Assembly (NCBI GenBank): GCA_020161265.1 | Contig: JAIUOC010000001.1 | Span: 930,001 to 994,000 of the forward strand | Origin: Chloroflexota bacterium | GTDB taxonomy: Bacteria; Chloroflexota; Chloroflexia; Chloroflexales; Herpetosiphonaceae | Reading direction: 5' to 3' | DNA length: 64,000 nt | Shown here: positions 1 through 64,000 of the stretch, piece by piece | Layout: each line of letters opens with the position of its first letter | How positions within the stretch are numbered: position 1 is the stretch's first letter | Made by a program: the position numbers and the translations under genes | The notes under the pieces: generated by a model | Database searches by the model: none | Told to the model about the DNA's origin: nothing | Seen by the model: only the letters and a program-made list of their open reading frames with translations

Positions 1-3000
1 GATTTACAAGTCCAGCTTCAACAAGCGGCCAGTGGCGCAGAGCTAGCGGTGGTGGCTCAGCCGATCTTGCCAGTTTCAAGCCCGCTGCACATCGATGATC
101 TTGTGCCAATGGTCGAAACTGGTAATTTTGGCACATCGCAACGCACAATCAGCGAGCAACCAGTTGAAACGGTGTCAACCCAAGCCAAGCCAGCGTTGGC
201 AGTTGGGCCACCGTTGATCAAGGCGGAACAAGCGCCGTTGACCTTGGCTGAGGCCTTAGTGCTCGCCGCCAAACACTACCCTGAACATGGCATTAGTTAT
301 ATCGAAGCAGATGGCAAAGCGTTGTTTCAATCGTATGCCGCGCTATTGGCCGATGCTGAGGCGGTTTTGGCTGGTTTGCGGGCGGCAGGTTTGAAGCATG
401 GCCAACATGTTGTGCTGCAATTTGCCCATAACGAGCCATTTGTGGTGGCATTTTGGGCTTGTATGCTTGGTGGTTTTACGGCGGTTCCCTTGGCCTTGCC
501 CAACAGCAGCGATCCCAATAACCCTGCCGTGAGCAAGCTCTACAACACCTGGCAAACCTTGGAACAACCACTGATCGTCAGTGAACAAGCCAGTTTAAGC
601 CAGCTTCAGCGAATTTTCAATGGCTTGGGGGTGGCCAAACCAACGATTCAGATCACCGAACAGTTGCGCCAACATCAGCCTGATCAGCAGCATCAACAAC
701 TCGCGCCACAGGATGCGGCCTTGTTGTTGTTTACCTCGGGCAGCACTGGCCTTCCCAAAGGGGTCGAATTAAGCCATCACAATATTATTAGCCGCTCCAA
801 GGCGAGCGCTCAACACAATCATTTTGATCATAATGATGTTTCATTAAATTGGATGCCGCTTGATCATGTTGGTGGGATTGTGATGTTCCACGTTCACGAT
901 GTGTGCTTGGGCTGTCGCCAAATTCAGGCCAAAACCGACTATATTCTGGAAGATCCCGTGCGTTGGCTGGATTTGCTTGAGCAGTATCGCGCCACGATTA
1001 CTTGGTCTCCCAACTTTGCCTATGCCTTGATCAACGATCAGCATGAACGGGTTAATAGTCGCCGCCGTAATCTCAGCTCGCTACGCTTTATTTTGAATGG
1101 TGGCGAGGGCATCAATAAACAAACTGCCTTGAATTTTCTTGGTTTGTTGCAAGCCCATGGCCTGCCCGCAACGGCCATGCACCCCGCCTATGGCATGTCC
1201 GAAACCTCATCGGGCATCAGCTCATCCGATCAACTGGTGCTTGGGGCAACCACAGGCTTTCACGAACTTGATCAGGCCTCATTAACTGGGGTGATTCAGC
1301 CAGCCAGCGCCGATAGCATTGGAGTTTCATTTATCGAAGTTGGCGCACCATTGCCTGGGGTTTCACTACGAATTGTCAACAGCAACAATCAATTGCTCAG
1401 CGAAGATCTGATTGGCCGTTTGCAAATCCAAGGCCCGACGATCACCGCTGGCTACTACCGCAACCCTGAGCTTAACCGCGAAGTCTTTACTGACGATGGT
1501 TGGTTCACGACTGGCGATTTGGCCTTTTTGCACCAAGGTCGTTTGACAATTGCTGGTCGGGAAAAAGATGTAATCATCATTAACGGCATCAATTATCACA
1601 ACCACGAAATCGAAGCCTTGGTTGAAACAATCGAAGGCGTGGAAGTTTCCTACACGGCGGCTTGTAGCGTGCCAAGCAAACATACGGGCGGCACGGAGTC
1701 GCTGGTAATTTTTTACGTTTCAAAATCAACAGAATTTGACCAACAACTAGCCCAAATTCAGCTGATTCGCGAAGTGGTGGTGCAAAAAATTGGCATCAAC
1801 CCCAGCTATGTGCTGCCAGTTGCCAAGAGCGATATTCCCAAAACAGCGATTGGCAAGATTCAGCGTTCGCAATTGAGCCAGCGTTTTATCAATGGCGAAT
1901 TTAGCAGCATCACCAAGCCAATCGATTTAGCGCTAGCCAACGAGCAAACGTTGCCACGCTGGTTCTTTAGCAAGCAATGGCAACCTGTCAGCAAGCGCCA
2001 TAATCCGGCTTTGCTCAAGCCAAGCTATGCAATTTTCAGCGGCGATACCACGCTAGCCCGTGAGTTGATTGATTTGCTCGAACAGCACAATCGCGCTTGG
2101 GTATTGATCAGCGCTGGCGAAACATTCAGCCAGCAGGGAAATCACTACACGATTAATTTGCACGAGCCTGAGCATTATCACCAGCTCGCCGCTGCCCTGG
2201 CCGCCGCCAATATTCACGATTATGTTCACTTGTATAGCTATGATTTACCAAGCGAAATTGAGCATGTTGGCGATTTGGCTGCGGCCCAATATCGTGGAGC
2301 CTATAGTCTTTTGTTCCTAACCCAAGCCTTGGCCCAGCAAAAGCTCAGTCAGGCCAGCTTAACCGTGGTTTCACAACGCAGTCATGCGATTGATTCCAGC
2401 GATCAAGTGGTCTATGCGGCGGCTCCAATTCATGGCTTACTCAAAACCATGCCCTTAGAAATTGATTGGCTCAGCTGCCAGCATGTTGACCTTGATGCAG
2501 CAAGTGCAACCACCAACAGTCAACAAATTTACCAAGAATTGGCGCAAGCAAAGCCTAGCGCTGAGGTGGCCTATCGGGCAGGTCAACGCTTCGTGCCACA
2601 GTTAGTCGAGGCTGAACTGGCGCAATCAAGCCCAGTCGAATCGCCGCTGGTCAAAGGTGGCCTCTATTTGGTGACTGGCGGCTTAGGCGGGATTGGCAGC
2701 CAATTTGCCCGCTGGTTGCTACAAAACTACAACGCCCGTTTGCTGATCACAGGCTCAACCGAATTGCCATTGGGCAGCGATTGGGCCAAGCATCTGGGCA
2801 CTGATAGCAGCTTGAGCAAACGTTTACGCGCCTACAAAGATCTGATCGATATCAGCAACGACGTGCATTACCAAGCGGTTGATATCACCGATTCTGCCCA
2901 ATTAGTTCGCTTAATTAATGATGCAGAACAGCGCTGGAATCAGCCATTGGCAGGGGTTTTCCACTTTGCTGGGGCTGGCAATTTGGCCTATCACTGGACA

Positions 3001-3987
3001 GTAATGGATCGCCACTGGATCACCAACGAAAGCCTAGCAACCTTTGAAATGATGTTCGCGCCCAAAGTCTATGGCACCTGGGCCTTGCAACGAGCCTTGA
3101 GCCAGCGCCCAGAACTACCAATTGTGGCGATGTCATCGATTAACAGCTTTTTCGGCGGAGCGACATTTAGTGCCTACTCGGCAGCCAATAGTTTTCTCGA
3201 TAGCTTTATGCTGCATCAACGCCAAACCTCGCATCCCAAAGCGCTCTGTTTGAACTGGACTCAATGGGACAATATTGGGATGAGTCTCAATAATCCGCAG
3301 CAAATTCGCAGCCTTTCTGCGGAGCGCGGCTACAACGTAATTGGTTTACAACAGGGTTTGCAATCGCTCTTAGCGGGCATCAGCCAAAACCAATATCCAC
3401 TGGTGATGATTGGCTTAAATGCTGATAGCCCAGCGCTGCGCCAACATCTGGCAGTCAGCCAGCCCTTGCAACAACGCATCAATCTTTATACAACCCATCA
3501 GCATGGCCCGCTCAGCCACGATCGTTACCGCCAACTAGCCAATAGTTATTTTGGCTCGGCCACGCTGGAATGGTATCGCGTTACTGAATTGCCGCGCACC
3601 AACAGCGGGGCGATTGATCAGGCTGCATTAGGCCAACTCGATGCTACCAACCAACAAACCGCACTCGATCAACCAACTAATATCATCGAAGAACAGTTGG
3701 TCAGCATTTGGCAAGAGATTCTCGGCAAGCCCAAGATCGGCATTCACGACAACTTTTTTGCCTTGGGCGGCCATTCGCTCCTGGCAACCCAGCTCGTTTC
3801 ACGGTTGCGCGATGGCTTTAACCTTGAAGTGCGGTTGTATCAACTCTTCGCCGCGCCAACCATCGCTGAACTCGCCAACTGTATTGCCGAACTGCAACTT
3901 GAACAAATCGATTCAGCTGAGATGGATGCACTCTTAGCCGAGCTTGAGGGATTATCAGAAGCCGAACTTGAAGCAGGATTAGGTTAA
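1..3987 (+). CDS. Adenylation-ketoreductase-carrier (A-KR-T) NRPS/PKS loading protein, 5' end outside window
   Basis: The frame is open from base 1, so the protein begins upstream; 1328 residues are visible. An acyl-adenylating domain (about 80-620) shows SGSTGLPKG near 240, AYGMSETSSG near 397, GREKDVIIINGINYHNHEIE near 525 and KTAIGKIQ near 614. Next is a ketoreductase with TGGLGGIG near 895, a serine in MSSIN near 1046 and tyrosine 1059. A carrier domain follows, with the phosphopantetheine serine 1259 in GGHSLL, then an acidic tail likely to dock with the next protein. The A4 region reads PLDHVGGIV instead of FDAS, so the Asp that binds the alpha-amino group of amino acids is absent. This suggests a carboxylic or alpha-keto acid starter, reduced by the KR. 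A further domain upstream cannot be seen. Confidence 0.9.
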   Translation, partial: DLQVQLQQAASGAELAVVAQPILPVSSPLHIDDLVPMVETGNFGTSQRTISEQPVETVSTQAKPALAVGPPLIKAEQAPLTLAEALVLAAKHYPEHGISYIEADGKALFQSYAALLADAEAVLAGLRAAGLKHGQHVVLQFAHNEPFVVAFWACMLGGFTAVPLALPNSSDPNNPAVSKLYNTWQTLEQPLIVSEQASLSQLQRIFNGLGVAKPTIQITEQLRQHQPDQQHQQLAPQDAALLLFTSGSTGLPKGVELSHHNIISRSKASAQHNHFDHNDVSLNWMPLDHVGGIVMFHVHDVCLGCRQIQAKTDYILEDPVRWLDLLEQYRATITWSPNFAYALINDQHERVNSRRRNLSSLRFILNGGEGINKQTALNFLGLLQAHGLPATAMHPAYGMSETSSGISSSDQLVLGATTGFHELDQASLTGVIQPASADSIGVSFIEVGAPLPGVSLRIVNSNNQLLSEDLIGRLQIQGPTITAGYYRNPELNREVFTDDGWFTTGDLAFLHQGRLTIAGREKDVIIINGINYHNHEIEALVETIEGVEVSYTAACSVPSKHTGGTESLVIFYVSKSTEFDQQLAQIQLIREVVVQKIGINPSYVLPVAKSDIPKTAIGKIQRSQLSQRFINGEFSSITKPIDLALANEQTLPRWFFSKQWQPVSKRHNPALLKPSYAIFSGDTTLARELIDLLEQHNRAWVLISAGETFSQQGNHYTINLHEPEHYHQLAAALAAANIHDYVHLYSYDLPSEIEHVGDLAAAQYRGAYSLLFLTQALAQQKLSQASLTVVSQRSHAIDSSDQVVYAAAPIHGLLKTMPLEIDWLSCQHVDLDAASATTNSQQIYQELAQAKPSAEVAYRAGQRFVPQLVEAELAQSSPVESPLVKGGLYLVTGGLGGIGSQFARWLLQNYNARLLITGSTELPLGSDWAKHLGTDSSLSKRLRAYKDLIDISNDVHYQAVDITDSAQLVRLINDAEQRWNQPLAGVFHFAGAGNLAYHWTVMDRHWITNESLATFEMMFAPKVYGTWALQRALSQRPELPIVAMSSINSFFGGATFSAYSAANSFLDSFMLHQRQTSHPKALCLNWTQWDNIGMSLNNPQQIRSLSAERGYNVIGLQQGLQSLLAGISQNQYPLVMIGLNADSPALRQHLAVSQPLQQRINLYTTHQHGPLSHDRYRQLANSYFGSATLEWYRVTELPRTNSGAIDQAALGQLDATNQQTALDQPTNIIEEQLVSIWQEILGKPKIGIHDNFFALGGHSLLATQLVSRLRDGFNLEVRLYQLFAAPTIAELANCIAELQLEQIDSAEMDALLAELEGLSEAELEAGLG

Positions 3988-4020
3988 TTTCGGGAATTTG
4001 TGTGTAGTTGAGGTTTGATT

Positions 4021-7000
4021 GTGAGCGATTATTCTGAGCGTTTAGCGGCACTTTCGCCAGCCAAACGGGCCTTACTTTTGCAAAAAATTCAAGACAAAGC
4101 CAATAAAGCCGCCCAACAGATTCAGCCAAGGCTTGATCAAAGCAGCTATCCGTTGTCGTTTGCCCAACAACGGCTCTGGCTCATCGAGCAACTTCAGCCC
4201 AACGCGGCTTTATACAATATTTCGATTCCAATTCTGATTCGCGGCGTTTACCCTGAATTGCCGAGCATTTTGACCCAGTGTTTGACCGCGATTTCCCAAC
4301 GCCATGAGCCATTACGCGCCAGTTTTAGCATGGTCGATGGCCTTCCTCAGCAATCAATTATGGCCTTGGAAAGCGTCGAAATGCCGCTTGTTGATCTAAG
4401 CGAATTAACCTCAAGCGAGCGTGAAGCCGCCGTGCATCAGTTTATGCAAGCTGAAACAGAGCGCCCGTTTGATTTGCGTCATGATCAACTGTTTCGGGCC
4501 AATTTGCTACGCATCAGTCCCAACGAGCATCTTTTATTGCTAATCATTCATCACATTGCTTTTGATGCATGGTCAGTCAAGATCTTTATCCAAGAATTTG
4601 AGGCGATTTTTACGGCCTTGGAAAACCAGCAGCCGTTGCCGCAATTTGCACCATTGGCCTTGCAATATGCCGATTTTGCTGCTTGGCAACGCGAATGGTT
4701 ACAAGGCGCAACCCTCGATCAACAACTCAGCTATTGGAAAAACCAGCTTGCTGGTGAATTGCCTGTGCTGGCCTTGCCAACCGATCGCCCGCGTCCAGCC
4801 ATTCAAACCTTCAAAGGCGGTCGCCACACCTTTTGGATCAGCACCGAGCTTACCAACCAACTCAATCACCTCAGCCAGCAACATCAAGCAACCTTATTTA
4901 TGCTGTTGCTCAGTGCATGGGTCAGCTTATTGCATCGCTACAGCGGCCAAAACGACATCATTGTTGGTTCGCCGATCGCCAACCGCAATCGGCGCGAGTT
5001 GGAAGATCTAATTGGATTTTTCGTCAATACCTTGGTGCTGCGCGTTAAATGCGCCGATGATCCAAACTTCCTCGATTTGCTGGAGCATGTGCGTGAAGTC
5101 GCGCTGGGAGCCTACGCCCACCAAGATTTGCCGTTTGAAATGCTGGTCGATGCCCTGCAACCAACCCGCGATCTTAGCCGTTCAGCGCTATTTCAGGTGT
5201 TGTTTGTGCTACAAAACGTTTCGATGGGGGGCCAGCATTCAGCCTTCGATATTTTGGAAGATGTGGCTAGCCCTTCAAAATTCGATCTCACACTGTCGAT
5301 GTTTGAGTTTGAGCAGGGTTTACGCGCAACAATTGAATACAACATTGATCTATTCGATGCCAGCACGATCGAGCGTATGAGTCAACATTATGTCACATTG
5401 CTTAGCAGCATCAATCAACAACCGCAAACCAAACTTTCACAATTGGCAATGCTCACGGCGGCTGAGCAAACCCAAATTATCACTACTTGGAACACCACCA
5501 GCCAAGCCTACCCTGAGCAGCTTACGTTTGCCCAACTTTTTGAGGCCCAAGTTGCCAAAACACCTGAGGCAATTGCCCTAATTGGCGAAGATCAGGTGCT
5601 CAGCTACCACGAACTTAATCAGCGTGCCAATCAATTGGCTTATCGGTTGCAAGCCCAAGGTGTTGGCCCCGAACGTTTGGTTGGCATTTGTTGCGATCGC
5701 TCAATTGCGATGGTGGTGGCGTTGTTGGCCACGCTCAAAGCTGGCGGCGCATATATCCCACTTGATCCAGCTTATCCCAACGAGCGCTTGGCTTGGATGC
5801 TCAACGATTCGCAAGCAGCACTGGTTTTGACCCAAAGCCATTTGCTCGAAAAAGTGCAACAACTCAAGCAGGCCGATTTAACCGTGCTTGATCTGGCGAC
5901 GATTTGTGATGGCAGTGAGCCAAGCCAAAATCTTGTCAGTGTTGTTCAGCCCGCCAATTTGGCCTATATCGTCTATACCTCTGGCTCAACTGGCCAGCCC
6001 AAAGGCGTGATGGCAAGCCAGCAAGGCTTAACCAATTTGGTAACAGCCCAAATTGCCGGCTTTGGGGTAACCTCAGCAAGTCGGGTGTTGCAATTTGCTT
6101 CGTTCAGCTTCGATGCAGCGATCTCCGAGATTGGCATGGCGTTGGCTTCAGGCGCAAGTTTGGTACTCATGCCTGCAGGTGGTCTAGCCGCCGGAACCGA
6201 TGTGCTGGCATTGATTCGTCAACACAACATTACGGTAGCAACCTTGCCACCATCGTTATTGGCAGTGCTTTCAGCTGATCAAGCTCCCAGTTTGACCACA
6301 GTAATTGCTGCTGGCGAGGCTTCGAGCAACGAGGTTGTGCAACGCTGGGCAGTTGAGCGCAATTTGATCAATGCCTATGGGCCAAGCGAAACTACGGTTT
6401 GCGCGAGCTTGACTCAGCTTGAGCCAAATCTGGTAGGTACGCCACCGATTGGCCGACCACTAGCCAATTTACAAGTCTATTTGCTCGATCAACAGCAGCA
6501 AATCGTGCCAGTTGGCGTAATTGGCGAAATCTATGTTGGCGGAGTTGGCGTGGCTCGCGGCTATCTGAAACGGCCCGATCTGACCGCCGAGCGCTTTATC
6601 CCCAACCAATTTAGCGCAACTCCAGGCCAACGCCTGTATCGCACTGGCGATCTAGGCCGCTATCGGGTTGATGGCCAAATTGAATTTGTTGGACGAATCG
6701 ATCAGCAGATCAAATTACGCGGCCATCGGATCGAGCTAGGCGAAATTAGTAGCCTGCTGAATGCCCATTCAGCGGTTGAGCAAAGCGTGGTGTTGGTGCA
6801 CGATCACGCTAGCAGCACGGCGCGGCTGATTGCCTATGTTGTGGCAAATAGCACCAGCAGCAATGCCCTCAGCGAATTGCAAATCGCCGCAGGAACCAGC
6901 CAAGCCCCAGCAAGCTACGATTTAGCGGCAGATTTACAAGCCTATGCCAAGCAAAAACTGCCAGCATTTGCCGTGCCTAGTGTCTTCGTGGTGTTGCCAA

Positions 7001-7404
7001 GCATGCCGCTAACGCCCAACGGCAAGATCGATCAACGCAAACTAGCTGAGCATACGCCCAGCCCAAATCCAACCAATAGCGGCGATATTGCACCGCAAAC
7101 CAACCTTGAACAAACCTTGACCACACTTTGGCAAGAAGTATTAAATGTGCCCGCCCTAAGCACCCAAGCCAATTTCTTCGATCTTGGCGGCAATTCGCTG
7201 GCGATGGTTCAAGTACACAGCCGCTTGCAAGAGCTTTTGGGGCGCGAGTTGGTGCTCTTGGATTTATTCAAATACCCAACCATTCAAAGTTTAGCGGTTT
7301 ACTTGAGCAGCGAACAATCGGCTCAAGCTTCAACCTTTGTTGATCGCGACAATCGAGCGCAGCAACAGCGCCAAGCTATGCAACGTCAACGTCGCCGCCG
7401 CTAG
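4021..7404 (+). CDS. Nonribosomal peptide synthetase module C-A-T, aromatic amino acid predicted
   Basis: This 1127-residue single elongation module should condense the upstream acyl unit with an amino acid. I chose GTG 4021 because GAGG lies 7 bases upstream; TTG 4015 is too close. The condensation domain (about 35-480) has YPLSFAQQRLW and HHIAFDAW near 176; the usual HHxxxDG ends in Ala. The A domain (about 500-1000) has YTSGSTGQPKG near 650, NAYGPSETT and NGKIDQ. Aligned by eye to GrsA, the pocket reads D-A-S-T-I-A-A-V-C-K, close to Phe/Tyr codes. The carrier domain (GGNSLAMVQ, serine near 1057) precedes a strongly basic tail. The gene starts 33 bases after the previous stop and 17 before the next start, so it is co-transcribed. 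Substrate identity is a prediction only. Confidence 0.93.
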   Translation: MSDYSERLAALSPAKRALLLQKIQDKANKAAQQIQPRLDQSSYPLSFAQQRLWLIEQLQPNAALYNISIPILIRGVYPELPSILTQCLTAISQRHEPLRASFSMVDGLPQQSIMALESVEMPLVDLSELTSSEREAAVHQFMQAETERPFDLRHDQLFRANLLRISPNEHLLLLIIHHIAFDAWSVKIFIQEFEAIFTALENQQPLPQFAPLALQYADFAAWQREWLQGATLDQQLSYWKNQLAGELPVLALPTDRPRPAIQTFKGGRHTFWISTELTNQLNHLSQQHQATLFMLLLSAWVSLLHRYSGQNDIIVGSPIANRNRRELEDLIGFFVNTLVLRVKCADDPNFLDLLEHVREVALGAYAHQDLPFEMLVDALQPTRDLSRSALFQVLFVLQNVSMGGQHSAFDILEDVASPSKFDLTLSMFEFEQGLRATIEYNIDLFDASTIERMSQHYVTLLSSINQQPQTKLSQLAMLTAAEQTQIITTWNTTSQAYPEQLTFAQLFEAQVAKTPEAIALIGEDQVLSYHELNQRANQLAYRLQAQGVGPERLVGICCDRSIAMVVALLATLKAGGAYIPLDPAYPNERLAWMLNDSQAALVLTQSHLLEKVQQLKQADLTVLDLATICDGSEPSQNLVSVVQPANLAYIVYTSGSTGQPKGVMASQQGLTNLVTAQIAGFGVTSASRVLQFASFSFDAAISEIGMALASGASLVLMPAGGLAAGTDVLALIRQHNITVATLPPSLLAVLSADQAPSLTTVIAAGEASSNEVVQRWAVERNLINAYGPSETTVCASLTQLEPNLVGTPPIGRPLANLQVYLLDQQQQIVPVGVIGEIYVGGVGVARGYLKRPDLTAERFIPNQFSATPGQRLYRTGDLGRYRVDGQIEFVGRIDQQIKLRGHRIELGEISSLLNAHSAVEQSVVLVHDHASSTARLIAYVVANSTSSNALSELQIAAGTSQAPASYDLAADLQAYAKQKLPAFAVPSVFVVLPSMPLTPNGKIDQRKLAEHTPSPNPTNSGDIAPQTNLEQTLTTLWQEVLNVPALSTQANFFDLGGNSLAMVQVHSRLQELLGRELVLLDLFKYPTIQSLAVYLSSEQSAQASTFVDRDNRAQQQRQAMQRQRRRR

Positions 7405-7421
7405 CAGAGAGGAATATACCG

Positions 7422-10400
7422 ATGAGTTATGATGAAACCGATGGCAATTTTGATATTGCTGTGGTAGGTTTGGCGGGGCGCTGGGCTGGCGCTCCCGATA
7501 CAGATCGCTTTTGGCAGCAGCTTTGCGCTGGAGCCGAGGGCATTAGCTTTTTTGATGACGAGCAATTGCTGGCCGCAGGCGTTACGCCTGAGCAACTAGC
7601 TCATCCACGCTATGTCAAAGCTGGCTCGGTGCTCGAAGGGGTCGAGCTATTCGATGCAGCCTTTTTTGGCTACTCGCCACGCGAGGCCGAATTGCTCGAT
7701 CCACAGCAGCGAATTTTTCTGGAATGTGCGTGGCAAGCCTTGGAGCATGCAGGCTACAACGCCTCAACCTACCCCGGCTTGATCGGCGTATTTGCTGGCT
7801 CAAGCCTCAATACCTACTTGCTGCGCAACCTAGCCAGCCAACAAGGCCGAGGCACAATTCCCGATCTATTTCAGCTGATTATGGGCAATGACAAAGACTT
7901 TTTGCCCACTCGTGTTAGCTATAAGTTGAATTTGCGTGGGCCAAGTTTTAGCGTGCAAAGTGCCTGCTCAACCTCATTGGTTGCAACCCATTTGGCCTGC
8001 CAAAGCCTATTGGGCTACCAATGCGATATCGCGCTGGCTGGCGGAATTTCGATTACCGTGCCACAACATCAAGGCTATTTGGCCCAAGAAGGCGGCATTC
8101 TCACCCCCGACGGCCATTGCCGCACGTTCGATGCCCAAGCCCAAGGCACACTCAACGGCAACGGCGCAGGCATCGTGGTTTTAAAACGGCTCGACGATGC
8201 CTTGGCTGATGGCGATTCGATCTATGCGGTAATCAAAGGCTCAGCCGTCAACAACGATGGTGCACTCAAAATTGGCTACACCGCACCGAGCATCGATGGG
8301 CAAGCCGCCGTGATTCAGGCCGCCCAAGCGGTGGCCGATGTCGATCCAGCAACAATTTCCTATATCGAAGCCCACGGCACGGCCACCGCCCTCGGCGATC
8401 CAATCGAGGTTGCCGCTTTAACCAAGGCCTTCCGTCAACAAACTGATAAAACGCAGTTTTGTATGCTTGGCTCGGTCAAATCCAATTTTGGGCATCTTGA
8501 TACTGCGGCGGGCGTAACCAGCTTGATAAAAACCGTGCTGGCCTTGCATCACAACAAAATTCCCGCCAGCTTACATTTTCAAACCCCCAATCCGCAACTT
8601 GAGCTTGAAACTTCGCCGTTTTATGTCAACACTCAATTAAGTGATTGGCCAAGCGATCAGCCAATTCGGCGGGCGGGGGTTAGTTCATTTGGAATTGGCG
8701 GCACGAATGCGCATGTTGTGCTTGAAGAAGCGCCCATGCTCGAACCAACCGAGGAAACTGACGCTTGGCAAATGTTGGTGATTTCGGGGCGTAATCGGGC
8801 CACCTTGAATGCGGCCACCAAAAATCTGGCCGAGCACCTTGAAGCTAACCCACAGCTAGCCTTAGCCGATGTTGCCTACACCTTGCAAATTGGCCGCCAA
8901 GCCTTTAATCATCGGCGGGTGCTGCTATGCCGTTCGCTGGATGAGGCCAGCCAAATTTTGCGCCAACGTGATAAGCGCATGATCAGCAGCCAAGTCAGCG
9001 CGGCGACTCCTGCGGTGGTATTTATGTTCCCTGGCGGTGGCGTGCAATACCCCAGCATGGGCCAAGAACTCTATCAAACCCAGCCGATCTTCCGCGCAGC
9101 GGTTGAACGCTGTTTGGCCATGCTTAAACCTGAAACCAGCGCCAATCTACGCCAGTTGGTCTATAGCGAAAACGCCAAAGTTGATGAGCAACAATTGGCG
9201 ACAATGCTCTACAGTTTGTTGGCAATTTTTATCAGCGAGTATGCCCTCGCTCAATTATGGCTGGCATGGGGCATCCAGCCTGTCGCCTTGATTGGCCATA
9301 GCTTGGGTGAATATACGGCGGCCCATTTGGCTGGCTCGATCTCGCTTGAGGCGGCTTTGCAATTAGTTGAGCTACGTGGCCGCTTGATGGATCAGCTTGA
9401 AGATGGTGCGATGATCAACATTGCCCTCGCTGAAGCTGAGGTTTTGCCGTTGCTCAGCGAACAACTTTCGCTAGCGGCAGTCAATGGGCCTGAACATTCG
9501 GTTGTGGCTGGCTCGATTGCAGCAATTCAAGCCCTTGAGCTTGAGCTAGAACAGCGGGCAATCAAATATCGGCGCTTGCCGATTCGCGTTGCAGCCCATT
9601 CTAGCTTGCTCAAGCCAATGGTGGCCGAATTTGCCGCCTTTGCCCAGACAATCAGCATGCAACCAGCCATAATTCCCTATATTTCCAATGTAACTGGCGC
9701 TTGGATGAGCCATGAACAATGGTCAAACCCAAACTATTGGACTGAGCATTTACAATCGACCGTGCGATTTAGCGCTGGAATGAGCCAACTTTTGCAAAAT
9801 CCAGCTCATCTATTTCTCGAAGTTGGGCCTGGCCAAACCCTCACAACCTTAACTCGCGCTCAAGCCAACTTTGGAGCCGAACGGGTGGTAGCGCAATCGA
9901 TGCGCCATCCCCAAGATCAACAAACTGATACCCAATGTTTGTTAACTGCGGTTGGGCGGTTATGGCTGGCTGGCGTAGCAATTGATTGGACCAAACTAAG
10001 CGAGATCAAGCGTCGCCGCGTGGCCCTGCCAACCTATCCCTTCGAACGCAAACGCTACTGGGTTGAGCAATTTACCAGCACTGAAACCCAAGGCCCGACC
10101 TTGCTCGAAGCGGCCCAAGGTGGTTATAGTTTGCCCGAAAGCAGCGAGCAAACCGAGGCTAGTCCAGGCTACGAGCGCCCTAATCTGACCACCGAATATG
10201 TGGCTCCCAGCAACAACCTTGAGCATATGATCACCGCGCTTTGGGGTGCAGTATTAGGCGTGCCGCTGATTGGTATTCACGACAATTTCTTTGAGTTGGG
10301 CGGCGATTCGCTACTAGCATTACAAGTTGCCACCCATCTCACCGAAAAAGTGCATACCACAATTGGCGTGCGCAGTTTATTCGAAGCCCCAACGATTGCC

Positions 10401-11330
10401 GAGCTAGCCCAGCTGGTGCAAGCCCAAACCGCCGAACAAGCAGGCGAATTATCGTCGTTGGTACGTTTGCAACCACAAGGCCAAGCAGCGCCGTTCTTTT
10501 GTATTCACCCAATGAGCGGAATGGCCAATGTCTATGCCGCTTTGGCGCAATTGCTTGGCACCCAACGCCCATTCTACGGGGTGCAGGCCTTTGGTTTGGA
10601 ATATCCCGAAATGCCACTTGACAATATTAAGGTTATGGCGCAACGCTATCTCAGCGATATCCGTCAGGTTCAGCCGCAAGGGCCATATCTGCTTGGCGGT
10701 TGGTCGATGGGTGGCTCGATTGCCTTTGAAATTGCCAGCCAATTAGTGACTCAAGGCGAAACGGTTAGCTTGCTAGCCTTGATCGACACGCCCGCCAAAC
10801 TAACTGGCACATCACCAGCAACATTAACCGATTTGGAGCTGTTGATCGCCATGCTTGGGGTCGATGCCAACATTTTAGGGATCGATGATCCCAAGGCTGA
10901 GGCCAGCGAAGCAGTTTGGAACGAATTGCTGAGCATTATCAAGCAACATCTTGGCTTGCCCGAAAGCTACACCTTACAGCGTTTGCGTCACCTTGTCAGC
11001 ACTTTCCGCACCCACTCGCAAGCAGTTTGGAATTATCAGCCAGCTAACTATCCCAATGATGTGCTGGTTTTACGGGCCGCCGATTTGGCAGGCGAGCACG
11101 ACGACCAACTGAACGAGGCCTATCGCATGGCCGATTTAGGCTGGAGCCAGTTTGTCTCAGGCCAAATTCAAGTCCAAACCATTCCAGGCACCCACAACAC
11201 CCTGTTGAACGAACCATCGTTGCCAATCTTGGCTAGTCATCTCGCAGTAGCGTTACACAACGTTGCGGCAAATCCATCGTTGACACCATCACACCATGAA
11301 GGATCAAATGAAATCGCCATTATGGATTGA
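7422..11330 (+). CDS. Type I polyketide synthase module KS-AT-T-TE, terminal release module
   Basis: This 1302-residue protein starts at ATG 7422 behind AGAGGAA. The ketosynthase has cysteine 182 in SACSTS, histidine near 317 in EAHGTA and NFGH near 357, so its triad is complete. The acyltransferase has serine 627 in GHSLGE. Its specificity motif reads VAAHSS, neither the textbook HAFH (malonyl) nor YASH (methylmalonyl), so the extender unit is unclear. The carrier domain carries serine 963 in GGDSLL. The C-terminal thioesterase has serine 1095 in GWSMGG and should release the product. No reductive domains are present, so the added unit keeps its beta-keto group unless modified later. The last gene-encoded enzyme of the assembly line is therefore a C2 or C3 extension plus release. 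Confidence 0.93.
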   Translation: MSYDETDGNFDIAVVGLAGRWAGAPDTDRFWQQLCAGAEGISFFDDEQLLAAGVTPEQLAHPRYVKAGSVLEGVELFDAAFFGYSPREAELLDPQQRIFLECAWQALEHAGYNASTYPGLIGVFAGSSLNTYLLRNLASQQGRGTIPDLFQLIMGNDKDFLPTRVSYKLNLRGPSFSVQSACSTSLVATHLACQSLLGYQCDIALAGGISITVPQHQGYLAQEGGILTPDGHCRTFDAQAQGTLNGNGAGIVVLKRLDDALADGDSIYAVIKGSAVNNDGALKIGYTAPSIDGQAAVIQAAQAVADVDPATISYIEAHGTATALGDPIEVAALTKAFRQQTDKTQFCMLGSVKSNFGHLDTAAGVTSLIKTVLALHHNKIPASLHFQTPNPQLELETSPFYVNTQLSDWPSDQPIRRAGVSSFGIGGTNAHVVLEEAPMLEPTEETDAWQMLVISGRNRATLNAATKNLAEHLEANPQLALADVAYTLQIGRQAFNHRRVLLCRSLDEASQILRQRDKRMISSQVSAATPAVVFMFPGGGVQYPSMGQELYQTQPIFRAAVERCLAMLKPETSANLRQLVYSENAKVDEQQLATMLYSLLAIFISEYALAQLWLAWGIQPVALIGHSLGEYTAAHLAGSISLEAALQLVELRGRLMDQLEDGAMINIALAEAEVLPLLSEQLSLAAVNGPEHSVVAGSIAAIQALELELEQRAIKYRRLPIRVAAHSSLLKPMVAEFAAFAQTISMQPAIIPYISNVTGAWMSHEQWSNPNYWTEHLQSTVRFSAGMSQLLQNPAHLFLEVGPGQTLTTLTRAQANFGAERVVAQSMRHPQDQQTDTQCLLTAVGRLWLAGVAIDWTKLSEIKRRRVALPTYPFERKRYWVEQFTSTETQGPTLLEAAQGGYSLPESSEQTEASPGYERPNLTTEYVAPSNNLEHMITALWGAVLGVPLIGIHDNFFELGGDSLLALQVATHLTEKVHTTIGVRSLFEAPTIAELAQLVQAQTAEQAGELSSLVRLQPQGQAAPFFCIHPMSGMANVYAALAQLLGTQRPFYGVQAFGLEYPEMPLDNIKVMAQRYLSDIRQVQPQGPYLLGGWSMGGSIAFEIASQLVTQGETVSLLALIDTPAKLTGTSPATLTDLELLIAMLGVDANILGIDDPKAEASEAVWNELLSIIKQHLGLPESYTLQRLRHLVSTFRTHSQAVWNYQPANYPNDVLVLRAADLAGEHDDQLNEAYRMADLGWSQFVSGQIQVQTIPGTHNTLLNEPSLPILASHLAVALHNVAANPSLTPSHHEGSNEIAIMD

Positions 11331-12078
11331 GTGGTTGCGCAAGCAACCTAACGCCGCTCTGCGGCTCTTTTGTTTTCACTATGCTGGGGGCACGGCACAA
11401 CGTGCCCACCAGTGGACTCAACAGCTCGCAGCGGATGTAGAAATTTGTGCTGTCGAACTGCCTGGCCGTGGCAAACGCTTCATGGAGCCAGCTTATACAC
11501 GCATTGAGCACGTGCTTGATGATTTGATTCCAGCAATCAAACCGTTGCTGGAAGAAAAACCATTCGCCTTTTTTGGCCATAGCATGGGTGCTTTGGTCAG
11601 CTACGAACTTAGTCGGCGCTTGCAGCGGGATCATCAACTCCAGCCGCAAGTGCTCTTGGTTTCGGGCCATGCTGCGCCGCATATTCCACGCCAAAGCGTG
11701 ATTCATCAATTGCCGCATCAGCAATTTTGGGATCGCTTGATTCAGCTCAATGGCACGCCCAAAGAGGTGTTGCAACACCCAGAATTGCTCGACTTGTTGA
11801 CTCCGATTTTACGCGCCGATTTTGCCGTCTGCGAAACCTATGGGTACGACGACTCGCTTGTACTCGATTGCCCAATGGTCGTGTATGGCGGGCAAGATGA
11901 TCCAAGTGTTGCCGCCGAGCAACTTGAATTATGGCGCAACCATACCAGCAATGATTGTTTAGTGCAGATTATGGCTGGCGATCATTTTTATTTACACAAT
12001 CCATCGCAGCACGAGCTACAACAGCATGTCAACCAACAACTCCAACTTATGCTTAGTTCAGCCAATTCGGTAGGATAA
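11308..12078 (+). CDS. Type II thioesterase of the NRPS/PKS cluster
   Basis: This 256-residue alpha/beta hydrolase is of the GrsT/RifR type, which usually clears misprimed or stalled carrier proteins. The nucleophile is serine 92 in FFGHSMGA; a late Asp in GGQDDP and a histidine in AGDHFYL complete a likely triad. LFCFHYAGG near the N-terminus matches the family oxyanion loop. An ATG at 11296 is also in frame, but only ATG 11308 has a ribosome binding site (AAGGA, 4-5 bases upstream). That site lies inside the end of the PKS gene, giving a 23-base overlap and probable translational coupling. The context makes a role as editing enzyme for the three upstream megasynthases very likely. Confidence 0.93.
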   Translation: MKSPLWIEWLRKQPNAALRLFCFHYAGGTAQRAHQWTQQLAADVEICAVELPGRGKRFMEPAYTRIEHVLDDLIPAIKPLLEEKPFAFFGHSMGALVSYELSRRLQRDHQLQPQVLLVSGHAAPHIPRQSVIHQLPHQQFWDRLIQLNGTPKEVLQHPELLDLLTPILRADFAVCETYGYDDSLVLDCPMVVYGGQDDPSVAAEQLELWRNHTSNDCLVQIMAGDHFYLHNPSQHELQQHVNQQLQLMLSSANSVG

Positions 12079-12155
12079 GCTTTTAGCCCAGCGGAAGGTA
12101 GCGACCAGCATTGTTCACAGCGGAAATTCCGCCACCAAGCCTGAAAGGAACGCTC

Positions 12156-13346
12156 ATGCGTGCATTATTTGTTCTCAATCCTGGAATAGGTCATTTAAAC
12201 CCCATGTTGCCAGTCGCGCAAATTTTGCAAGAGGCTGGCCATGATCTTGCCTTTGCTACATCACCGAAGATGTTACCAAGCATCAATGCCAAAGGGTTTA
12301 ACACCTTCGCTGCTGGCTTAAACTGGCTTTCCTCCGAAATGGATCAAACGTTTCCTGAAATTTTCGAGCTACCGTTTGCCGAGCAAGGCCAAGCAATTTT
12401 GGGCAGCATTTTTGCCGATGCCGCCGCCCACCCCATGGTTGCCGATTTGCTGAATATCTGCCAAACATGGCAACCAGATCTGATTGTGCGCAACGATTTT
12501 GAGTTTGGCAGTTGTGTGGCTGCTGAGATCTTGGGCATTCCCCAAGCGACGATCAGCATTAGCTATTTTCTTTCGGCGCATGCGCTCGAATCGTTGATTG
12601 GCGAAGAATTAGCCTATTTGCGCAGTACCTATGGCCTTGCCCCTTACCCAACCATGGATATGCTCTATCCGTCGTTATATTTAGCCTTTGCCCCGCCATC
12701 ATTCCAGCCCAAGGAAATTCCAACTATGGAATCGTTGCGGCCATTGCGCTTTACGCGGTTTAGCGATGGCGATTTACCAGCGTGGGTCAGCCAATTACCT
12801 GATCGGCCAACCGTCTATGCCTCAATGAGTTCAGTTTTCGATACACCAACGATCTTCCCAATGATTCTTGAGGCATTGCGCGACGAGCCGATTAACCTGA
12901 TTTTGACCGTCGGAACCAAGCAAGATCCGGCGCAGTTTGGCCCCCAACCTGCGAATGTTTATATCGAGCAATACATTCCTCAAGCATTGCTATTTCCCTA
13001 TTGCGATTTATTTATAACGCACTGTCCATTTGCCACAATCATGGCGGCAATCAGCCATGGCATGCCATTGCTGATGATTCCTGTTGCAGGTGAGGAGCCT
13101 GCTGGAGCCATGCGAGCCGCCGAACTTGGTTTAGGCAAAGTTTTACGCTTGCCCAAGCAACCCAAAGAATTTTTCGACCAATGGGTTCCTGAATTTTCGG
13201 TTGAGTCGATTCGGGCCAGCGTGCGTGAGTTACTACAAACCACGCGTTATCGCAAGAATGCCCAACGTTTTCAGGCCGAAATTCAAGCCCTACCTGGCCC
13301 TGAACGAGTGATTGAGCTATTAACCAATTTGGCGCACAAACCGTAA
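12156..13346 (+). CDS. GT1/MGT-like glycosyltransferase, divergent donor site
   Basis: This 396-residue protein has a GT-B fold start (LFVLNPGIGHLNPMLPVAQ) typical of macrolide-type UDP/TDP-sugar glycosyltransferases. ATG 12156 is chosen because AAAGGAA precedes it; an earlier in-frame start at 12111 lacks such a site. The C-terminal donor region reads THCPFATIMAAISHGMPLL and then AGEEPAGAMRAAELG. It keeps the family spacing, but the common HGG and D/E-Q sugar-binding residues are changed. It lies 77 bases after the thioesterase and just before an O-methyltransferase, so it may decorate the cluster product. It could also bind an unusual donor or have lost transfer activity. Confidence 0.85.
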   Translation: MRALFVLNPGIGHLNPMLPVAQILQEAGHDLAFATSPKMLPSINAKGFNTFAAGLNWLSSEMDQTFPEIFELPFAEQGQAILGSIFADAAAHPMVADLLNICQTWQPDLIVRNDFEFGSCVAAEILGIPQATISISYFLSAHALESLIGEELAYLRSTYGLAPYPTMDMLYPSLYLAFAPPSFQPKEIPTMESLRPLRFTRFSDGDLPAWVSQLPDRPTVYASMSSVFDTPTIFPMILEALRDEPINLILTVGTKQDPAQFGPQPANVYIEQYIPQALLFPYCDLFITHCPFATIMAAISHGMPLLMIPVAGEEPAGAMRAAELGLGKVLRLPKQPKEFFDQWVPEFSVESIRASVRELLQTTRYRKNAQRFQAEIQALPGPERVIELLTNLAHKP

Positions 13347-13398
13347 CGCCAAGTCGTTCAAAATAAGCAGCATTTTTTGCAAGGGAGATTATCAACCA

Positions 13399-14232
13399 AT
13401 GGCGAACGAAGCAGCCCAGCTTTATCTTGATCTACTGAAGCGCTGTATTATGGGCTTGGTGTATGAAGATCAGCCCTTACGCAATATTGTGTATGAGCCA
13501 TTCAGTATTAACGCGCCCTACACTGGCCCGTATAGCACCTTTGACCGCGAAAAACGGCTCAATGGCCATGAATGGCCCAGCCAAGCCCATACCATGCTCA
13601 GCATGCATCGGCTTAACAATATTCAAAGCTTGGTCACCGATATTCTCGAAAAACAAATTCCAGGCGATTTGATCGAAACGGGAGTTTGGCGCGGCGGGGC
13701 GACGATCTTTATGCGTGGCATTCTCAAAGCCTACAATTGCAACGATCGCACAGTTTGGGTCGCCGATTCGTTTCAAGGCTTCCCCAAAAACGAAGAGGAA
13801 GGCCTGCTCGGCGAAACCGAATCGCCTGGCTTGCCCCAAGATCAGCATGGCCCACCGCCCAAGCCCATCCAAGACATTCTCGATCTGCTTTGGAAAGGCA
13901 CAGCTTACGATGATGTGCGCCAACATTTCGAGCAATACGGCCTACTTGATGATCAGGTTAAGTTTCTCAAGGGCTGGTTTTGCCATACCCTACATCAAGC
14001 CCCAATCGACAATTTGGCGCTTTTACGGCTTGATGGCGACTTATATGATTCAACCTATGATGCCTTAGAAGCCTTGTATCCTAAAGTTTCTCAAGGTGGA
14101 TATGTGATTGTTGATGATTATGCAACCTTCGAAGAGTGCTACAACGCCGTGCATGATTATCTTGAATCAATTGGCGCAGAAGTAACCATGCAGCCAATTG
14201 ATGAAGACTCAGTTTTTTGGCAAAAGCTGTAG
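13399..14232 (+). CDS. TylF/MycF-family O-methyltransferase
   Basis: This 277-residue protein matches macrocin O-methyltransferase (TylF) proteins, which use SAM and a metal to methylate sugar hydroxyls of antibiotics. Family features are the SAM-binding start DLIETGVWRGGATIFMRG, VADSFQGFP, the metal-site segment LLRLDGDLYDSTYDALEALY and the late acidic GYVIVDDYATFEECY. A GGGAG site lies about 13 bases upstream of ATG 13399, 52 bases after the glycosyltransferase. Family knowledge plus that neighbour suggests methylation of a sugar or phenol on the final product. Which hydroxyl is modified is not readable from sequence. Confidence 0.92.
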   Translation: MANEAAQLYLDLLKRCIMGLVYEDQPLRNIVYEPFSINAPYTGPYSTFDREKRLNGHEWPSQAHTMLSMHRLNNIQSLVTDILEKQIPGDLIETGVWRGGATIFMRGILKAYNCNDRTVWVADSFQGFPKNEEEGLLGETESPGLPQDQHGPPPKPIQDILDLLWKGTAYDDVRQHFEQYGLLDDQVKFLKGWFCHTLHQAPIDNLALLRLDGDLYDSTYDALEALYPKVSQGGYVIVDDYATFEECYNAVHDYLESIGAEVTMQPIDEDSVFWQKL

Positions 14233-14283
14233 TATGGCTCGTTTGTTAATCAACCTGAGCAGCCTTAGTGTGAAGGAGTCCAA

Positions 14284-14562
14284 GTGAACACCCGATTTTT
14301 AGGCATTCCCTCGGTGGTTTGGTCGATGTTGGCTTTAGTAATTGCGGCAATCTTTGTGTATGTCTGGCCAAGCGATAAAGTGCCAGGCGATACCACCAGC
14401 ATTCGCTATTTGATTTTGCGCTGGGGCCATACGCTGGTTTGGATCTTGATTGCAGGCTTTATCTTTTTACGTAGCGTCGGAGCCTCAACCTTAGCCAGTT
14501 TGCTCGCAGCCTTAGCCGGCATCACCTATCTCGCCTTTATCGCAACCCTCGTGATGAACTAA
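14284..14562 (+). CDS. Small three-helix membrane protein, function unknown
   Basis: This 92-residue protein starts at GTG 14284, six bases after GAAGGAG. It is hydrophobic throughout, with likely membrane helices at about 8-26, 38-58 and 65-88. No enzyme motif is visible. It is the last gene before a 15-bp-stem hairpin and follows the methyltransferase by 51 bases, so it probably shares the biosynthetic transcript. A role in the producing pathway is only suggested by position. I do not recognise the family. Confidence 0.75.
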   Translation: MNTRFLGIPSVVWSMLALVIAAIFVYVWPSDKVPGDTTSIRYLILRWGHTLVWILIAGFIFLRSVGASTLASLLAALAGITYLAFIATLVMN

Positions 14563-14582
14563 TCGATCACACGCTCACATAA

Positions 14583-14618
14583 AAAACGACCCAACCAAGT
14601 TGCTGGTTGGGTCGTTTT
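14583..14618. terminator. Hairpin terminator at the end of the biosynthetic cluster
   Basis: A perfect 15-bp stem (14583-14597 with 14604-14618) around a 6-base loop is flanked by A-rich sequence on the left arm and TTTT on the right. It lies between convergent genes, so it can stop transcription from both sides. Confidence 0.9.
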
Positions 14619-14643
14619 GATCAAGTATCAAGCGATAGAGCAA

Positions 14644-15687
14644 CTATGGCAAACTTTTTTCATCTTCCAAAAATGAAATTAAACGGCCTTCAGCATCATA
14701 CAACGAAGCATCATCATCATCGTTGTTGTTCCAAATTGGCCCTGTTGCAGTTGAAGTAATCGTGCGGGTTTCGCCAGCAGCCAAGCTACCACCCAAGGTT
14801 GTATGCAACTGATTGCCACGAATGCTACAGATTTTCCAGCCATCAATCGCCACTGGCGCATTGCTCACATTTTGAATCACAACAGTTTCGGCACCTTTAT
14901 CCACGCTGACAATTCTCACTGGGAAATTGCTAGCGACGGTTGGATCAGCCTGACAATTATTAAATGATGGTGGTGGCGGTGCGGGAGTAGGCGTGACAAT
15001 TGGCGTTGGGGTTGGCATTGGTTGCGGTATATTCCAGCGATTATCATAGACTTCTTTGCCCAACAATCCCAACAACACCTTAAATTGATCAGGATTGTTA
15101 GGATGCCACTCGAGCCGCGCACGCTCGAACCATTGGGTTTGTACCGTATCGCCATTAGCGTTGGTTTCCATATTAACGCCCGTCAAAGGCAAACCAAACA
15201 ATTGCAACGAACGGGCATAGGTATCCAAGCCAGGAATTTTGAGACCATGCGATTGCCAGTAACTTTTGAAACCAAGCCCATTGGCCTGATCACAAACGTT
15301 ATGGCCAGTTTCTTCAAACCATAAACAACCTGCTTGTGGCCCAGCCTCGCGTGGGTCAGCCTCGCGGGCAAGTTGTTGCAAGCGTTCTTTGCCCAATAAA
15401 CCAAGCAGCACCTCGTAAGCCGTGCCAGCATTCTCAGGGTGTACCTCGAAACGATTACGTTCGAGCCATTGGGTATGGTAGCTCATGCCAGTATCAGGGT
15501 TTGCTTCAGCTTTAGCAGCAGCAATTGGGTAACCAAATACTGGCAGGCCGCCATTATCTTCCCAATAATCGCTGAACGGTTCTTCCAAACAGTAGGGGTT
15601 GCTCACTTCGACAAAGCACAAATTATGAGCAGCAGCAGTTCGCGGCAAGAAACCAACAAGCAGCAACAGCCAAATCCAACGGCGCAT
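14644..15687 (-). CDS. Secreted protein with duplicated WL/FG-type repeat and lamin-tail-like domain
   Basis: The 347-residue protein begins at ATG 15687 behind GAGGA. A longer upstream reading would run through the tRNA-Leu gene and is rejected. Residues 1-20 form a signal peptide (WIWLLLLVGFL, then RTAAA). Two related segments of about 80 residues follow, each ending in a TQWLERxRxEVHPxN / TQWFERARLEWHPNN stretch and VLLGLLGKE. After a Thr-Pro-rich linker comes a C-terminal beta domain (IVIQNVSNAPVAIDGW-like) that resembles the lamin-tail (LTD) fold. The duplicated segment is common in Chloroflexota secreted proteins, but its role is unknown to me. A run of four Asp sits near the end. It is probably extracellular or surface-attached. 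Confidence 0.85.
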   Translation of the reverse strand: MRRWIWLLLLVGFLPRTAAAHNLCFVEVSNPYCLEEPFSDYWEDNGGLPVFGYPIAAAKAEANPDTGMSYHTQWLERNRFEVHPENAGTAYEVLLGLLGKERLQQLAREADPREAGPQAGCLWFEETGHNVCDQANGLGFKSYWQSHGLKIPGLDTYARSLQLFGLPLTGVNMETNANGDTVQTQWFERARLEWHPNNPDQFKVLLGLLGKEVYDNRWNIPQPMPTPTPIVTPTPAPPPPSFNNCQADPTVASNFPVRIVSVDKGAETVVIQNVSNAPVAIDGWKICSIRGNQLHTTLGGSLAAGETRTITSTATGPIWNNNDDDDASLYDAEGRLISFLEDEKSLP

Positions 15688-15758
15688 AGCAGATCCTCGG
15701 CTAAAAAACTCCGTTGCTAGTATACCAAACCTCAAGCTTTTTGAGCGATTAAATGCAA

Positions 15759-15791
15759 CAAGCCTGCTGATCGATGTGATCAACAGGCTTG
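15759..15791 (-). terminator. Hairpin downstream of tRNA-Leu
   Basis: On the minus strand, CAAGCCTGTTGATC pairs with GATCAGCAGGCTTG (one G-T) just after the tRNA 3' end. Only a weak T-rich stretch follows, so terminator function is likely but not certain. Confidence 0.65.
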
Positions 15792-15795
15792 TGGT

Positions 15796-15881
15796 TGGTG
15801 CCGAGGGCGGGAGTCGAACCCGCACCCCCTTGCGAGGAGAGATGTTTAAGACCTCAGCGTCTGCCATTCCGCCACCTCGGC
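15796..15881 (-). tRNA. tRNA-Leu (anticodon UAA)
   Basis: The minus strand gives a class II tRNA of 86 bases including encoded CCA (15796-15798). The acceptor GCCGAGG pairs with CCTCGGC, the anticodon stem is GAGGT/ATCTC around loop CTTAAAC, a long variable arm is present and the T-arm carries GGTTCGACTCC. The loop places TAA at positions 34-36. Confidence 0.97.
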
Positions 15882-15983
15882 GCAACGAGCGGTATTATAG
15901 CGCATATTAGATTTTTTGGCAAATTAGTTGGTCATTTATTGATATAATATATCAGTAAAATTAATTTAGGATGAGGTATTGGC

Positions 15984-16541
15984 ATGAGCCTTGAGCATAG
16001 GATCTATACGCTGCGTGAAGCCACCACCGCCGATTTAGCTGGCGCACGCCAGTTGATGTTGCGCACATTTGAGCACGATTTTGGCTATGGCTATATCACC
16101 AAATGGCATGCTGATGTTGATAATTTAGCCGAAGCCTATTTGGATAATCCCCGCCAAGTGTTGTTTGTGGCGGTCGTCGGCGCGAGCAACGAGGTTGTCG
16201 GCACATGCGCCGTGCGAACTGGCGGCCCTAAGCCACCCTACAAACCAGAATGGTTGGTCGAACGCTATAGCAATGCCGCAACCGCCCAACTTGTGCGGGT
16301 TTATGTTGATCAAGCTCATCGGCGGGCTGGCTTGGCTCGCCGTTTGGTCAGCCTAACCCGCGATTGGATTTTGCACGAAGGCACATATCGCACGATTTAT
16401 TTGCATACCAACCCCGCAATTGCTGGAGCCGAGCAATTTTGGCGTTCGCTCCCAACCAGCGAAATCTACGATGATCGGCCTGATCAGGGCGAATTTCAAA
16501 ATATCCACTTTGAAATGGATCATACAACGCCAATCATTTAA
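15984..16541 (+). CDS. GNAT-family N-acetyltransferase
   Basis: This 185-residue protein has the acetyl-CoA binding motif of GNAT enzymes: VRVYVDQAHRRAGLARRLV, with the R/QxxGxA/G core, followed by IYLHTNP. The substrate cannot be told. The upstream AT-rich stretch contains TATAAT at 15943-15948 but no clear -35 at normal distance. The 3' end overlaps the convergent YigZ gene by 4 bases. It stands alone on its strand. Confidence 0.88.
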   Translation: MSLEHRIYTLREATTADLAGARQLMLRTFEHDFGYGYITKWHADVDNLAEAYLDNPRQVLFVAVVGASNEVVGTCAVRTGGPKPPYKPEWLVERYSNAATAQLVRVYVDQAHRRAGLARRLVSLTRDWILHEGTYRTIYLHTNPAIAGAEQFWRSLPTSEIYDDRPDQGEFQNIHFEMDHTTPII

Positions 16542-17155
16542 TCATCAAGCGCGATTAATTCGCTTTCAGCATAGGTTAATTCACGAATAGCCGCCGCACA
16601 TTCTTGCCAGCGATCTTGAGGCAATGCCAGCATCAAGGTAATATCGCTGGCAAAATCTTCACTTTCAATCACAGGATCAAATGTATTCAGCAAACGCCGC
16701 AATAATTCGTATTGATTGTAATTAATCGTCACCATACCAGTGCGCCGAATGACTTGCTCTTTGGTTGGTAAATCATTGAGGGCTTTTTGTAAGGTTCCGC
16801 TATATGCTCGAACCAAGCCGCCACTGCCTAATTTGATTCCGCCAAAATAGCGAGTTACGACTGCTGCAATATCGCCAATACCACTGCCTTGCAACACTTG
16901 CAACATCGGACGACCAGCCGTGCCAGCAGGCTCACCATCATCGGATGAGCCAATATCGGCTTGCGGGCCAAGCCCAATTTGAAACGCCCAACAATTATGG
17001 GTTGCGTCCGGATAACGCGCGGCAATCGTGGCAATCGCTTGTTTGGCTTCAGCTAAACTTGGTGCATGCACAACCGTCGCAATAAAGCGTGAATGTTTGA
17101 TATCTTGTTCAAATTCATGCTCAGCTGCCGGAATTTGATAACGAGTTGGAGTCAT
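16538..17155 (-). CDS. YigZ/IMPACT-family protein (UPF0029)
   Basis: This 205-residue protein carries the family signature TRYFGGIKLGSGGLVRAYS near residues 100-118 and SSDDGEPAGTAGRPML before it. The C-terminal half matches the DUF1949 EF-G-like domain. Family members are linked to translation control or regulation of proteolysis, but no reaction is established. It overlaps GNAT by 4 bases at its 3' end and lies 12 bases downstream of the response regulator, so it may be co-transcribed with the two-component pair. Confidence 0.93.
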   Translation of the reverse strand: MTPTRYQIPAAEHEFEQDIKHSRFIATVVHAPSLAEAKQAIATIAARYPDATHNCWAFQIGLGPQADIGSSDDGEPAGTAGRPMLQVLQGSGIGDIAAVVTRYFGGIKLGSGGLVRAYSGTLQKALNDLPTKEQVIRRTGMVTINYNQYELLRRLLNTFDPVIESEDFASDITLMLALPQDRWQECAAAIRELTYAESELIALDD

Positions 17156-17167
17156 CGAATTAACCTA

Positions 17168-17788
17168 CTAAATTAATTGGCGTTCATAGGCAATTGCCAC
17201 AGCCTCGGTGCGATTATGTGCCCCAAGCTTTTGAAAAATACTATTCAGATGAAATTTAACTGTGCGTTCGGTAATATTCAGTTGGTAGGCAATTTGCTTA
17301 TTAGCAAAGCCTTGGGCTAAATGCTGCAATACTTCATGCTCACGCGGCGTTAATTCAACCAAGGTTGTATCGCGCTGCACTTGGCGCAACAATTTCGAGG
17401 CAATTAATGGGTGCAGCGTCGAGCCACCAGCATGAATCAAACGAATTGCTGCAAATAATTCATCACGCGGAGCGCCTTTGAGCAAATAGCCCTGAGCGCC
17501 AGCCCGCACCGCGCCAATAATCCGTTCATCGGTATCAAACGCGGTAAATACCAACACTCGTAAGTTGGTTGCCGCCAAATCAAGCCGCTCAAGCACCGCA
17601 ACTCCATCGAGATCAGGCAACTCAAGGTCGAGTAATACCAAATCAGGTTGCAATTGCTGACACAATTCGACAGCTTGCAGCCCAGCGCTAGCCTCGCCAA
17701 CCACGGCAAAATCGGCTTGGGTGCTGAGAATTGCCACCAAGCCTTCACGCACCACCGGATGATCATCAACCACCAAAATGCGGATCAT
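17168..17788 (-). CDS. NarL/LuxR-family response regulator
   Basis: This 206-residue protein has a receiver domain (ILVVDDHPVVREGL, phosphoacceptor Asp in LVLLDLELPDLDG, conserved Lys in LLKGAPRDEL) and a C-terminal LuxR-type helix-turn-helix (LTPREHEVLQHLAQGFANKQ). ATG 17788 overlaps the kinase stop as ATGA and has GGGGAG 6 bases upstream, so it is translationally coupled to the kinase. Target genes are unknown. The partner kinase suggests redox or oxygen control. Confidence 0.96.
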   Translation of the reverse strand: MIRILVVDDHPVVREGLVAILSTQADFAVVGEASAGLQAVELCQQLQPDLVLLDLELPDLDGVAVLERLDLAATNLRVLVFTAFDTDERIIGAVRAGAQGYLLKGAPRDELFAAIRLIHAGGSTLHPLIASKLLRQVQRDTTLVELTPREHEVLQHLAQGFANKQIAYQLNITERTVKFHLNSIFQKLGAHNRTEAVAIAYERQLI

Positions 17789-18930
17789 TTGGTACTCCCC
17801 AGTGGCACAACAATACAAACCTCAGTCCCTGCGCCAAGGGTACTTTTGATTTCAAGGCTGCCGCTCAGCAAACGAGTACGCTCATTCATGCCAATCAGGC
17901 CAAAATGTTGGGGCTTGGGCAAAGTTGGGTCAAAGCCACAGCCATCATCATGCACGCAAATTTCAATCTGGGTTGGCGTAGCGTGATATTCAATCACCAC
18001 AGCGCTAGCTTGGGCATGCTGACGCACATTATTCAAGGCTTCTTGCACAATTCGCAACAACCCGACTTCGATCCGCAAGGGCAACGGCTGCAACGCGCCA
18101 ATCGTTTGCACGTCAAAGCTAAATGGGTCATGCTCATGCTTCAAGGTGGCCAAGGCTTCAACCAAACTACGGCCTTCGAGCGGAGCCGCCCGCAGATCCA
18201 GCACCGAACGCCGCGCCTCATCAAGATTATAGCGCGTCCATTGTAGCGCTTGCTGAATTTTGGCCCGGCCACGCTCGGTTGCTCCAGTTTCAAATAGGGC
18301 ATCGGCAGTTTCAAGTTGCAATAACACCGCAGTTAAGCCTTGGGCCAAAGTATCGTGAATTTCGCGGGCAATCCGGTTACGCTCTTCAACCGCACCCAAG
18401 CTGAGCGAGCGTTCAAATAGGCGGGTGCGTTCAATCGCCATGCTCAGCAAATCACCGACGGTGTGCAACAAACGCAAATCATCAGCGCTCAATTCACACC
18501 AATCAGGGCTAGCCACATTAAACACCCCAAGCTTGCGCCCATGGGCCATCAACGGAATTGACGAGTGAAAACGCACCTCGGTGCCTTGCGGAACATGGCG
18601 CAAGCGCGTGCAACGAATCACGCTAATGTTGGCAGCCCGTTCCAAATCATCATCGCGAAAACGCTCCAAGCAATAACAATCGTCTTCTAAGGCTTGGGGG
18701 TGGCACAACACAGGCGGCAGATGATAGGCGGCGGCCAAATAATGGGTCGTTTGATCCTCGCGCAACAGCCAAACCCAACCTGTATGCAAGCCCAACAACT
18801 CAGCCACTAATTCTAAAACGGTTTGCAAAGCCTGATCAAGCTGCGTACTCCGATTCAACGCCTCGGCAATTTGGTTCAAAATCATCAATTCATGGTTTCG
18901 GCGAGCCAAAACCGCTGGATCATTGCTCAT
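17785..18930 (-). CDS. GAF-domain sensor histidine kinase (NarX/DegS type) with a four-Cys GAF cluster
   Basis: This 381-residue cytoplasmic kinase starts at ATG 18930, preceded by AAGGTG; another in-frame ATG at 18975 has no good site. A GAF domain spans about 30-180, followed by HisKA_3 with EIHDTLAQGL and an HATPase domain (EALNNVRQHA, DDGCGFDP, GLIGMNER). There are no membrane segments, so the signal is internal. The GAF domain holds Cys at 76, 85, 87 and 107. This spacing is reminiscent of AirS-like kinases, whose GAF domain binds an iron-sulfur cluster and senses oxygen. The neighbour is its response regulator, and the divergent gene is radC. Confidence 0.93.
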   Translation of the reverse strand: MSNDPAVLARRNHELMILNQIAEALNRSTQLDQALQTVLELVAELLGLHTGWVWLLREDQTTHYLAAAYHLPPVLCHPQALEDDCYCLERFRDDDLERAANISVIRCTRLRHVPQGTEVRFHSSIPLMAHGRKLGVFNVASPDWCELSADDLRLLHTVGDLLSMAIERTRLFERSLSLGAVEERNRIAREIHDTLAQGLTAVLLQLETADALFETGATERGRAKIQQALQWTRYNLDEARRSVLDLRAAPLEGRSLVEALATLKHEHDPFSFDVQTIGALQPLPLRIEVGLLRIVQEALNNVRQHAQASAVVIEYHATPTQIEICVHDDGCGFDPTLPKPQHFGLIGMNERTRLLSGSLEIKSTLGAGTEVCIVVPLGSTK

Positions 18931-19035
18931 TATCAACACCTTTTGGGCAATTTTGCCAAATGCTTGAACATCCATGCCAAATTTGCCACAGTTGTGGCTC
19001 TACTCTAGCAACCATTTTAGTGCGAGTTTAAGCAT

Positions 19036-19731
19036 ATGAGCAACTATTTTATCTCAGTTAAAGAATTACCTTCCAGCGAACAGCCACGGGAACGCCTGCG
19101 CGACTTTGGGCCACAAGCGCTGTCTGATGCTGAGATTTTGGCGATTTTGCTGCGGGTTGGCGTGCAGGGAATGAACGTGATTCAGCTAGCCCAATTATTG
19201 CTGCGCGAGCATGGCGGCTGGCATGGTCTACAAAAAATCGAATTCAGTGATTTATGTCGAGTACGTGGCATGGGCGAAGCTAAAGCTGCGCATATCAAAG
19301 CAGCCCTCGAAATTGGGCGGCGCTTGTTGCTCGCAGCGCCCAATCAGCCCTTGCAAATCACCTCGCCAGCCGATGTGGTGGGATTATTGCAAGTTGAAAT
19401 GAGCCATCTGGACAAGGAGCATCTGCGGGTGGTGATTCTCAATACCAAAAACCATGTGCTGAAAATTGAAAACGTGACAATTGGCTCGTTAAATAGCGCT
19501 AGCGTGCGGATTGCCGAGGTCTTTCGTGAGCCAATTCGCCTGAATGCGGCGGCAATTATTGTGGTACATAATCACCCTAGCGGCGATCCAACGCCCTCAC
19601 CCGATGATATTTTGGTCACCAAGCAACTGATTCAGGCTGGGCAATTGCTCGATATCGACGTGCTTGACCATCTGGTGATCGGTCAAGCACGTTGGGTCAG
19701 CATGCGCGAACGGCGGCTGGCATGGTTATAA
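19036..19731 (+). CDS. radC: RadC-family JAB/MPN domain protein
   Basis: This 231-residue protein has the complete RadC layout: an N-terminal ERPRERL-like segment, a helix-hairpin-helix (VRGMGEAKAAHIKAALEIG) and a C-terminal JAB metalloprotease-like domain with HNHPSGDPTPSPDD near 178. The metal ligands are intact. RadC was once tied to DNA repair, but its biochemical role is unsettled. It is divergent from the two-component operon, and its stop lies 2 bases from the convergent ribBA stop. Confidence 0.95.
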   Translation: MSNYFISVKELPSSEQPRERLRDFGPQALSDAEILAILLRVGVQGMNVIQLAQLLLREHGGWHGLQKIEFSDLCRVRGMGEAKAAHIKAALEIGRRLLLAAPNQPLQITSPADVVGLLQVEMSHLDKEHLRVVILNTKNHVLKIENVTIGSLNSASVRIAEVFREPIRLNAAAIIVVHNHPSGDPTPSPDDILVTKQLIQAGQLLDIDVLDHLVIGQARWVSMRERRLAWL

Positions 19732-19733
19732 GT

Positions 19734-20963
19734 CTATTCGGCCTGGTTCAAATTCGACAACGTATGGCCCATGCGTTCGCGCTTGGTGCGCAGATAGGCT
19801 TGGTTTTCAGTGTTGGGGTCAGTTTCCAAGGGCAATTGTTCAACCACATGCAAACCATAGCCTTCAAAGCCAATGATCTTTTTGGGATTATTGGTGAGTA
19901 GGCGTAAATCGCGCAGACCCAAATCGGCCAGCATTTGTGCTCCCAAGCCGTAATCGCGTAAATCAGCAGGAAAACCTAAGCGCTCGTTGGCTTCAACCGT
20001 ATCCAAGCCTTGATCTTGCAGCATATAGGCGCGAATTTTGTTGGTCAAGCCAATTCCACGGCCTTCTTGGCGCAAATACAGCAACACGCCACGGCCTTCC
20101 TGGGCAATTCGTTGCATGGCTTTTTCAAGCTGTGGGCCGCAATCGCAACGCAATGAGCCAAAGGCATCGCCAGTTAAACATTCGGAGTGCACCCGCACCA
20201 ACACTGGCTCGTCAGTTGAAATATCGCCCATAATCAAGGCCACTGCTTCCTTGGCTTGCAGATCAGGCGTATTGATTTTGCTCTCATATGAGACGATTTG
20301 AAATTCGCCATAGGCGGTTGGCAAACGCGCTTCGGCAGTGCGCGTAACTAGAAATTCACGCTCACGACGAAAGCGAATCAATTGCTCAACGCTGATAATT
20401 TTGAGATCATGCTTTTCGGCGAAAATCTCAAGGTCAGGCATGCGAGCCATCGTGCCATCGTCGTTCATAATTTCGCAAATCACGCCAGCTGGATACAAAC
20501 CCGCCAACCGTGACATATCGACCGAGGCCTCGGTTTGACCAACCCGCCGCAATACGCCACCCTCGGCAGCACGTAAAGGAAACACATGGCCAGGCCGCGA
20601 AATATCGCTGGGTTTGGAGTTTGGATTGATCACGGTTTGGATGGTATGCGCTCGATCATAGGCTGAAATTCCGGTGGTTACGCCTTGAGCGGCCTCGATC
20701 GACACCGTGAAATTGGTGCCAAACTTGGAGTTATTCGAGGTCACCATCATTGGAATTTCCAACTCGTCGAGACGCTGACCAGTAATGGCCAAACAGATCA
20801 GCCCACGGCCTTCTTTAGCCATAAAATTAATTGCCTGTGGCGTAACAAACTGGGCAGCACACGCGAGATCACCCTCGTTTTCGCGATCTTCATCGTCTAC
20901 GATGATCACCATTTTTCCGGCTGCATAATCTTGCAGTGCTTCTTCGATGCTTGCCAACGGCAT
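19734..20963 (-). CDS. ribBA: Bifunctional DHBP synthase / GTP cyclohydrolase II
   Basis: This 409-residue enzyme catalyses both entry steps of riboflavin synthesis. Residues 1-205 form the 3,4-dihydroxy-2-butanone-4-phosphate synthase ([11 protein letters not shown], then GLICLAITG). Residues 206-409 form GTP cyclohydrolase II with zinc cysteines in [17 protein letters not shown] and the [10 protein letters not shown] motif. ATG 20963 is chosen because AAGGAG lies 8 bases upstream; GTG 20972 would abut the site. It follows the methyltransferase by 31 bases and ribE before that, forming one minus-strand operon. I see no FMN riboswitch upstream of the operon. Confidence 0.97.
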
Positions 20964-20994
20964 AGCTTCCACTCCTTTGTGACAATGAGAACGC

Positions 20995-21741
20995 TCATTG
21001 TTTGGTACACACCCACAACCACCGATGACTGATCGGGGTCGGTTCAGTCAGCACGAAACAATCGTACACGGCCTCTATTGTAAACCCGTTTGCCTGTAAA
21101 AGTTGCTCTAATGTGGCTTGGCTATAACCGCGTTCAGCATGTTGCTCGCTAAATCGTTCAAACAGGCTATCAGTTCGTTGGGCAAAACCTGTTAATTGCA
21201 ACCACGAAATACAACGTTCTGGCTCAAATTCTGAATGCATAATGTGAACATAGCCATCTCGTTCATCAACTTCGACTGGCTGCCAAACATGCTCTAAAAA
21301 ATAGGGCGTGTTAATATCGAAAATCCAGCGTCCGCCAGCTTCAAGCGCTGCCGCAACACATGCAAAAGTCGCAGCCAAATCAGCTTCTTCAAGCAAATAA
21401 TTGAGGCTATCGTAAAAACAAGTAACCAGTTGAACTGGCTGGCTCACCTGCCAATCACGCATATCGGCACGCCGAAAACGAATTGAGCGTTGTTGGGTCA
21501 GATCACCACGGGCTTTGCGTTGAGCTACCTTCAGCATCTCACGCGAGGCATCGATCCCCAACACATCCCAGCCCAAATCGGCGTGTAATAACGCCAACGT
21601 TCCTGTACCGCAGGCTAAATCGATCATCGAACGGCCAGGAACGGGATGACGCTCCAGCACCCGCTGCAAATAATCAAACATCAAGACGCTAAAATGGAGT
21701 TGCCCGTCATCATAGTAACGGGCATAATCGTTGTACATCAT
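20995..21741 (-). CDS. Class I SAM-dependent methyltransferase in the riboflavin operon
   Basis: This 248-residue protein shows SAM motif I ([18 protein letters not shown]), an acidic GIDAS loop and FRRADMRDW, with the [12 protein letters not shown]-type motif of small-molecule methyltransferases. The substrate is unknown. It sits between ribE and ribBA with gaps of 30 and 31 bases, so it is co-transcribed with riboflavin genes. No methylation step in the standard pathway explains this, so the position may be incidental. Confidence 0.9.
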
Positions 21742-21771
21742 CGAGTTATTCCAACTAATTTCGAGCGCGGT

Positions 21772-22383
21772 TTACTCGGCGAGCATTTTTCGGTCAAAGC
21801 GCACAATATTTTCAACATATTTGGCCAAAATATCAACTTCGATATTGACCGTATCGCCAACCTGCTGCTGGCCGATAATCGCCCAAGCCTGAGTATGGGC
21901 AATAATTGCCAAGCCAAAGCTATCATCGGTGGTGCGCGTGATCGTCAAACTCGTGCCATCAACTGCGATAAAGCCTTTTTCGACGATATAGCGCATCAAA
22001 CTTGGAGCAACCCGAATCGTGATCGCCTTAGATTCGCCATCGGGTTCGATCGCGATAATTTCGCCAGTACCATCGACGTGGCCTTGCACATAATGGCCGC
22101 CCATACGCCGCCCCGCCGCCAACGCTCGCTCCAAATTGACCGAACTGCCAAGCTTGAGTTGCCCCAAATTGGTGCGGCGCAAAGTTTCAGGAGCCAAACC
22201 AACCTCAAACCAATCGGCTTCAAAGGCGGTTACGGTCAAACAAACCCCATTGACCGCAATGCTATCGCCCAATTGAGCATCACTAGTCGCCAACTTACAG
22301 CCAATCCGCAGCGTATTATCGCGCTCTAGGCCCGTATTCGCGACCAAAATTGTGCCAATTTCTTCAACAATTCCAGTAAACAT
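21772..22383 (-). CDS. ribE: Riboflavin synthase alpha chain
   Basis: This 203-residue enzyme dismutates two 6,7-dimethyl-8-ribityllumazine molecules into riboflavin. It has two internal lumazine-binding repeats, beginning MFTGIVEEIG and HYVQGHVDGTG. The start at ATG 22383 is set by MFTGIVEE, the family N-terminus, and by AAAGGA 6 bases upstream; ATG 22389 overlaps that site. It is the first gene of the riboflavin operon. A composite repeat element lies directly upstream and reaches to 3 bases from the ribosome binding site. Confidence 0.97.
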   Translation of the reverse strand: MFTGIVEEIGTILVANTGLERDNTLRIGCKLATSDAQLGDSIAVNGVCLTVTAFEADWFEVGLAPETLRRTNLGQLKLGSSVNLERALAAGRRMGGHYVQGHVDGTGEIIAIEPDGESKAITIRVAPSLMRYIVEKGFIAVDGTSLTITRTTDDSFGLAIIAHTQAWAIIGQQQVGDTVNIEVDILAKYVENIVRFDRKMLAE

Positions 22384-22398
22384 TATCATTCCTTTACT

Positions 22399-22525
22399 GG
22401 GGATCGGTTGTTAGGGATCGGCGGCTAGGAATAATGGAGCTACTTATATCTCCGATAAGGTAGATGCTCTGCGCCTCTGCGTTAAACCTTAGGTTCCGAT
22501 TCCCGATCCCCAACAACCGATCCCC
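22399..22525. repeat. Composite intergenic element 1 (inverted-arm form)
   Basis: Arms related to GGGGATCGGTTGTTGGGGAT at 22399-22421 and, inverted, at about 22496-22525 enclose a core with CTCTGCGCCTCTGCG (22467-22481). On the minus strand the element starts at the helicase stop codon and ends 3 bases before the ribE ribosome binding site. Confidence 0.85.
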
Positions 22526-22530
22526 AATCC

Positions 22531-24540
<2,010 letters not shown>

Positions 24541-24557
24541 TGGTAAAAACCTATTTT

Positions 24558-26738
24558 CTACTGATTCGGCTTCGGGTCGTGAGCAGCTTCGCTTAGGCGT
24601 AAACGCGCCAATGGCAACAATAAGCTGGCATGGCTGCGTGGGTCGAGTTCGGCGGCGCGGCGCAAAAAGGCCACTGCCTCAGTTGGCCGACCTTGATCCA
24701 AGGCGTTGGCTCCATAACTCAAATAAAGTTCAACCAACTGCGGATCGCTGGCCAGTTGGACATAAATCGCCTCAGCTGGCCCATCGCCGGCATTGGTTGG
24801 CAATTCAGCTAATTCAGCTTGTTCGGCCTCGATTTCCTCGGCGCTCATCCGGGCAGTTCGTGGAGCCGAACGGCGTTGGGCCTTAATTTCTTCTTGGGCT
24901 TGACGCGCCACATCGGCGGCAACACTAACCGCACTGACCACTCGCCGCTTAGAGCGGGTATAGCTAAAATTGACAATTGGCAAATCACTCAATGGGCCGT
25001 TATCCATTTCCCATTCGTTGATCAATTGCTCGGCGCGTTCAGCAATTTGGTCGAAGCATTCGCGGGTTAATGGGGTATGGTTGAAACCGCCAACCCGTGC
25101 TACATACAACAAACCACGACCATCAACCACCCCCCCCGTATTCCAAAGCAATTCTAACAGGCGCGTCGCTTGGTCAGGGTTCATTGGCGTGCGATTGAAG
25201 GCAGCGGTTGCCCGTTCGACATCGCCAAAATCGCTATACAGTGGCATGAGCAAATCCAACCCAGCCCGCATCAACGATTCATCGGTTGTTTGGTCGAAAA
25301 TCGTTTCGAGCATGCCCACGATGTTATGTTTAAGCAAGCGTGGATCGCGTTCGTCAAACCAAGAATCGGTTTGTTCTTGGGCTTTTTGAGGTGATAAGCG
25401 GGCAAATGATGCCTCTAGGCCTTTGAAACGCACCGCCCAAAAAACATCCAAGGGCTTAACATCCTCACCTGCCAGCCAATCCAAATACCACCAGCGTTGT
25501 TCAGGCGTAAGGGTTTTGTAGGAAGCAACGGCATAGGTTGGTGGGGTTGGAGCATTCCAGGGTTCTGGTGAGCTTGGTTGCTTAATCGACAGCGTGCGAA
25601 TCAGCACAGCATCGGGCGAGGTGTTTTGGCGGCCACTCCAGTAGGAAAAAACATCCCACTCGTTTTTGACGATTTTGACCCCAGGCACTTTTTGAATTCG
25701 CGTCAATTTTTGCTCTAGGATGGCCTCTTCTTCCTCGGTCATCACATATTCAGCCGAGCCAGAGAGGTCGAATTGCACCACACCGCCATCGCCCTTGAGA
25801 ATGCCATCGAGCAATTCAAGGCCATCGAGCGGGGTGCTACCTTTTTTGTTCGAGCGCACTTGCTCCTGAGCGGCAGCGGCTAAACCACGAATAAAACTCG
25901 CTGCATCAGAGCGATCGAATAAAAATACGCCTTGGGAAAGCTCTAACGCGCGAGCAACCCACATCACCAAGGTATCGCTGTAGTTCAAGGCTACGGGCAT
26001 GGTTGGGGTTTGCTCGACCATGGTGCGAATGACGGTAGTTTGATGGCGTTCGCCCCAGCGTTCAGCAATATCGCGCATGGCTTGCTCGATCGCGGCGCGT
26101 TTGCCACCTAAGCCACGGCCAAGCTTGAAATTACAGCGTGAGGCAATATCAAACAACAATGGGCCACTAGCTTCAATCGAGGCTAAGGCAAAACAACGAA
26201 TCAACACATCAGCAGGAATTGCATTTGAGGGAGTGTAGAGCGTGAGCCATTCGCCCAATAATTCAGGTTGCGAAGCGGCATAGGCCAAGGTTAGCACATT
26301 GCCAATTGAGCTTTGGGCCACCGCATCATTGGTGCTCGAATCGTACAACTGACGCATAGCGCTAATTGCTTCATCGCGGCGGGTGGTGGTTAATTCAGCA
26401 CACAAGGCATAGAGCCGCATAATTCGAAAGAGCTGAATCGCTCCGCTCTCATCGCCAGCCAACCAAGCAATATAATTCCAACGTTGTTCGGGGGTTAATG
26501 AGGCATAGGTTGGCGAATAGGTAAAATAGCCGCCCCACGTCACCCGTCCACCAGTCGGACGCATCACCGGAAAACGCACCAAATCGAGCATAATCCGCGT
26601 ATCCAACATAAAACGCCCAGGCTGTTGATTAATGTGCACTCCAACCAACGAACGGATACTCTCAGCCATCCGCTCAAATGTAGCCCGATCTTCAGCAGAA
26701 AGTGTACGTTGTGGAATCGCGCGAGTAGTGCGTGCCAT
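24558..26738 (-). CDS. Large protein with two TerB-N-like motifs and a C-terminal TPR-like region
   Basis: This 726-residue protein is soluble. It contains two related segments, YASLTPEQRWNYIAWLAGD (78-96) and YKTLTPEQRWWYLDWLAGE (about 405-424). Both resemble the core of the TerB-N domain found in tellurite-resistance-linked and phage-defence-linked proteins. Between and after them are helical stretches. Residues about 660-720 look like tetratricopeptide helices (ALDQGRPTEAVAFLRRAAELDP). The reading frame crosses a run of eight G on its own strand (25130-25137). It is the first gene of a two-gene operon with the SNF2 ATPase. The TerB-N assignment is by eye and moderately sure; the function is unknown. 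Confidence 0.8.
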   Translation of the reverse strand: MARTTRAIPQRTLSAEDRATFERMAESIRSLVGVHINQQPGRFMLDTRIMLDLVRFPVMRPTGGRVTWGGYFTYSPTYASLTPEQRWNYIAWLAGDESGAIQLFRIMRLYALCAELTTTRRDEAISAMRQLYDSSTNDAVAQSSIGNVLTLAYAASQPELLGEWLTLYTPSNAIPADVLIRCFALASIEASGPLLFDIASRCNFKLGRGLGGKRAAIEQAMRDIAERWGERHQTTVIRTMVEQTPTMPVALNYSDTLVMWVARALELSQGVFLFDRSDAASFIRGLAAAAQEQVRSNKKGSTPLDGLELLDGILKGDGGVVQFDLSGSAEYVMTEEEEAILEQKLTRIQKVPGVKIVKNEWDVFSYWSGRQNTSPDAVLIRTLSIKQPSSPEPWNAPTPPTYAVASYKTLTPEQRWWYLDWLAGEDVKPLDVFWAVRFKGLEASFARLSPQKAQEQTDSWFDERDPRLLKHNIVGMLETIFDQTTDESLMRAGLDLLMPLYSDFGDVERATAAFNRTPMNPDQATRLLELLWNTGGVVDGRGLLYVARVGGFNHTPLTRECFDQIAERAEQLINEWEMDNGPLSDLPIVNFSYTRSKRRVVSAVSVAADVARQAQEEIKAQRRSAPRTARMSAEEIEAEQAELAELPTNAGDGPAEAIYVQLASDPQLVELYLSYGANALDQGRPTEAVAFLRRAAELDPRSHASLLLPLARLRLSEAAHDPKPNQ

Positions 26739-26826
26739 CGTGGATTATGTCACCTCAAAGTTAAACATCAGCGCATATTGTAGCATATTTCTGCCCACTC
26801 GTCAGGCTTAACAGATTGGGTTGAGC

Positions 26827-27480
26827 TTATTCGGCTTGCAAGCCAAGCGCAACCATAGGATAGGCGGCGTTGGGTAGCCACAAAACCCGCACGCGATAGC
26901 CTTGATATTCAATCACTTGACCAAGTGTTGCAGTTTGTTTTAATTCTGGCACGCTGCTGCTAACCCAAAAACTCAATTCAACTTGGGCATTGGCAGGGTC
27001 ATAATCACCAATTGTAATTGTCAGATAACCATCGCCAACGCTACTATTGGCAGGCGCAATCAATAATTGTTCTTGACCAAGGGCTTCAATTGGCAAAATA
27101 GGCGCTTGTTCAGCGGTTAAACGAATGGCCACTTGAATTGAATTTTGCTCGATTGACAACAATTGCACTTGATAATTTGCGACCGTAATCGTCTGATCAA
27201 GCATTAATTTGGTGTGATAATTAAAAATCGCTGGCTTGGTTAAAAAGCGAATGCGCACACCAATTGGTTGCTGCGGCTGATCAGCAGCATATAAAATTTG
27301 CAAAACACCAAGATTCAAGCCTTCGATATGCAAATCTGTGCCTTCGCGCAAGGTCACCACGGTTGCTTGATCAATCGCTAACATTGAAGTTTCCTGTTCT
27401 GGGTCGGCCAACGGATCTTGCTTGGCCTGACAACCCATCAATAACACGATAATCCAGCCCAATAAGCAGCAAAAACGCAT
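26827..27480 (-). CDS. Lipoprotein, putative partner of the WXG100-calpain protease
   Basis: This 217-residue protein has a lipoprotein signal with a cysteine at 17 (IVLLMGC). The mature part is rich in beta strands and has no recognised enzyme motif. It starts 14 bases after the stop of the protease gene, so the two are co-transcribed. A surface lipoprotein next to a secreted protease could be its inhibitor, receptor or immunity factor; this is inferred from position only. I do not recognise the family. Confidence 0.8.
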   Translation of the reverse strand: MRFCCLLGWIIVLLMGCQAKQDPLADPEQETSMLAIDQATVVTLREGTDLHIEGLNLGVLQILYAADQPQQPIGVRIRFLTKPAIFNYHTKLMLDQTITVANYQVQLLSIEQNSIQVAIRLTAEQAPILPIEALGQEQLLIAPANSSVGDGYLTITIGDYDPANAQVELSFWVSSSVPELKQTATLGQVIEYQGYRVRVLWLPNAAYPMVALGLQAE

Positions 27481-27494
27481 GCAACCCCCGCCAA

Positions 27495-28649
27495 TTAATC
27501 AATTGGATTGGTTATAACAACATTAAACACCTGCTCAAGATCAGCATAATCGACGGTGACTGGTGGTTCATCCCACGACCATGGATTGCGCAAGGTCACC
27601 CGATTGCGCTGTTGATCGATATGGCTCACATAGTAGGCATGCTTCGGTTGCAGTTGTTTATTGATAAACGCTGGTTGATTAACACTTGGATCGCTTGGAT
27701 TAGGCGTGCCAAAGATAATCGCCTGCTGATTATTATGCATCGTGGCTAGTTGATGAATGCTGTAGGTTTGAGGCTCGTTAATCACGCTACGTTGACCAGT
27801 AATCGCCTCTAGCACATCGGCAGGGTTGCCACCTTTGTTGAGCGTGCTATACATATCAATTGGATTGCTGCTTTGACTCAAAAATTGGGCGTAGGCTTTT
27901 TCCATAATCGCTGGCCATAATTCGCGTTTGCCATCCAATACTTCTTGATTTTCGTGGATGTAGGGCTGCGTGCCATCAGCCAGCACTGGAAATTCAGCAG
28001 TCACGGTGATTTTCACCGGATCAAAGCCATTATCAAACCAATTATTTAAACGATTAAAGCGCGTATCAGCTTCACGCTGATAAAACGTGACGGTATAGGT
28101 GCCATCGCCATTATCTTCAATCGCATTGCGAATCACATCGGGGTTATTTTGGGCCACCGCCGCCAGCGAAGCCACCACAAAACAATTACCAATCTGGCCT
28201 TGATCAGCATCGCTGGGGTGGATACCTTGGCGCATATCAGCCCCGCCAGCTAAATATAATTCACCCTCAACTGGGCGCATTTCGCTAATTTCGAGATAGG
28301 CTTCTTTATATTTGCCTACCTGATCAGTTGTTTGATTGAGCACCACTTCGGCTCGAAACAAGCTAGCGGCTTCGCGTTCAGCTTCGTGCAACACGCCGCT
28401 CAATTCAAGGCTGATTTGCTTGGCGGTGCTCAAAACAAGCGTTAAGCGTTGCAACGCGGGCAGTAGTTCGGTTTGATATTCGTTAGCAAAAGCCGTTGCC
28501 GCAGCGCCTTGCCAGGCCCCAGCAATTAACGGCTCAGCAACCTGTTGAATTTGCAGGCGAATCGTTTGGACTTGCTCGGTTTGGCGCTGAAATCGCTGGG
28601 CAACCTGCTTGATCAGGTCATAATCAATTTGGACAATCGGGGCTGGCAT
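27495..28649 (-). CDS. WXG100-domain protein fused to a calpain-like (C2) cysteine protease
   Basis: Residues 1-100 of this 384-residue protein are helical with a WQG turn at 46-48, as in WXG100 proteins exported by type VII-like systems. Residues about 145-384 form a calpain protease core. It has Gln152 and Cys156 in GQIGNCFVVAS, His337 in KHAYYV and Asn355 in LRNPW, so the triad is complete and activity is expected. The start has AAGGA 7 bases upstream. No type VII secretion gene is in the window. The following lipoprotein gene is in the same operon. The layout (export domain plus toxin-like enzyme) resembles polymorphic effectors of Gram-positive bacteria. Confidence 0.9.
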   Translation of the reverse strand: MPAPIVQIDYDLIKQVAQRFQRQTEQVQTIRLQIQQVAEPLIAGAWQGAAATAFANEYQTELLPALQRLTLVLSTAKQISLELSGVLHEAEREAASLFRAEVVLNQTTDQVGKYKEAYLEISEMRPVEGELYLAGGADMRQGIHPSDADQGQIGNCFVVASLAAVAQNNPDVIRNAIEDNGDGTYTVTFYQREADTRFNRLNNWFDNGFDPVKITVTAEFPVLADGTQPYIHENQEVLDGKRELWPAIMEKAYAQFLSQSSNPIDMYSTLNKGGNPADVLEAITGQRSVINEPQTYSIHQLATMHNNQQAIIFGTPNPSDPSVNQPAFINKQLQPKHAYYVSHIDQQRNRVTLRNPWSWDEPPVTVDYADLEQVFNVVITNPID

Positions 28650-28754
28650 CGCAACATCCTTCTAGTTGGGGCAATGCACAGAACTCTTGCACGACCCTCA
28701 ATTCAACACAGCCCCACTATACGCTACAACGCCAGCCCAAGAATTAAAGCTGAG

Positions 28755-30017
28755 TTAAGATTTATGCGCCAAACGCCGCAAGGGCACAGGCTGATAGATC
28801 GTCGCTAGCATGCTCAAACTAAACAGCAATGCCGCCAAGCCATGGATACTAGCCCCAAACACCAGCAACCAGCGTGCCCAAGCCAAACCAGCGACTAATC
28901 CGGCCCAACCGAGATCAATCATTGCTACCGCGCTAATCGCCAAAAACACCTGCCAATTAGCAATATTGGCCAAGCCCAACGGTCGCCCCATAAAGCGTGG
29001 AATCATAAAATAGGCCATTCCATAAATGAGAATCGTCGCAAAGCCCGCTAGATTCGATTCAACATGGATTGGGCGTAACTGTGCACCCAAAGCCCGATCA
29101 AAGGCAAAACTAATACCCAAACCAATCCCTACTGCCAAATAAAATACTGCTGCACGAATCGACCACATGGTCAAGGGGCCGATGCGGCGTGGTTGCACAA
29201 TACTCAATTGGCTTGGTTGCTTGGCAGGCGGAGTAGCTAAGGCCGGAATTAACAGCCAAACACAACACGCTAAGGCCGCTAAAATGAAACTGGCCCCAAG
29301 CGCAAAGAGGCCAGGCAGATCAAAGCCCAAGCCAAACACAATGCTCAGCAAACCAAGATGATGCAAGCTCAAGCCCACTTTTAGCCAACGCGGATCACGG
29401 GTTGCTTGGCCCGACCAACGCGGCAAGACATGGCAGGCCACACCAATAATCATCAACATCATCCAACTAAGGGTCAATAAATGCTCAGCGCTCAACAGCC
29501 AACGGGCATGGATCAAGCCAAATTCGCGGGCTAGAATTAAGCTCAGCGCTAGGGGCAAGCTAGCTCCAGAGGTTTTCGTGGCGAGGGTCGAGAGTTTATC
29601 AACCTGTTGTTGCAAGGGTGATGATGGCATGCTTGGGCGCAATTTTGGGCTGCGCAACAGTTGCATAATATTCCACATAAATAAACAACTGCCTAGCCAC
29701 TCCAAACCCAAGCCTAAGCGATAACTGAGTTGGCTATACCAAACCAAGCCACTGCTGGCCAGCACGACACCCAAACTCCAAACCAACCAATGCAACTCCA
29801 ACCACGTCGGTTTGGGGAAATTGCGGCCACTAAATACCGGAGTTGTGTGGTAATTCACCGCAAAAATACTACAACTGATCCAGCCATACAGCAGCAGATG
29901 CACCCAAGCATCCCAGCGCTGTGGGCCAGCCGCCGTCAAAGCCATATGCACAATCGTCGCCAGCAACAAGGCTACCAAGCCACTCAGCCAAAATAATTTA
30001 CTATGCCGCGCCATCAT
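28755..30017 (-). CDS. Heme-copper-oxidase-I / NnrS-like polytopic membrane protein
   Basis: This 420-residue protein has about 12 membrane helices. Two segments show the pattern His, then glycine-rich helix, then LPRW or IPRF: EHLLTLSWMMLMIIGVACHV with LPRWSG, and HVESNLAGFATILIYGMAYF with MIPRFMGR. This resembles subunit I of heme-copper oxidases and NnrS, a membrane heme protein of nitric oxide metabolism. ATG 30017 is chosen because GGAG lies 5 bases upstream. The next genes include nitrite reductase and the RIC-domain protein, so a role in NO handling or electron transfer is likely. The exact activity is not readable. Confidence 0.82.
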   Translation of the reverse strand: MMARHSKLFWLSGLVALLLATIVHMALTAAGPQRWDAWVHLLLYGWISCSIFAVNYHTTPVFSGRNFPKPTWLELHWLVWSLGVVLASSGLVWYSQLSYRLGLGLEWLGSCLFMWNIMQLLRSPKLRPSMPSSPLQQQVDKLSTLATKTSGASLPLALSLILAREFGLIHARWLLSAEHLLTLSWMMLMIIGVACHVLPRWSGQATRDPRWLKVGLSLHHLGLLSIVFGLGFDLPGLFALGASFILAALACCVWLLIPALATPPAKQPSQLSIVQPRRIGPLTMWSIRAAVFYLAVGIGLGISFAFDRALGAQLRPIHVESNLAGFATILIYGMAYFMIPRFMGRPLGLANIANWQVFLAISAVAMIDLGWAGLVAGLAWARWLLVFGASIHGLAALLFSLSMLATIYQPVPLRRLAHKS

Positions 30018-30076
30018 TATCACTCCATCAACTAGCAATTCTTAGGCTAGTGTACGGAGATTGATCGATCTGCACA

Positions 30077-30095
30077 GCGATATTTCTCACATGGC
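30077..30095. promoter_or_regulatory. Possible regulator site shared with 33002-33016
   Basis: GCGATATTTCTCACATGGC here matches 14 of 19 bases of the sequence at 33002-33020 near nirK. It lies about 60 bases upstream of the NnrS-like gene and touches the cupin stop codon. It may mark one regulon, but the match could be chance. Confidence 0.3.
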
Positions 30096-30470
30096 ATTAT
30101 GCTTGGTGATTGTGGGAAACAGGCCAGCCCGCCGTTGATGGCAACTAAAATAGATCAATTCGTCGCTGGTAGCTTGGATTGAACGGGCTGCACCACGCGG
30201 CACACAGACGATCGAGCCAACGCCAATTGGCTGTTGCACCAAATCGATCTCCAAAATAGCCGTGCCTTCGAGCACAATCAACAGCACATCAACTTCGTGA
30301 TTTTGGTGATTGGGAATGCCATCGCCAAAACGAAAACGCAGCAAATTGAGGTTAAGTTGATCGGTGGTGTAGCTCCACAACGGGCCATCAAGCTCGCTTT
30401 GGTCGCGCAGTTGAGCCAAATCCAAGGGCGGAAAGGTACCAACAATCAATTGGGAAAGTAATGCATGCAT
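30087..30470 (-). CDS. Single-domain cupin protein
   Basis: This 127-residue protein is one beta-barrel cupin with NHQNHEVDVLLIVLEGTA (metal-site first motif) and GSIVCVPRGAARSI (second motif). Small cupins often bind metals or act as sensors; no reaction can be named. The start has AAGGA 9 bases upstream. It is divergent from the Crp-family regulator by 58 bases and sits 69 bases upstream of the NnrS-like gene on the same strand, so it may share that transcript. Confidence 0.87.
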   Translation of the reverse strand: MHALLSQLIVGTFPPLDLAQLRDQSELDGPLWSYTTDQLNLNLLRFRFGDGIPNHQNHEVDVLLIVLEGTAILEIDLVQQPIGVGSIVCVPRGAARSIQATSDELIYFSCHQRRAGLFPTITKHNAM

Positions 30471-30528
30471 TGGGCAAATTCCTTGTACTATGGTGGCAGT
30501 CCAGTTCTAGTGCAACGAGGATACGCTG

Positions 30529-31197
30529 ATGGATCGAAATGTTTTATTTGCCCATGTCAGTTTCACTCGCGATCTATCGCCAACGATTATTGCTGCGCTG
30601 AGCAGCCATGCTAATGAACAAACCGTCGAGCGTGGCCAGATTATCACGCTGGAGGGCGACCCCGCCGTAGCAATGTATCTGGTGTATAGCGGGCGGATTA
30701 AGGTTGTACGTCATTCAATCGAGGGCCGCGAGCATATTTTACACGTAGTTGAGGCCTACGATCATTTTAATACAGTCCCGATGTTTCGTGAAGCCCGCTG
30801 CCCAGCCACCAGCGAAGCCTTAGTTACCAGCCAATTATTGGCAATTCCGCGTGAACATATCCGCCAAGTCGCCCAGCAACACCCTGAATTAGCCTTGGCA
30901 ATGTTGGGCGAATTCGCCAACCGTTTGCATAATTTGGTTGGCTTAGTTGAAAATTTGGCCTTACATACGGTCAACGGGCGTTTGGCGCGTTTATTGTTGC
31001 AACAAGCTGCATTAGCCGAACAAAACCCTAATCTCGCGCCCTTGACCCAAGCTGAAATGGCTGCGCATATTGGCTCAGTGCGTGAGATGGTCGGGCGTGC
31101 CTTGAAGGCCTTTGATGCGCAAGGCTTAATTCGGCTTGAGCGCGGCATGATCGAAATTATCGATCCCCAAGGTTTAGCTGCCCAAGCTGAGCTTTAG
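30529..31197 (+). CDS. Crp/Fnr-family transcriptional regulator
   Basis: This 222-residue protein has an N-terminal cyclic-nucleotide-binding-like barrel (about 20-125, with LEGDPAVAMYLVYSGRIKV) and a C-terminal Crp helix-turn-helix (LTQAEMAAHIGSVREMVGRALKAF). It has no N-terminal cysteine cluster, so it is not a classical FNR; it may be a DNR/NnrR-like NO or heme sensor. GAGGA lies 7 bases before ATG. It sits between the cupin and ferredoxin genes of the nitrogen-oxide island. Its 3' end overlaps the convergent ferredoxin gene by 41 bases. Confidence 0.93.
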   Translation: MDRNVLFAHVSFTRDLSPTIIAALSSHANEQTVERGQIITLEGDPAVAMYLVYSGRIKVVRHSIEGREHILHVVEAYDHFNTVPMFREARCPATSEALVTSQLLAIPREHIRQVAQQHPELALAMLGEFANRLHNLVGLVENLALHTVNGRLARLLLQQAALAEQNPNLAPLTQAEMAAHIGSVREMVGRALKAFDAQGLIRLERGMIEIIDPQGLAAQAEL

Positions 31198-31411
31198 TTA
31201 ATGGCTGGCTGCTTGGGGCAAAGCGAATCGCGAACGAGCGGCTAATCGCTTCGGTTGGGCAGGCTATTTCGCAGCGATCGCAAAAGGTACAGGCTTCGGG
31301 CTTGACTAAGACCGCATGCTGTTGCTCAATTGCCACTGCGGCTGTTGGGCAAACATGTTCACAGGCACCACAGGCAATACAACGTTGCAAATTAATCACA
31401 GGTAATACCAT
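31157..31411 (-). CDS. Ferredoxin with two 4Fe-4S clusters
   Basis: This 84-residue protein has two cluster motifs, CIACGACEHVCP and CTFCDRCEIACP. The start at ATG 31411 is set by GGAG 6 bases upstream and by the fold, which begins MVLPVINLQRC; the frame continues further upstream but without a site. It likely carries electrons to a redox partner. It follows the nitrite reductase gene by 66 bases on the same strand and may share its transcript. Its C-terminal coding end overlaps the convergent regulator gene. Confidence 0.92.
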   Translation of the reverse strand: MVLPVINLQRCIACGACEHVCPTAAVAIEQQHAVLVKPEACTFCDRCEIACPTEAISRSFAIRFAPSSQPLTKAQLGQLNLGDR

Positions 31412-31477
31412 CACCAACTCCGATCGGTAGCAGGCAGTCAGAGCATAAACTCTAGCTGCCTGCATATTCAAGCTCAA

Positions 31478-32869
31478 CTAGTTTTTGGGGTCGCCATCGC
31501 CTGCTTGGAATAACCCCAAAGCTCCGCGCCCGACAAAGTTGAAAGCGTGGGTCACAATGGGATATAAGCCATCTTCAGCAGTCGCAAATTCGACAATTGC
31601 GCCTTGGGCTGGAGCCAAATCGACAGCTTGTGAACCATAGCCATTGGCAGTTTCAGGCCGTAATTGTACGCCTTCTTTGATCACAGTGTTGAAAATGGTA
31701 CCAACCACGTGGAACGAGCTATCGATGCTTGGCCCAGCATTCAGCACAAATACCCGCACACTTGCGCCAGTTTTGACTTCCAATGGATGATCTTTATATT
31801 GGTTGGCAACGCCGTTGAAGACCACATATTCTGGGGCTGGAGCGGCTGAAGCAGCTTTTTCGAGGCTGACTAAATCGCCTTGAGGGCCGAGATACCATTC
31901 GCTTTGCACCAAGGCAAATTCATGATCAACTGCTGGCAAGCCTTCCTTAGGTTCAACAATCACCATCCCATACATCCCATTGGCAATGTGATGCAGCGCG
32001 GGAGTTGTACCACAGTGATACATCCAAACCCCAGCATAATTGGCTTTCCATTCGTACATCTTATCTTCACCAACATTGATCGAGGTCATTTCGTCGTTCC
32101 AAGCAACCTCGCTGGAGTGAAAATCGATTGAGTGTGGCACTTTGTTGGAGCTAGGGTTGCTAAGGTGAATCCGCACAGTATCGCCGACCTTCACCCGAAT
32201 GACCGGACCTGGCACTGTGCCGCCAAATGTCCAAACATGCTGGACATAGCCTGGAGCCACAGTCATTGGTTTTTCTTCAACCACTAATTCAACATCATGC
32301 ACCGTACCTTCCAAGGCAGTTGGCGCTTTAGCATCGTGCAACATATATTCAGGAGCCGACTCATCGGCGGCAATATCGCTCTCTGGCGCAGGCCCGCTAT
32401 GGTCATCCATCATGGTTGGGGTAACTGCGGCTGCATCAGCCGAGGCAACTTGAATTGAGCCTTTCATGCCCGCAGCTTCGTGGCCAGGTACAGCACAAAT
32501 AAATTTCATGCCCTCAGCCGGAATTGTGACCTCGCCAGTCACTGTTTCGTTGGCTTTAGCACTAATAACGGTGCCATCAGGAAAGGTAATATCGTGAGGA
32601 ATCACCCCATCATTGACTAATTTAATTGTATATACGCCAGCACTTGGCACTGTGAGATTCTGTGGTTTGAAGCCCATATCAAACGAATGAATTTCCAACA
32701 CTTCTTGGCTGGTTGGTTGGCTAGCTTGTTGACTCACAACTTGGCTTTCGGGCTTAGCCGAAGCGGTTGGGGCAAGGCTACTCGTTCGTGTAGCTTGATC
32801 GCTACATGCGGCAATACTTGCTAACAATAGACTAAAAATCACTACCATAGTGAATGATCGGCGGTTCAT
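31478..32869 (-). CDS. nirK: Copper nitrite reductase with N-terminal cupredoxin domain, lipoprotein
   Basis: This 463-residue protein has a lipobox with Cys22 (LASIAAC) and so is probably membrane-anchored outside the cell. Residues about 55-150 form a plastocyanin-like domain with type 1 copper ligands in CAVPGHEAAGM. Residues about 165-455 form the two-domain CuNIR core: PHSIDFHSSE (Asp and His of the type 2 site), MYHCGTTPALHH, SSFHVVG and THAFNFVG. Family members reduce nitrite to nitric oxide. The fused cupredoxin can serve as built-in electron donor. ATG 32869 has AAGGAG 7 bases upstream. Neighbours with NO-related domains support this role. Confidence 0.92.
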   Translation of the reverse strand: MNRRSFTMVVIFSLLLASIAACSDQATRTSSLAPTASAKPESQVVSQQASQPTSQEVLEIHSFDMGFKPQNLTVPSAGVYTIKLVNDGVIPHDITFPDGTVISAKANETVTGEVTIPAEGMKFICAVPGHEAAGMKGSIQVASADAAAVTPTMMDDHSGPAPESDIAADESAPEYMLHDAKAPTALEGTVHDVELVVEEKPMTVAPGYVQHVWTFGGTVPGPVIRVKVGDTVRIHLSNPSSNKVPHSIDFHSSEVAWNDEMTSINVGEDKMYEWKANYAGVWMYHCGTTPALHHIANGMYGMVIVEPKEGLPAVDHEFALVQSEWYLGPQGDLVSLEKAASAAPAPEYVVFNGVANQYKDHPLEVKTGASVRVFVLNAGPSIDSSFHVVGTIFNTVIKEGVQLRPETANGYGSQAVDLAPAQGAIVEFATAEDGLYPIVTHAFNFVGRGALGLFQAGDGDPKN

Positions 32870-32962
32870 TGCGATGCTCCTTGCTTGAAAGCGAACCATC
32901 AATCGATGCTGGGGATCGCCAGTGATCGATATGCAATTTGGATGTTGGCCAGCCGTTGTAAT

Positions 32963-32990
32963 TACATAGCGCTAGCTTAGAACCTTACAA
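32963..32990 (-). promoter_or_regulatory. Candidate nirK promoter
   Basis: On the minus strand TTGTAA (32985-32990) and TATGTA (32963-32968) are 16 bases apart, about 94 bases upstream of the nirK start. The elements are only partial matches to the sigma-70 consensus. Confidence 0.4.
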
Positions 32991-33001
32991 TTGGTTTGGC
33001 T

Positions 33002-33050
33002 GCGACTTTTCTCGCATGCTGCCTAGATAGCTGCTTGTGAGAAAAGTCGC
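33002..33050. promoter_or_regulatory. 15-bp inverted repeat in the nirK / RIC-domain divergent region
   Basis: GCGACTTTTCTCGCA (33002-33016) and TGTGAGAAAAGTCGC (33036-33050) are inverted copies with one mismatch, 19 bases apart. The repeat lies just upstream of the candidate nirK -35 box, where an activator would sit, and 64 bases before the divergent gene. Operator or RNA hairpin are both possible. Confidence 0.6.
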
Positions 33051-33114
33051 TGCTCAACAGTTCTGTCACGGGTATGCTAGACCTAGCTTAATTGTTGCAA
33101 GGAGCATTAAATTT

Positions 33115-33330
33115 ATGTCAACTACAACTGTAACCCCACAGGTTATCGCCGAAAGCACTCTCGCCGCATTAGCCGAAGCCCACCCCGACGTTATGGCTGT
33201 TTTACGTCAACATGGCTTTGATTTGTGTTGCGGTGGCGGATTAAGCCTGAGCCAAGCCGCCCAAGCCCATCAAGTTGAGCTAGCGCCGATCGTCGCCGAT
33301 TTAACCGCCATTTTGGGCAAAACAGCCTAA
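33115..33330 (+). CDS. RIC/ScdA N-terminal domain (DUF542) protein
   Basis: This 71-residue protein corresponds to the N-terminal ScdA/RIC domain only, with the conserved FDLCCGGG motif near 38-45. Full RIC proteins (YtfE/ScdA) repair iron-sulfur clusters damaged by NO and carry a C-terminal hemerythrin domain, which is absent here. ATG 33115 has AAGGAG 10 bases upstream. Its position opposite nirK and before two HCO-like membrane genes fits a nitrosative-stress role. Confidence 0.9.
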   Translation: MSTTTVTPQVIAESTLAALAEAHPDVMAVLRQHGFDLCCGGGLSLSQAAQAHQVELAPIVADLTAILGKTA

Positions 33331-33348
33331 TTTCGAGGAGCCAGGATC

Positions 33349-33786
33349 ATGCCAACACTTGCTCGTTACTATATTCGCACGGCATTTGTTTGGCTGGTGC
33401 TGGCGTTTGGTTTAGGCAGCGCCATGCTCACTAGCCAACTGTGGGGCTTCAAAACCAATCCGTTAGCAGCTTTGCAAATTGTGTTTTATCACGCATTGAT
33501 GGTTGGTTGGGTTACTCAGTTGATTGTGGGCGTGGCGATTTGGCTGTTTCCAGTGCATACCCGTGAGCAGCCACGTGGCAACGAACGAATTGCTTGGGCT
33601 GCGTATATCACCTTTAATCTTGGGCTTGGGCTGCGTAGCGTGGTTGAGCCAATGCTGCAATGGCAACCAAGCCCAATCGTCAGCTGGGCGGTGGTCGTTG
33701 CGGCAATCTTGCAAGTCGGCGCATTATGGCTAATTTTGCTGATGCTTTGGCCACGGGTCAAGGGCAAAGCGGTCAAAGCCAAATAG
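33349..33786 (+). CDS. Four-helix membrane protein, HCO-I/NnrS-like half module (copy 1)
   Basis: This 145-residue protein has four predicted membrane helices (about 10-30, 42-68, 82-100, 108-132). The second helix begins FYHALMVGWVTQLIVGVAIW with LFP after it, the same His-then-GW-then-LP pattern as in the larger membrane protein at 28755-30017. It may bind heme through that histidine. It follows the RIC-domain gene by 18 bases and is followed by a paralog at 11 bases. Confidence 0.8.
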   Translation: MPTLARYYIRTAFVWLVLAFGLGSAMLTSQLWGFKTNPLAALQIVFYHALMVGWVTQLIVGVAIWLFPVHTREQPRGNERIAWAAYITFNLGLGLRSVVEPMLQWQPSPIVSWAVVVAAILQVGALWLILLMLWPRVKGKAVKAK

Positions 33787-33797
33787 GCGAGGGAAGT

Positions 33798-34229
33798 ATG
33801 CCGAAATTTAGTCAAATCAGCATTCGAGCTGCCCTGCTCTATTTGGTGATTGGCGGCAGCGTTGGTGGCATCTTATTGGTAAGCAAGGCATTTGGGGTTT
33901 GGCCATGGATTTGGTATTGGCGCACCGCCCACATTCATGCCATGCTAGTGGGCTGGCTACTGAATTTAATTTTTGGCGTAGCCTTTTGGATTTTGCCACG
34001 GCTTGATGCCAATGGCTGGCGTGGTTCGCCGTGGCTGGTTTGGTCGGCCAGCGGTTTGCTGCATATCGCGCTAGCAGTGCTGGTTTGGGCCAGCATTTGG
34101 CCATGGTCAGCAGCAATTTTTATTGCGAGCGGCCTTGAATGTGCAGCGGCAATTGCCATGGCTTGGCATTGCTGGCCCCGTTTACAACCATTAATAATTG
34201 AGCCAATTCTGCACCAAAAGCTTAAATAA
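33798..34229 (+). CDS. Four-helix membrane protein, HCO-I/NnrS-like half module (copy 2)
   Basis: This 143-residue protein is a paralog of the preceding gene, with HIHAMLVGWLLNLIFGVAFW and ILPR in the same place. ATG 33798 has GGGAAG just upstream; earlier in-frame starts overlap the previous gene. The pair could form a heterodimer that mimics one 8-helix or larger protein. Role in NO or electron transfer is inferred from neighbours. Confidence 0.8.
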   Translation: MPKFSQISIRAALLYLVIGGSVGGILLVSKAFGVWPWIWYWRTAHIHAMLVGWLLNLIFGVAFWILPRLDANGWRGSPWLVWSASGLLHIALAVLVWASIWPWSAAIFIASGLECAAAIAMAWHCWPRLQPLIIEPILHQKLK

Positions 34230-34266
34230 TATGCTATGATGCCACTAGTTTTGGTGGAACAAGCTC

Positions 34267-34674
34267 ATGGCACATGCAGGCCAACAATTGGGACAAACCA
34301 TCCGTCGCAGCAAACTCAGCCGTTGGGGCTGGTTTTGCTGTTGCTACTTTATTCTGCAACTAGCGCTGATTTGTCCAATCGCCTGTATCATCCATGAATT
34401 AAGTTTCAGCAATGCCGCCCATGTTCAAGCCAACCCTAGCGCAGCCATGTTTGTCTGTCGACTCGAAACGCCCTCGGACAGCAGCCCCACTTCAGATCAC
34501 ATGCTGAGCACTGCGCTGCATCGCCATCAACTGGTGGCCTTGTTTGCAATGGTGCTGATTAGCCTGAATTTATTGCTCCAAGTCAAACCACAAACCCAGC
34601 GCATCTATCAGCAACGGCTGCATTTAGCCTCGTTTGATTTGCTACCCAAGCTACCCCCGCCACGTTCTGCCTAA
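34267..34674 (+). CDS. Small membrane protein of unknown function in the nitrogen-oxide island
   Basis: This 135-residue protein has one strong membrane helix near 22-43 (WFCCCYFILQLALICPIACI) and a second near 88-105. Between them is a soluble stretch with one Cys (FVCRLE) that could face outside. TATGAT at 34235-34240 may be its own promoter. Its role is not recognised; it may be a copper- or redox-related accessory protein given the neighbours. Confidence 0.65.
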   Translation: MAHAGQQLGQTIRRSKLSRWGWFCCCYFILQLALICPIACIIHELSFSNAAHVQANPSAAMFVCRLETPSDSSPTSDHMLSTALHRHQLVALFAMVLISLNLLLQVKPQTQRIYQQRLHLASFDLLPKLPPPRSA

Positions 34675-34756
34675 TCATTCAATTCATGATGTCAAACTTC
34701 GAGAAGCTCAACCGTGGTTGAGTCGTTGTGGCATGATTTTGAAAGGAAGCAGCAGT

Positions 34757-35674
34757 ATGTCAGCCTCATTTATTTTGTTAATTAATCACACCAGCACCGC
34801 CAGCATTCAAACCAACCTGTTGATGGAACAGGGCTATATCCCAATGCTCTTGCCGTTGAATCAATTGGCTCAATTGCCAGCCCTACCGCACCAAACCATC
34901 GTTGTCGCTTGTTTCAACAACCAAGCTGAGCTTGAACAACTGACCACCACCCTACCAACCTGGAATATGCCGTGGATCGGCTGGAATTTGAGCGGCCAGA
35001 TCGAGCTTTCGATTGCGGCCTACAAAGCTAGCGCCGATATTGTGTTGACTGATAGTTGCACCGAGCAATTGTTGCTGAATGTGCTGAGCCAGCGCAGCAA
35101 CTATATCGCAGGCCAGAGCGACCCCATTGTCAAACAGCGCCAACGCCATTATCAACGGGGCACATTAATCAGCCTGCCAGCCGAGCATATCTTATTAATT
35201 AATGAAGGCGTGGTGGGGTTAGCCACGTTGCATAGCGATGGTTCGCAGGTGCTGGTCAGCTTATGCGGCCCACAACAGTTGGTGTATAGCACCGAGCAAC
35301 AATCGAGTGTCCAGCTATATGCCCATAGCGATGTCGTTGGTCAAGTCTATGCTTGGGCGCAGGTTGCCGAGCATCCATCATTATTACAACGCCTGCGCAG
35401 CCGATTAAGCCAAATGGAGCGTTGGGCTTCGATGCAAGCCAATGGCTATAGCGATCAGCGCATTTTAGGGTTGTTGGGATTATTAGCCGAGCAATTTGGC
35501 AAGCCAACCGAACAAGGCACATTAATTGATATTCGCTTAACCCATGAACAACTTGCCTCGGCAATTGGAGTCAATCGCACCACCACCACCCGCCTACTGC
35601 GCGATCTGCGCAATCGCGGCTTGGTCTACACCGCTGGCCATGGTGCTCAAGAGCGTTTTTGTTTGCCAGGTTAA
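34757..35674 (+). CDS. Crp-family regulator with receiver-like N-terminal domain
   Basis: The 305-residue protein starts at ATG 34757 (AAAGGAAG upstream). Residues 1-115 look like a response-regulator-type alpha/beta fold (ILLINHTSTASIQTNLLMEQ) but lack the phosphoacceptor Asp pattern, so it is a possible pseudo-receiver. Residues about 125-230 form a cyclic-nucleotide-binding-like barrel, and the end is a Crp helix-turn-helix (LTHEQLASAIGVNRTTTTRL). It is the second Crp-like regulator of the island and may control the genes on either side. Its effector is unknown. Confidence 0.85.
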   Translation: MSASFILLINHTSTASIQTNLLMEQGYIPMLLPLNQLAQLPALPHQTIVVACFNNQAELEQLTTTLPTWNMPWIGWNLSGQIELSIAAYKASADIVLTDSCTEQLLLNVLSQRSNYIAGQSDPIVKQRQRHYQRGTLISLPAEHILLINEGVVGLATLHSDGSQVLVSLCGPQQLVYSTEQQSSVQLYAHSDVVGQVYAWAQVAEHPSLLQRLRSRLSQMERWASMQANGYSDQRILGLLGLLAEQFGKPTEQGTLIDIRLTHEQLASAIGVNRTTTTRLLRDLRNRGLVYTAGHGAQERFCLPG

Positions 35675-35677
35675 AAT

Positions 35678-35810
35678 GGGGGATCGGTTGTTGGGGGTCG
35701 GGGAGTTTGCTTTTAACCACGAAGGACACAAAGAGCACGAAGGGCTAAGGATAAAAGTTAAACTAGCCTGATTCTAAATCCTGATCCCCAACAACCGATC
35801 CCCGATCCCC
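35678..35810. repeat. Composite intergenic element 2 (inverted-arm form)
   Basis: GGGGATCGGTTGTTGGGGGT at 35679-35698 and its inverted copy at 35782-35810 enclose ACCACGAAGGACACAAAGAG (35716-35735). The element begins 3 bases after the stop of the Crp-family gene and ends just before the nadA control region. Confidence 0.88.
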
Positions 35811-35823
35811 ACTTAATCAAAAT

Positions 35824-35925
35824 TGTCATCTTGACACTACTGATCATTGTGTTAGAATGACATTATTAGGGGCGTTTGATACGTTCCGCTCTTTTTCTCA
35901 CGATTTATAGTGTCAAAATGACACT
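35824..35925 (+). promoter_or_regulatory. nadA promoter with three matching palindromic operators
   Basis: TTGACA (35831-35836) and TAGAAT (35853-35858), 16 bases apart, form a good promoter. Three copies of TGTYA-N3-TGACA lie at 35824-35836 (over the -35), 35850-35862 (over the -10) and 35911-35923 (in the leader; 17-base palindrome 35909-35925). This is the layout of a repressed promoter. The repressor is likely a NAD-linked one such as NiaR or NrtR, which is not encoded here. Confidence 0.8.
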
Positions 35926-35955
35926 TACTAAATGTTTACCCAATGGAGAGTCATC

Positions 35956-37083
35956 ATGACCGTCATCGCAGCCGAAGCAATTGGCGTGGCACATGAACGT
36001 GCCGAGGACTATGCAGGGCTTTCAATCGAGGAATTGGATCAACGGATTGCTACGGCTAAGGCCAAATTGGGCGAGCGTTTGGTGATTCTGGGCCACCACT
36101 ATCAACGTGATGATGTGGTCAAGCATGCCGATTTAAGTGGCGATTCCTATGGGCTTTCGGTTGATGCGCGCAAAACTGCCGCCGAATATATCGTCTTTTG
36201 TGGCGTTCACTTCATGGCCGAAAGCGCCGATATTCTCGGTCGCGACGACCAAACCGTGATTCTGCCCGACCATACCGCTGGTTGCTCGATGGCCGATATG
36301 GCCGATATCGAACAGCTTGAAGAAGTTTGGGATGAGCTTAACGAGATTTTGGGCGATGCCGAGGCCCAGGTCATGCCAATTACTTACGTCAACTCATCGG
36401 CAGCCGTCAAGGCTTTTGTCGGCGAACATGGAGGAGCTTGCTGTACCTCATCCAATGCTGAGCCAATTGTGCGCTGGGCCAAAAATCTCCGCCCCAAAAT
36501 GCTGTTCCTGCCTGATCAGCACCTTGGCCGCTATACCGCGTTTGCGAAACTTGGCATTCCGCTCGATAAAATGTTGGTTTGGAATCCTAATTTGCGCTAT
36601 GGCGGGCATACACCAGAGGCCATTCGTGAAGCTGAAGTGTTGCTATGGGCTGGTCACTGCTCGGTACACGCTCAATTCCGCCCAGCCTACATCAAAGCTT
36701 GGCGCGAAAAACACCCCGAAATTAATGTGATTGTGCACCCTGAATGCACCTTGGGCGTGACCAACGAGGCTGATTATGTTGGCTCAACTGCCTACATCAT
36801 CAAAACGATCAACGAGGCTCCAGCAGGCAGCATGTGGGCAGTTGGCACCGAAATCAACTTGGTCAATCGTTTACAAACCAATAATCCTGATAAAACGATT
36901 GTCTCTGTCTCGCCATTTGCCTGTCTTTGTTCAACGATGTATCGGATCGATCCTGAGGAATTATGTTGGGTCTTGGAGAATTTGGTTGAGGGCAATGTCG
37001 TCAATCAAATTGCTGTGCCAACTGCCATCAAGCAAAAAGCCCGTTTGGCGCTCGAACGCATGCTAGAGATTGCTGGTAATTAA
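35956..37083 (+). CDS. nadA: Quinolinate synthase A
   Basis: This 375-residue iron-sulfur enzyme condenses iminoaspartate with dihydroxyacetone phosphate to quinolinate, for NAD synthesis. It has LGHHYQRDDVVKHADLSGDS, DHTAGCSMADM, HPECTLGV and the cluster cysteines in AGCSM, ECTLG and PFACLCSTMYRI. ATG 35956 has GGAGAG 5 bases upstream; an ATG at 35932 has no site. nadB and nadC are not nearby, so it is a single-gene unit under the upstream operators. A hairpin follows. Confidence 0.96.
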   Translation: MTVIAAEAIGVAHERAEDYAGLSIEELDQRIATAKAKLGERLVILGHHYQRDDVVKHADLSGDSYGLSVDARKTAAEYIVFCGVHFMAESADILGRDDQTVILPDHTAGCSMADMADIEQLEEVWDELNEILGDAEAQVMPITYVNSSAAVKAFVGEHGGACCTSSNAEPIVRWAKNLRPKMLFLPDQHLGRYTAFAKLGIPLDKMLVWNPNLRYGGHTPEAIREAEVLLWAGHCSVHAQFRPAYIKAWREKHPEINVIVHPECTLGVTNEADYVGSTAYIIKTINEAPAGSMWAVGTEINLVNRLQTNNPDKTIVSVSPFACLCSTMYRIDPEELCWVLENLVEGNVVNQIAVPTAIKQKARLALERMLEIAGN

Positions 37084-37090
37084 GCGCATA

Positions 37091-37124
37091 GGCAGGATGG
37101 CCTCGACAGCAGTGCCATCCTGCC
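37091..37124. terminator. Hairpin between convergent nadA and membrane protein gene
   Basis: GGCAGGATGGC (37091-37101) pairs perfectly with GCCATCCTGCC (37114-37124). The following T-stretch is short, so it may act in both directions but weakly. Confidence 0.75.
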
Positions 37125-37136
37125 TCTTGATTAGGT

Positions 37137-37535
37137 TTAGGCATTTACCAATTTGCGCCGCAAAGCAATAATTTCAGTTTCGGTAATCAGCAGCACCAAA
37201 ATCGCTTGCGAGATGAGAAAACCATAGCCCCAAACTGTTGGATCAAAGCTAGGCCCAACAATTAGCCAAACACTTTGGGCCAGCCACAAGGCATTGACTG
37301 CCACCACAAACCAAGCCGCCCCGCGCTTGATCGTTGGCCGAAACGAGAGCCACACCAACCAGCTCACCCATGGAATCAAGCCCAAGCCGACATACCACAA
37401 AAAGCTACTTGGCAAACCAAAAAATGCCGCCAGCGGTTGATTCAAGCCCAGCAAGCCAGCCATCAAAACTCCAGCGCTCATTCCATCAAAACGAATTGCA
37501 TAGCGTAATAATTGAGGGTGTTGTAACCAACGCAT
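37137..37535 (-). CDS. Four-helix membrane protein, function unknown
   Basis: This 132-residue protein has four predicted membrane helices (about 18-38, 42-62, 72-92, 102-124) and no enzyme motif. AAGGAG lies 7 bases before ATG. It is divergent from an MmyB-type regulator, which may control it through the palindrome at 37629-37645. Family not recognised. Confidence 0.75.
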   Translation of the reverse strand: MRWLQHPQLLRYAIRFDGMSAGVLMAGLLGLNQPLAAFFGLPSSFLWYVGLGLIPWVSWLVWLSFRPTIKRGAAWFVVAVNALWLAQSVWLIVGPSFDPTVWGYGFLISQAILVLLITETEIIALRRKLVNA

Positions 37536-37628
37536 ACGATTGCTCCTTTGTTGTAATTATCGTCAAACCCCAACAGCGTCAGGTTGAAGAACCTAGATGC
37601 AGCATAGGCGCTGATGGTTGGCAGCACA

Positions 37629-37645
37629 ATTACCTCTGAGGTAAT
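37629..37645. promoter_or_regulatory. Palindromic operator between membrane protein and regulator genes
   Basis: ATTACCTC-T-GAGGTAAT is a perfect palindrome in the 145-base divergent region, 36 bases before the regulator ATG and just upstream of TATGCT (37664-37669). It is a good candidate for the binding site of that regulator. Confidence 0.6.
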
Positions 37646-37680
37646 CGTGGCAACTACCCAAATTATGCTAAGATGCAGCT

Positions 37681-38487
37681 ATGAAACAAGCAGCAATTGG
37701 TTCACTGATTCGTACTTGGCGGCAGCGTCGCCACTTGAGCCAGCTTGATCTGGCCAGCGATGCCAATATTTCAACCAAACACTTGAGTTTCTTGGAGACT
37801 GGACGTTCATTGCCTAGCCGCGATATGCTGTTGCATTTGGCTGAGCATTTAGAAGTACCGCTGCGTGAGCAAAATGTGTTGTTGGTGGCGGCCGGGTTTG
37901 CACCGTTGTTCAGCGAGCGTTCGCTTGATGATGGCGATTTAGATCCTGCTCGCGAGGCAATTCAGCATGTGTTGCACGGCCACGAGCCATATCCAGCGAT
38001 TGCGATTAATCGCCATTGGCAGATGATAATGGCCAATAATTGTATTGATTATTTTCTGGCAGGCGTAGCCACAGATTTATTAACTCCACCAGTTAATGTC
38101 TTGCGCTTGAGCCTGCATCCTGAGGGCTTAGCACCACAGATTGTCAATTTAGCGGCTTGGAAAGCGCATTTATTGGCCCGTTTGCGCCACCAAATCGAGC
38201 TAACCGCCGATACGTATTTGGATGAGCTGTATCATGAATTGGCGGCCTATCCCACGAATCAAACTCATACTACGCCGATTCCGCCCTATCATGAAAGCAT
38301 GGATATTGCCTTGCCCTTCACGTTGCGCACCGCCCATGGCATGCTCAGCTTTTTTAGCACAACCATGGTGTTTGGCACACCAATTGACGTGACAGTTTCA
38401 GAATTGGCGATTGAGGCATTTTTTCCAGCCAATGCCGCCACCGCCGAACATTTACGCCAGTTACATGCAGCCAAAACTAGTCGATAA
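37681..38487 (+). CDS. XRE-family regulator with MmyB-like ligand-binding domain
   Basis: This 268-residue protein has an N-terminal helix-turn-helix (LIRTWRQRRHLSQLDLASDA, then STKHLSFLETGRSLPSRDML) and a C-terminal MmyB-like domain with AINRHWQMIMANNC. Related regulators bind fatty acid-like ligands. A TATGCT box 12-17 bases upstream of ATG and no ribosome binding site suggest a nearly leaderless message. It is followed 11 bases later by a phosphatase gene. Confidence 0.9.
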   Translation: MKQAAIGSLIRTWRQRRHLSQLDLASDANISTKHLSFLETGRSLPSRDMLLHLAEHLEVPLREQNVLLVAAGFAPLFSERSLDDGDLDPAREAIQHVLHGHEPYPAIAINRHWQMIMANNCIDYFLAGVATDLLTPPVNVLRLSLHPEGLAPQIVNLAAWKAHLLARLRHQIELTADTYLDELYHELAAYPTNQTHTTPIPPYHESMDIALPFTLRTAHGMLSFFSTTMVFGTPIDVTVSELAIEAFFPANAATAEHLRQLHAAKTSR

Positions 38488-38498
38488 GCGAGTTACGT

Positions 38499-39056
38499 AT
38501 GACCAACAATAGTTTATGGCAACAAATGAATCAGCCAACAATGCTTGCTACACCGATTTCGGCTTCGTATTGGGTGCTTCCAGGGCGTTTGCTGGCGGGC
38601 GAACATCCCATGCTGTTGGAAAAAGAGCCGTTACATGAGCGTTTACAGCACTTTAGCCAGGCCAAAATCACTGTTTTTATTGATCTGACTGAGCAAGCCG
38701 AAACCCAAGAATTGGGCGATTACAGCGCGGCGCTGCACCAAATTCAAGCAAGCCCAGCGCTCGTTCGCTATCATTTTCCAATCCCCGATATGAACATTCC
38801 ATCAGTTTCCCAGATGCAAGCGATTCTGGCGCAAATAATTAATGCGCTTGATCAGCAACAAAATGTGTATGTCCATTGTTGGGGCGGGCTAGGCCGAACA
38901 GGCACAGTCATCGGCTGCTTGCTCGTCGAACAAGGCTGGGAATATACCCAAGCAATAGAACAAATGACGCGATTACGCCAAAACACCCGCGACTACCGCT
39001 ACCCCTCACCAAGCAACGATCTACAACGCCAGTTTGTGGCAGATTGGCAGAAATAG
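38499..39056 (+). CDS. Dual-specificity / tyrosine phosphatase-like protein
   Basis: This 185-residue protein has the signature HCWGGLGRTGT with catalytic Cys127 and Arg133, and an acid Asp97 in IPDMNIPS, as in small cysteine-based phosphatases (DSP fold). Substrate may be phosphotyrosine or a phosphoinositide-like metabolite; sequence does not say. It lies 11 bases after the regulator gene, likely in one operon with it. Confidence 0.9.
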   Translation: MTNNSLWQQMNQPTMLATPISASYWVLPGRLLAGEHPMLLEKEPLHERLQHFSQAKITVFIDLTEQAETQELGDYSAALHQIQASPALVRYHFPIPDMNIPSVSQMQAILAQIINALDQQQNVYVHCWGGLGRTGTVIGCLLVEQGWEYTQAIEQMTRLRQNTRDYRYPSPSNDLQRQFVADWQK

Positions 39057-39229
39057 CATCCGCTGCGTTGTGAAGCCTCTTTAATTGCTTGTCCCTCTCT
39101 CTGTTCCAAAACACCCAATTAAATTAGCGCCAGAATCACCCAGTAGGTGTACCTTTGGTTACATTCCATGGGAGCAGCTTAGATTTACAATAGCAGTAGA
39201 TCAACTGAGTGATAGAAAGAAAGGCTTGT

Positions 39230-40240
39230 ATGATCGAACTTCCAGATCCACTTGATCAAGCCCCAACCCGCGACCTGCTGCATCATTACGTCGATGAGGG
39301 AATTTTTAATCGGGCAATGATGAAACGCGCCTTACAACTAAGCGGGTTTACGCCAACGGCCCAAGCTTGGGTACGCTTTTTCAACCTGATCTTGCTGGTG
39401 CTGGGTGCTGGCTTGGCGGTTTGTGGGGTCTATTTCTTCTTTGCTTTCAATTGGGCCAGCATGCATCGCTTCGCCAAACTGGGCTTAGTTGAAGGCGCAT
39501 TGCTCAGCTCAATCGTGGCAGCCTTGTGGTATGGCTTGGAACGAATTCAAGGCAAAATTTTATTAACCGTCGGCGCTTGTTTAGTTGGCGCACTGATGGC
39601 GCTATTTGGCCAAATTTACCAAACTGGTGCTGATGCCTATACCCTCTTTTTGAATTGGGCCTTGGTGATCACCGGCTTGGCAATTGCTGGCAATTTTGCG
39701 CCGTTGTGGCTGCTGTGGTGGGGGCTTTGGAACCTTACGATTGTGCTTTATTACGATCAAATTGGCAATTCGCGTCAAGCTAACGATTTATTCGCCTTGT
39801 TGATTTTCAATGGGCTCAGTTTTGCGCTGGTTGAGGGTTTGCGCCAACGTAAACTAGCTTGGCTCCAAACTAATTGGCTACATCGGGTGCTTGGGTTAGC
39901 TTTGTTATGGGTACTGGTGCTGATCAGCTTTAATTTTGGTGATCGATTTTTCAGCTATGGGTCGAACGAGCTTAATCCTGCACGGGTTATCCTCTATCTC
40001 CTAGCAATTGTGGTGTTAGCTGGTATGACAATCTACCATCATTTTGTCAGGTTTGATGGGCTACTAGCCTTAGCCAGCCTTGGCGCAATCTGGTTTTTCG
40101 TCGATCGTTGGCTCTTCGAATGGCTTTCGTATGATTCTGGCGCAACATTCCTGCTCGCTGGCATGATCATTTTGGGTCAAACGGTTGGCTCAATTCTCTG
40201 GGTGCGCCAACGTCAACAACTGCTAGGAGGCCATGCATGA
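39230..40240 (+). CDS. DUF2157 membrane protein
   Basis: This 336-residue protein has about nine membrane helices after a 55-residue cytoplasmic N-terminus typical of DUF2157 (HHYVDEGIFNRAMMKRALQ). ATG 39230 has AGAAAGG upstream; GTG 39209 lacks a site. It is the first gene of a conserved trio with DUF4401 and GDYXXLXY proteins. The next start overlaps its stop by 4 bases (ATGA). Function is unknown, probably an envelope or membrane-biology complex. Confidence 0.9.
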   Translation: MIELPDPLDQAPTRDLLHHYVDEGIFNRAMMKRALQLSGFTPTAQAWVRFFNLILLVLGAGLAVCGVYFFFAFNWASMHRFAKLGLVEGALLSSIVAALWYGLERIQGKILLTVGACLVGALMALFGQIYQTGADAYTLFLNWALVITGLAIAGNFAPLWLLWWGLWNLTIVLYYDQIGNSRQANDLFALLIFNGLSFALVEGLRQRKLAWLQTNWLHRVLGLALLWVLVLISFNFGDRFFSYGSNELNPARVILYLLAIVVLAGMTIYHHFVRFDGLLALASLGAIWFFVDRWLFEWLSYDSGATFLLAGMIILGQTVGSILWVRQRQQLLGGHA

Positions 40241-41298
40241 ACACTACACGCTATAGCCTACGCCAATTGTTCGCTGATCTTGAGCTTGAGCCACCAACAT
40301 TTGTGCTTTCAGCCCAACCACCCAGCGAAGACCCATGGTATATGCGAATTTTTGCTGGGATTGGAGCATGGTTCGCGGCATTCATGTTTCTTACTTTTTT
40401 GGGCATTACCAGCATTATTACCAATGAATTTGGGGCATTGGTTGTTGGATTGGGATTGTGTGCCGCTGCATTTGGGATTAATCGCCGCAGTCAAACATCA
40501 ACCTTTTTACGTCAACTCGCCCTAGCAATCAGCATCACTGGTCAACTGCTAGCAATCAGCGGCTGGGCAGAAATTGTTGACTCATTGATAGTTGCAGCGC
40601 TTGGGGTGATTGTCTTAGAAATAGGCCTATTTGTTGGCCATCGTGATTTCACTCAACGCTTAATCTCAACCTTGGCAGTAATTACATCCATCCATGTCAT
40701 TGCAGGGGATCTGAGCAATTGGGTCGAAAGTTTCAATTATATATATCTCCTGTTGAGCATTATGATCATTAGCTTTTCACTCCTGATGTGGTTTGAAGCA
40801 AAAATTCATGAAGATCAGCGTTGGTCAAGTGCTTCGCCAATAGCCTATGGCATGCTGCTGTTTATGGGCATCTCCAGTCTGCTAATCAACTTCAATTGGG
40901 CTGAATTTTTCTCACACGGCAGTTTCTTTATTTTGCCAGCACTGGTCGCGATTATCTGCTTGGGCACAACTATTTGGATGATTATTAATGAATTTGAGTA
41001 TAAATTGGGGCTAATTCAACTGGGCTGTATCGGGCTTGGCTTATTATTTATCACCTTCGTTGGGATCAATACGCCAGCGATCATTATTGCCCTGTTGATT
41101 ATTTTGCTCAGCTATTGGCGCGGCTATCCGGTAATGTTTGGGTTTGGCTGTTTGGCATTAATCGGCGCATTGAGTTTGTATTACTACAATCTTAATATTT
41201 CATTGCTCTACAAATCAATCATCTTGTTTGCCACTGGAATGACATTGCTGACAATTCGGGCATTGGTGCTGAAATTGAATCAAAAGGAAGCTTTATGA
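40237..41298 (+). CDS. DUF4401 membrane protein
   Basis: This 353-residue protein has about ten membrane helices. It starts at an ATGA overlap with the previous gene, with AGGAGG 6 bases upstream, and ends at another 4-base overlap with the next, so all three are translationally coupled. In other genomes this family stands beside DUF2157 and GDYXXLXY proteins. No catalytic motif is seen. Confidence 0.9.
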   Translation: MNTTRYSLRQLFADLELEPPTFVLSAQPPSEDPWYMRIFAGIGAWFAAFMFLTFLGITSIITNEFGALVVGLGLCAAAFGINRRSQTSTFLRQLALAISITGQLLAISGWAEIVDSLIVAALGVIVLEIGLFVGHRDFTQRLISTLAVITSIHVIAGDLSNWVESFNYIYLLLSIMIISFSLLMWFEAKIHEDQRWSSASPIAYGMLLFMGISSLLINFNWAEFFSHGSFFILPALVAIICLGTTIWMIINEFEYKLGLIQLGCIGLGLLFITFVGINTPAIIIALLIILLSYWRGYPVMFGFGCLALIGALSLYYYNLNISLLYKSIILFATGMTLLTIRALVLKLNQKEAL

Positions 41299-41777
41299 GT
41301 ATTCGTTATGGCTTAATTATCCTCAGTTTGGTGGCTTGTTTGGGCTTGGTTAATTTCAGTGTGGTGCAACGCGAAGAAGTAATCAATACGGGGCGGGTGG
41401 TCTACCTCGAATTAGCCCCAGTTGATCCACGCTCGTTGCTGCAAGGCGATTATATGCAGTTGAATTACGATACGTTCCCATTTTCCTATGATCAAGCATT
41501 TTCAAGCAAAGGTGTGTTGGTGCTCACGGTTGATCAGCAGAATATTGGCACATTTTCGCATTTTGAATATGGTGAGCAAGCTTTGGCTGCCAACCAACAA
41601 CGGCTCAAATATCGTTCGCGAGGTTATGACGTGCAGCTGGCAGCAGATACATTCTTCTTCCAAGAGGGCACTGGCGAGCGTTTTGCTGAGGCTCGTTATG
41701 CTGAACTGCATATCAACGAGGCAGGCGAGATGGCCTTGGTCGGCTTGCGCGATAAAGATTTGAATTTGATTAAGTAG
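41295..41777 (+). CDS. GDYXXLXY domain protein
   Basis: This 160-residue protein has one N-terminal membrane helix (5-22) and an extracytoplasmic domain with the family motif GDYMQLNY near 53-60. It is the third gene of the DUF2157-DUF4401 trio, with a 4-base overlap and AAAAGGAA upstream. The helix anchors the domain outside the membrane, presumably with the two polytopic partners. Role unknown. Confidence 0.92.
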   Translation: MSIRYGLIILSLVACLGLVNFSVVQREEVINTGRVVYLELAPVDPRSLLQGDYMQLNYDTFPFSYDQAFSSKGVLVLTVDQQNIGTFSHFEYGEQALAANQQRLKYRSRGYDVQLAADTFFFQEGTGERFAEARYAELHINEAGEMALVGLRDKDLNLIK

Positions 41778-41790
41778 CCAAATAATTAAA

Positions 41791-41827
41791 CAACCCCCTC
41801 TCCCACACAATGCAAGAGAGGGGGTTG
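41791..41827. terminator. Hairpin terminator between the DUF2157 trio and the MFS gene
   Basis: CAACCCCCTCTC (41791-41802) pairs perfectly with GAGAGGGGGTTG (41816-41827) around a 13-base loop, between convergent genes. No strong T-run follows on the plus strand. Confidence 0.75.
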
Positions 41828-41863
41828 CGCCAACAAAGCATCCAACCTATTTCAACGTTATAT

Positions 41864-43132
41864 TTAGGCTTGGCTTAGTGTGGCCTCAACCATCGTTGGC
41901 TCAGTCGCTTGATTTTGGCTTTCCATTGTCATAACCGAGCGCAGACCAAAACCCAACACGCCCATTGCAATCGTCACCACACCACCAAGAATGTACCAAA
42001 CTCGCAGGCCAAAACTATCGGCAATTGGGCCAGCCAATAACAGGCCCAGTGGAGCCATGGCCGTGGCAAAGCTGGCAACCAACGAGAACACGCGGCCTTG
42101 CAATTCGGGCGCAATTACACCTTGAATCATCGCGCCAAACGAGCCATTGACGATTGGCAAACTCAAGCCAACCAAACCGTTCATAGCAATCGCCGCCCAA
42201 ATCAATGAACTAGGCATGATTCCCATCAACAAGGTAAAACTACCAAGCAACACCAAGCCAAACAAGGCTGTAACAATCCGCCGCTTGAAGCCACCCCAAA
42301 TGCTCAATAAAATCCCGCCGAGAATAATCCCAATTGAGAGCGCTGCTTCCATCCAGCCCAATTCGCTGGCTCCGCCACCAAAAATTTTGGTCACGAGCAA
42401 AGGCAACAACGAGCCAATCGGAGTCATCACCAAATTGATCATGCTCACCATAATTAAGCTAATCAATAAGCCACGCCAGCCAATCACATAGATAAAGCCT
42501 TCGCGCATATCTTGCCAAAAGGTAACTTTGCGGTCGGCATCACGTTGCGGCTGGGGAATACGCACAAAGAGCAAAGGTAAAATTGCCAACAAGGCTGTAA
42601 CTACATCAATTGATAAAACGACTTGCAAGGGAAATTTGGCAATCAGCCATGCGCCCAATGGTGCCGCAACAATATTCATACCGCCATTCAAGGCTTGATT
42701 GAGGCCTTGAACCCGGGCCAAATGGGTTTTGGGCACAAGTAATACGGTTGAAGCACCCATAGCTGTGGCATGGAATCGCTCACAAATCGAACGTAATAAT
42801 AATGCTGCGTAAATATGCCACACTGCATCAGCTCCGCGCCAAAAGAGCAAAGCCAAGCCAATCGTCACCAACATCGAACAGGCATCAGCAACCAACATAA
42901 TCACTTGGCGATTCATGCGATCAACCCAAGTGCCAATAAACGGCGAAAGCAGCACCGCTGGCAACATCGCCATTAATGTGGCAAAAGCCAAGGTTGTGGC
43001 CGAACCAGTGCGTAGAGTTAAATTCCAAATAATCGCAAATTGAACTAATTGGCTTCCAACTAATGAAAAAACTTGGCCCAGCCAAATACTCAGAAACCGA
43101 CCCAACCAAGCCGTTGAAGATGGATTTTGCAT
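41864..43132 (-). CDS. MFS transporter, drug-exporter-like (DHA3 type)
   Basis: This 422-residue protein has 12 predicted membrane helices and the loop GTWVDRMNRQ of MFS motif A. It resembles MFS_3/DHA3 macrolide exporters (start WLGQVFSLVGSQLVQFAI). GAGGAG lies 6 bases before ATG. It stands alone between two hairpins. The substrate is unknown; export of an antibiotic or toxic compound is the usual family role. It is not close enough to the biosynthetic cluster to claim a link. Confidence 0.92.
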   Translation of the reverse strand: MQNPSSTAWLGRFLSIWLGQVFSLVGSQLVQFAIIWNLTLRTGSATTLAFATLMAMLPAVLLSPFIGTWVDRMNRQVIMLVADACSMLVTIGLALLFWRGADAVWHIYAALLLRSICERFHATAMGASTVLLVPKTHLARVQGLNQALNGGMNIVAAPLGAWLIAKFPLQVVLSIDVVTALLAILPLLFVRIPQPQRDADRKVTFWQDMREGFIYVIGWRGLLISLIMVSMINLVMTPIGSLLPLLVTKIFGGGASELGWMEAALSIGIILGGILLSIWGGFKRRIVTALFGLVLLGSFTLLMGIMPSSLIWAAIAMNGLVGLSLPIVNGSFGAMIQGVIAPELQGRVFSLVASFATAMAPLGLLLAGPIADSFGLRVWYILGGVVTIAMGVLGFGLRSVMTMESQNQATEPTMVEATLSQA

Positions 43133-43281
43133 TGCTAGCTCCTCTGGTTGAAACTAGCCAAACTATAGCTGGCTCAGCCTACAATCGGCAGCCTGCAAAA
43201 GATGTATCTTGGATGTGTAGCTGTTGGGAGCTGAATTTAGGCTGAACCAATCGGCTCTACACCTTTTGGCGCGGCATCCAC

Positions 43282-43316
43282 CAACGCCCTTTGATGGTAT
43301 CGATCAAAGGGCGTTG
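43282..43316. terminator. Hairpin downstream of the secreted sugar-dehydrogenase-like gene
   Basis: CAACGCCCTTTGAT (43282-43295) pairs perfectly with ATCAAAGGGCGTTG (43303-43316) around 7 bases. It lies 27 bases past the gene end. No T-run follows, so it may be an RNA-stabilising or weak terminator hairpin. Confidence 0.65.
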
Positions 43317-43343
43317 ATGCCTATGGTTTTGGATTATGCTTGA

Positions 43344-45491
43344 TTATTGATGATTTTTGCGCAAAATTGGCAAATAGAGCTGATAGGGGGTAAATTCTTC
43401 GTAGACTGCGGTGTAAGTCGTGGCGCTGGCAGGTGTCGTAAAGGTGCGTGGATTGCTGGTATTGTTATCGCTCCAGCGCACAAAACGCCACCAACGATTG
43501 CTATCAACATAGACTGGCGCAGTTACACGTAGGCTGTAGTTTTCCCACGAAATAAATGGATCATCGGCTTCGATCGGGTCGTTATTGACCACAAAATTGG
43601 CGTTAGCGTTCGGGGTTGAGGCCAAGGTCACATTGACTTTATGCGGTTGGATAGTTTGGGTGACGACATGGCTCAAACCGCTATCGTCAGTCGCAGTCAG
43701 CTCAAGCTCCAAATAGCTGTTGCTGGCCGCCAATAAATCTTCGGGGGCTGGTGCAGTAAAGCTAAAACTATTGGTGGTTGGTTGGGTCAAATAGGGGTGG
43801 GTATGGGTATCGTGATGCAAAATCACTTTCCACGATAAACCGCTGGCTGGCAATTGGCCTTGTTCGGCATCGCTGGCCTGTCCTCGCACTTGGATTGTTT
43901 GGCCAACCGCAAATTGGGCACTTGAGCTTGGTTGGGTGATGCTGGCATTCGGTGCAGTCGCCCCAACCCGCACAATTGCCTGGCTCACGTTCGATAAATC
44001 GCCGTTGCTGCCACGCAAATACAGGGTTGCAGTGTAGGTGCCATTGTTGGCGTAAGTGTAGGATGTGCTGGCCGTGTTAGTTTCGCGGCTCGTGCCATTG
44101 CCAAAATTCCACAAATAGCTTGCGCCGCTGCTCGGATTGCTAGCAGTAAAGGTCACGGCCAAGGGAGCCGCGCCAAAACTGGGGTTGGCCGTAAACGCTG
44201 AATTCAAGCTACTGCTACCATCATAGCTAATGCGGCGAATTTCGCCACCATTGGCATAGGTTGCGTAGAATAACGCTTGGCGACCGCCGTTGGGACCAAA
44301 CGCCATATGCGTGACTGATCCAGGATCATCTGAGAAAGTTAGAACCGAATTGTAGGGTGCTTGGGCTGAAATCATAAAGATTTTGCCACAAACATAATCG
44401 CCAAACATATAGCCGCTGTAATTGCTGGGAAAAGTATTGGCGGGCACAAACGCGCCACCAGTGATCGAATTACAATTAATAAATGGTGCACCAGCATTGC
44501 CATGGCTATATTCATAAATTGGGTCAACCATATTGGCGGGCGTTGGCGAACATGGCCCCGTTGAATTATTGACCCGCGTACCTTCGCGACAATTCCAGCC
44601 ATAATCCTTGCCTGCCACAACTTCATCGATTTCTTCGCGCACATTTTGGCCAACATCGTTGACAAACAAGCGCACGCCGCTGGCATTAGGATCGAAGGTC
44701 ATACGGTAGGGATTACGAAACCCCCAAGCCCAGGTTTCTTGGCAAATTGTGCCGCTAGCAACTGAGCCAGTGTTACAACGCGCCGTGCCGCTGCCAGTAA
44801 ACGGATTATCGCTAGGAATCGTGCCATCAGCATTGATCCGTAAAATTTTGCCAAGCAAGGTATGTTGTTCGCGTGAGGCATCATTTGCGCCACCACAGCC
44901 ACTATCGAGATAATCGCAACCGCCATCGCCAACGCTAATATACAACTTGCCATCTTTGCCAAAGCCAAGATCGCCAGCATTGTGGTTGCCGTTGTACGAC
45001 CCAATATTATCAATCAAGACCGATTCTGAGTTGATATCGAGTACATTATTGCTCCAGGTAAAGCGTGAAACTCGATTAACTGGATTAACGGTTGTGCTCT
45101 GACGAGGACAATTGTTCGAAGTTTGGTTAAATTTATTGAAGGTATAGTAGACATAGACATACGGACGACCACTGGTAAATTGCGGATCAACCGCGATGCC
45201 AAGCAAACCACGCTCAAAGTCGTAACAAACTCGATTGCCAAGGCTCATTACGGTGCGAGTGTTAGTGCCATTCCAGCTAAGCAATTCACCATTTTGCTGG
45301 GTAATTAACATTTCACCAGAGGGCAACCAAGTAAAGGCAGTTGGGGCATCGAGGCTACTGGTAGGGACAACTACGGTTTGGGTGAAGCCAGCTGGAACGG
45401 CAGCGGGGGAAAGCTCAGGATTTGATTGCTGAACAAATTGGGCAGAAAAACCTGAAAAGATCAGAACAACGATAATAATCCAACGCGACAT
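43344..45491 (-). CDS. Secreted PQQ-type sugar dehydrogenase-like beta-propeller with PKD domain
   Basis: This 715-residue protein has a signal peptide (1-18) and a GSDH-type six-bladed propeller (about 35-430). Family segments are FERGLLGIAVDPQF, HNAGDLGFGKDGKLYISVGD, WAWGFRNPYRMTFDP and DVGQNVREEIDEV. A PKD domain (about 435-520, YLWNFGNG) and further beta domains follow, ending in FTPYQLYLPILRKNHQ. Such proteins oxidise sugars with bound PQQ, though some relatives lack activity. The YLPI-type tail is common in secreted Chloroflexota proteins and may mark surface sorting. AAGGAGG precedes ATG. Confidence 0.88.
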   Translation of the reverse strand: MSRWIIIVVLIFSGFSAQFVQQSNPELSPAAVPAGFTQTVVVPTSSLDAPTAFTWLPSGEMLITQQNGELLSWNGTNTRTVMSLGNRVCYDFERGLLGIAVDPQFTSGRPYVYVYYTFNKFNQTSNNCPRQSTTVNPVNRVSRFTWSNNVLDINSESVLIDNIGSYNGNHNAGDLGFGKDGKLYISVGDGGCDYLDSGCGGANDASREQHTLLGKILRINADGTIPSDNPFTGSGTARCNTGSVASGTICQETWAWGFRNPYRMTFDPNASGVRLFVNDVGQNVREEIDEVVAGKDYGWNCREGTRVNNSTGPCSPTPANMVDPIYEYSHGNAGAPFINCNSITGGAFVPANTFPSNYSGYMFGDYVCGKIFMISAQAPYNSVLTFSDDPGSVTHMAFGPNGGRQALFYATYANGGEIRRISYDGSSSLNSAFTANPSFGAAPLAVTFTASNPSSGASYLWNFGNGTSRETNTASTSYTYANNGTYTATLYLRGSNGDLSNVSQAIVRVGATAPNASITQPSSSAQFAVGQTIQVRGQASDAEQGQLPASGLSWKVILHHDTHTHPYLTQPTTNSFSFTAPAPEDLLAASNSYLELELTATDDSGLSHVVTQTIQPHKVNVTLASTPNANANFVVNNDPIEADDPFISWENYSLRVTAPVYVDSNRWWRFVRWSDNNTSNPRTFTTPASATTYTAVYEEFTPYQLYLPILRKNHQ

Positions 45492-45501
45492 ACTTCCTCC
45501 T

Positions 45502-45551
45502 TAAAAACACGACCACCGCGAACAAGCTCAAAAACCCTTGCTCGCGGTGGT
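45502..45551 (-). terminator. Terminator after the acyl-CoA dehydrogenase gene
   Basis: On the minus strand a 15-bp stem (45537-45551 with 45512-45526, one mismatch) is followed by GTGTTTTT, a classic intrinsic terminator. It isolates the dehydrogenase from the secreted protein gene downstream. Confidence 0.88.
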
Positions 45552-45575
45552 GTTCGCTCCGACAGCCAAGGCTGT

Positions 45576-46823
45576 TTAGGCGTTCCAAGCCTCTTCATCG
45601 TAGGCTGGTAGCTCACAGCGCAAAGGCTTGTTTTCACGCTCTGAGAGCGCAAAATCCGCTTGTAACAGTTCTTGCAACTCGCGGGTTCCTTCGTAAATTA
45701 CCGCGCCACGGCTATTGCGCAAATAACGTTCGACTGGATACTCGTCACTAAAACCATAGGCTCCATGAATTTGAATTGCATCGTTGGCGCAGTTGAAACT
45801 TTCGACAGTAGCATGCCATTTGGCCAAGGTGGTTTCGCGGGTGTTGCGAATACCTTGGTTTTTGAGCCAGCCAGCGCGATAGCACAACAAGCGGGCAGTT
45901 TCCAACTTCAGCACCATATGGCTGATCATGCGCTTAACCAATTGATGTTGACCAATCGGCACACCAAAGGTTTCGCGCTCTTTGGAATACTTGACTGAAG
46001 CTTCTAAAGCAGCTTGGATCAAGCCAGTTGCTCCAGTTGCCACAGTATAGCGGCCATTATCGAGCGCCGTCATGGCAATTTTGAAGCCTTCGCCTTCTTC
46101 GCCCAAGCGATTGGCAACTGGTACGCGCACATTTTCGAATACGACGCTACCTGTGTTGCCAGCCCGCACGCCCAACTTACCATGAATTGGCATCGTTGAA
46201 ACACCTTCAAAGCTGCGTTCGACGATAAACGCCGTCATGCCACGTTGCTTTTTGCCCTTGTCGGTGTAGGCTACCACCAAGAAATGGTCGGCCAAATCTG
46301 AGAGGCTAATCCAAGTTTTTTCGCCGTTGAGAATATAGTGATCGCCTTCGAGCACAGCGGTTGACTGCATACCAGCAACGTCGGTGCCAGCATTTGGCTC
46401 GGTCAGACAATAGGCGGCAATTTTTGCGCCAGTCGCTTGGGGTACAAGATATTTTTGCTTTTGTTCTTCAGTGCCCCATTGAAACACGGCCAACGAGTTG
46501 AGGCCAGTATGCACGCTGAGAATCACCCGCAGCGATGTATCAACCCGCTCTAATTCTTCACAAACGACTGCTAGCCCCAAATAATCGAAGCCTGCACCGC
46601 CATATTTTTGTGGTAGACACACCCCGAGAAAACCGAGTTCACCCATGCGTTTGATAATTGGCAACATATGCTCGGCAGTTCCGGCATGCTCACCAGCGCC
46701 CTTACGATCCCATTCTTGGATGTAGGGAGCGACTTCTTTTTCAGCAAAATCGCGCACAGTTTTACGCAGCATATCGTGCTGTTCATTCAGCAAAAACCCG
46801 TAATTTTCGGTCCAATCAATCAT
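45576..46823 (-). CDS. Acyl-CoA dehydrogenase
   Basis: This 415-residue flavoenzyme has YCLTEPNAGTDVAGMQ and GEKTWISLSD (FAD/substrate motifs) and the catalytic Glu in VIYEGTRELQ. It starts at ATG 46823 with GAGGT about 10 bases upstream; the frame extends further but the protein fold does not. Length matches short/branched-chain acyl-CoA dehydrogenases. Acyl chain preference cannot be read. It is monocistronic, with the intrinsic terminator downstream. Confidence 0.95.
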   Translation of the reverse strand: MIDWTENYGFLLNEQHDMLRKTVRDFAEKEVAPYIQEWDRKGAGEHAGTAEHMLPIIKRMGELGFLGVCLPQKYGGAGFDYLGLAVVCEELERVDTSLRVILSVHTGLNSLAVFQWGTEEQKQKYLVPQATGAKIAAYCLTEPNAGTDVAGMQSTAVLEGDHYILNGEKTWISLSDLADHFLVVAYTDKGKKQRGMTAFIVERSFEGVSTMPIHGKLGVRAGNTGSVVFENVRVPVANRLGEEGEGFKIAMTALDNGRYTVATGATGLIQAALEASVKYSKERETFGVPIGQHQLVKRMISHMVLKLETARLLCYRAGWLKNQGIRNTRETTLAKWHATVESFNCANDAIQIHGAYGFSDEYPVERYLRNSRGAVIYEGTRELQELLQADFALSERENKPLRCELPAYDEEAWNA

Positions 46824-46936
46824 GGCTTGTTCTACCTCGTGTGTGCTGTATAGCTCGTTGTTTGCCCCATTGCAAGCAACATTGTAGCTCCTAGCATAGC
46901 ATATCTTGGCAATTTGCGGGTAAGGCGAAAGAACAG

Positions 46937-47179
46937 AGAGCATAGAGCATAGAACATAGGGATTGGGGATCGGTTGTTGGGGGCTGGGGATCGGGCTGGA
47001 CGCAGGGGCGATACAGCTATTGACTATTGGCTATTGGGATATTAGCCTAGGAAAATCTGTGAAATCTGTGGCTAAAATAACCGTCGTGCTCTTCGTGGAT
47101 CAATAATTTGAACCCATGAAGAGCACAAAGCTGACTATTGACAGATATTTTTGCCTTTTGACTTCTGCCTTTTGCCTTT
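46937..47179. repeat. Composite intergenic element 3
   Basis: Words in order: AGAGCATAGAGCATAGAAC (46937-46955), GGGGATCGGTTGTTGGGGG (46965-46983), TATTGACTATTGGCTATTGG (47019-47038), AAATCTGTGAAATCTGTGG (47053-47071), CTCTTCGTGGATCA (47089-47102), and TTTTGCCTTTTGACTTC ending at the xylA stop (47180). No gene is seen in 46824-47179. Confidence 0.82.
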
Positions 47180-48328
47180 CTATCTCGCTCCCATCAACAA
47201 CTCGAAGGTCAGTTGATCGAGCTTTTCGTAGCCGAGGCCGCGTTCGCCAAGCGCTTGGCGATCAAATTGATAGGCTTTGAGCGCAGCGGCACGTTCTGGC
47301 GTATAGCCACCACGGAATCGCTCAACATCAGCATTTGGGGCGTTGATTTGGGCTAATAGCGCTTGAATCTCTGGATCAGCATTGAAGCGCTGAACTTTTT
47401 CGACCAAAATTTGGTAGGTGCGCATACAACCACGGGCAAAATCTTTAACTCCCTCAAGATCTTCGCTGCGGTAAGCATGAGCATCGAAGTGCAATGGGCC
47501 ATCGTAGCCAGCATCTTGCAGTAATTTCACCAAGAAAAAGCTTTGTTTATAGTTTTGCGCTCCAAAGCGATAATCTTGGTCGTAGCGGCCACTATTTTGA
47601 TCGTTGAGGTCGATATGGAATAGTTTGCCAGCATCAAGCGCTTGGGCCACCGCATGGGTAAAATTCAAGCCAGCCATGGTTTCGTGGGCAACTTCTGGAT
47701 TGACACCCACCATCTCTGGCTGATCGAGGGTCTGAATAAAGCCCAACATGGCTCCGGTGGTGGGCAAGAAGATATCGCCGCGTGGTTCATTGGGCTTGGC
47801 TTCCAAGGCGAAACGATAGCCATAGCCTTGGGCATTGCTATAGTCACACAAGAAGTTGAGCGCTTCGCGGAACCACTTCAAGCCTTCCAGCAGATTTTTT
47901 GAGGCATCGGTTTCGCTGCCTTCGCGGCCACCCCAAAACACATAGGTTTTCGCGCCAAATTCAGCGCCCAAATCCATGGCCGCCATGGTTTTTTGCAAGG
48001 CATAGGCCCGCACAGCCGGATCATTACTGGTAAACGCGCCATCTTTGAAGGCCGGATGGCCAAATAAATTGGTGGTTGCCATCGGCACAACCAAGCCAGT
48101 ATCCTTGAGCGCTTGCTTGAAATCGGCCACAATTTGGGCTTTTTGGCTGGCGCTGGCATCAATCGGCACTAAATCATTATCGTGAAAATTTACGCCCCAT
48201 GCCCCAACTTCAGCCAACAAATGGACAATTTCAACTGGCGAGAGGGTTTTGCGCACTGGCTCGCCAAATGGGTCGCGCCCAACATTGCCAACTGTCCATA
48301 ATCCAAAGCTAAATTTATGTTGTGTCAT
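47180..48328 (-). CDS. xylA: Xylose isomerase
   Basis: This 382-residue enzyme converts xylose to xylulose. Catalytic and metal residues are visible: HDNDLVP (His and Asp near 54-57), [13 protein letters not shown] (Glu), NPEVAHETM (Glu and His), HIDLNDQ (two Asp) and [11 protein letters not shown]. The length fits the short class I (actinobacterial-type) group. Its leader shares a 27-base-like stretch ending CAACATAAGGA with the leader of the alpha-xylosidase. It is last in the sugar locus, after the alpha-xylosidase that would supply its substrate. Confidence 0.97.
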
Positions 48329-48340
48329 GATTTAATTCCT

Positions 48341-48516
48341 TATGTTGCTCCACGAAGCATGCGAAGGATGAAACCACGAAGGACACGAAGAACGCTAAGA
48401 AGTGTTTTTCTAACGTTTTACAATTACCCACAGTGTCTTTTCATCCTTCAGTTCTGGCCCCTAAACCTTTTCCAATCCTCAACTTCTCTGTTCTATGTTC
48501 TGTGTTCTATGTTCTT
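48341..48516 (-). repeat. Composite intergenic element 4
   Basis: Read on the minus strand: an AGAACATAGAACACAGAAC word run (48488-48516) begins 6 bases after the alpha-xylosidase stop, and CTTCGTGTCCTTCGTGG (about 48374-48391) plus a further CTTCGTGGAGCAA run up to the xylA ribosome binding site. It spans almost the whole gap. Confidence 0.85.
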
Positions 48517-48521
48517 ACGCC

Positions 48522-50846
48522 CTACTTCAACTTGACCACCAACTTGGTGGCGTGATCAAGTGCGGTGAGCTGCACGCCGAGCGGATGTTGCTCGACTAAA
48601 GCGCCGTCGGCGCTGGCGACTTGTTGCACACCAACCAACACCACTTGCCAATCGCTGGCTTGGCCTTCTTGCACGATGCTGATCGTGTCACCATCGCGGC
48701 GGGCACTCCACGAGGCCGCAATATCGCCATTGGTTGCAGGAACCATAGTGTAGGCGGCTTGACCATCGCCCAATTGGTACAAATTCAGGGTCACGCCGCT
48801 GCTATAGTCGTAATCGGGGCGCTCGCTGTTGTTGCCAATCGCAATCAAGCTGTTGGGGCGAGCCAATAATGGCAGGCTCAACATGTCGTGAGTTTCGGTG
48901 ACCCAGCGCGGGCCTTCAACCACCGCACCAGTCGTAATGTGCGTCCAGCGGCCAGCAGGCACATAGTAGGTCACCGTGTTGTCATAGGCGAATACTGGCG
49001 CAACCAACAACGAATCTCCCAACATATATTGGCGATCAAGGAAATCGCAGGTCGGATCGTTGGGAAATTCCAGCAACATGGCTCGCATCACTGGAATGCC
49101 ACTGGTGGAAGCGGTCACAGCAGCACCATAAAGATAGGGCATCAAACGTGATTTGAGTTTGGTGAAGTAGCGCAGCACATCGACGGCTTCTTCATCGTAA
49201 ATCCACGGCACGCGATAGGTGTGGTTACCATGCAAACGGCTGTGTGATGAAAGCATGCCAAAGGCAATCCAGCGTTTGTAAATTTCAACTGGTGGCATGC
49301 CCTCGAAGCCGCCAATATCGTGGCTCCAGAAGCCAAAACCTGAAAGCCCTAACGATAAACCGCCGCGCAAACTTTCAGCCATCGATTCGAAGGTCGATTC
49401 GCAATCACCGCCCCAGTGCACCGGGAATTGTTGGCCACCAGCCGTCGCCGATCGCGCAAACACCACCGCATCGTTTTCGCCGCGCTCAGTTTTCAACAAA
49501 TCAAACACGGTTTTGTTGTAAAGATGAGTGTAGTAGTTGTGCATCCGCTGGGGATCGGAGCCGTCGAAATAGGCTACATCGATTGGAATTCGTTCGCCAA
49601 AGTCGGTTTTGAAGCAATCTACGCCCATATCGAGCAGGCTTTTGAGTTTGGCTGCATACCAAGCACAAGCAGCGGGGTTGGTGAAATCGACCAAGCCCAT
49701 GCCTGATTGCCACATATCCGATTGCCAGACATCGCCGTTGGGCTTCTTGACCAAGTAGCCATGCTCCATACCTTCGCGGAACATCGCCGAGCGCTGGGCA
49801 ATATACGGATTGATCCAAACACAAATCTTCAAGCCACGATCTTTGAGCCGCTTGAGCATGCCCTCAGGATCAGGGAAGGTGCGTGAATCCCATTCAAGAT
49901 CACACCAGTGGAATTCGCGCATCCAAAAGCAATCGAAATGGAAAACGTGCAAGGGCAAATCGCGGTCGGCCATACCTTGGATAAAGCTGGTGACGGTTTG
50001 CTCATCATACGAGGTGGTAAACGAAGTGGTGAGCCATAAACCAAACGACCATGCTGGTGGCAAAGCGGGGCGGCCTGTCAAAGCAGTCAGTTTTTCCAGA
50101 ATTTCCTTGGGCGTTGGGCCATAGATCACGAAATATTCGAGGCTTTGGCCTGGCACGCTAAATTGCACTCGCGAAACTTTTTCCGAGGCAATTTCAAAGG
50201 CCACGTTTTCGGGCTGATTGACGAACACACCATAACCACGATTGGTTAGGTAGAATGGCACATTTTTGTAGGCTTGCTCGCTGCCCGTGCCACCATCTTG
50301 GTTCCAAACATCGACTGATTGGCCGTTTTTGACGAAGGCGGTGAAGCGTTCACCCAAGCCATAGACTTGCTCACCAACTCCAAGCGATAATTGCTCATGC
50401 ATAAATTCGCCAGCATCGGCCATGCTTATGTAGCCAACGCCTTTGCGGCCACTGCTGGTAATGCGGCGATTCTCAGCCCAAAAATTGATGCTCCAATCGC
50501 CAGTTTTGGGGATTTGCACGCTCAATTTGCCGCTGGTCAAGCGAAATTCTTGCTCATCTTCGCTAGTGCTCACGCTCTCATTAGCCGATTCGGCAATTGC
50601 GAAATTGGGGCCGAGTGAACGTTGGCCTTCAAAATGGGTAAGTTTGACCCGCACCACATCGGGCATGGGCGAGGAAAAACGGGCGGTAATTGTGCCTAGG
50701 TTCAGTGTATCGCCCCGATGATTGATGCGCTTGCCTGGCGCATAGACCGTCAGGGTTGTATCGTTAATCTGGCCATCATAGGCCTGTGATGCAAAGAGCG
50801 CATTAACGCCCTCACGCATCATCCAATATCCATCAGTAAATTTCAT
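48522..50846 (-). CDS. yicI: GH31 alpha-xylosidase (YicI-type)
   Basis: This 774-residue enzyme is nearly the same length as E. coli YicI. The nucleophile Asp is in CFKTDFGERIP, and the acid/base Asp is in WGGDCEST. Further family segments are WGLWLTTSF-like FGLWLTTS and SGFGFWSHDIGGFEG. It removes alpha-1,6-xylose from the non-reducing end of xyloglucan oligosaccharides or isoprimeverose. No signal peptide is seen, so it acts in the cytoplasm on imported sugars. AAGGA 7 bases upstream of ATG lies at the edge of a composite repeat. Confidence 0.95.
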   Translation of the reverse strand: MKFTDGYWMMREGVNALFASQAYDGQINDTTLTVYAPGKRINHRGDTLNLGTITARFSSPMPDVVRVKLTHFEGQRSLGPNFAIAESANESVSTSEDEQEFRLTSGKLSVQIPKTGDWSINFWAENRRITSSGRKGVGYISMADAGEFMHEQLSLGVGEQVYGLGERFTAFVKNGQSVDVWNQDGGTGSEQAYKNVPFYLTNRGYGVFVNQPENVAFEIASEKVSRVQFSVPGQSLEYFVIYGPTPKEILEKLTALTGRPALPPAWSFGLWLTTSFTTSYDEQTVTSFIQGMADRDLPLHVFHFDCFWMREFHWCDLEWDSRTFPDPEGMLKRLKDRGLKICVWINPYIAQRSAMFREGMEHGYLVKKPNGDVWQSDMWQSGMGLVDFTNPAACAWYAAKLKSLLDMGVDCFKTDFGERIPIDVAYFDGSDPQRMHNYYTHLYNKTVFDLLKTERGENDAVVFARSATAGGQQFPVHWGGDCESTFESMAESLRGGLSLGLSGFGFWSHDIGGFEGMPPVEIYKRWIAFGMLSSHSRLHGNHTYRVPWIYDEEAVDVLRYFTKLKSRLMPYLYGAAVTASTSGIPVMRAMLLEFPNDPTCDFLDRQYMLGDSLLVAPVFAYDNTVTYYVPAGRWTHITTGAVVEGPRWVTETHDMLSLPLLARPNSLIAIGNNSERPDYDYSSGVTLNLYQLGDGQAAYTMVPATNGDIAASWSARRDGDTISIVQEGQASDWQVVLVGVQQVASADGALVEQHPLGVQLTALDHATKLVVKLK

Positions 50847-50860
50847 TGTTTAATCCTTAT

Positions 50861-51037
50861 GTTGATCCACAAAGGACACGAAGGACGGAACCGCGAAGAA
50901 CGCGAAGGTTGTTTTGGCCACAGATTGGCACAGATTTGTAGGATTATATTCCTGTGATCAATGGCCAACAGCCTGATCCCCAACCCCCGCCAACCGATCC
51001 CCAACTCCTATGCTCTATGTTCTATGCTCTATGCTCT
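50861..51037 (-). repeat. Composite intergenic element 5
   Basis: On the minus strand: AGAGCATAGAGCATAGAAC (51019-51037) starts 2 bases after the permease stop, then a GGGGATCGGTTGGCGGGGGT-like word (50976-51003), CACAGATT words (about 50920-50937), and CTTCGTGTCCTTTGTGGATC (50864-50883) just before the alpha-xylosidase ribosome binding site. Confidence 0.85.
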
Positions 51038-51039
51038 GA

Positions 51040-51903
51040 TCACTTCACACTACCTGCGGCGATGCCTTTGGTCAGAGTGCGTTGGAAGATCAAGAAGAAG
51101 ATGAAGCAGGGCAGAATTCCCAACAAGGCTGAAGCGCTAGATAAGGTGGCTTCCATGTTGCGTTGGCCTTGCAGCACGCCCACCGCAATCGGCACCGTTT
51201 GGCGATCGTTGCTAATCAACAAAATCAACGGCAAGAAAAATTCGTTCCATGTCCAGATGAAAAAGAAGGTAAAGAGCACCGAGAGGGTTGGGCGGCTGAC
51301 CGGAACAATAATCTTAAACAAGAGTTGCAGTTTGTTACAGCCATCCAACATTGCTGCTTCGAGCATCTCTTTGGGAAACGTGCTGAACACCGATGAGAGC
51401 AAATAGGTGCCAAAGGCGCTCTGAATCACCGAGAAAATCAAGATCACGACAAAGCGTGTGTTGTAGAGATCGAATTCTTTGGAGAGGTAGTACAACGGAT
51501 AAACCAGTGATTCTTGGGGCAGGGTGTTGGCAACCATAAATAGAATCAACAGCCAAACGCGGCCTTTGATGCGGCCAATCCCAAGCGCAAAGGCATTCAG
51601 CAACGATAACAGCACACCGATCACCGCCACGCTCGCACTAATCAGCAAGCTATTGAGCAACTTCTGGCTATAATCGACCCGCTGCCAAAACTCGACGATC
51701 CCATCGATCGACCATGCGCTTGGCCAACTGAGCGGGCCGTTACTGGCATAATCAGTCGGAGTTTTGAAGGCATTGATCACCACAATTGCAAAAGGCAGCA
51801 GCACCACCAGCACTGCAATAATCAGCGCAGCCAAGACCAAGTAGCGGCCAAAGCCAGCCTGATGTGGTTTTTTAAGGGTCGATTTGATTGGTAGGCTGGT
51901 CAT
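51040..51903 (-). CDS. Carbohydrate ABC transporter permease (MalG type)
   Basis: This 287-residue protein has six predicted membrane helices and the permease loop EAAMLDGCNKLQLLFKIIVP, the contact site for the ATPase (EAA motif). It partners with the MalF-type permease; its start overlaps or abuts that gene's stop by 1 base, with GAGGAG upstream. No ATPase gene lies in the locus, so a shared MsmK-like ATPase elsewhere is likely. Likely substrates are oligosaccharides that contain alpha-xylose. Confidence 0.95.
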   Translation of the reverse strand: MTSLPIKSTLKKPHQAGFGRYLVLAALIIAVLVVLLPFAIVVINAFKTPTDYASNGPLSWPSAWSIDGIVEFWQRVDYSQKLLNSLLISASVAVIGVLLSLLNAFALGIGRIKGRVWLLILFMVANTLPQESLVYPLYYLSKEFDLYNTRFVVILIFSVIQSAFGTYLLSSVFSTFPKEMLEAAMLDGCNKLQLLFKIIVPVSRPTLSVLFTFFFIWTWNEFFLPLILLISNDRQTVPIAVGVLQGQRNMEATLSSASALLGILPCFIFFLIFQRTLTKGIAAGSVK

Positions 51904-51904
51904 C

Positions 51905-52798
51905 TTAAAGCTCCTCGGCTGATTGGCGACGAATAAAGATGATCGTCAGCACAATGATGATCAAGGTCATGACGGTGGCAATCGCTGCGCCATAGCCAAC
52001 ATTGGCCTTCTCGAAGAAGTTTTGATAGGCAAAGTAGGAAGGAACCAAGGTGGCATTACCTGGGCCGCCACGGGTCAGCACATAAATTTGGCCAAAAACT
52101 TTGAGTGAGGCAATTGTGGTCGTTAGCAGCACCACAAAAATTTCAGGCCGAATCAGGTGAATCGTGATAAAGCGAAAGCGATCAAACCAGCTTGCGCCAT
52201 CGAGCACCGCTGCCTCGTAAATCTCAGGATCGATGCGTTGCAAACCAGCCATGAAAATTACCAGCGGATAGCCTAGTTGGAACCAAACCATAATCATCAT
52301 GACGCTAGGCAAGGCAGTTTGGCGATTACCCAGCCAGTTGCGGGTCAAATTTTCGAGGCCAAGCGTTTCGAGCAAGCCATTCAGCGCTCCATAGTTGGGG
52401 TGCAGAATCCAAGCCCACACCACGCCAGCAATCGCCACGGGCAAAATTTGCGGCAGATAAAAGGCTGCCCGAAAAAAGCTCGCCGTGCCAGAGCCAAATT
52501 TATTGCCAATGTAATCGTAGAGCACCGCTGCCAGCAATAAACCTAGCAAGGTTGGCACAATCGTCATAGCAATCAGCATCGCCAAGTTGTTACGGAATGA
52601 TGCCCAAAAGGTGCTATCACGGAACAAGCGGGCATAGTTATCAAGCCCAGCCCATTTTGGCGTGCCGACACCCTGCCAGTTGGTAAAACTTGTGCCAATA
52701 TTCATCAAGAAGGGAATGGCGATAACCATCACAAACAGAATCAAGCCAGGTAGCAAAAACCACCAGTAGCCGCTGTTTGTTGAACGTTTAAGCATCAT
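51905..52798 (-). CDS. Carbohydrate ABC transporter permease (MalF type)
   Basis: This 297-residue protein has six membrane helices and the EAA loop YEAAVLDGASWFDRFRFITI. It begins MMLKRSTN with AAAGG about 8 bases upstream; either of the two Met codons could start. It pairs with the MalG-type permease and with the binding protein encoded upstream. A composite repeat separates it from the binding-protein gene. Confidence 0.95.
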   Translation of the reverse strand: MMLKRSTNSGYWWFLLPGLILFVMVIAIPFLMNIGTSFTNWQGVGTPKWAGLDNYARLFRDSTFWASFRNNLAMLIAMTIVPTLLGLLLAAVLYDYIGNKFGSGTASFFRAAFYLPQILPVAIAGVVWAWILHPNYGALNGLLETLGLENLTRNWLGNRQTALPSVMMIMVWFQLGYPLVIFMAGLQRIDPEIYEAAVLDGASWFDRFRFITIHLIRPEIFVVLLTTTIASLKVFGQIYVLTRGGPGNATLVPSYFAYQNFFEKANVGYGAAIATVMTLIIIVLTIIFIRRQSAEEL

Positions 52799-52830
52799 TG
52801 CCGTAACCTTTCGATTGGAAGCTAGAACGT

Positions 52831-52990
52831 TGATCAGGGGTCAGGGGCTAGGGGTCGGGGGTCAGAATCGCTATGCTTTTCCCCTAAATCCTAGCCACAA
52901 GACCCTATTTATTGTCAGAGGCGAGGGTTAAGGGATGAGACTGACGATTAATGTCCTAATCCCTAGCCCCTGACCTCTGACCCCTACTCC
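52831..52990 (-). repeat. Composite intergenic element 6 (AGGGGTCAGGGGCTAGGGGT arms)
   Basis: A variant word AGGGGTCAGGGGCTAGGGGT (52836-52855) occurs inverted at about 52957-52990 (CCTAGCCCCTGACCTCTGAC). On the minus strand the element begins right at the binding-protein stop (52991) and ends 32 bases before the MalF start. Confidence 0.83.
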
Positions 52991-54325
52991 TTACTTCCCT
53001 AACGTTGCCCGATTTTCTTGATATGGAATAGCGATTGCATCGAGCATTTCGCTGGGTGTTTTAGTCCCATCGATCAATTCTTGAACGTTGGCAACCAAGA
53101 CATCGTAGAAACCTGGGGCTGGCCAGTCGGGGTAGAAGGCTAAGCCATCGGCCTTGGAAATTGCATCGAAGTTTTGGATCAATTCTTTGTTCTTTTCGTT
53201 GGTAATTTTGCTCACGTCGGCGTTGACTGGCACACCACCAGAATTACCTAACAAGGTCTGAATGTCTTGGCTCATCGTGATATCGATGAAATCGTAGACC
53301 AGATCTTTGTTTTTGGCATTGGTTGGCACCGCCCAGATGTTACCGCTTGAGCCTGGGTGCAATTTGTTGCCTGGAAACAAGAATGTGCCCCATTCAAAGC
53401 CCTTGATTTCGTCGGTGAAGCGACCGTACCACCAGCTACCCGAAATCATGATTGGGAATGTGCCATTGGTGAAGGCCACGCCCATATCTTCGGCTTTGAT
53501 CCCAGTGGCATCTTTGCTGATATAGCCTTTGCTGACCCATTCAGCCATTTTTTCTGCGCCATAGGTAAACTCAGGGCCACGGAAATCGACATCGCCTTGA
53601 TAGAGTTGGAAGGCATTGACGAATTCGCGATCAGCTTGGCTAAGCACCAATTCATAGAAAATCTGTTGGGCGGGATATTCAGCAGCACCGACTGAGAGTG
53701 GCGTGACCCCTTGTTGCACAAAGGCATCCATCACGGCTTCGAATTCGGCCAAGGTGGTTGGCACTTGCAAATTGGCTTTGGCGAACATGTCTTTGTTGTA
53801 ATAGACCATGACATATTCGGCATAGTTGGGCACGCCAAACCATTTGCCAGCGCCCATCACGCCTTTTTCATCGTAGCGGGCGGTGGTTTGCAAGCTGGAG
53901 CTAAGCAATTTATCCCAACCGCGTTGGGTCGCCACCTCGGAAAGATCGGTCAGCAAGCCTTGGGTTGAAAGCAAGCCAGCGGTTGCATTACCTTTGTTGT
54001 ATTCCAAAATATCGGGAGTTTCATCGGAGTTGAGCACCATGCCAGCGGTTTGGCGAATTTGCTCGAAGCCTTTTTCTTCAAACTGAATCGTTACGCCAGG
54101 GTGTGATGCTTGAAATTGTTTGATTGACTCGGCCCAAGCGATACCCATGGCACTATTAGCACCTTCGTAGTGCCAAAGTTTGATGGTGCGTGGCTCGTTG
54201 CTGGTGGTGGTGCTGCCGCTTGGCGCAGTGGTAGCGGTCTCAGAGCCGCAAGCCGCCAAGATGCTGGTGATCAAAACCAAGAGTAGCATAAAAGAGAGTC
54301 GGAACGTTGACTTCGATGTGGACAT
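52991..54325 (-). CDS. ABC transporter sugar-binding lipoprotein
   Basis: This 444-residue family 1 solute-binding protein has a lipobox with Cys26 (ITSILAAC) and KLWHYEGANSAMG at the mature N-terminus. ATG 54325 has AAGGAGG 6 bases upstream. It would capture the oligosaccharide outside the cell and feed the two permeases. It is 67 bases downstream of the LacI gene on the same strand and may be read from the LacI promoter, since I see no operator of the same type in front of it. Confidence 0.95.
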   Translation of the reverse strand: MSTSKSTFRLSFMLLLVLITSILAACGSETATTAPSGSTTTSNEPRTIKLWHYEGANSAMGIAWAESIKQFQASHPGVTIQFEEKGFEQIRQTAGMVLNSDETPDILEYNKGNATAGLLSTQGLLTDLSEVATQRGWDKLLSSSLQTTARYDEKGVMGAGKWFGVPNYAEYVMVYYNKDMFAKANLQVPTTLAEFEAVMDAFVQQGVTPLSVGAAEYPAQQIFYELVLSQADREFVNAFQLYQGDVDFRGPEFTYGAEKMAEWVSKGYISKDATGIKAEDMGVAFTNGTFPIMISGSWWYGRFTDEIKGFEWGTFLFPGNKLHPGSSGNIWAVPTNAKNKDLVYDFIDITMSQDIQTLLGNSGGVPVNADVSKITNEKNKELIQNFDAISKADGLAFYPDWPAPGFYDVLVANVQELIDGTKTPSEMLDAIAIPYQENRATLGK

Positions 54326-54392
54326 CTGTGTCCTCCTTGGGAGCGTTACCATAGTCATTGTTAATTTCAGCCGACGAGTGAGCGGTGGTGAA

Positions 54393-55415
54393 CTATCGTT
54401 CTGTGCGCCGTGCTTGACCGGTACTGCCGCGCACAACTAATTGACATGGCAAAAGTGCTTGGGGCAACTCGCGATCTTGGGCTTCGAGTTGTTGGATGAG
54501 TAAATCGACCCCCAACGCCCCAAGCTCGGCGATTGGTGGTTCTAAAGTCGTCAGGGTTGGCAAGGTCATTTCGGCAACCCGCGCCGAAGAAACCAGCGAA
54601 ATCAGCGAAATATCGTCGGGAATGCTCCAGCCACGTTCGCTGACAGCTTGAATGATGCCTGGAATTGCCCGTTCATTCATCACAATCAAGCCACTCAAAG
54701 CTGGATGATCGGTTAAAAGTTGGTTGAAGGTTTCGTAGCCTGCGGCAACTGAATCGTGGCAAAAGCTGCTCACGCCGTGTAATTGAGCGGCAGCAATCGC
54801 CTCATTGAAGCGTTGCGCCACCCGCACGGTCGGTCCGTAGCCAGCTTCAAATGCCTCTTGTGAATGATTGATAAAGCCAATTTGGCGGTGGCCAAGCTCA
54901 GCGAGGCAATTGACTGCGAGTTGGGTCGTCCGATCAAAATCAATATCAACATAGCTCATGCCTATGCTTTCGGCACAGCGCCCAATCATGCTGAAGGGAA
55001 ATTCAAGCTCGCGCAGTAATTCAATCCGTGGATCATTGAGGTGGACTTCCATCACCAACACGCCATCGACAAGGCCTTGTTGCAAGAGTTGGCGTAGCTC
55101 GCTGGAATCGGTGGGCAACGACCATAAAACCAAGTGGTAGCCTTTATTGCGAGCCGCTTCCGCCGCACTGGTAACAAACTCAAGCTCAGTTAAGCCTAAG
55201 CCACGTTCAGGCGTGGGGAAAAGCAGGGCGATAATTTTGCTACGCTTGCTGGCCAAACCGCGAGCTAAGGCATGCGGCTTGTAACCCAGCTCCTCCATCG
55301 CGGCATAAATCCGCTGGCGGGTTTCTTCAGAGATCGGCCTCGTTCCATTGAGTGCATATGAGACGGTGCTGAGCGCAACCCCGGCCCGTTTCGCGACATC
55401 GACCATCGTTGGCAC
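54393..55415 (-). CDS. LacI-family transcriptional repressor
   Basis: This 340-residue protein has the LacI helix-turn-helix MVDVAKRAGVALSTVSYALN, the hinge helix YKPHALARGLASK and a periplasmic-binding-protein-like sensor domain. GTG 55415 and ATG 55406 are both possible starts; G-rich sequence lies 4 bases before the GTG. Its promoter and matching TCGAA operators are just upstream, so it likely controls itself and the downstream sugar genes. The inducer is probably an alpha-xyloside or its product. Confidence 0.94.
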   Translation of the reverse strand: MPTMVDVAKRAGVALSTVSYALNGTRPISEETRQRIYAAMEELGYKPHALARGLASKRSKIIALLFPTPERGLGLTELEFVTSAAEAARNKGYHLVLWSLPTDSSELRQLLQQGLVDGVLVMEVHLNDPRIELLRELEFPFSMIGRCAESIGMSYVDIDFDRTTQLAVNCLAELGHRQIGFINHSQEAFEAGYGPTVRVAQRFNEAIAAAQLHGVSSFCHDSVAAGYETFNQLLTDHPALSGLIVMNERAIPGIIQAVSERGWSIPDDISLISLVSSARVAEMTLPTLTTLEPPIAELGALGVDLLIQQLEAQDRELPQALLPCQLVVRGSTGQARRTER

Positions 55416-55455
55416 AATGCCCCCCGTTCTCGCTTGTGGCGGTTAGCTTAGTTTA

Positions 55456-55495
55456 TCGAAGCGTGTAGTCGAAACGCATAGTCGAAACGCTTCGA
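55456..55495 (-). promoter_or_regulatory. LacI operators
   Basis: TCGAAACGCTTCGA (55482-55495) is a near-perfect LacI-type palindrome with central CG. A second TCGAAACGC lies at 55469-55477 and a related TCGAAGCG at 55456-55463, spaced 13 bases apart. All lie just downstream of the LacI -10 box, as expected for autorepression. Confidence 0.78.
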
Positions 55496-55500
55496 TGAAT

Positions 55501-55529
55501 ACTATACAAAACCTCAGCGCGATTGTCAA
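55501..55529 (-). promoter_or_regulatory. LacI gene promoter
   Basis: On the minus strand TTGACA (55524-55529) and TATAGT (55501-55506) are 17 bases apart, a near-consensus sigma-70 promoter directed at the LacI gene. The operators start 6 bases downstream. Confidence 0.85.
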
Positions 55530-55535
55530 GCAGAA

Positions 55536-55725
55536 GTAGGGGTCAGGTTTCAGGGGCTAGGGGCTAGGGGTTGGGGATCTGATTTAACACAGAGGCGCAG
55601 AGCGAAGTAGGGCTAAAGGCTATTGTTTTGGATCATTTGAAATCCAAGAAAATGTTCTGCTAGCCCATAGCCTCATAGCCTATAGCCACTTCTCCTTCGT
55701 GCACTTCGTGTCCTTCGTGGATCAT
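55536..55725 (+). repeat. Composite intergenic element 7
   Basis: Words in order: AGGGGTCAGG and GGGGCTAGGGGCTAGGGGTT (55538-55572), CACAGAGGCGCAGAG (55588-55602), GGGCTAAAGGCTATTG, inverted TAGCCTCATAGCCTATAGCC (55667-55687), and CTTCGTGTCCTTCGTGGATC (55705-55724). This divergent gap (55416-55818) holds no gene. Confidence 0.83.
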
Positions 55726-55818
55726 AATTGGTCGGCTTAAATGCTCTAAAGTGGTGCTTAACCAAGCCACTTGCATTTGCTATGCTCAAGCTAGTTCTGA
55801 ATTAATTGAGGTAGCCCA

Positions 55819-57219
55819 ATGCATCCAGTTTTAGCTCACGATGCTGCTCAAATCGACCAAATTTTAGCCCAGACCCTTGCCACTGCCAAACAATTTCTCC
55901 ACGATTTACCACAGCGTCCGGTTGGAGTTGCGCCGCAAAGCCACCAACCAAGCCAATTGCCAAGCGCTGGATTAGGAGCCGAACAAACGCTTGAGCATTT
56001 TTTGGCACGCTACAGCGATACATTAACTGGTAGCACTGGCCCACGTTACTGGGGCTTCGTCACTGGCGGCGCAACTCCGGCAGCACTGGCAGGCGATTGG
56101 CTGGTCAGCACCTTCGATCAGAATCCAAGTGGCACAACCGAAACTGCCGCAATTCGCGTTGAAAACGAAGCCATCAGCATGTTGCACGAACTCTTTGGCT
56201 TGCCCACGAGCTTTAGTGGCGCATTCGTTTCTGGGGCAACCATGGCCAATTTTGTCGGCTTGGCAATTGGGCGGCAATGGGCGGCCCAACAACTCAACCA
56301 CGATGTTGCCCGTATGGGTTTGTATGGGCTTGCGCCAATTCCAGTTTTGAGCGGCGCACCGCACTCAAGCATTTACAAGGCTATGTCGATGTTGGGCATG
56401 GGTCGCCAACAGCTACAAACAATCGCCTTGCAGCCCGAACGCGAGGCGGTTGATATCGCAGCATTACGTCAAGCACTTCAAGCCTTGCCAGCGAACCAAC
56501 CTGCGATCGTTGTTGCCAATGCAGGCACGGTCAATAGTGTCGATTTTGACGATCTTATGGCAATCGCGGAACTCAAGCAGGAATTCAATTTCTGGTTGCA
56601 TGTTGATGCGGCTTTTGGTGGTTTTGCCGCCTGTTCGCCGCGCTTTGCCCATTTAGTGCGTGGGCTTGAGCAGGCCGATTCACTGACGATTGATGCCCAC
56701 AAATGGCTCAACGTGCCGTATGATTCAGCCATGCAATTCACCCGCCATCGTGCCTTGCAAGTTGAGGTGTTTCATAATAGCGCCGCTTATCTTAGCCCAA
56801 TTGGTGAAAATCCAGGCTTTTTTCATCGCACGCCCGAAAATTCACGCCGTTGGCGAGCGCTGCCAGCATGGTTCACGCTGATGGCCTATGGCTCGGCTGG
56901 CTATCAAGAAATGGTTGAGCGCGATTGCGATTTAGCCCAATTGCTGGCTAGCCATATCAGCGATTCACCGTTGTTTCGCTTGGTCGCGCCTGTGCGCATG
57001 AACGTCGTTTGTTTCAGTTTGGCGTGCAATCCTGATAGCGCTACAATTCAGGCTTATCTTGATGCAGTACGGGCTAGCGGAGCAGTTTTTATGACCGCAA
57101 CCGTCTATGCTGGACAACCAGCGATTCGCGCAGCCTTCTCAAATTGGCGCACTACCACCGCCGATGTTGAGCTGGCTTGGCAGGCAATGGAACGGGTAGC
57201 AAGAGAACATAGAGCATAG
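55819..57219 (+). CDS. PLP-dependent group II decarboxylase
   Basis: This 466-residue enzyme belongs to the glutamate/aromatic amino acid decarboxylase family. The PLP lysine lies in TIDAHKWLNVPYD, with HVDAAFGGF (PLP-ring Asp) before it and ATTTETAAIRVENE-like TTETAAIRVE in the N-terminal half. The substrate is not clear. GAGG lies 8 bases before ATG. The last codons (VAREHRA and the TAG stop) lie inside the word AGAGAACATAGAGCATAG of a composite repeat, so the C-terminus may have been changed by it. Confidence 0.92.
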   Translation: MHPVLAHDAAQIDQILAQTLATAKQFLHDLPQRPVGVAPQSHQPSQLPSAGLGAEQTLEHFLARYSDTLTGSTGPRYWGFVTGGATPAALAGDWLVSTFDQNPSGTTETAAIRVENEAISMLHELFGLPTSFSGAFVSGATMANFVGLAIGRQWAAQQLNHDVARMGLYGLAPIPVLSGAPHSSIYKAMSMLGMGRQQLQTIALQPEREAVDIAALRQALQALPANQPAIVVANAGTVNSVDFDDLMAIAELKQEFNFWLHVDAAFGGFAACSPRFAHLVRGLEQADSLTIDAHKWLNVPYDSAMQFTRHRALQVEVFHNSAAYLSPIGENPGFFHRTPENSRRWRALPAWFTLMAYGSAGYQEMVERDCDLAQLLASHISDSPLFRLVAPVRMNVVCFSLACNPDSATIQAYLDAVRASGAVFMTATVYAGQPAIRAAFSNWRTTTADVELAWQAMERVAREHRA

Positions 57220-57435
57220 AACATAGAACATAGGAGTTGGGGACTGGGGATCAGATTTTGACACAGAGGCGCAGAGCAATAAGGGCTATCGGCTATGGGC
57301 TATCGGAGAATCTATCGGTATTAATAGACAGCGCCAGAAAAAGATACAGTCCAATAGCCAATAGCCAATAGTCGATAGCCGCGACTTCTTCGTGGTTCCT
57401 TCCTTCGTGAACTTCGTTTCCTTCGTGGATCAAAA
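57202..57435 (+). repeat. Composite intergenic element 8
   Basis: Words in order: AGAGAACATAGAGCATAGAA (57202-57221), GTTGGGGACTGGGGATCAG (57235-57253), CACAGAGGCGCAGAG (57262-57276), GGCTATCGGCTATGGGCTAT, then inverted CCAATAGCCAATAGCCAATA (57351-57370), and TTCGTTTCCTTCGTGGATCA (57413-57432). The first word supplies the upstream stop codon; the last abuts the next ribosome binding site. Confidence 0.88.
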
Positions 57436-57446
57436 AGGAATATTCC

Positions 57447-58886
57447 ATGCTGGCAATTCCGCTCAACCCCAACTTAACCCGCCCGTTGTATTTGCAAATT
57501 GCCGACCATATTACGGCATTGGCGCGGGCTGGTCAGTTGCAAGCTGAGCAACGCCTACCATCATCGCGCCAATTGGCCGAGCAACTAAATCTGCATCGCT
57601 CAACGGTGGTGACTGCATTCGATGAACTCCGAGCACGCGGCATTATTCAAACGCTGCACGGTAGCGGCAGTTATATTTGCTCAGGCCTGTTTGATCAAGC
57701 ATTACAAGCACCCCAACCACAAGCATTAACCACGCCTGTGCTGGCCAACGATCAGCTGATTGCTGAGTTGTGGCGTTTAAATCACGCCGAAGGGATGATT
57801 TCGCTGGCCTTGGGTGTGCCCGCTCCAGATATGTTTCCAAGCCAACGCTTTGGTCAATTACAACAACGCATCGCCCGCCGCAACCCGCAAACTGCTTGGA
57901 ATTATACCCATCCCCAAGGCTTTTACCCATTACGTCAAGCGATTGCCAATGATCTCGCCCGCCATGGCATTCAAACCAGTGCTGAACAATTAATTATTAC
58001 CAACGGCGCAAATGAAGCGATTAATTTGGTAACGCAAGCGCTGGCAGTGGCAGGCGATAACGGCTTGATCGAAGAACCATCGTTTCATACAACATTGCTT
58101 AATTTGCAACAAGCGGGTATTCGGCTCAATGGCTTTGCAGTTACCCATAATGGGCCAGATTGGGCAAGTTTAAACGCAGCTTTGCGAACAGGCTCAAGCC
58201 ATCCACGCTTCATTTTAGTTGTGCCCGATTACCATAATCCAACTGGGATGCGTTGGGCGAGCGACCAACGCTATCAATTGTTAAATTGGGCCAATCAGCA
58301 AGCCATCCCAATTATCGAAGATGCTACCTATAGCGATTTAGGCTTAACTGGCCCAAATCAGCCAGCTTTACGGGCCTTTGATCCGAATGTGATTTACATT
58401 GGCTCATATTCCAAATCGTTGATGCCTGGCCTACGAATTGGTTTTATCGTCGCCAATGGTCTGCTTCAGCAGCAACTTGTCAGCTTGAAAACCATTACCA
58501 GCGGCAGCAACGAATCGTTTAGCCAACAAATTCTGGCCGAATATCTGCATGCTGGCGAATATCACGAACAATTGGCATGGGTTACGGGCATCTACCAACA
58601 ACGCCGCGATGCCCTGCTTGAGGCAATTCAACGCTATTTACCAGCCGAAGTTCATGCGACAATCGCCGATGGTGGTTTTTATAGCTGGCTGCGTTTGCCA
58701 ACCGATCAGCCTGTTATGCGCTTGTTTCAACGCGCCTTGCAACGTGGCGTTGTAATGTTCCCTGGCCAAGCCTTTTATCTTAATCAGGCCAATCAAACGC
58801 ATAAGTATATTCGGCTGTGTTTTGCCCGCTACCCTGAGGACGTATTGACCCATGCCGTGCGTTTACTTGGCAGTTGCTTCGAGTAA
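57447..58886 (+). CDS. MocR/PdxR-family regulator (GntR HTH + aminotransferase-like domain)
   Basis: This 479-residue protein has an N-terminal winged helix-turn-helix (LPSSRQLAEQLNLHRSTVVTAF) and a PLP-fold class I aminotransferase-like domain. The PLP lysine is in IGSYSKSLMPGLRIGF, with YHNPTGM upstream. Relatives sense PLP or amino compounds and control nearby pathways. AAGGA, at the edge of composite element 8, lies 7 bases before ATG. The adjacent PLP decarboxylase is a plausible target. Confidence 0.93.
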   Translation: MLAIPLNPNLTRPLYLQIADHITALARAGQLQAEQRLPSSRQLAEQLNLHRSTVVTAFDELRARGIIQTLHGSGSYICSGLFDQALQAPQPQALTTPVLANDQLIAELWRLNHAEGMISLALGVPAPDMFPSQRFGQLQQRIARRNPQTAWNYTHPQGFYPLRQAIANDLARHGIQTSAEQLIITNGANEAINLVTQALAVAGDNGLIEEPSFHTTLLNLQQAGIRLNGFAVTHNGPDWASLNAALRTGSSHPRFILVVPDYHNPTGMRWASDQRYQLLNWANQQAIPIIEDATYSDLGLTGPNQPALRAFDPNVIYIGSYSKSLMPGLRIGFIVANGLLQQQLVSLKTITSGSNESFSQQILAEYLHAGEYHEQLAWVTGIYQQRRDALLEAIQRYLPAEVHATIADGGFYSWLRLPTDQPVMRLFQRALQRGVVMFPGQAFYLNQANQTHKYIRLCFARYPEDVLTHAVRLLGSCFE

Positions 58887-59103
58887 TCAAAACACTCCAG
58901 TTTGATCAGACCATAGACATCCTGATCCTCATTTAATATCCTAGCCTCGTAACACTTCATCATGCTAACCCCATGCTCAACGTCTTTAATATGAGATTGA
59001 AAGAATTGAACTGAATCAGCACCCTTGTTGAGAATCTTACAAAACTTAATATCTTGATACTATTTAATGGGATTGCATACTATATGGGTAGGTATTAAGC
59101 GCG
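58887..59103. other. Intergenic stretch without recognised features
   Basis: AT-rich sequence between the MocR gene and the promoter of the ParA cluster. No ORF with a ribosome binding site, RNA gene or repeat word was seen. A hairpin-like terminator was not found either. Confidence 0.6.
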
Positions 59104-59132
59104 TTGATTATTGGGCTATGATGCGCTATGAT
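59104..59132 (+). promoter_or_regulatory. Promoter of the ParA cluster
   Basis: TTGATT (59104-59109) and TATGAT (59127-59132) are 17 bases apart, 57 bases upstream of the first ParA-like start. It is the best sigma-70 match in the 302-base gap and probably drives the whole five-gene set. Confidence 0.6.
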
Positions 59133-59188
59133 GAACCACGTTACCCTCCGTGTACACCAGCACTTGCCATTTTTACAGGAGCACCTGC

Positions 59189-59941
59189 ATGTCGAAGATA
59201 ATTTCAATCCACTCATTTCGGGGTGGCACGGGTAAATCGAATACCACCGCTAACCTTGCCAGCTTAATCGCCGCAACTGGTCGCCGCGTTGGCGTAATTG
59301 ATACCGATATTATGTCGCCTGGTATTCACGTGCTGTTTGGCATGAATGAAGATGACATGAAATATTCGCTCAACGACTATCTGTGGGGCAAATGCGAAAT
59401 CAAGCAGGCGGCTTATGACGTAAGTTCAACCGTCAAAGGCTTGACCTCAGGTCGAATTTTCCTGATTCCTTCGAGCATCAAAGCTGGCGAAATTGCCCGC
59501 GTGCTACGTGAAGGCTACGATGTGGGCTTGCTGAATGATGGGTTTCATCGTTTGGTCGAAGAACTTAACCTTGATGTGTTGTTGATCGATACCCACCCTG
59601 GCTTGAATGAAGAAACCTTGCTCTCGATTGCGATCTCCGATTCGTTGATTATCATTTTGCGCCCCGATTCGCAAGATTACCAAGGAACTGGGGTCACGGT
59701 CGATGTTGCGCATAAGTTGGATGTGCCGCAGCTGTTTTTGTTGGTCAATAAAGTGCCAACCTCATTCAACTTTGCCGAAGTCAAGGCCCGCGTCGAAAAA
59801 ACCTACAATAGCGAAGTTGCGGCGGTTCTGCCTCATTCCGACGAGATGATGACGCTGGCCAGTGCTGGCATTTTCGTCTTGCAATATCCCGACCATCCAT
59901 TAAGCCAATCGCTGCGTGGAGTCGCCAATCGGTTAGTGTAA
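59189..59941 (+). CDS. MinD/ParA-like P-loop ATPase 1
   Basis: This 250-residue protein has a deviant Walker A loop FRGGTGKSNTTAN (Lys16) with Arg11 where ParA/MinD proteins usually have the signature Lys of KGG. Switch I is IDTDIMSPG, and Walker B is VLLIDTHPGL. ATG 59189 has AGGAG about 7 bases upstream. Such ATPases position protein complexes or signalling clusters on DNA or membrane. No ParB or MinE partner is nearby. It is followed 25 bases later by a related ATPase, sharing segments such as LNDYLWGKC. Confidence 0.92.
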   Translation: MSKIISIHSFRGGTGKSNTTANLASLIAATGRRVGVIDTDIMSPGIHVLFGMNEDDMKYSLNDYLWGKCEIKQAAYDVSSTVKGLTSGRIFLIPSSIKAGEIARVLREGYDVGLLNDGFHRLVEELNLDVLLIDTHPGLNEETLLSIAISDSLIIILRPDSQDYQGTGVTVDVAHKLDVPQLFLLVNKVPTSFNFAEVKARVEKTYNSEVAAVLPHSDEMMTLASAGIFVLQYPDHPLSQSLRGVANRLV

Positions 59942-59966
59942 TTTGTGGAATGAGGGCGAGGCAACT

Positions 59967-60731
59967 ATGCCGAAGATTGTTTCCATCCATTCGTTTCGCC
60001 CAGGTACCGGTAAATCGCAATTAACTGCCAATATTGCGACAATTTTGGCAGCCGCCGGCCAACGGGTGGCAATTATTGATAGCGATGTCCACTCGCCCTC
60101 AATCCAGTGGCTGTTTGGTTTGCCTGAGGGCGCAATTACCCATAGTTTGAATGATTTTCTGTGGGGCAAATGTGGCATCGAATCGACCGCCGTTAATCTC
60201 AATCCCACGGTTCGCCATCCACTCAAGGGCCAAGTCTATTTAGTGCCATTTGCTACCCGCAACAGCACAATTGATTATGATATTAGCTTGCTCAGCGATA
60301 GTTTTGAGTTGTTGATCAATACCTTGCGGCTTGATGTGTTGCTGATCGACACGCAGCCTGGAGTGCAATTCGCGGCGCTACCATCAATCGCCTTCTCGGA
60401 TATTCAGGTGTTGGTGTTGCAGCTGCGCGAACAAGATCTGCAAGGTACAGGCGTGGTGATCGATATTTCCGAACAACTTGGCATCAACGAAATGGTGCTG
60501 ATTGTCAATCAAATTCCTGAGCATTATAATTTGCGCGAAGTCCAGCAAAAAATCGAGCAAATTTATCAACGCCCAGTGTTGGCGGCCTTGCCCTACGATG
60601 AATTGCTCGCCGATTACAATCAAGCAAGCTTGTTGCTTGAACGAACTTCATCGAATATTTTTGTGGTAGAACATCCCGACCATCCAATCTCCCTACTTTT
60701 GACCAATGTGGCTGCAACCTTGACCGCTTAA
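59967..60731 (+). CDS. MinD/ParA-like P-loop ATPase 2
   Basis: This 254-residue paralog has FRPGTGKSQLTAN, where the GG of the loop has become PG and the signature Lys is Arg11. It has IDSDVHSPS, LNDFLWGKCGIE and VLLIDTQPGV. ATG 59967 has GAGG 5 bases upstream. The two ATPases likely act as a pair, perhaps as a heterodimer. The altered loop may change ATPase or dimer control. The next gene, a carrier, follows after 44 bases. Confidence 0.92.
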   Translation: MPKIVSIHSFRPGTGKSQLTANIATILAAAGQRVAIIDSDVHSPSIQWLFGLPEGAITHSLNDFLWGKCGIESTAVNLNPTVRHPLKGQVYLVPFATRNSTIDYDISLLSDSFELLINTLRLDVLLIDTQPGVQFAALPSIAFSDIQVLVLQLREQDLQGTGVVIDISEQLGINEMVLIVNQIPEHYNLREVQQKIEQIYQRPVLAALPYDELLADYNQASLLLERTSSNIFVVEHPDHPISLLLTNVAATLTA

Positions 60732-60775
60732 TCGAACTCGGACATTGTTGTATTTGCGTAAAGGATGCTGGCTGC

Positions 60776-62128
60776 ATGTTGAAACGGCTGGAACAAGGTT
60801 TAAAGTTACGTCCAAATGAATGGCGTTTGGTGCTCACACTCATGGGCTTATTGGCGCTCAATACTTTGGTGCTTGAGCTTGCCGATGTAGTAGCCATGGC
60901 GGGCTTTATTAGCAGCCTTGGCACCGAACAATTGCTGTGGCTCTGGCCAGTTGGTATGCTGCTAACCATTGTTGCTGCTGGGAGCTATGCCTTAATTGTC
61001 GATCGCACCGAGCGGGTCAAATTAATTCAACGGCTGTTGGCTGGCTTTGGGGCATGTTATCTGGCAATTTTAGGCTTATTTTGGTTCAAAGCACCCGCGT
61101 GGCTGATCTACCCAGCCTTGTCGATTTTGAACGAACAGCAATATGCAATTTTCCCTTTGGCGTTTTGGGCCTTAGCTAATGATATTTATGCTACTTCCGA
61201 AGCTAAGCGTTTGTTTCCCTTGCTGGGAGCTGGCGCAACCATCGGCAGCTTGCTCGGCAATGGATTGGCAGCGCTGATCGCAACCTGGCTGGTTGGCAAC
61301 GATCAACACAATACTAGTTTGGTGCTGGGTTTGTGTGCGGTTTTATGCTTTTTAGGCATTGGCCAAGTTTGGTTGATGTTTCATAAACACCCAGTTCGTG
61401 CCCGTCAAAGCAAAACTGAACGGGAATCAATCCGCGAGACCTTTAAAGTGGGAGCCGATGTAATTCGCCATGTGCCGCTATTTAGTTTGTTGGCGCTGGT
61501 GTTGTTTACCACCGGCTTGGCTTTGACGGTGGTCGAATTTCACTTTTTGCGCAGCATTGATCAAATTGCGGCAGCCGATCCGTTGCGCTTTCAACAAGTC
61601 TATGGTTCGTATAAGTTAGCCTTTGTAGTGATGCTTTTGGCATTTCAATGGCTGTTAGCTGGGCGCTTGCTCAGCAAAACCAGCCCCAAGCAAGGTTTTA
61701 TCGCCCTACCTATCGTCTTACTACTTTGTATTCTGGGGGCACTGGTTCAGCCACTGATCGGCGGGTTAATTGGTCGATTTGGGGCGCGTTTAGCCCAAAG
61801 CGGCTGGGATGAACCATTACGCAAATCAGTTCAGAGTATTATTCCCGACGAGCGGCGCGGGCGCGTAAGCGTTTTTCTTGATAGCTATTGTTATTCATTC
61901 GCGACAATCGTTGGGTGTGGGGTGATTAGTGTGCTATTGTTGCCAAGCTGGCTGGGAGAGCTAGCGGCTTCAGTTAGTACGCTGATTTATCTTGGCTTTG
62001 CAGCGGTGGCAACTGCTGTCGGCCTTTGGGCCGCTTGGCGTATCCGCCATGTTTACGATAAAAGTCTGCTGAACTGGCGACTGTCGCGCTCTCGACGAAG
62101 GAGCGTTCTCGATGGCATCGAGTTCTGA
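60776..62128 (+). CDS. Npt1/Npt2-like (MFS-fold) membrane carrier
   Basis: This 450-residue protein has about 12 predicted membrane helices. The pattern ALANDIYATSEAKRLFPLLG and GAGATIGSLLGN resembles Npt1/Npt2-family nucleotide carriers and related MFS-fold proteins of Chloroflexota and cyanobacteria. AAAGGA lies 10 bases before ATG. It sits between ParA-like ATPases and a GNAT with a 17-base overlap to the latter, so it belongs to one operon. Whether it moves nucleotides or acts as a sensor is open. Confidence 0.83.
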   Translation: MLKRLEQGLKLRPNEWRLVLTLMGLLALNTLVLELADVVAMAGFISSLGTEQLLWLWPVGMLLTIVAAGSYALIVDRTERVKLIQRLLAGFGACYLAILGLFWFKAPAWLIYPALSILNEQQYAIFPLAFWALANDIYATSEAKRLFPLLGAGATIGSLLGNGLAALIATWLVGNDQHNTSLVLGLCAVLCFLGIGQVWLMFHKHPVRARQSKTERESIRETFKVGADVIRHVPLFSLLALVLFTTGLALTVVEFHFLRSIDQIAAADPLRFQQVYGSYKLAFVVMLLAFQWLLAGRLLSKTSPKQGFIALPIVLLLCILGALVQPLIGGLIGRFGARLAQSGWDEPLRKSVQSIIPDERRGRVSVFLDSYCYSFATIVGCGVISVLLLPSWLGELAASVSTLIYLGFAAVATAVGLWAAWRIRHVYDKSLLNWRLSRSRRRSVLDGIEF

Positions 62129-62924
62129 GGCGCGATTAGCTCAGTTTGGTGAATTAGAACCGTTGTGGAATAAGTTGCAAGATAGTGTGCGTTGGCCGAT
62201 GATTCCGCCTCTTGCCAATCGCGATGCTCCCAAGGGCATGCAATTGCGGGCAATTTTGGGAGCCGAAGCTAGCGAAATTGGGCTGGTGCAAGAGCTATTT
62301 GCCACAATTTTTCCACATTTGGCCCATTATGAGCCATTTTTAGCGATGTATGCTGAGCCATTTTCGCGCAGCCACCCTGCCACTCTCGACCATTTGTGGT
62401 TGATCGAGCAGCACGGTAAGCCAATTGGGGTGCGCATGTTCAGCTATCTGTATCGGCGTAATTTTGGCCATGGTGCATTTATTGGCATCGATCAACGGGC
62501 ACGCGGCACGGGCATTGGGCGTTGGCTAGTGCAGGCCACCCATCAACAATTGGCGCTTGATGCCTTGTATAGTGGCAATGAGGCAGTTTTGGGCTATAGC
62601 GCCGAAGTGACACGGGTTGAGGATGCTCAGCATGAACTTGAACGCCAAGAACGTGAGGCTCGTCTGCGCTTTCATCTGAATAATGGAGCAGTGCTGCTAC
62701 CAGTTGAGTATATTGAACCGCCAGTGATCAAAAATAGCGATGATCAGGCGGCGCGGCAACTAACGATTGCGCCGCAACCAATGCATTTGGTGTTTTATCC
62801 AAGCCAGCCTAGCGCGTTAAATCTGGCGACCATTCAAACCATTGTTGAAGCGATTTACCATGATGTCTACTATTTGGAATCCGACAATCCTTTTGTGCAG
62901 CACGCCCTCGCGTCGTTGCGGTAA
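62112..62924 (+). CDS. GNAT-like acetyltransferase in the ParA cluster
   Basis: This 270-residue protein has a GNAT fold with VRMFSYLYRRNFGHGAFIGI and the acetyl-CoA loop RARGTGIGRWLVQ. The C-terminal 90 residues are extra to the usual domain. ATG 62112 overlaps the carrier gene by 17 bases and has AAGGAG 8 bases upstream. The substrate is unknown; it may modify a protein or small molecule of this membrane system. Confidence 0.85.
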   Translation: MASSSEARLAQFGELEPLWNKLQDSVRWPMIPPLANRDAPKGMQLRAILGAEASEIGLVQELFATIFPHLAHYEPFLAMYAEPFSRSHPATLDHLWLIEQHGKPIGVRMFSYLYRRNFGHGAFIGIDQRARGTGIGRWLVQATHQQLALDALYSGNEAVLGYSAEVTRVEDAQHELERQEREARLRFHLNNGAVLLPVEYIEPPVIKNSDDQAARQLTIAPQPMHLVFYPSQPSALNLATIQTIVEAIYHDVYYLESDNPFVQHALASLR

Positions 62925-62936
62925 GGAACAGCACCT

Positions 62937-64000
62937 ATGACAGCCGTAGCACCCAAAAGCCGTTTTTTGAGCCTGCGTTGGCGTTTGTTGGCCATTTTTA
63001 CCCTGCTGTTTTTAATTGTTTTAACTGGGGTGTTTGTCTGGTTTTTGAATTATGCCACTGATAATGCCCAAGCCGACCTCGAAGCCGATCTAATGGCGAT
63101 TGCCAAAACAGCTGCCGCTGGGATCGATGGCGATGAACATAGCGCCTTGTACACCCAAGGTCAAATTGATGATCCAACCTATCTCAAAATCAATTCCTAC
63201 TTGCGCGAGGTCAAAACGACCAATCCCAAGGCTTCGGGCATTTATACCTTCGTTCAACTACCCAATGAGCCTGATCAAGCGCGATTTGTGGTGAGTGCAG
63301 CGATTCCGCCAGGCCAATCGGCTACTCCACGCGAACAAGAATTACTGACTGAATCGGCTTATGGCTGTACGATTCGGCCTGATACTCGCCCAATGATCAA
63401 CGCCAATTTTACGGCGGCTGGTGGTTTTACCCCGGATATGGCGCGTGGTTTACGTGAGCCAAGCATCGATCCCAATCCATCAACAGATCAATGGGGCCAG
63501 TGGATTGCTGGGGCCGCGCCAATTTTCAATGCCAAAGGCGAAACGGTTGGCGCAGTTGGGGTCGATATGTGTGTGGCCGAGGTTACCGCTGTACGCAATC
63601 GGATTAGCCAAACTTTGATTCCAGGCTTTTTGATTGTGACGGTGCTCTTGGCAATTGCAATTTATCTAATTGCCCATCGTCTAACCAAGCCAATTATTGG
63701 CTTGACCGCTGTTGCCAAGCAAATTAGTAACGGCGACTATAGCTCAGAAGTGCCCGAAAGCACCAGCCGTTTGCGTGATGAGGTTGCCACCCTCGCCAGC
63801 GTTTTTGCTATGATGGTCGACAAAGTGCGCGAACGCGAACATAAATTGCGCCAGCAAGTGGCCGAATTGCAAATTATCGTTGACGAAGGCAAACGCAAAC
63901 AACAAGTCGATGAAATTGTTGATAGCGAATTCTTTCGTAATTTGCAAGAAAAAGCCCGTGAAGCCCGCCAACGCCGTGATCGCCGCCCGCCTGACCCAAC
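62937..64000 (+). CDS. Cache-like sensor with HAMP domain, 3' end outside window
   Basis: The gene starts at ATG 62937 with AAGGAA upstream, 12 bases after the GNAT stop, and runs off the window after 354 residues. It has a membrane helix near 18-40, an extracytoplasmic Cache-like domain (DGDEHSALYTQGQIDDPTYL, then GIYTFVQLP), a second helix near 220-240, and a HAMP domain and coiled coil to about 310. The visible tail includes DEIVDSEFFRNLQEKAREAR. No kinase, cyclase or methyl-accepting domain is visible before the cut. It likely signals from outside the cell to the ParA cluster. Confidence 0.88.
   Translation, partial: MTAVAPKSRFLSLRWRLLAIFTLLFLIVLTGVFVWFLNYATDNAQADLEADLMAIAKTAAAGIDGDEHSALYTQGQIDDPTYLKINSYLREVKTTNPKASGIYTFVQLPNEPDQARFVVSAAIPPGQSATPREQELLTESAYGCTIRPDTRPMINANFTAAGGFTPDMARGLREPSIDPNPSTDQWGQWIAGAAPIFNAKGETVGAVGVDMCVAEVTAVRNRISQTLIPGFLIVTVLLAIAIYLIAHRLTKPIIGLTAVAKQISNGDYSSEVPESTSRLRDEVATLASVFAMMVDKVREREHKLRQQVAELQIIVDEGKRKQQVDEIVDSEFFRNLQEKAREARQRRDRRPPDP

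Follow-up and report, generated by a model that had tools for sequence, protein, structure and literature searches.

ParA/MinD ATPases are known as positioning devices, each with one dedicated partner. The locus analyzed here lies at the end of a window of 64,000 nucleotides (the whole stretch of DNA under analysis) from a Herpetosiphonaceae genome, and its first gene encodes an ATPase of this kind, referred to as A1. A1 has the fold and P-loop plan of archaeal-type MinD (TIGR01969; PDB 1hyq, 1g3q) and bacterial MinD. TIGR01969 is its best NCBIfam match, and 1hyq is the best PDB match of its AF2 monomer model (pLDDT 87; TM 0.81). However, A1 scores below the cut-offs of both MinD families (96 against 201.75 bits for TIGR01969 and 53.9 against 212.9 bits for TIGR01968), carries Arg for the signature Lys and is accompanied by neither MinC nor MinE. 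It stops at the core domain, with no counterpart to the C-terminal extension by which E. coli MinD targets the membrane. Equivalents of the MinD catalytic residues K16, D40 and D120 are retained, and MinD D152 aligns with Gly. The KGGVGR-motif variant AAA ATPase (NF047398) is likewise a variant P-loop ATPase, but A1 matches it at 76.5 bits, below the cut-off of 90, and the P-loop variation affects a different residue.

Three described systems resemble the locus in other respects. McdA/McdB carboxysome positioning also pairs a ParA/MinD ATPase with a non-ParB partner, and the signature lysine is likewise missing from beta-McdA type 1 (PMC8262871). While the partner in McdAB is one McdB protein, here the proposed partner is a tail carried by many sensors, and no McdB, carboxysome or microcompartment genes were recognized among the recurrent neighbor families of 79 loci, whose neighbors are annotated in part. 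The ParC/PpfA system, which positions chemotaxis arrays, likewise ties an A/D ATPase to sensory receptors (PMC10241942); in contrast, no CheA, CheW or MCP signalling domain was found here, and the receptors end in a different tail. The icfG-type STAS/RsbW/SpoIIE carbon-control operon (Synechocystis slr1856-slr1861) has gene types in common with some A1-type loci: those of Chloroploca, Deinococcus, Nostoc NIES-3756 and Streptomyces contain AGE epimerase, STAS and GlgX genes, most of them together with RsbW/SpoIIE, whereas the Herpetosiphon operon has none of these. The cited sections of its description name two STAS-type antagonists, an isoamylase, the IcfG phosphatase and an anti-sigma kinase, and make no mention of a MinD/ParA gene (PMC12329169). 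No comparable system was found in Pfam, NCBIfam, PDB or the literature searched, and the literature search returned neither a match for the motif nor a description of a MinD/ParA-receptor-tail system.

The operon and its two ATPases

The gene set was observed directly. As the sequence-only reading had proposed, five co-directional genes on the plus strand extend from position 59189 to the end of the window: A1 (59189..59941), a divergent second ATPase copy, A2 (59967..60731), an NTT/TLC-like (ADP/ATP-carrier-like) membrane protein (60776..62128), a GNAT-family acetyltransferase (62112..62924), whose start overlaps the carrier end by 17 nt, and a Cache-HAMP membrane receptor of 356 aa (62937..64000, with its stop 7 bases past the window). 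Pfam matched A1 and A2 to CbiA/AAA_31/ParA, the carrier to MFS_1 and the TLC ATP/ADP carrier family, the GNAT to Acetyltransf_1 and the receptor to HAMP; no part of the operon matched Rfam. The absence of ParB and MinE, also proposed earlier, was borne out, as neither was found beside the five genes. While the five genes stand, they do not make up the complete operon, which has seven: 3' of the window follow an alpha/beta hydrolase and then a small wHTH protein, separated by gaps of 21 and 15 nt.

The gene order is not unique to this genome. An identical five-gene order was found elsewhere in Herpetosiphon and in another genus of Herpetosiphonaceae, and related orders occur in Thermoflexales (A1-carrier-GNAT-sensor-wHTH-A1b, locus L075) and at loci L040 and L067 (A1-carrier-(x)-GNAT-sensor); the GNAT sits between the carrier and the sensor in 10 loci. 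Every component type except the GNAT and the hydrolase recurs on a Deinococcus plasmid, and in the minimal case, Rhizobium jaguaris, the gene of a 145-aa tail protein overlaps the A1 start by 4 nt. In some Chloroflexales, the sensor-tail and the hydrolase, which are neighbors in the Herpetosiphon operon, are fused into a single protein.

The Lys-to-Arg change noted earlier in both Walker loops was confirmed: A1 reads HSFRGGTGKS (FRGGTGKS at 59216-59239, plus strand) and A2 reads HSFRPGTGKS (FRPGTGKS at 59994-60017, plus strand), with the Arg aligning with MinD K11. The possibility that this is a private oddity of the genome was rejected because, of about 125 A-type genes near the relatives, 101 read HSFRGGTGKS. 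The position is Arg in all 20 aligned A1 orthologues, the MinD pattern KGGxGK[ST] is not matched, and FRGGTGKS is near-invariant in the A1 family. A1 is about 70% identical across Chloroflexota and 68-80% identical to 19 diverse orthologues. The A2 slot differs among relatives, with catalytic residues often lost there, and A2 thus accompanies A1 as a variable and frequently degraded second ATPase. A1-like proteins at a greater distance (42-49% identity, for example in Streptomyces) have no tail nearby, so the ATPase can function in its absence, which counts against the tail-to-ATPase reading proposed below.

The receptor and its shared tail

The receptor is predicted to contain an extracytoplasmic Cache (PAS-like) fold between two TM helices, followed by a HAMP domain (31.8 bits; AF2), a coil and a tail. 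The Cache fold is backed by structure only, through PDB matches to the sensor domains of WalK, KinD and chemoreceptors, and no Cache model matched the window receptor by sequence. Downstream of the HAMP, Pfam and AF2 gave no kinase or MCP signalling domain, and only the coil and the 42-residue C-terminal tail QVAELQIIVDEGKRKQQVDEIVDSEFFRNLQEKAREARQRRD (63855..63980, plus strand) follow. We propose this tail, which contains an invariant Arg and an invariant Phe, as an ATPase-coupling module. Its last part is modeled by AF2 as a separate helix (residues 331-349), and no part of the sensor is better conserved than the tail with its adjoining coil (0.51, against 0.26 for the Cache domain). The same tail is shared by sensors with Cache, CHASE2/3, GAF, receiver, histidine-kinase, cyclic-nucleotide-binding, PrsW or ECF-S-like modules, in at least 10 architectures, and this multiplicity of sensor types was observed directly. 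Some carriers of the tail are soluble (REC, cyclic-nucleotide-binding and GAF proteins). That the tail is an already named domain was rejected, as no family in Pfam, NCBIfam or PDB covers it.

The tail occurs almost only in genomes with A1. Across 301 Chloroflexota genomes, A1 was present in 40 and the tail in 40, both were present in 39 and neither in 260, an association with a Fisher p of ~1e-46 when phylogeny is ignored. Among 154 genomes of a second class, three have A1 (~71% identity), and exactly those three have the tail. Among 72,556 plasmid records, only seven carried the tail and all seven carried A1; conversely, eight records had A1 at ≥55% identity, seven of them together with the tail. 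These plasmids span Cyanobacteriota, Deinococcota and Pseudomonadota. In seven genomes, no tail gene lay within 15 kb of an A1-type gene on the same contig, yet A1 was present in six of these genomes, indicating that adjacency does not explain the link. There were exceptions to the pattern: A1 without a detected tail in G208 (80% complete), G326, G319 (1.8 Mb) and one Nostoc plasmid, and a REC-tail gene without A1 in G311 (9% contamination).

Proposed receptor signalling and competing explanations

Functional coupling of the tail and A1 is strongly supported. One might argue for plain co-inheritance, in which A1 and tail genes became fixed together in some lineages with no functional coupling, since related genomes are not independent and a few families give much of the signal. 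However, presence and absence of A1 and the tail are concordant within families f1, f2, f4 and f27, the pattern is replicated in the second class and on the plasmids, and unlinked copies occur in the six A1 genomes described above. A neutral neighbor gene ~2 kb upstream, used as a control, does not co-occur with A1 (of the 21 genomes that have it, only 5 have A1), and this explanation is very improbable. A partition pair of plasmid or chromosome type, or a phage-defence ATPase, is scarcely credible and was rejected: the ParA-family fold would fit, as would weak hits to the PADLOC candidate PDC-M28B (E 1e-11), but these hits are limited to the shared P-loop region, the rest of the operon is without defence-family matches, no ParB was found among the neighbors or Pfam matches, and the Herpetosiphon genome encodes separate canonical KGG-type ParA/MinD proteins (KGGVGKT). 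Nothing points to the plasmid-type partition behavior against which the sequence-only reading was to be checked.

Transport control, in which A1 and A2 would gate or target the carrier, or its substitutes, according to the co-encoded sensor as a transceptor unit, is a further candidate. The carrier itself scores 36 bits against PF03219 (TLC; threshold 21), 40 bits against MFS_1 and 28.5 against 387 for TIGR00769, and it matches a chloroplast ADP,ATP carrier (E 1.7e-11). In favor of transport control, the carrier subfamily is confined to A1 genomes (23/23), and its gene keeps a tail gene at a distance of no more than a few kb also where A1 is not linked to it. The C-terminal 24 residues YDKSLLNWRLSRSRRRSVLDGIEF (62054..62125, plus strand), a candidate docking tail, are its most conserved part (mean pairwise identity 0.62 vs 0.34; rank 1 of 427 windows), and elsewhere ECF-S-like and APC-like membrane proteins replace the carrier. 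Nevertheless, 17 of the 40 A1 genomes lack it, so that it was rejected as an obligate core and its control cannot be the core function; we regard this explanation as improbable. Somewhat unlikely, though deserving more weight, is positioning, in which the tail would be a cargo adaptor and A1 (with A2) would space receptor/carrier clusters over the membrane or nucleoid, in the manner of ParC/PpfA with chemotaxis arrays and McdA with carboxysomes, leaving sensing to the cargo. The MinD fold of A1 is consistent with this, the A/D ATPases for which partner proteins are known serve in positioning (PMC10241942), and many receptors with one tail would use one positioning machine. On the other hand, soluble tail carriers would be odd cargo, A1 lacks the membrane-targeting extension, and the recurrent company of A1-type loci is regulatory (STAS, SpoIIE, RsbW, cyclases and wHTH). 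Signalling and positioning are not decided between by sequence.

The earlier reading, membrane signalling or positioning by a system whose type is unknown, is supported and can be made more specific: by means of the shared tail, diverse receptors probably signal to a single MinD-like ATPase that acts as their hub, forming a modular receptor-to-ATPase system of which this operon is the Herpetosiphon version. As a signalling kit it is widespread among bacteria and apparently undescribed. Receptors whose input domains are interchangeable (membrane Cache-HAMP in this operon) would shift conformation when ligand is sensed, and a HAMP-like coil would relay the change to the common C-terminal helical tail. 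The tail would then engage the nucleotide-loaded dimer of A1, with its Arg-type Walker loop, and alter its nucleotide cycle or location, as MinE and ParB segments do on MinD and ParA. Physical contact between the tail and A1 is likely, and switching of A1 by the tail has somewhat less than an even chance; co-occurrence cannot separate direct binding from joint membership of a larger pathway. A1 may act on the co-encoded effectors, namely the degenerate A2, the GNAT, the hydrolase, the small wHTH protein and the NTT-like carrier, whose cytosolic tail is conserved; a STAS/RsbW/SpoIIE partner switch may be a further target in several lineages. As outputs, we infer ATPase switching, receptor positioning or carrier control.

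More tentatively, receptor-to-ATPase signalling of this kind may constitute a separate class of bacterial signal transduction, in which receptors of any input (including Cache/CHASE, ECF-S-like, receiver, GAF and cyclic nucleotide) would act through a universal C-terminal tail on a MinD-derived NTPase switch, with A1-A2 as a relay of catalytic and degenerate partners and an output that replaces a kinase, cyclase or transcription factor. Here one nearly invariant ATPase is tied, across several phyla, to unrelated sensors through a single 42-residue tail, which makes a possible switch function of MinD-type ATPases in signalling testable. Should the tail prove to be an output module, many "orphan" proteins of the HAMP, GAF, receiver and cyclic-nucleotide kinds in Chloroflexota, Cyanobacteriota and other groups would acquire a downstream partner.

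The wHTH protein and the W-tail motif

The small wHTH protein was found only together with A1, in 26 of 26 genomes when matches at E up to 1e-6 are counted. Weaker matches (E 1e-5 to 1e-3) came from genomes that lack A1 and were treated as noise and left out. A "W-tail" motif, [ILV]W..[LI]D, was set aside as a general docking code and is a lead rather than a claim; it occurs in essentially three families only, namely two small wHTH families and PrsW-like proteins.

The operon and its two ATPases

All five genes described by the sequence-only reading are present in the window: the MinD/ParA-like ATPases A1 (59189-59941) and A2 (59967-60731), each with a Pfam MinD/ParA-type P-loop, an NTT/TLC-like carrier (60776-62128; Pfam MFS/TLC carrier), an acetyltransferase (62112-62924; Pfam GNAT) and a Cache-HAMP receptor (Pfam HAMP) that starts at 62937 and, as read on the same contig, ends 7 bases past the window. 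Beyond the window follow an alpha/beta hydrolase (window coordinates 64029-64883, after a 21-nt gap) and a 148-aa winged-HTH-like protein (wHTH; 64899-65345, after a 15-nt gap). Because intergenic spacing ranges from -17 to 44 nt, the seven genes look like one operon. The window is from Herpetosiphon, as A1 has exactly the protein sequence found in H. aurantiacus DSM 785.

The Arg noticed earlier at the signature-Lys position is real and is a family trait: in the surroundings of 79 related loci, 101 of the ~125 A-type genes read HSFRGGTGKS. Other ParA/MinD-type proteins checked in the same genome keep KGG loops, and beta-McdA type 1 offers a precedent for loss of the signature Lys (PMC8262871). 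The window's A1 is 68-80% identical to 19 diverse orthologues, which is high for the superfamily at phylum distance. The closest structural match of the A1 AF2 model (pLDDT 87) was archaeal MinD 1hyq (TM 0.81); in alignment, A1 retains the equivalents of MinD K16, D40 and D120 but lacks the C-terminal membrane-targeting extension of MinD. A2-type second copies carry R, E, Q, Y, L or M at the signature position and several have lost K16 or D40, suggesting that they are degenerate companions.

A C-terminal tail and its co-occurrence with A1

The C-terminal segment of the receptor (the tail; consensus LxIEIDExKRxxQVxEITxTDFFxxLQxKAxxMRxR) also ends other A1 neighbours that have no input domain in common. 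Its bearers include HAMP membrane proteins (dCache-HAMP, dCache-HAMP-GAF, CHASE3-HAMP and ECF-S-like-HAMP), CHASE2, GAF, cyclic-nucleotide-binding, PrsW-cNMP, PrsW-GAF and receiver-only proteins, as well as HisKA-REC and HisKA-REC-GAF-tail-hydrolase proteins, the last fusing a tail sensor to a homologue of the operon's hydrolase. Rhizobium jaguaris has a tail protein of 145 aa whose gene shares 4 nt with the start of A1. Coil plus tail is the best-conserved region of the receptor family (mean pairwise identity 0.51 versus 0.26 for Cache and 0.39 for HAMP), and the receptor AF2 model has a separate helix at the tail end (residues 331-349), where pLDDT is only moderate. The tail had no matching entry in Pfam, NCBIfam or the PDB. 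A Nostoc UHCC 0926 receptor (L164 6036-7850) joins an N-terminal Nif11 domain and dCache-HAMP to two tandem tail cores (TDYFQQLQQKAQ... TDYFQQLQQKVQ), and cNMP-binding tail proteins and guanylate/adenylate cyclases (fam 6) are frequent in Anaerolineales.

In a set of 41 relatives, A1 orthologues and tails were confined to exactly the same 14 genomes. Across 301 Chloroflexota genomes from 179 genera (A1 at E <=1e-60, tail at E <=1e-5), each occurred in 40 and both in 39; the exceptions were G208 (A1 only; 80% complete) and G311 (tail only; 9% contaminated), in which a repeated search found no A1 orthologue. The overlap gives a Fisher p of ~1e-46, without phylogenetic correction and indicative only, since genome sampling is phylogenetically structured. 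The two also matched in presence and absence inside single families. Within family f4, both were present in genera g7, g15 and g16 and neither in g12 and g14; within f2, one genome had both and the rest neither. For 45 of 80 tail genes, an A1-type gene was no more than 15 kb away versus ~1% expected, and six of the seven genomes with only unlinked tails contained A1. A whole-genome search of 20 further A1-bearing genomes, mostly chosen for having no tail near A1, found a tail in 17, the others being a 1.8-Mb assembly, a 'Bacteroidetes' MAG (A1 on a 4.7-kb contig) and G326. In a second class (154 genomes), A1 (~71% identity) and tail occurred in the same three genomes (G320, G321 and G411), and two more distant A1 homologues (48-49% identity) had no tail. 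Among 72,556 plasmids, all seven tail records contained A1, and seven of eight plasmids with A1 at >=55% identity had a tail. As a control, the decarboxylase gene ~2 kb upstream of A1 was searched for in the 301 genomes; 21 had it, and A1 was present in just 5 of these. There is strong support for a functional link between tail and A1, which we regard as very probable.

Gene order and neighbours in relatives

The sequence-only reading, which proposed a membrane signalling or positioning system, had named a gene order unique to this genome as evidence against it; the order recurs. Three further Herpetosiphon loci keep the five-gene order, as does L022 from another genus of Herpetosiphonaceae, and related forms occur in Thermoflexales L075 (A1-carrier-GNAT-receptor-wHTH-A1b) and in L040 and L067 (A1-carrier-(x)-GNAT-receptor). 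On one Deinococcus plasmid, A1, wHTH, tail receptor, an A2-like gene (MRGTGKS) and carrier are consecutive, and the carrier's C-terminal end, VYDSSLLNWRLRRRQRGGDVLERLEF, is close to that of the window carrier, VYDKSLLNWRLSRSRRRSVLDGIEF.

The carrier subfamily occurs in 23 of 301 genomes and the wHTH family (E <=1e-6) in 26, all with A1. In family f13, where carrier and A1 are unlinked, the carrier nevertheless has a tail gene no more than a few kb away. The carrier's last 24 residues are its best-conserved window of that length (0.62 versus 0.34), which suggests a candidate cytosolic docking tail. Small wHTH-like proteins adjoining A1 (L033 3165-3524, minus strand; L033 8763-9098; L016 6400-6846) end in [ILV]W..[LI]D, and PrsW-like neighbours end similarly in GLWDRMN; this type of ending is a possible second docking motif. 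A zinc-ribbon-like 70-aa protein with the near-invariant ending EPQPEPISMPELY (L033 3534-3806, minus strand; L039 2155-2367; 12 others) sits between the ATPase and wHTH genes in many Anaerolineae. Two lineages without the GNAT have an ATP-grasp-like protein (L079 5430-6806; L042 6498-7874) downstream of their carrier and tail receptor, possibly as its functional substitute. Nostoc and one MAG of Chloroflexota (L158 7385-9979; L183 3781-5859) have, next to A1, permease-like large membrane proteins with a similar N-terminus (MP.KRA.T.LFLIESR), which apparently stand in for the carrier.

Possible roles and partner-switch clusters

Neither the ATPase family nor its partner-peptide logic is new, and ATP dimers of A/D ATPases expose a site for a release-triggering partner (PMC10241942). 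The tail, a short, helical, basic C-terminal segment common to proteins that are otherwise unrelated, has the features expected of such a partner, so it probably docks directly on A1. Docking may then switch A1 in a signalling relay, to which we assign a little under an even chance; that it instead positions the receptors is rather unlikely, and that it controls the carrier is improbable. A common tail tying many unrelated sensor types to one MinD/ParA-type ATPase was not found in the family libraries and open-licence PMC papers searched, and we only tentatively suggest that the system deserves the name of a new class of signal transduction.

A1 homologues at 42-49% identity are tail-less, as in a Streptomyces icfG-like cluster, suggesting that ATPase and partner switch may have been linked before the tail appeared. 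At several A1-type loci, STAS, RsbW-like and SpoIIE genes occur together with glgX and AGE epimerase, the last of which we take to be a member of the icfG carbon-control cluster. A recurring block has the order AGE epimerase - STAS - GlgX - STAS - (RsbW) - SpoIIE - MinD/ParA. The gene set resembles the cyanobacterial icfG cluster (PMC12329169), and the block is like that of Synechocystis with a MinD-like gene added. The block lies at plasmid loci of Deinococcus KNUC1210 (L157), Streptomyces (L160) and Nostoc NIES-3756 (L161/L166) and also in Chloroploca (L084), spanning four phyla and often carried on plasmids.
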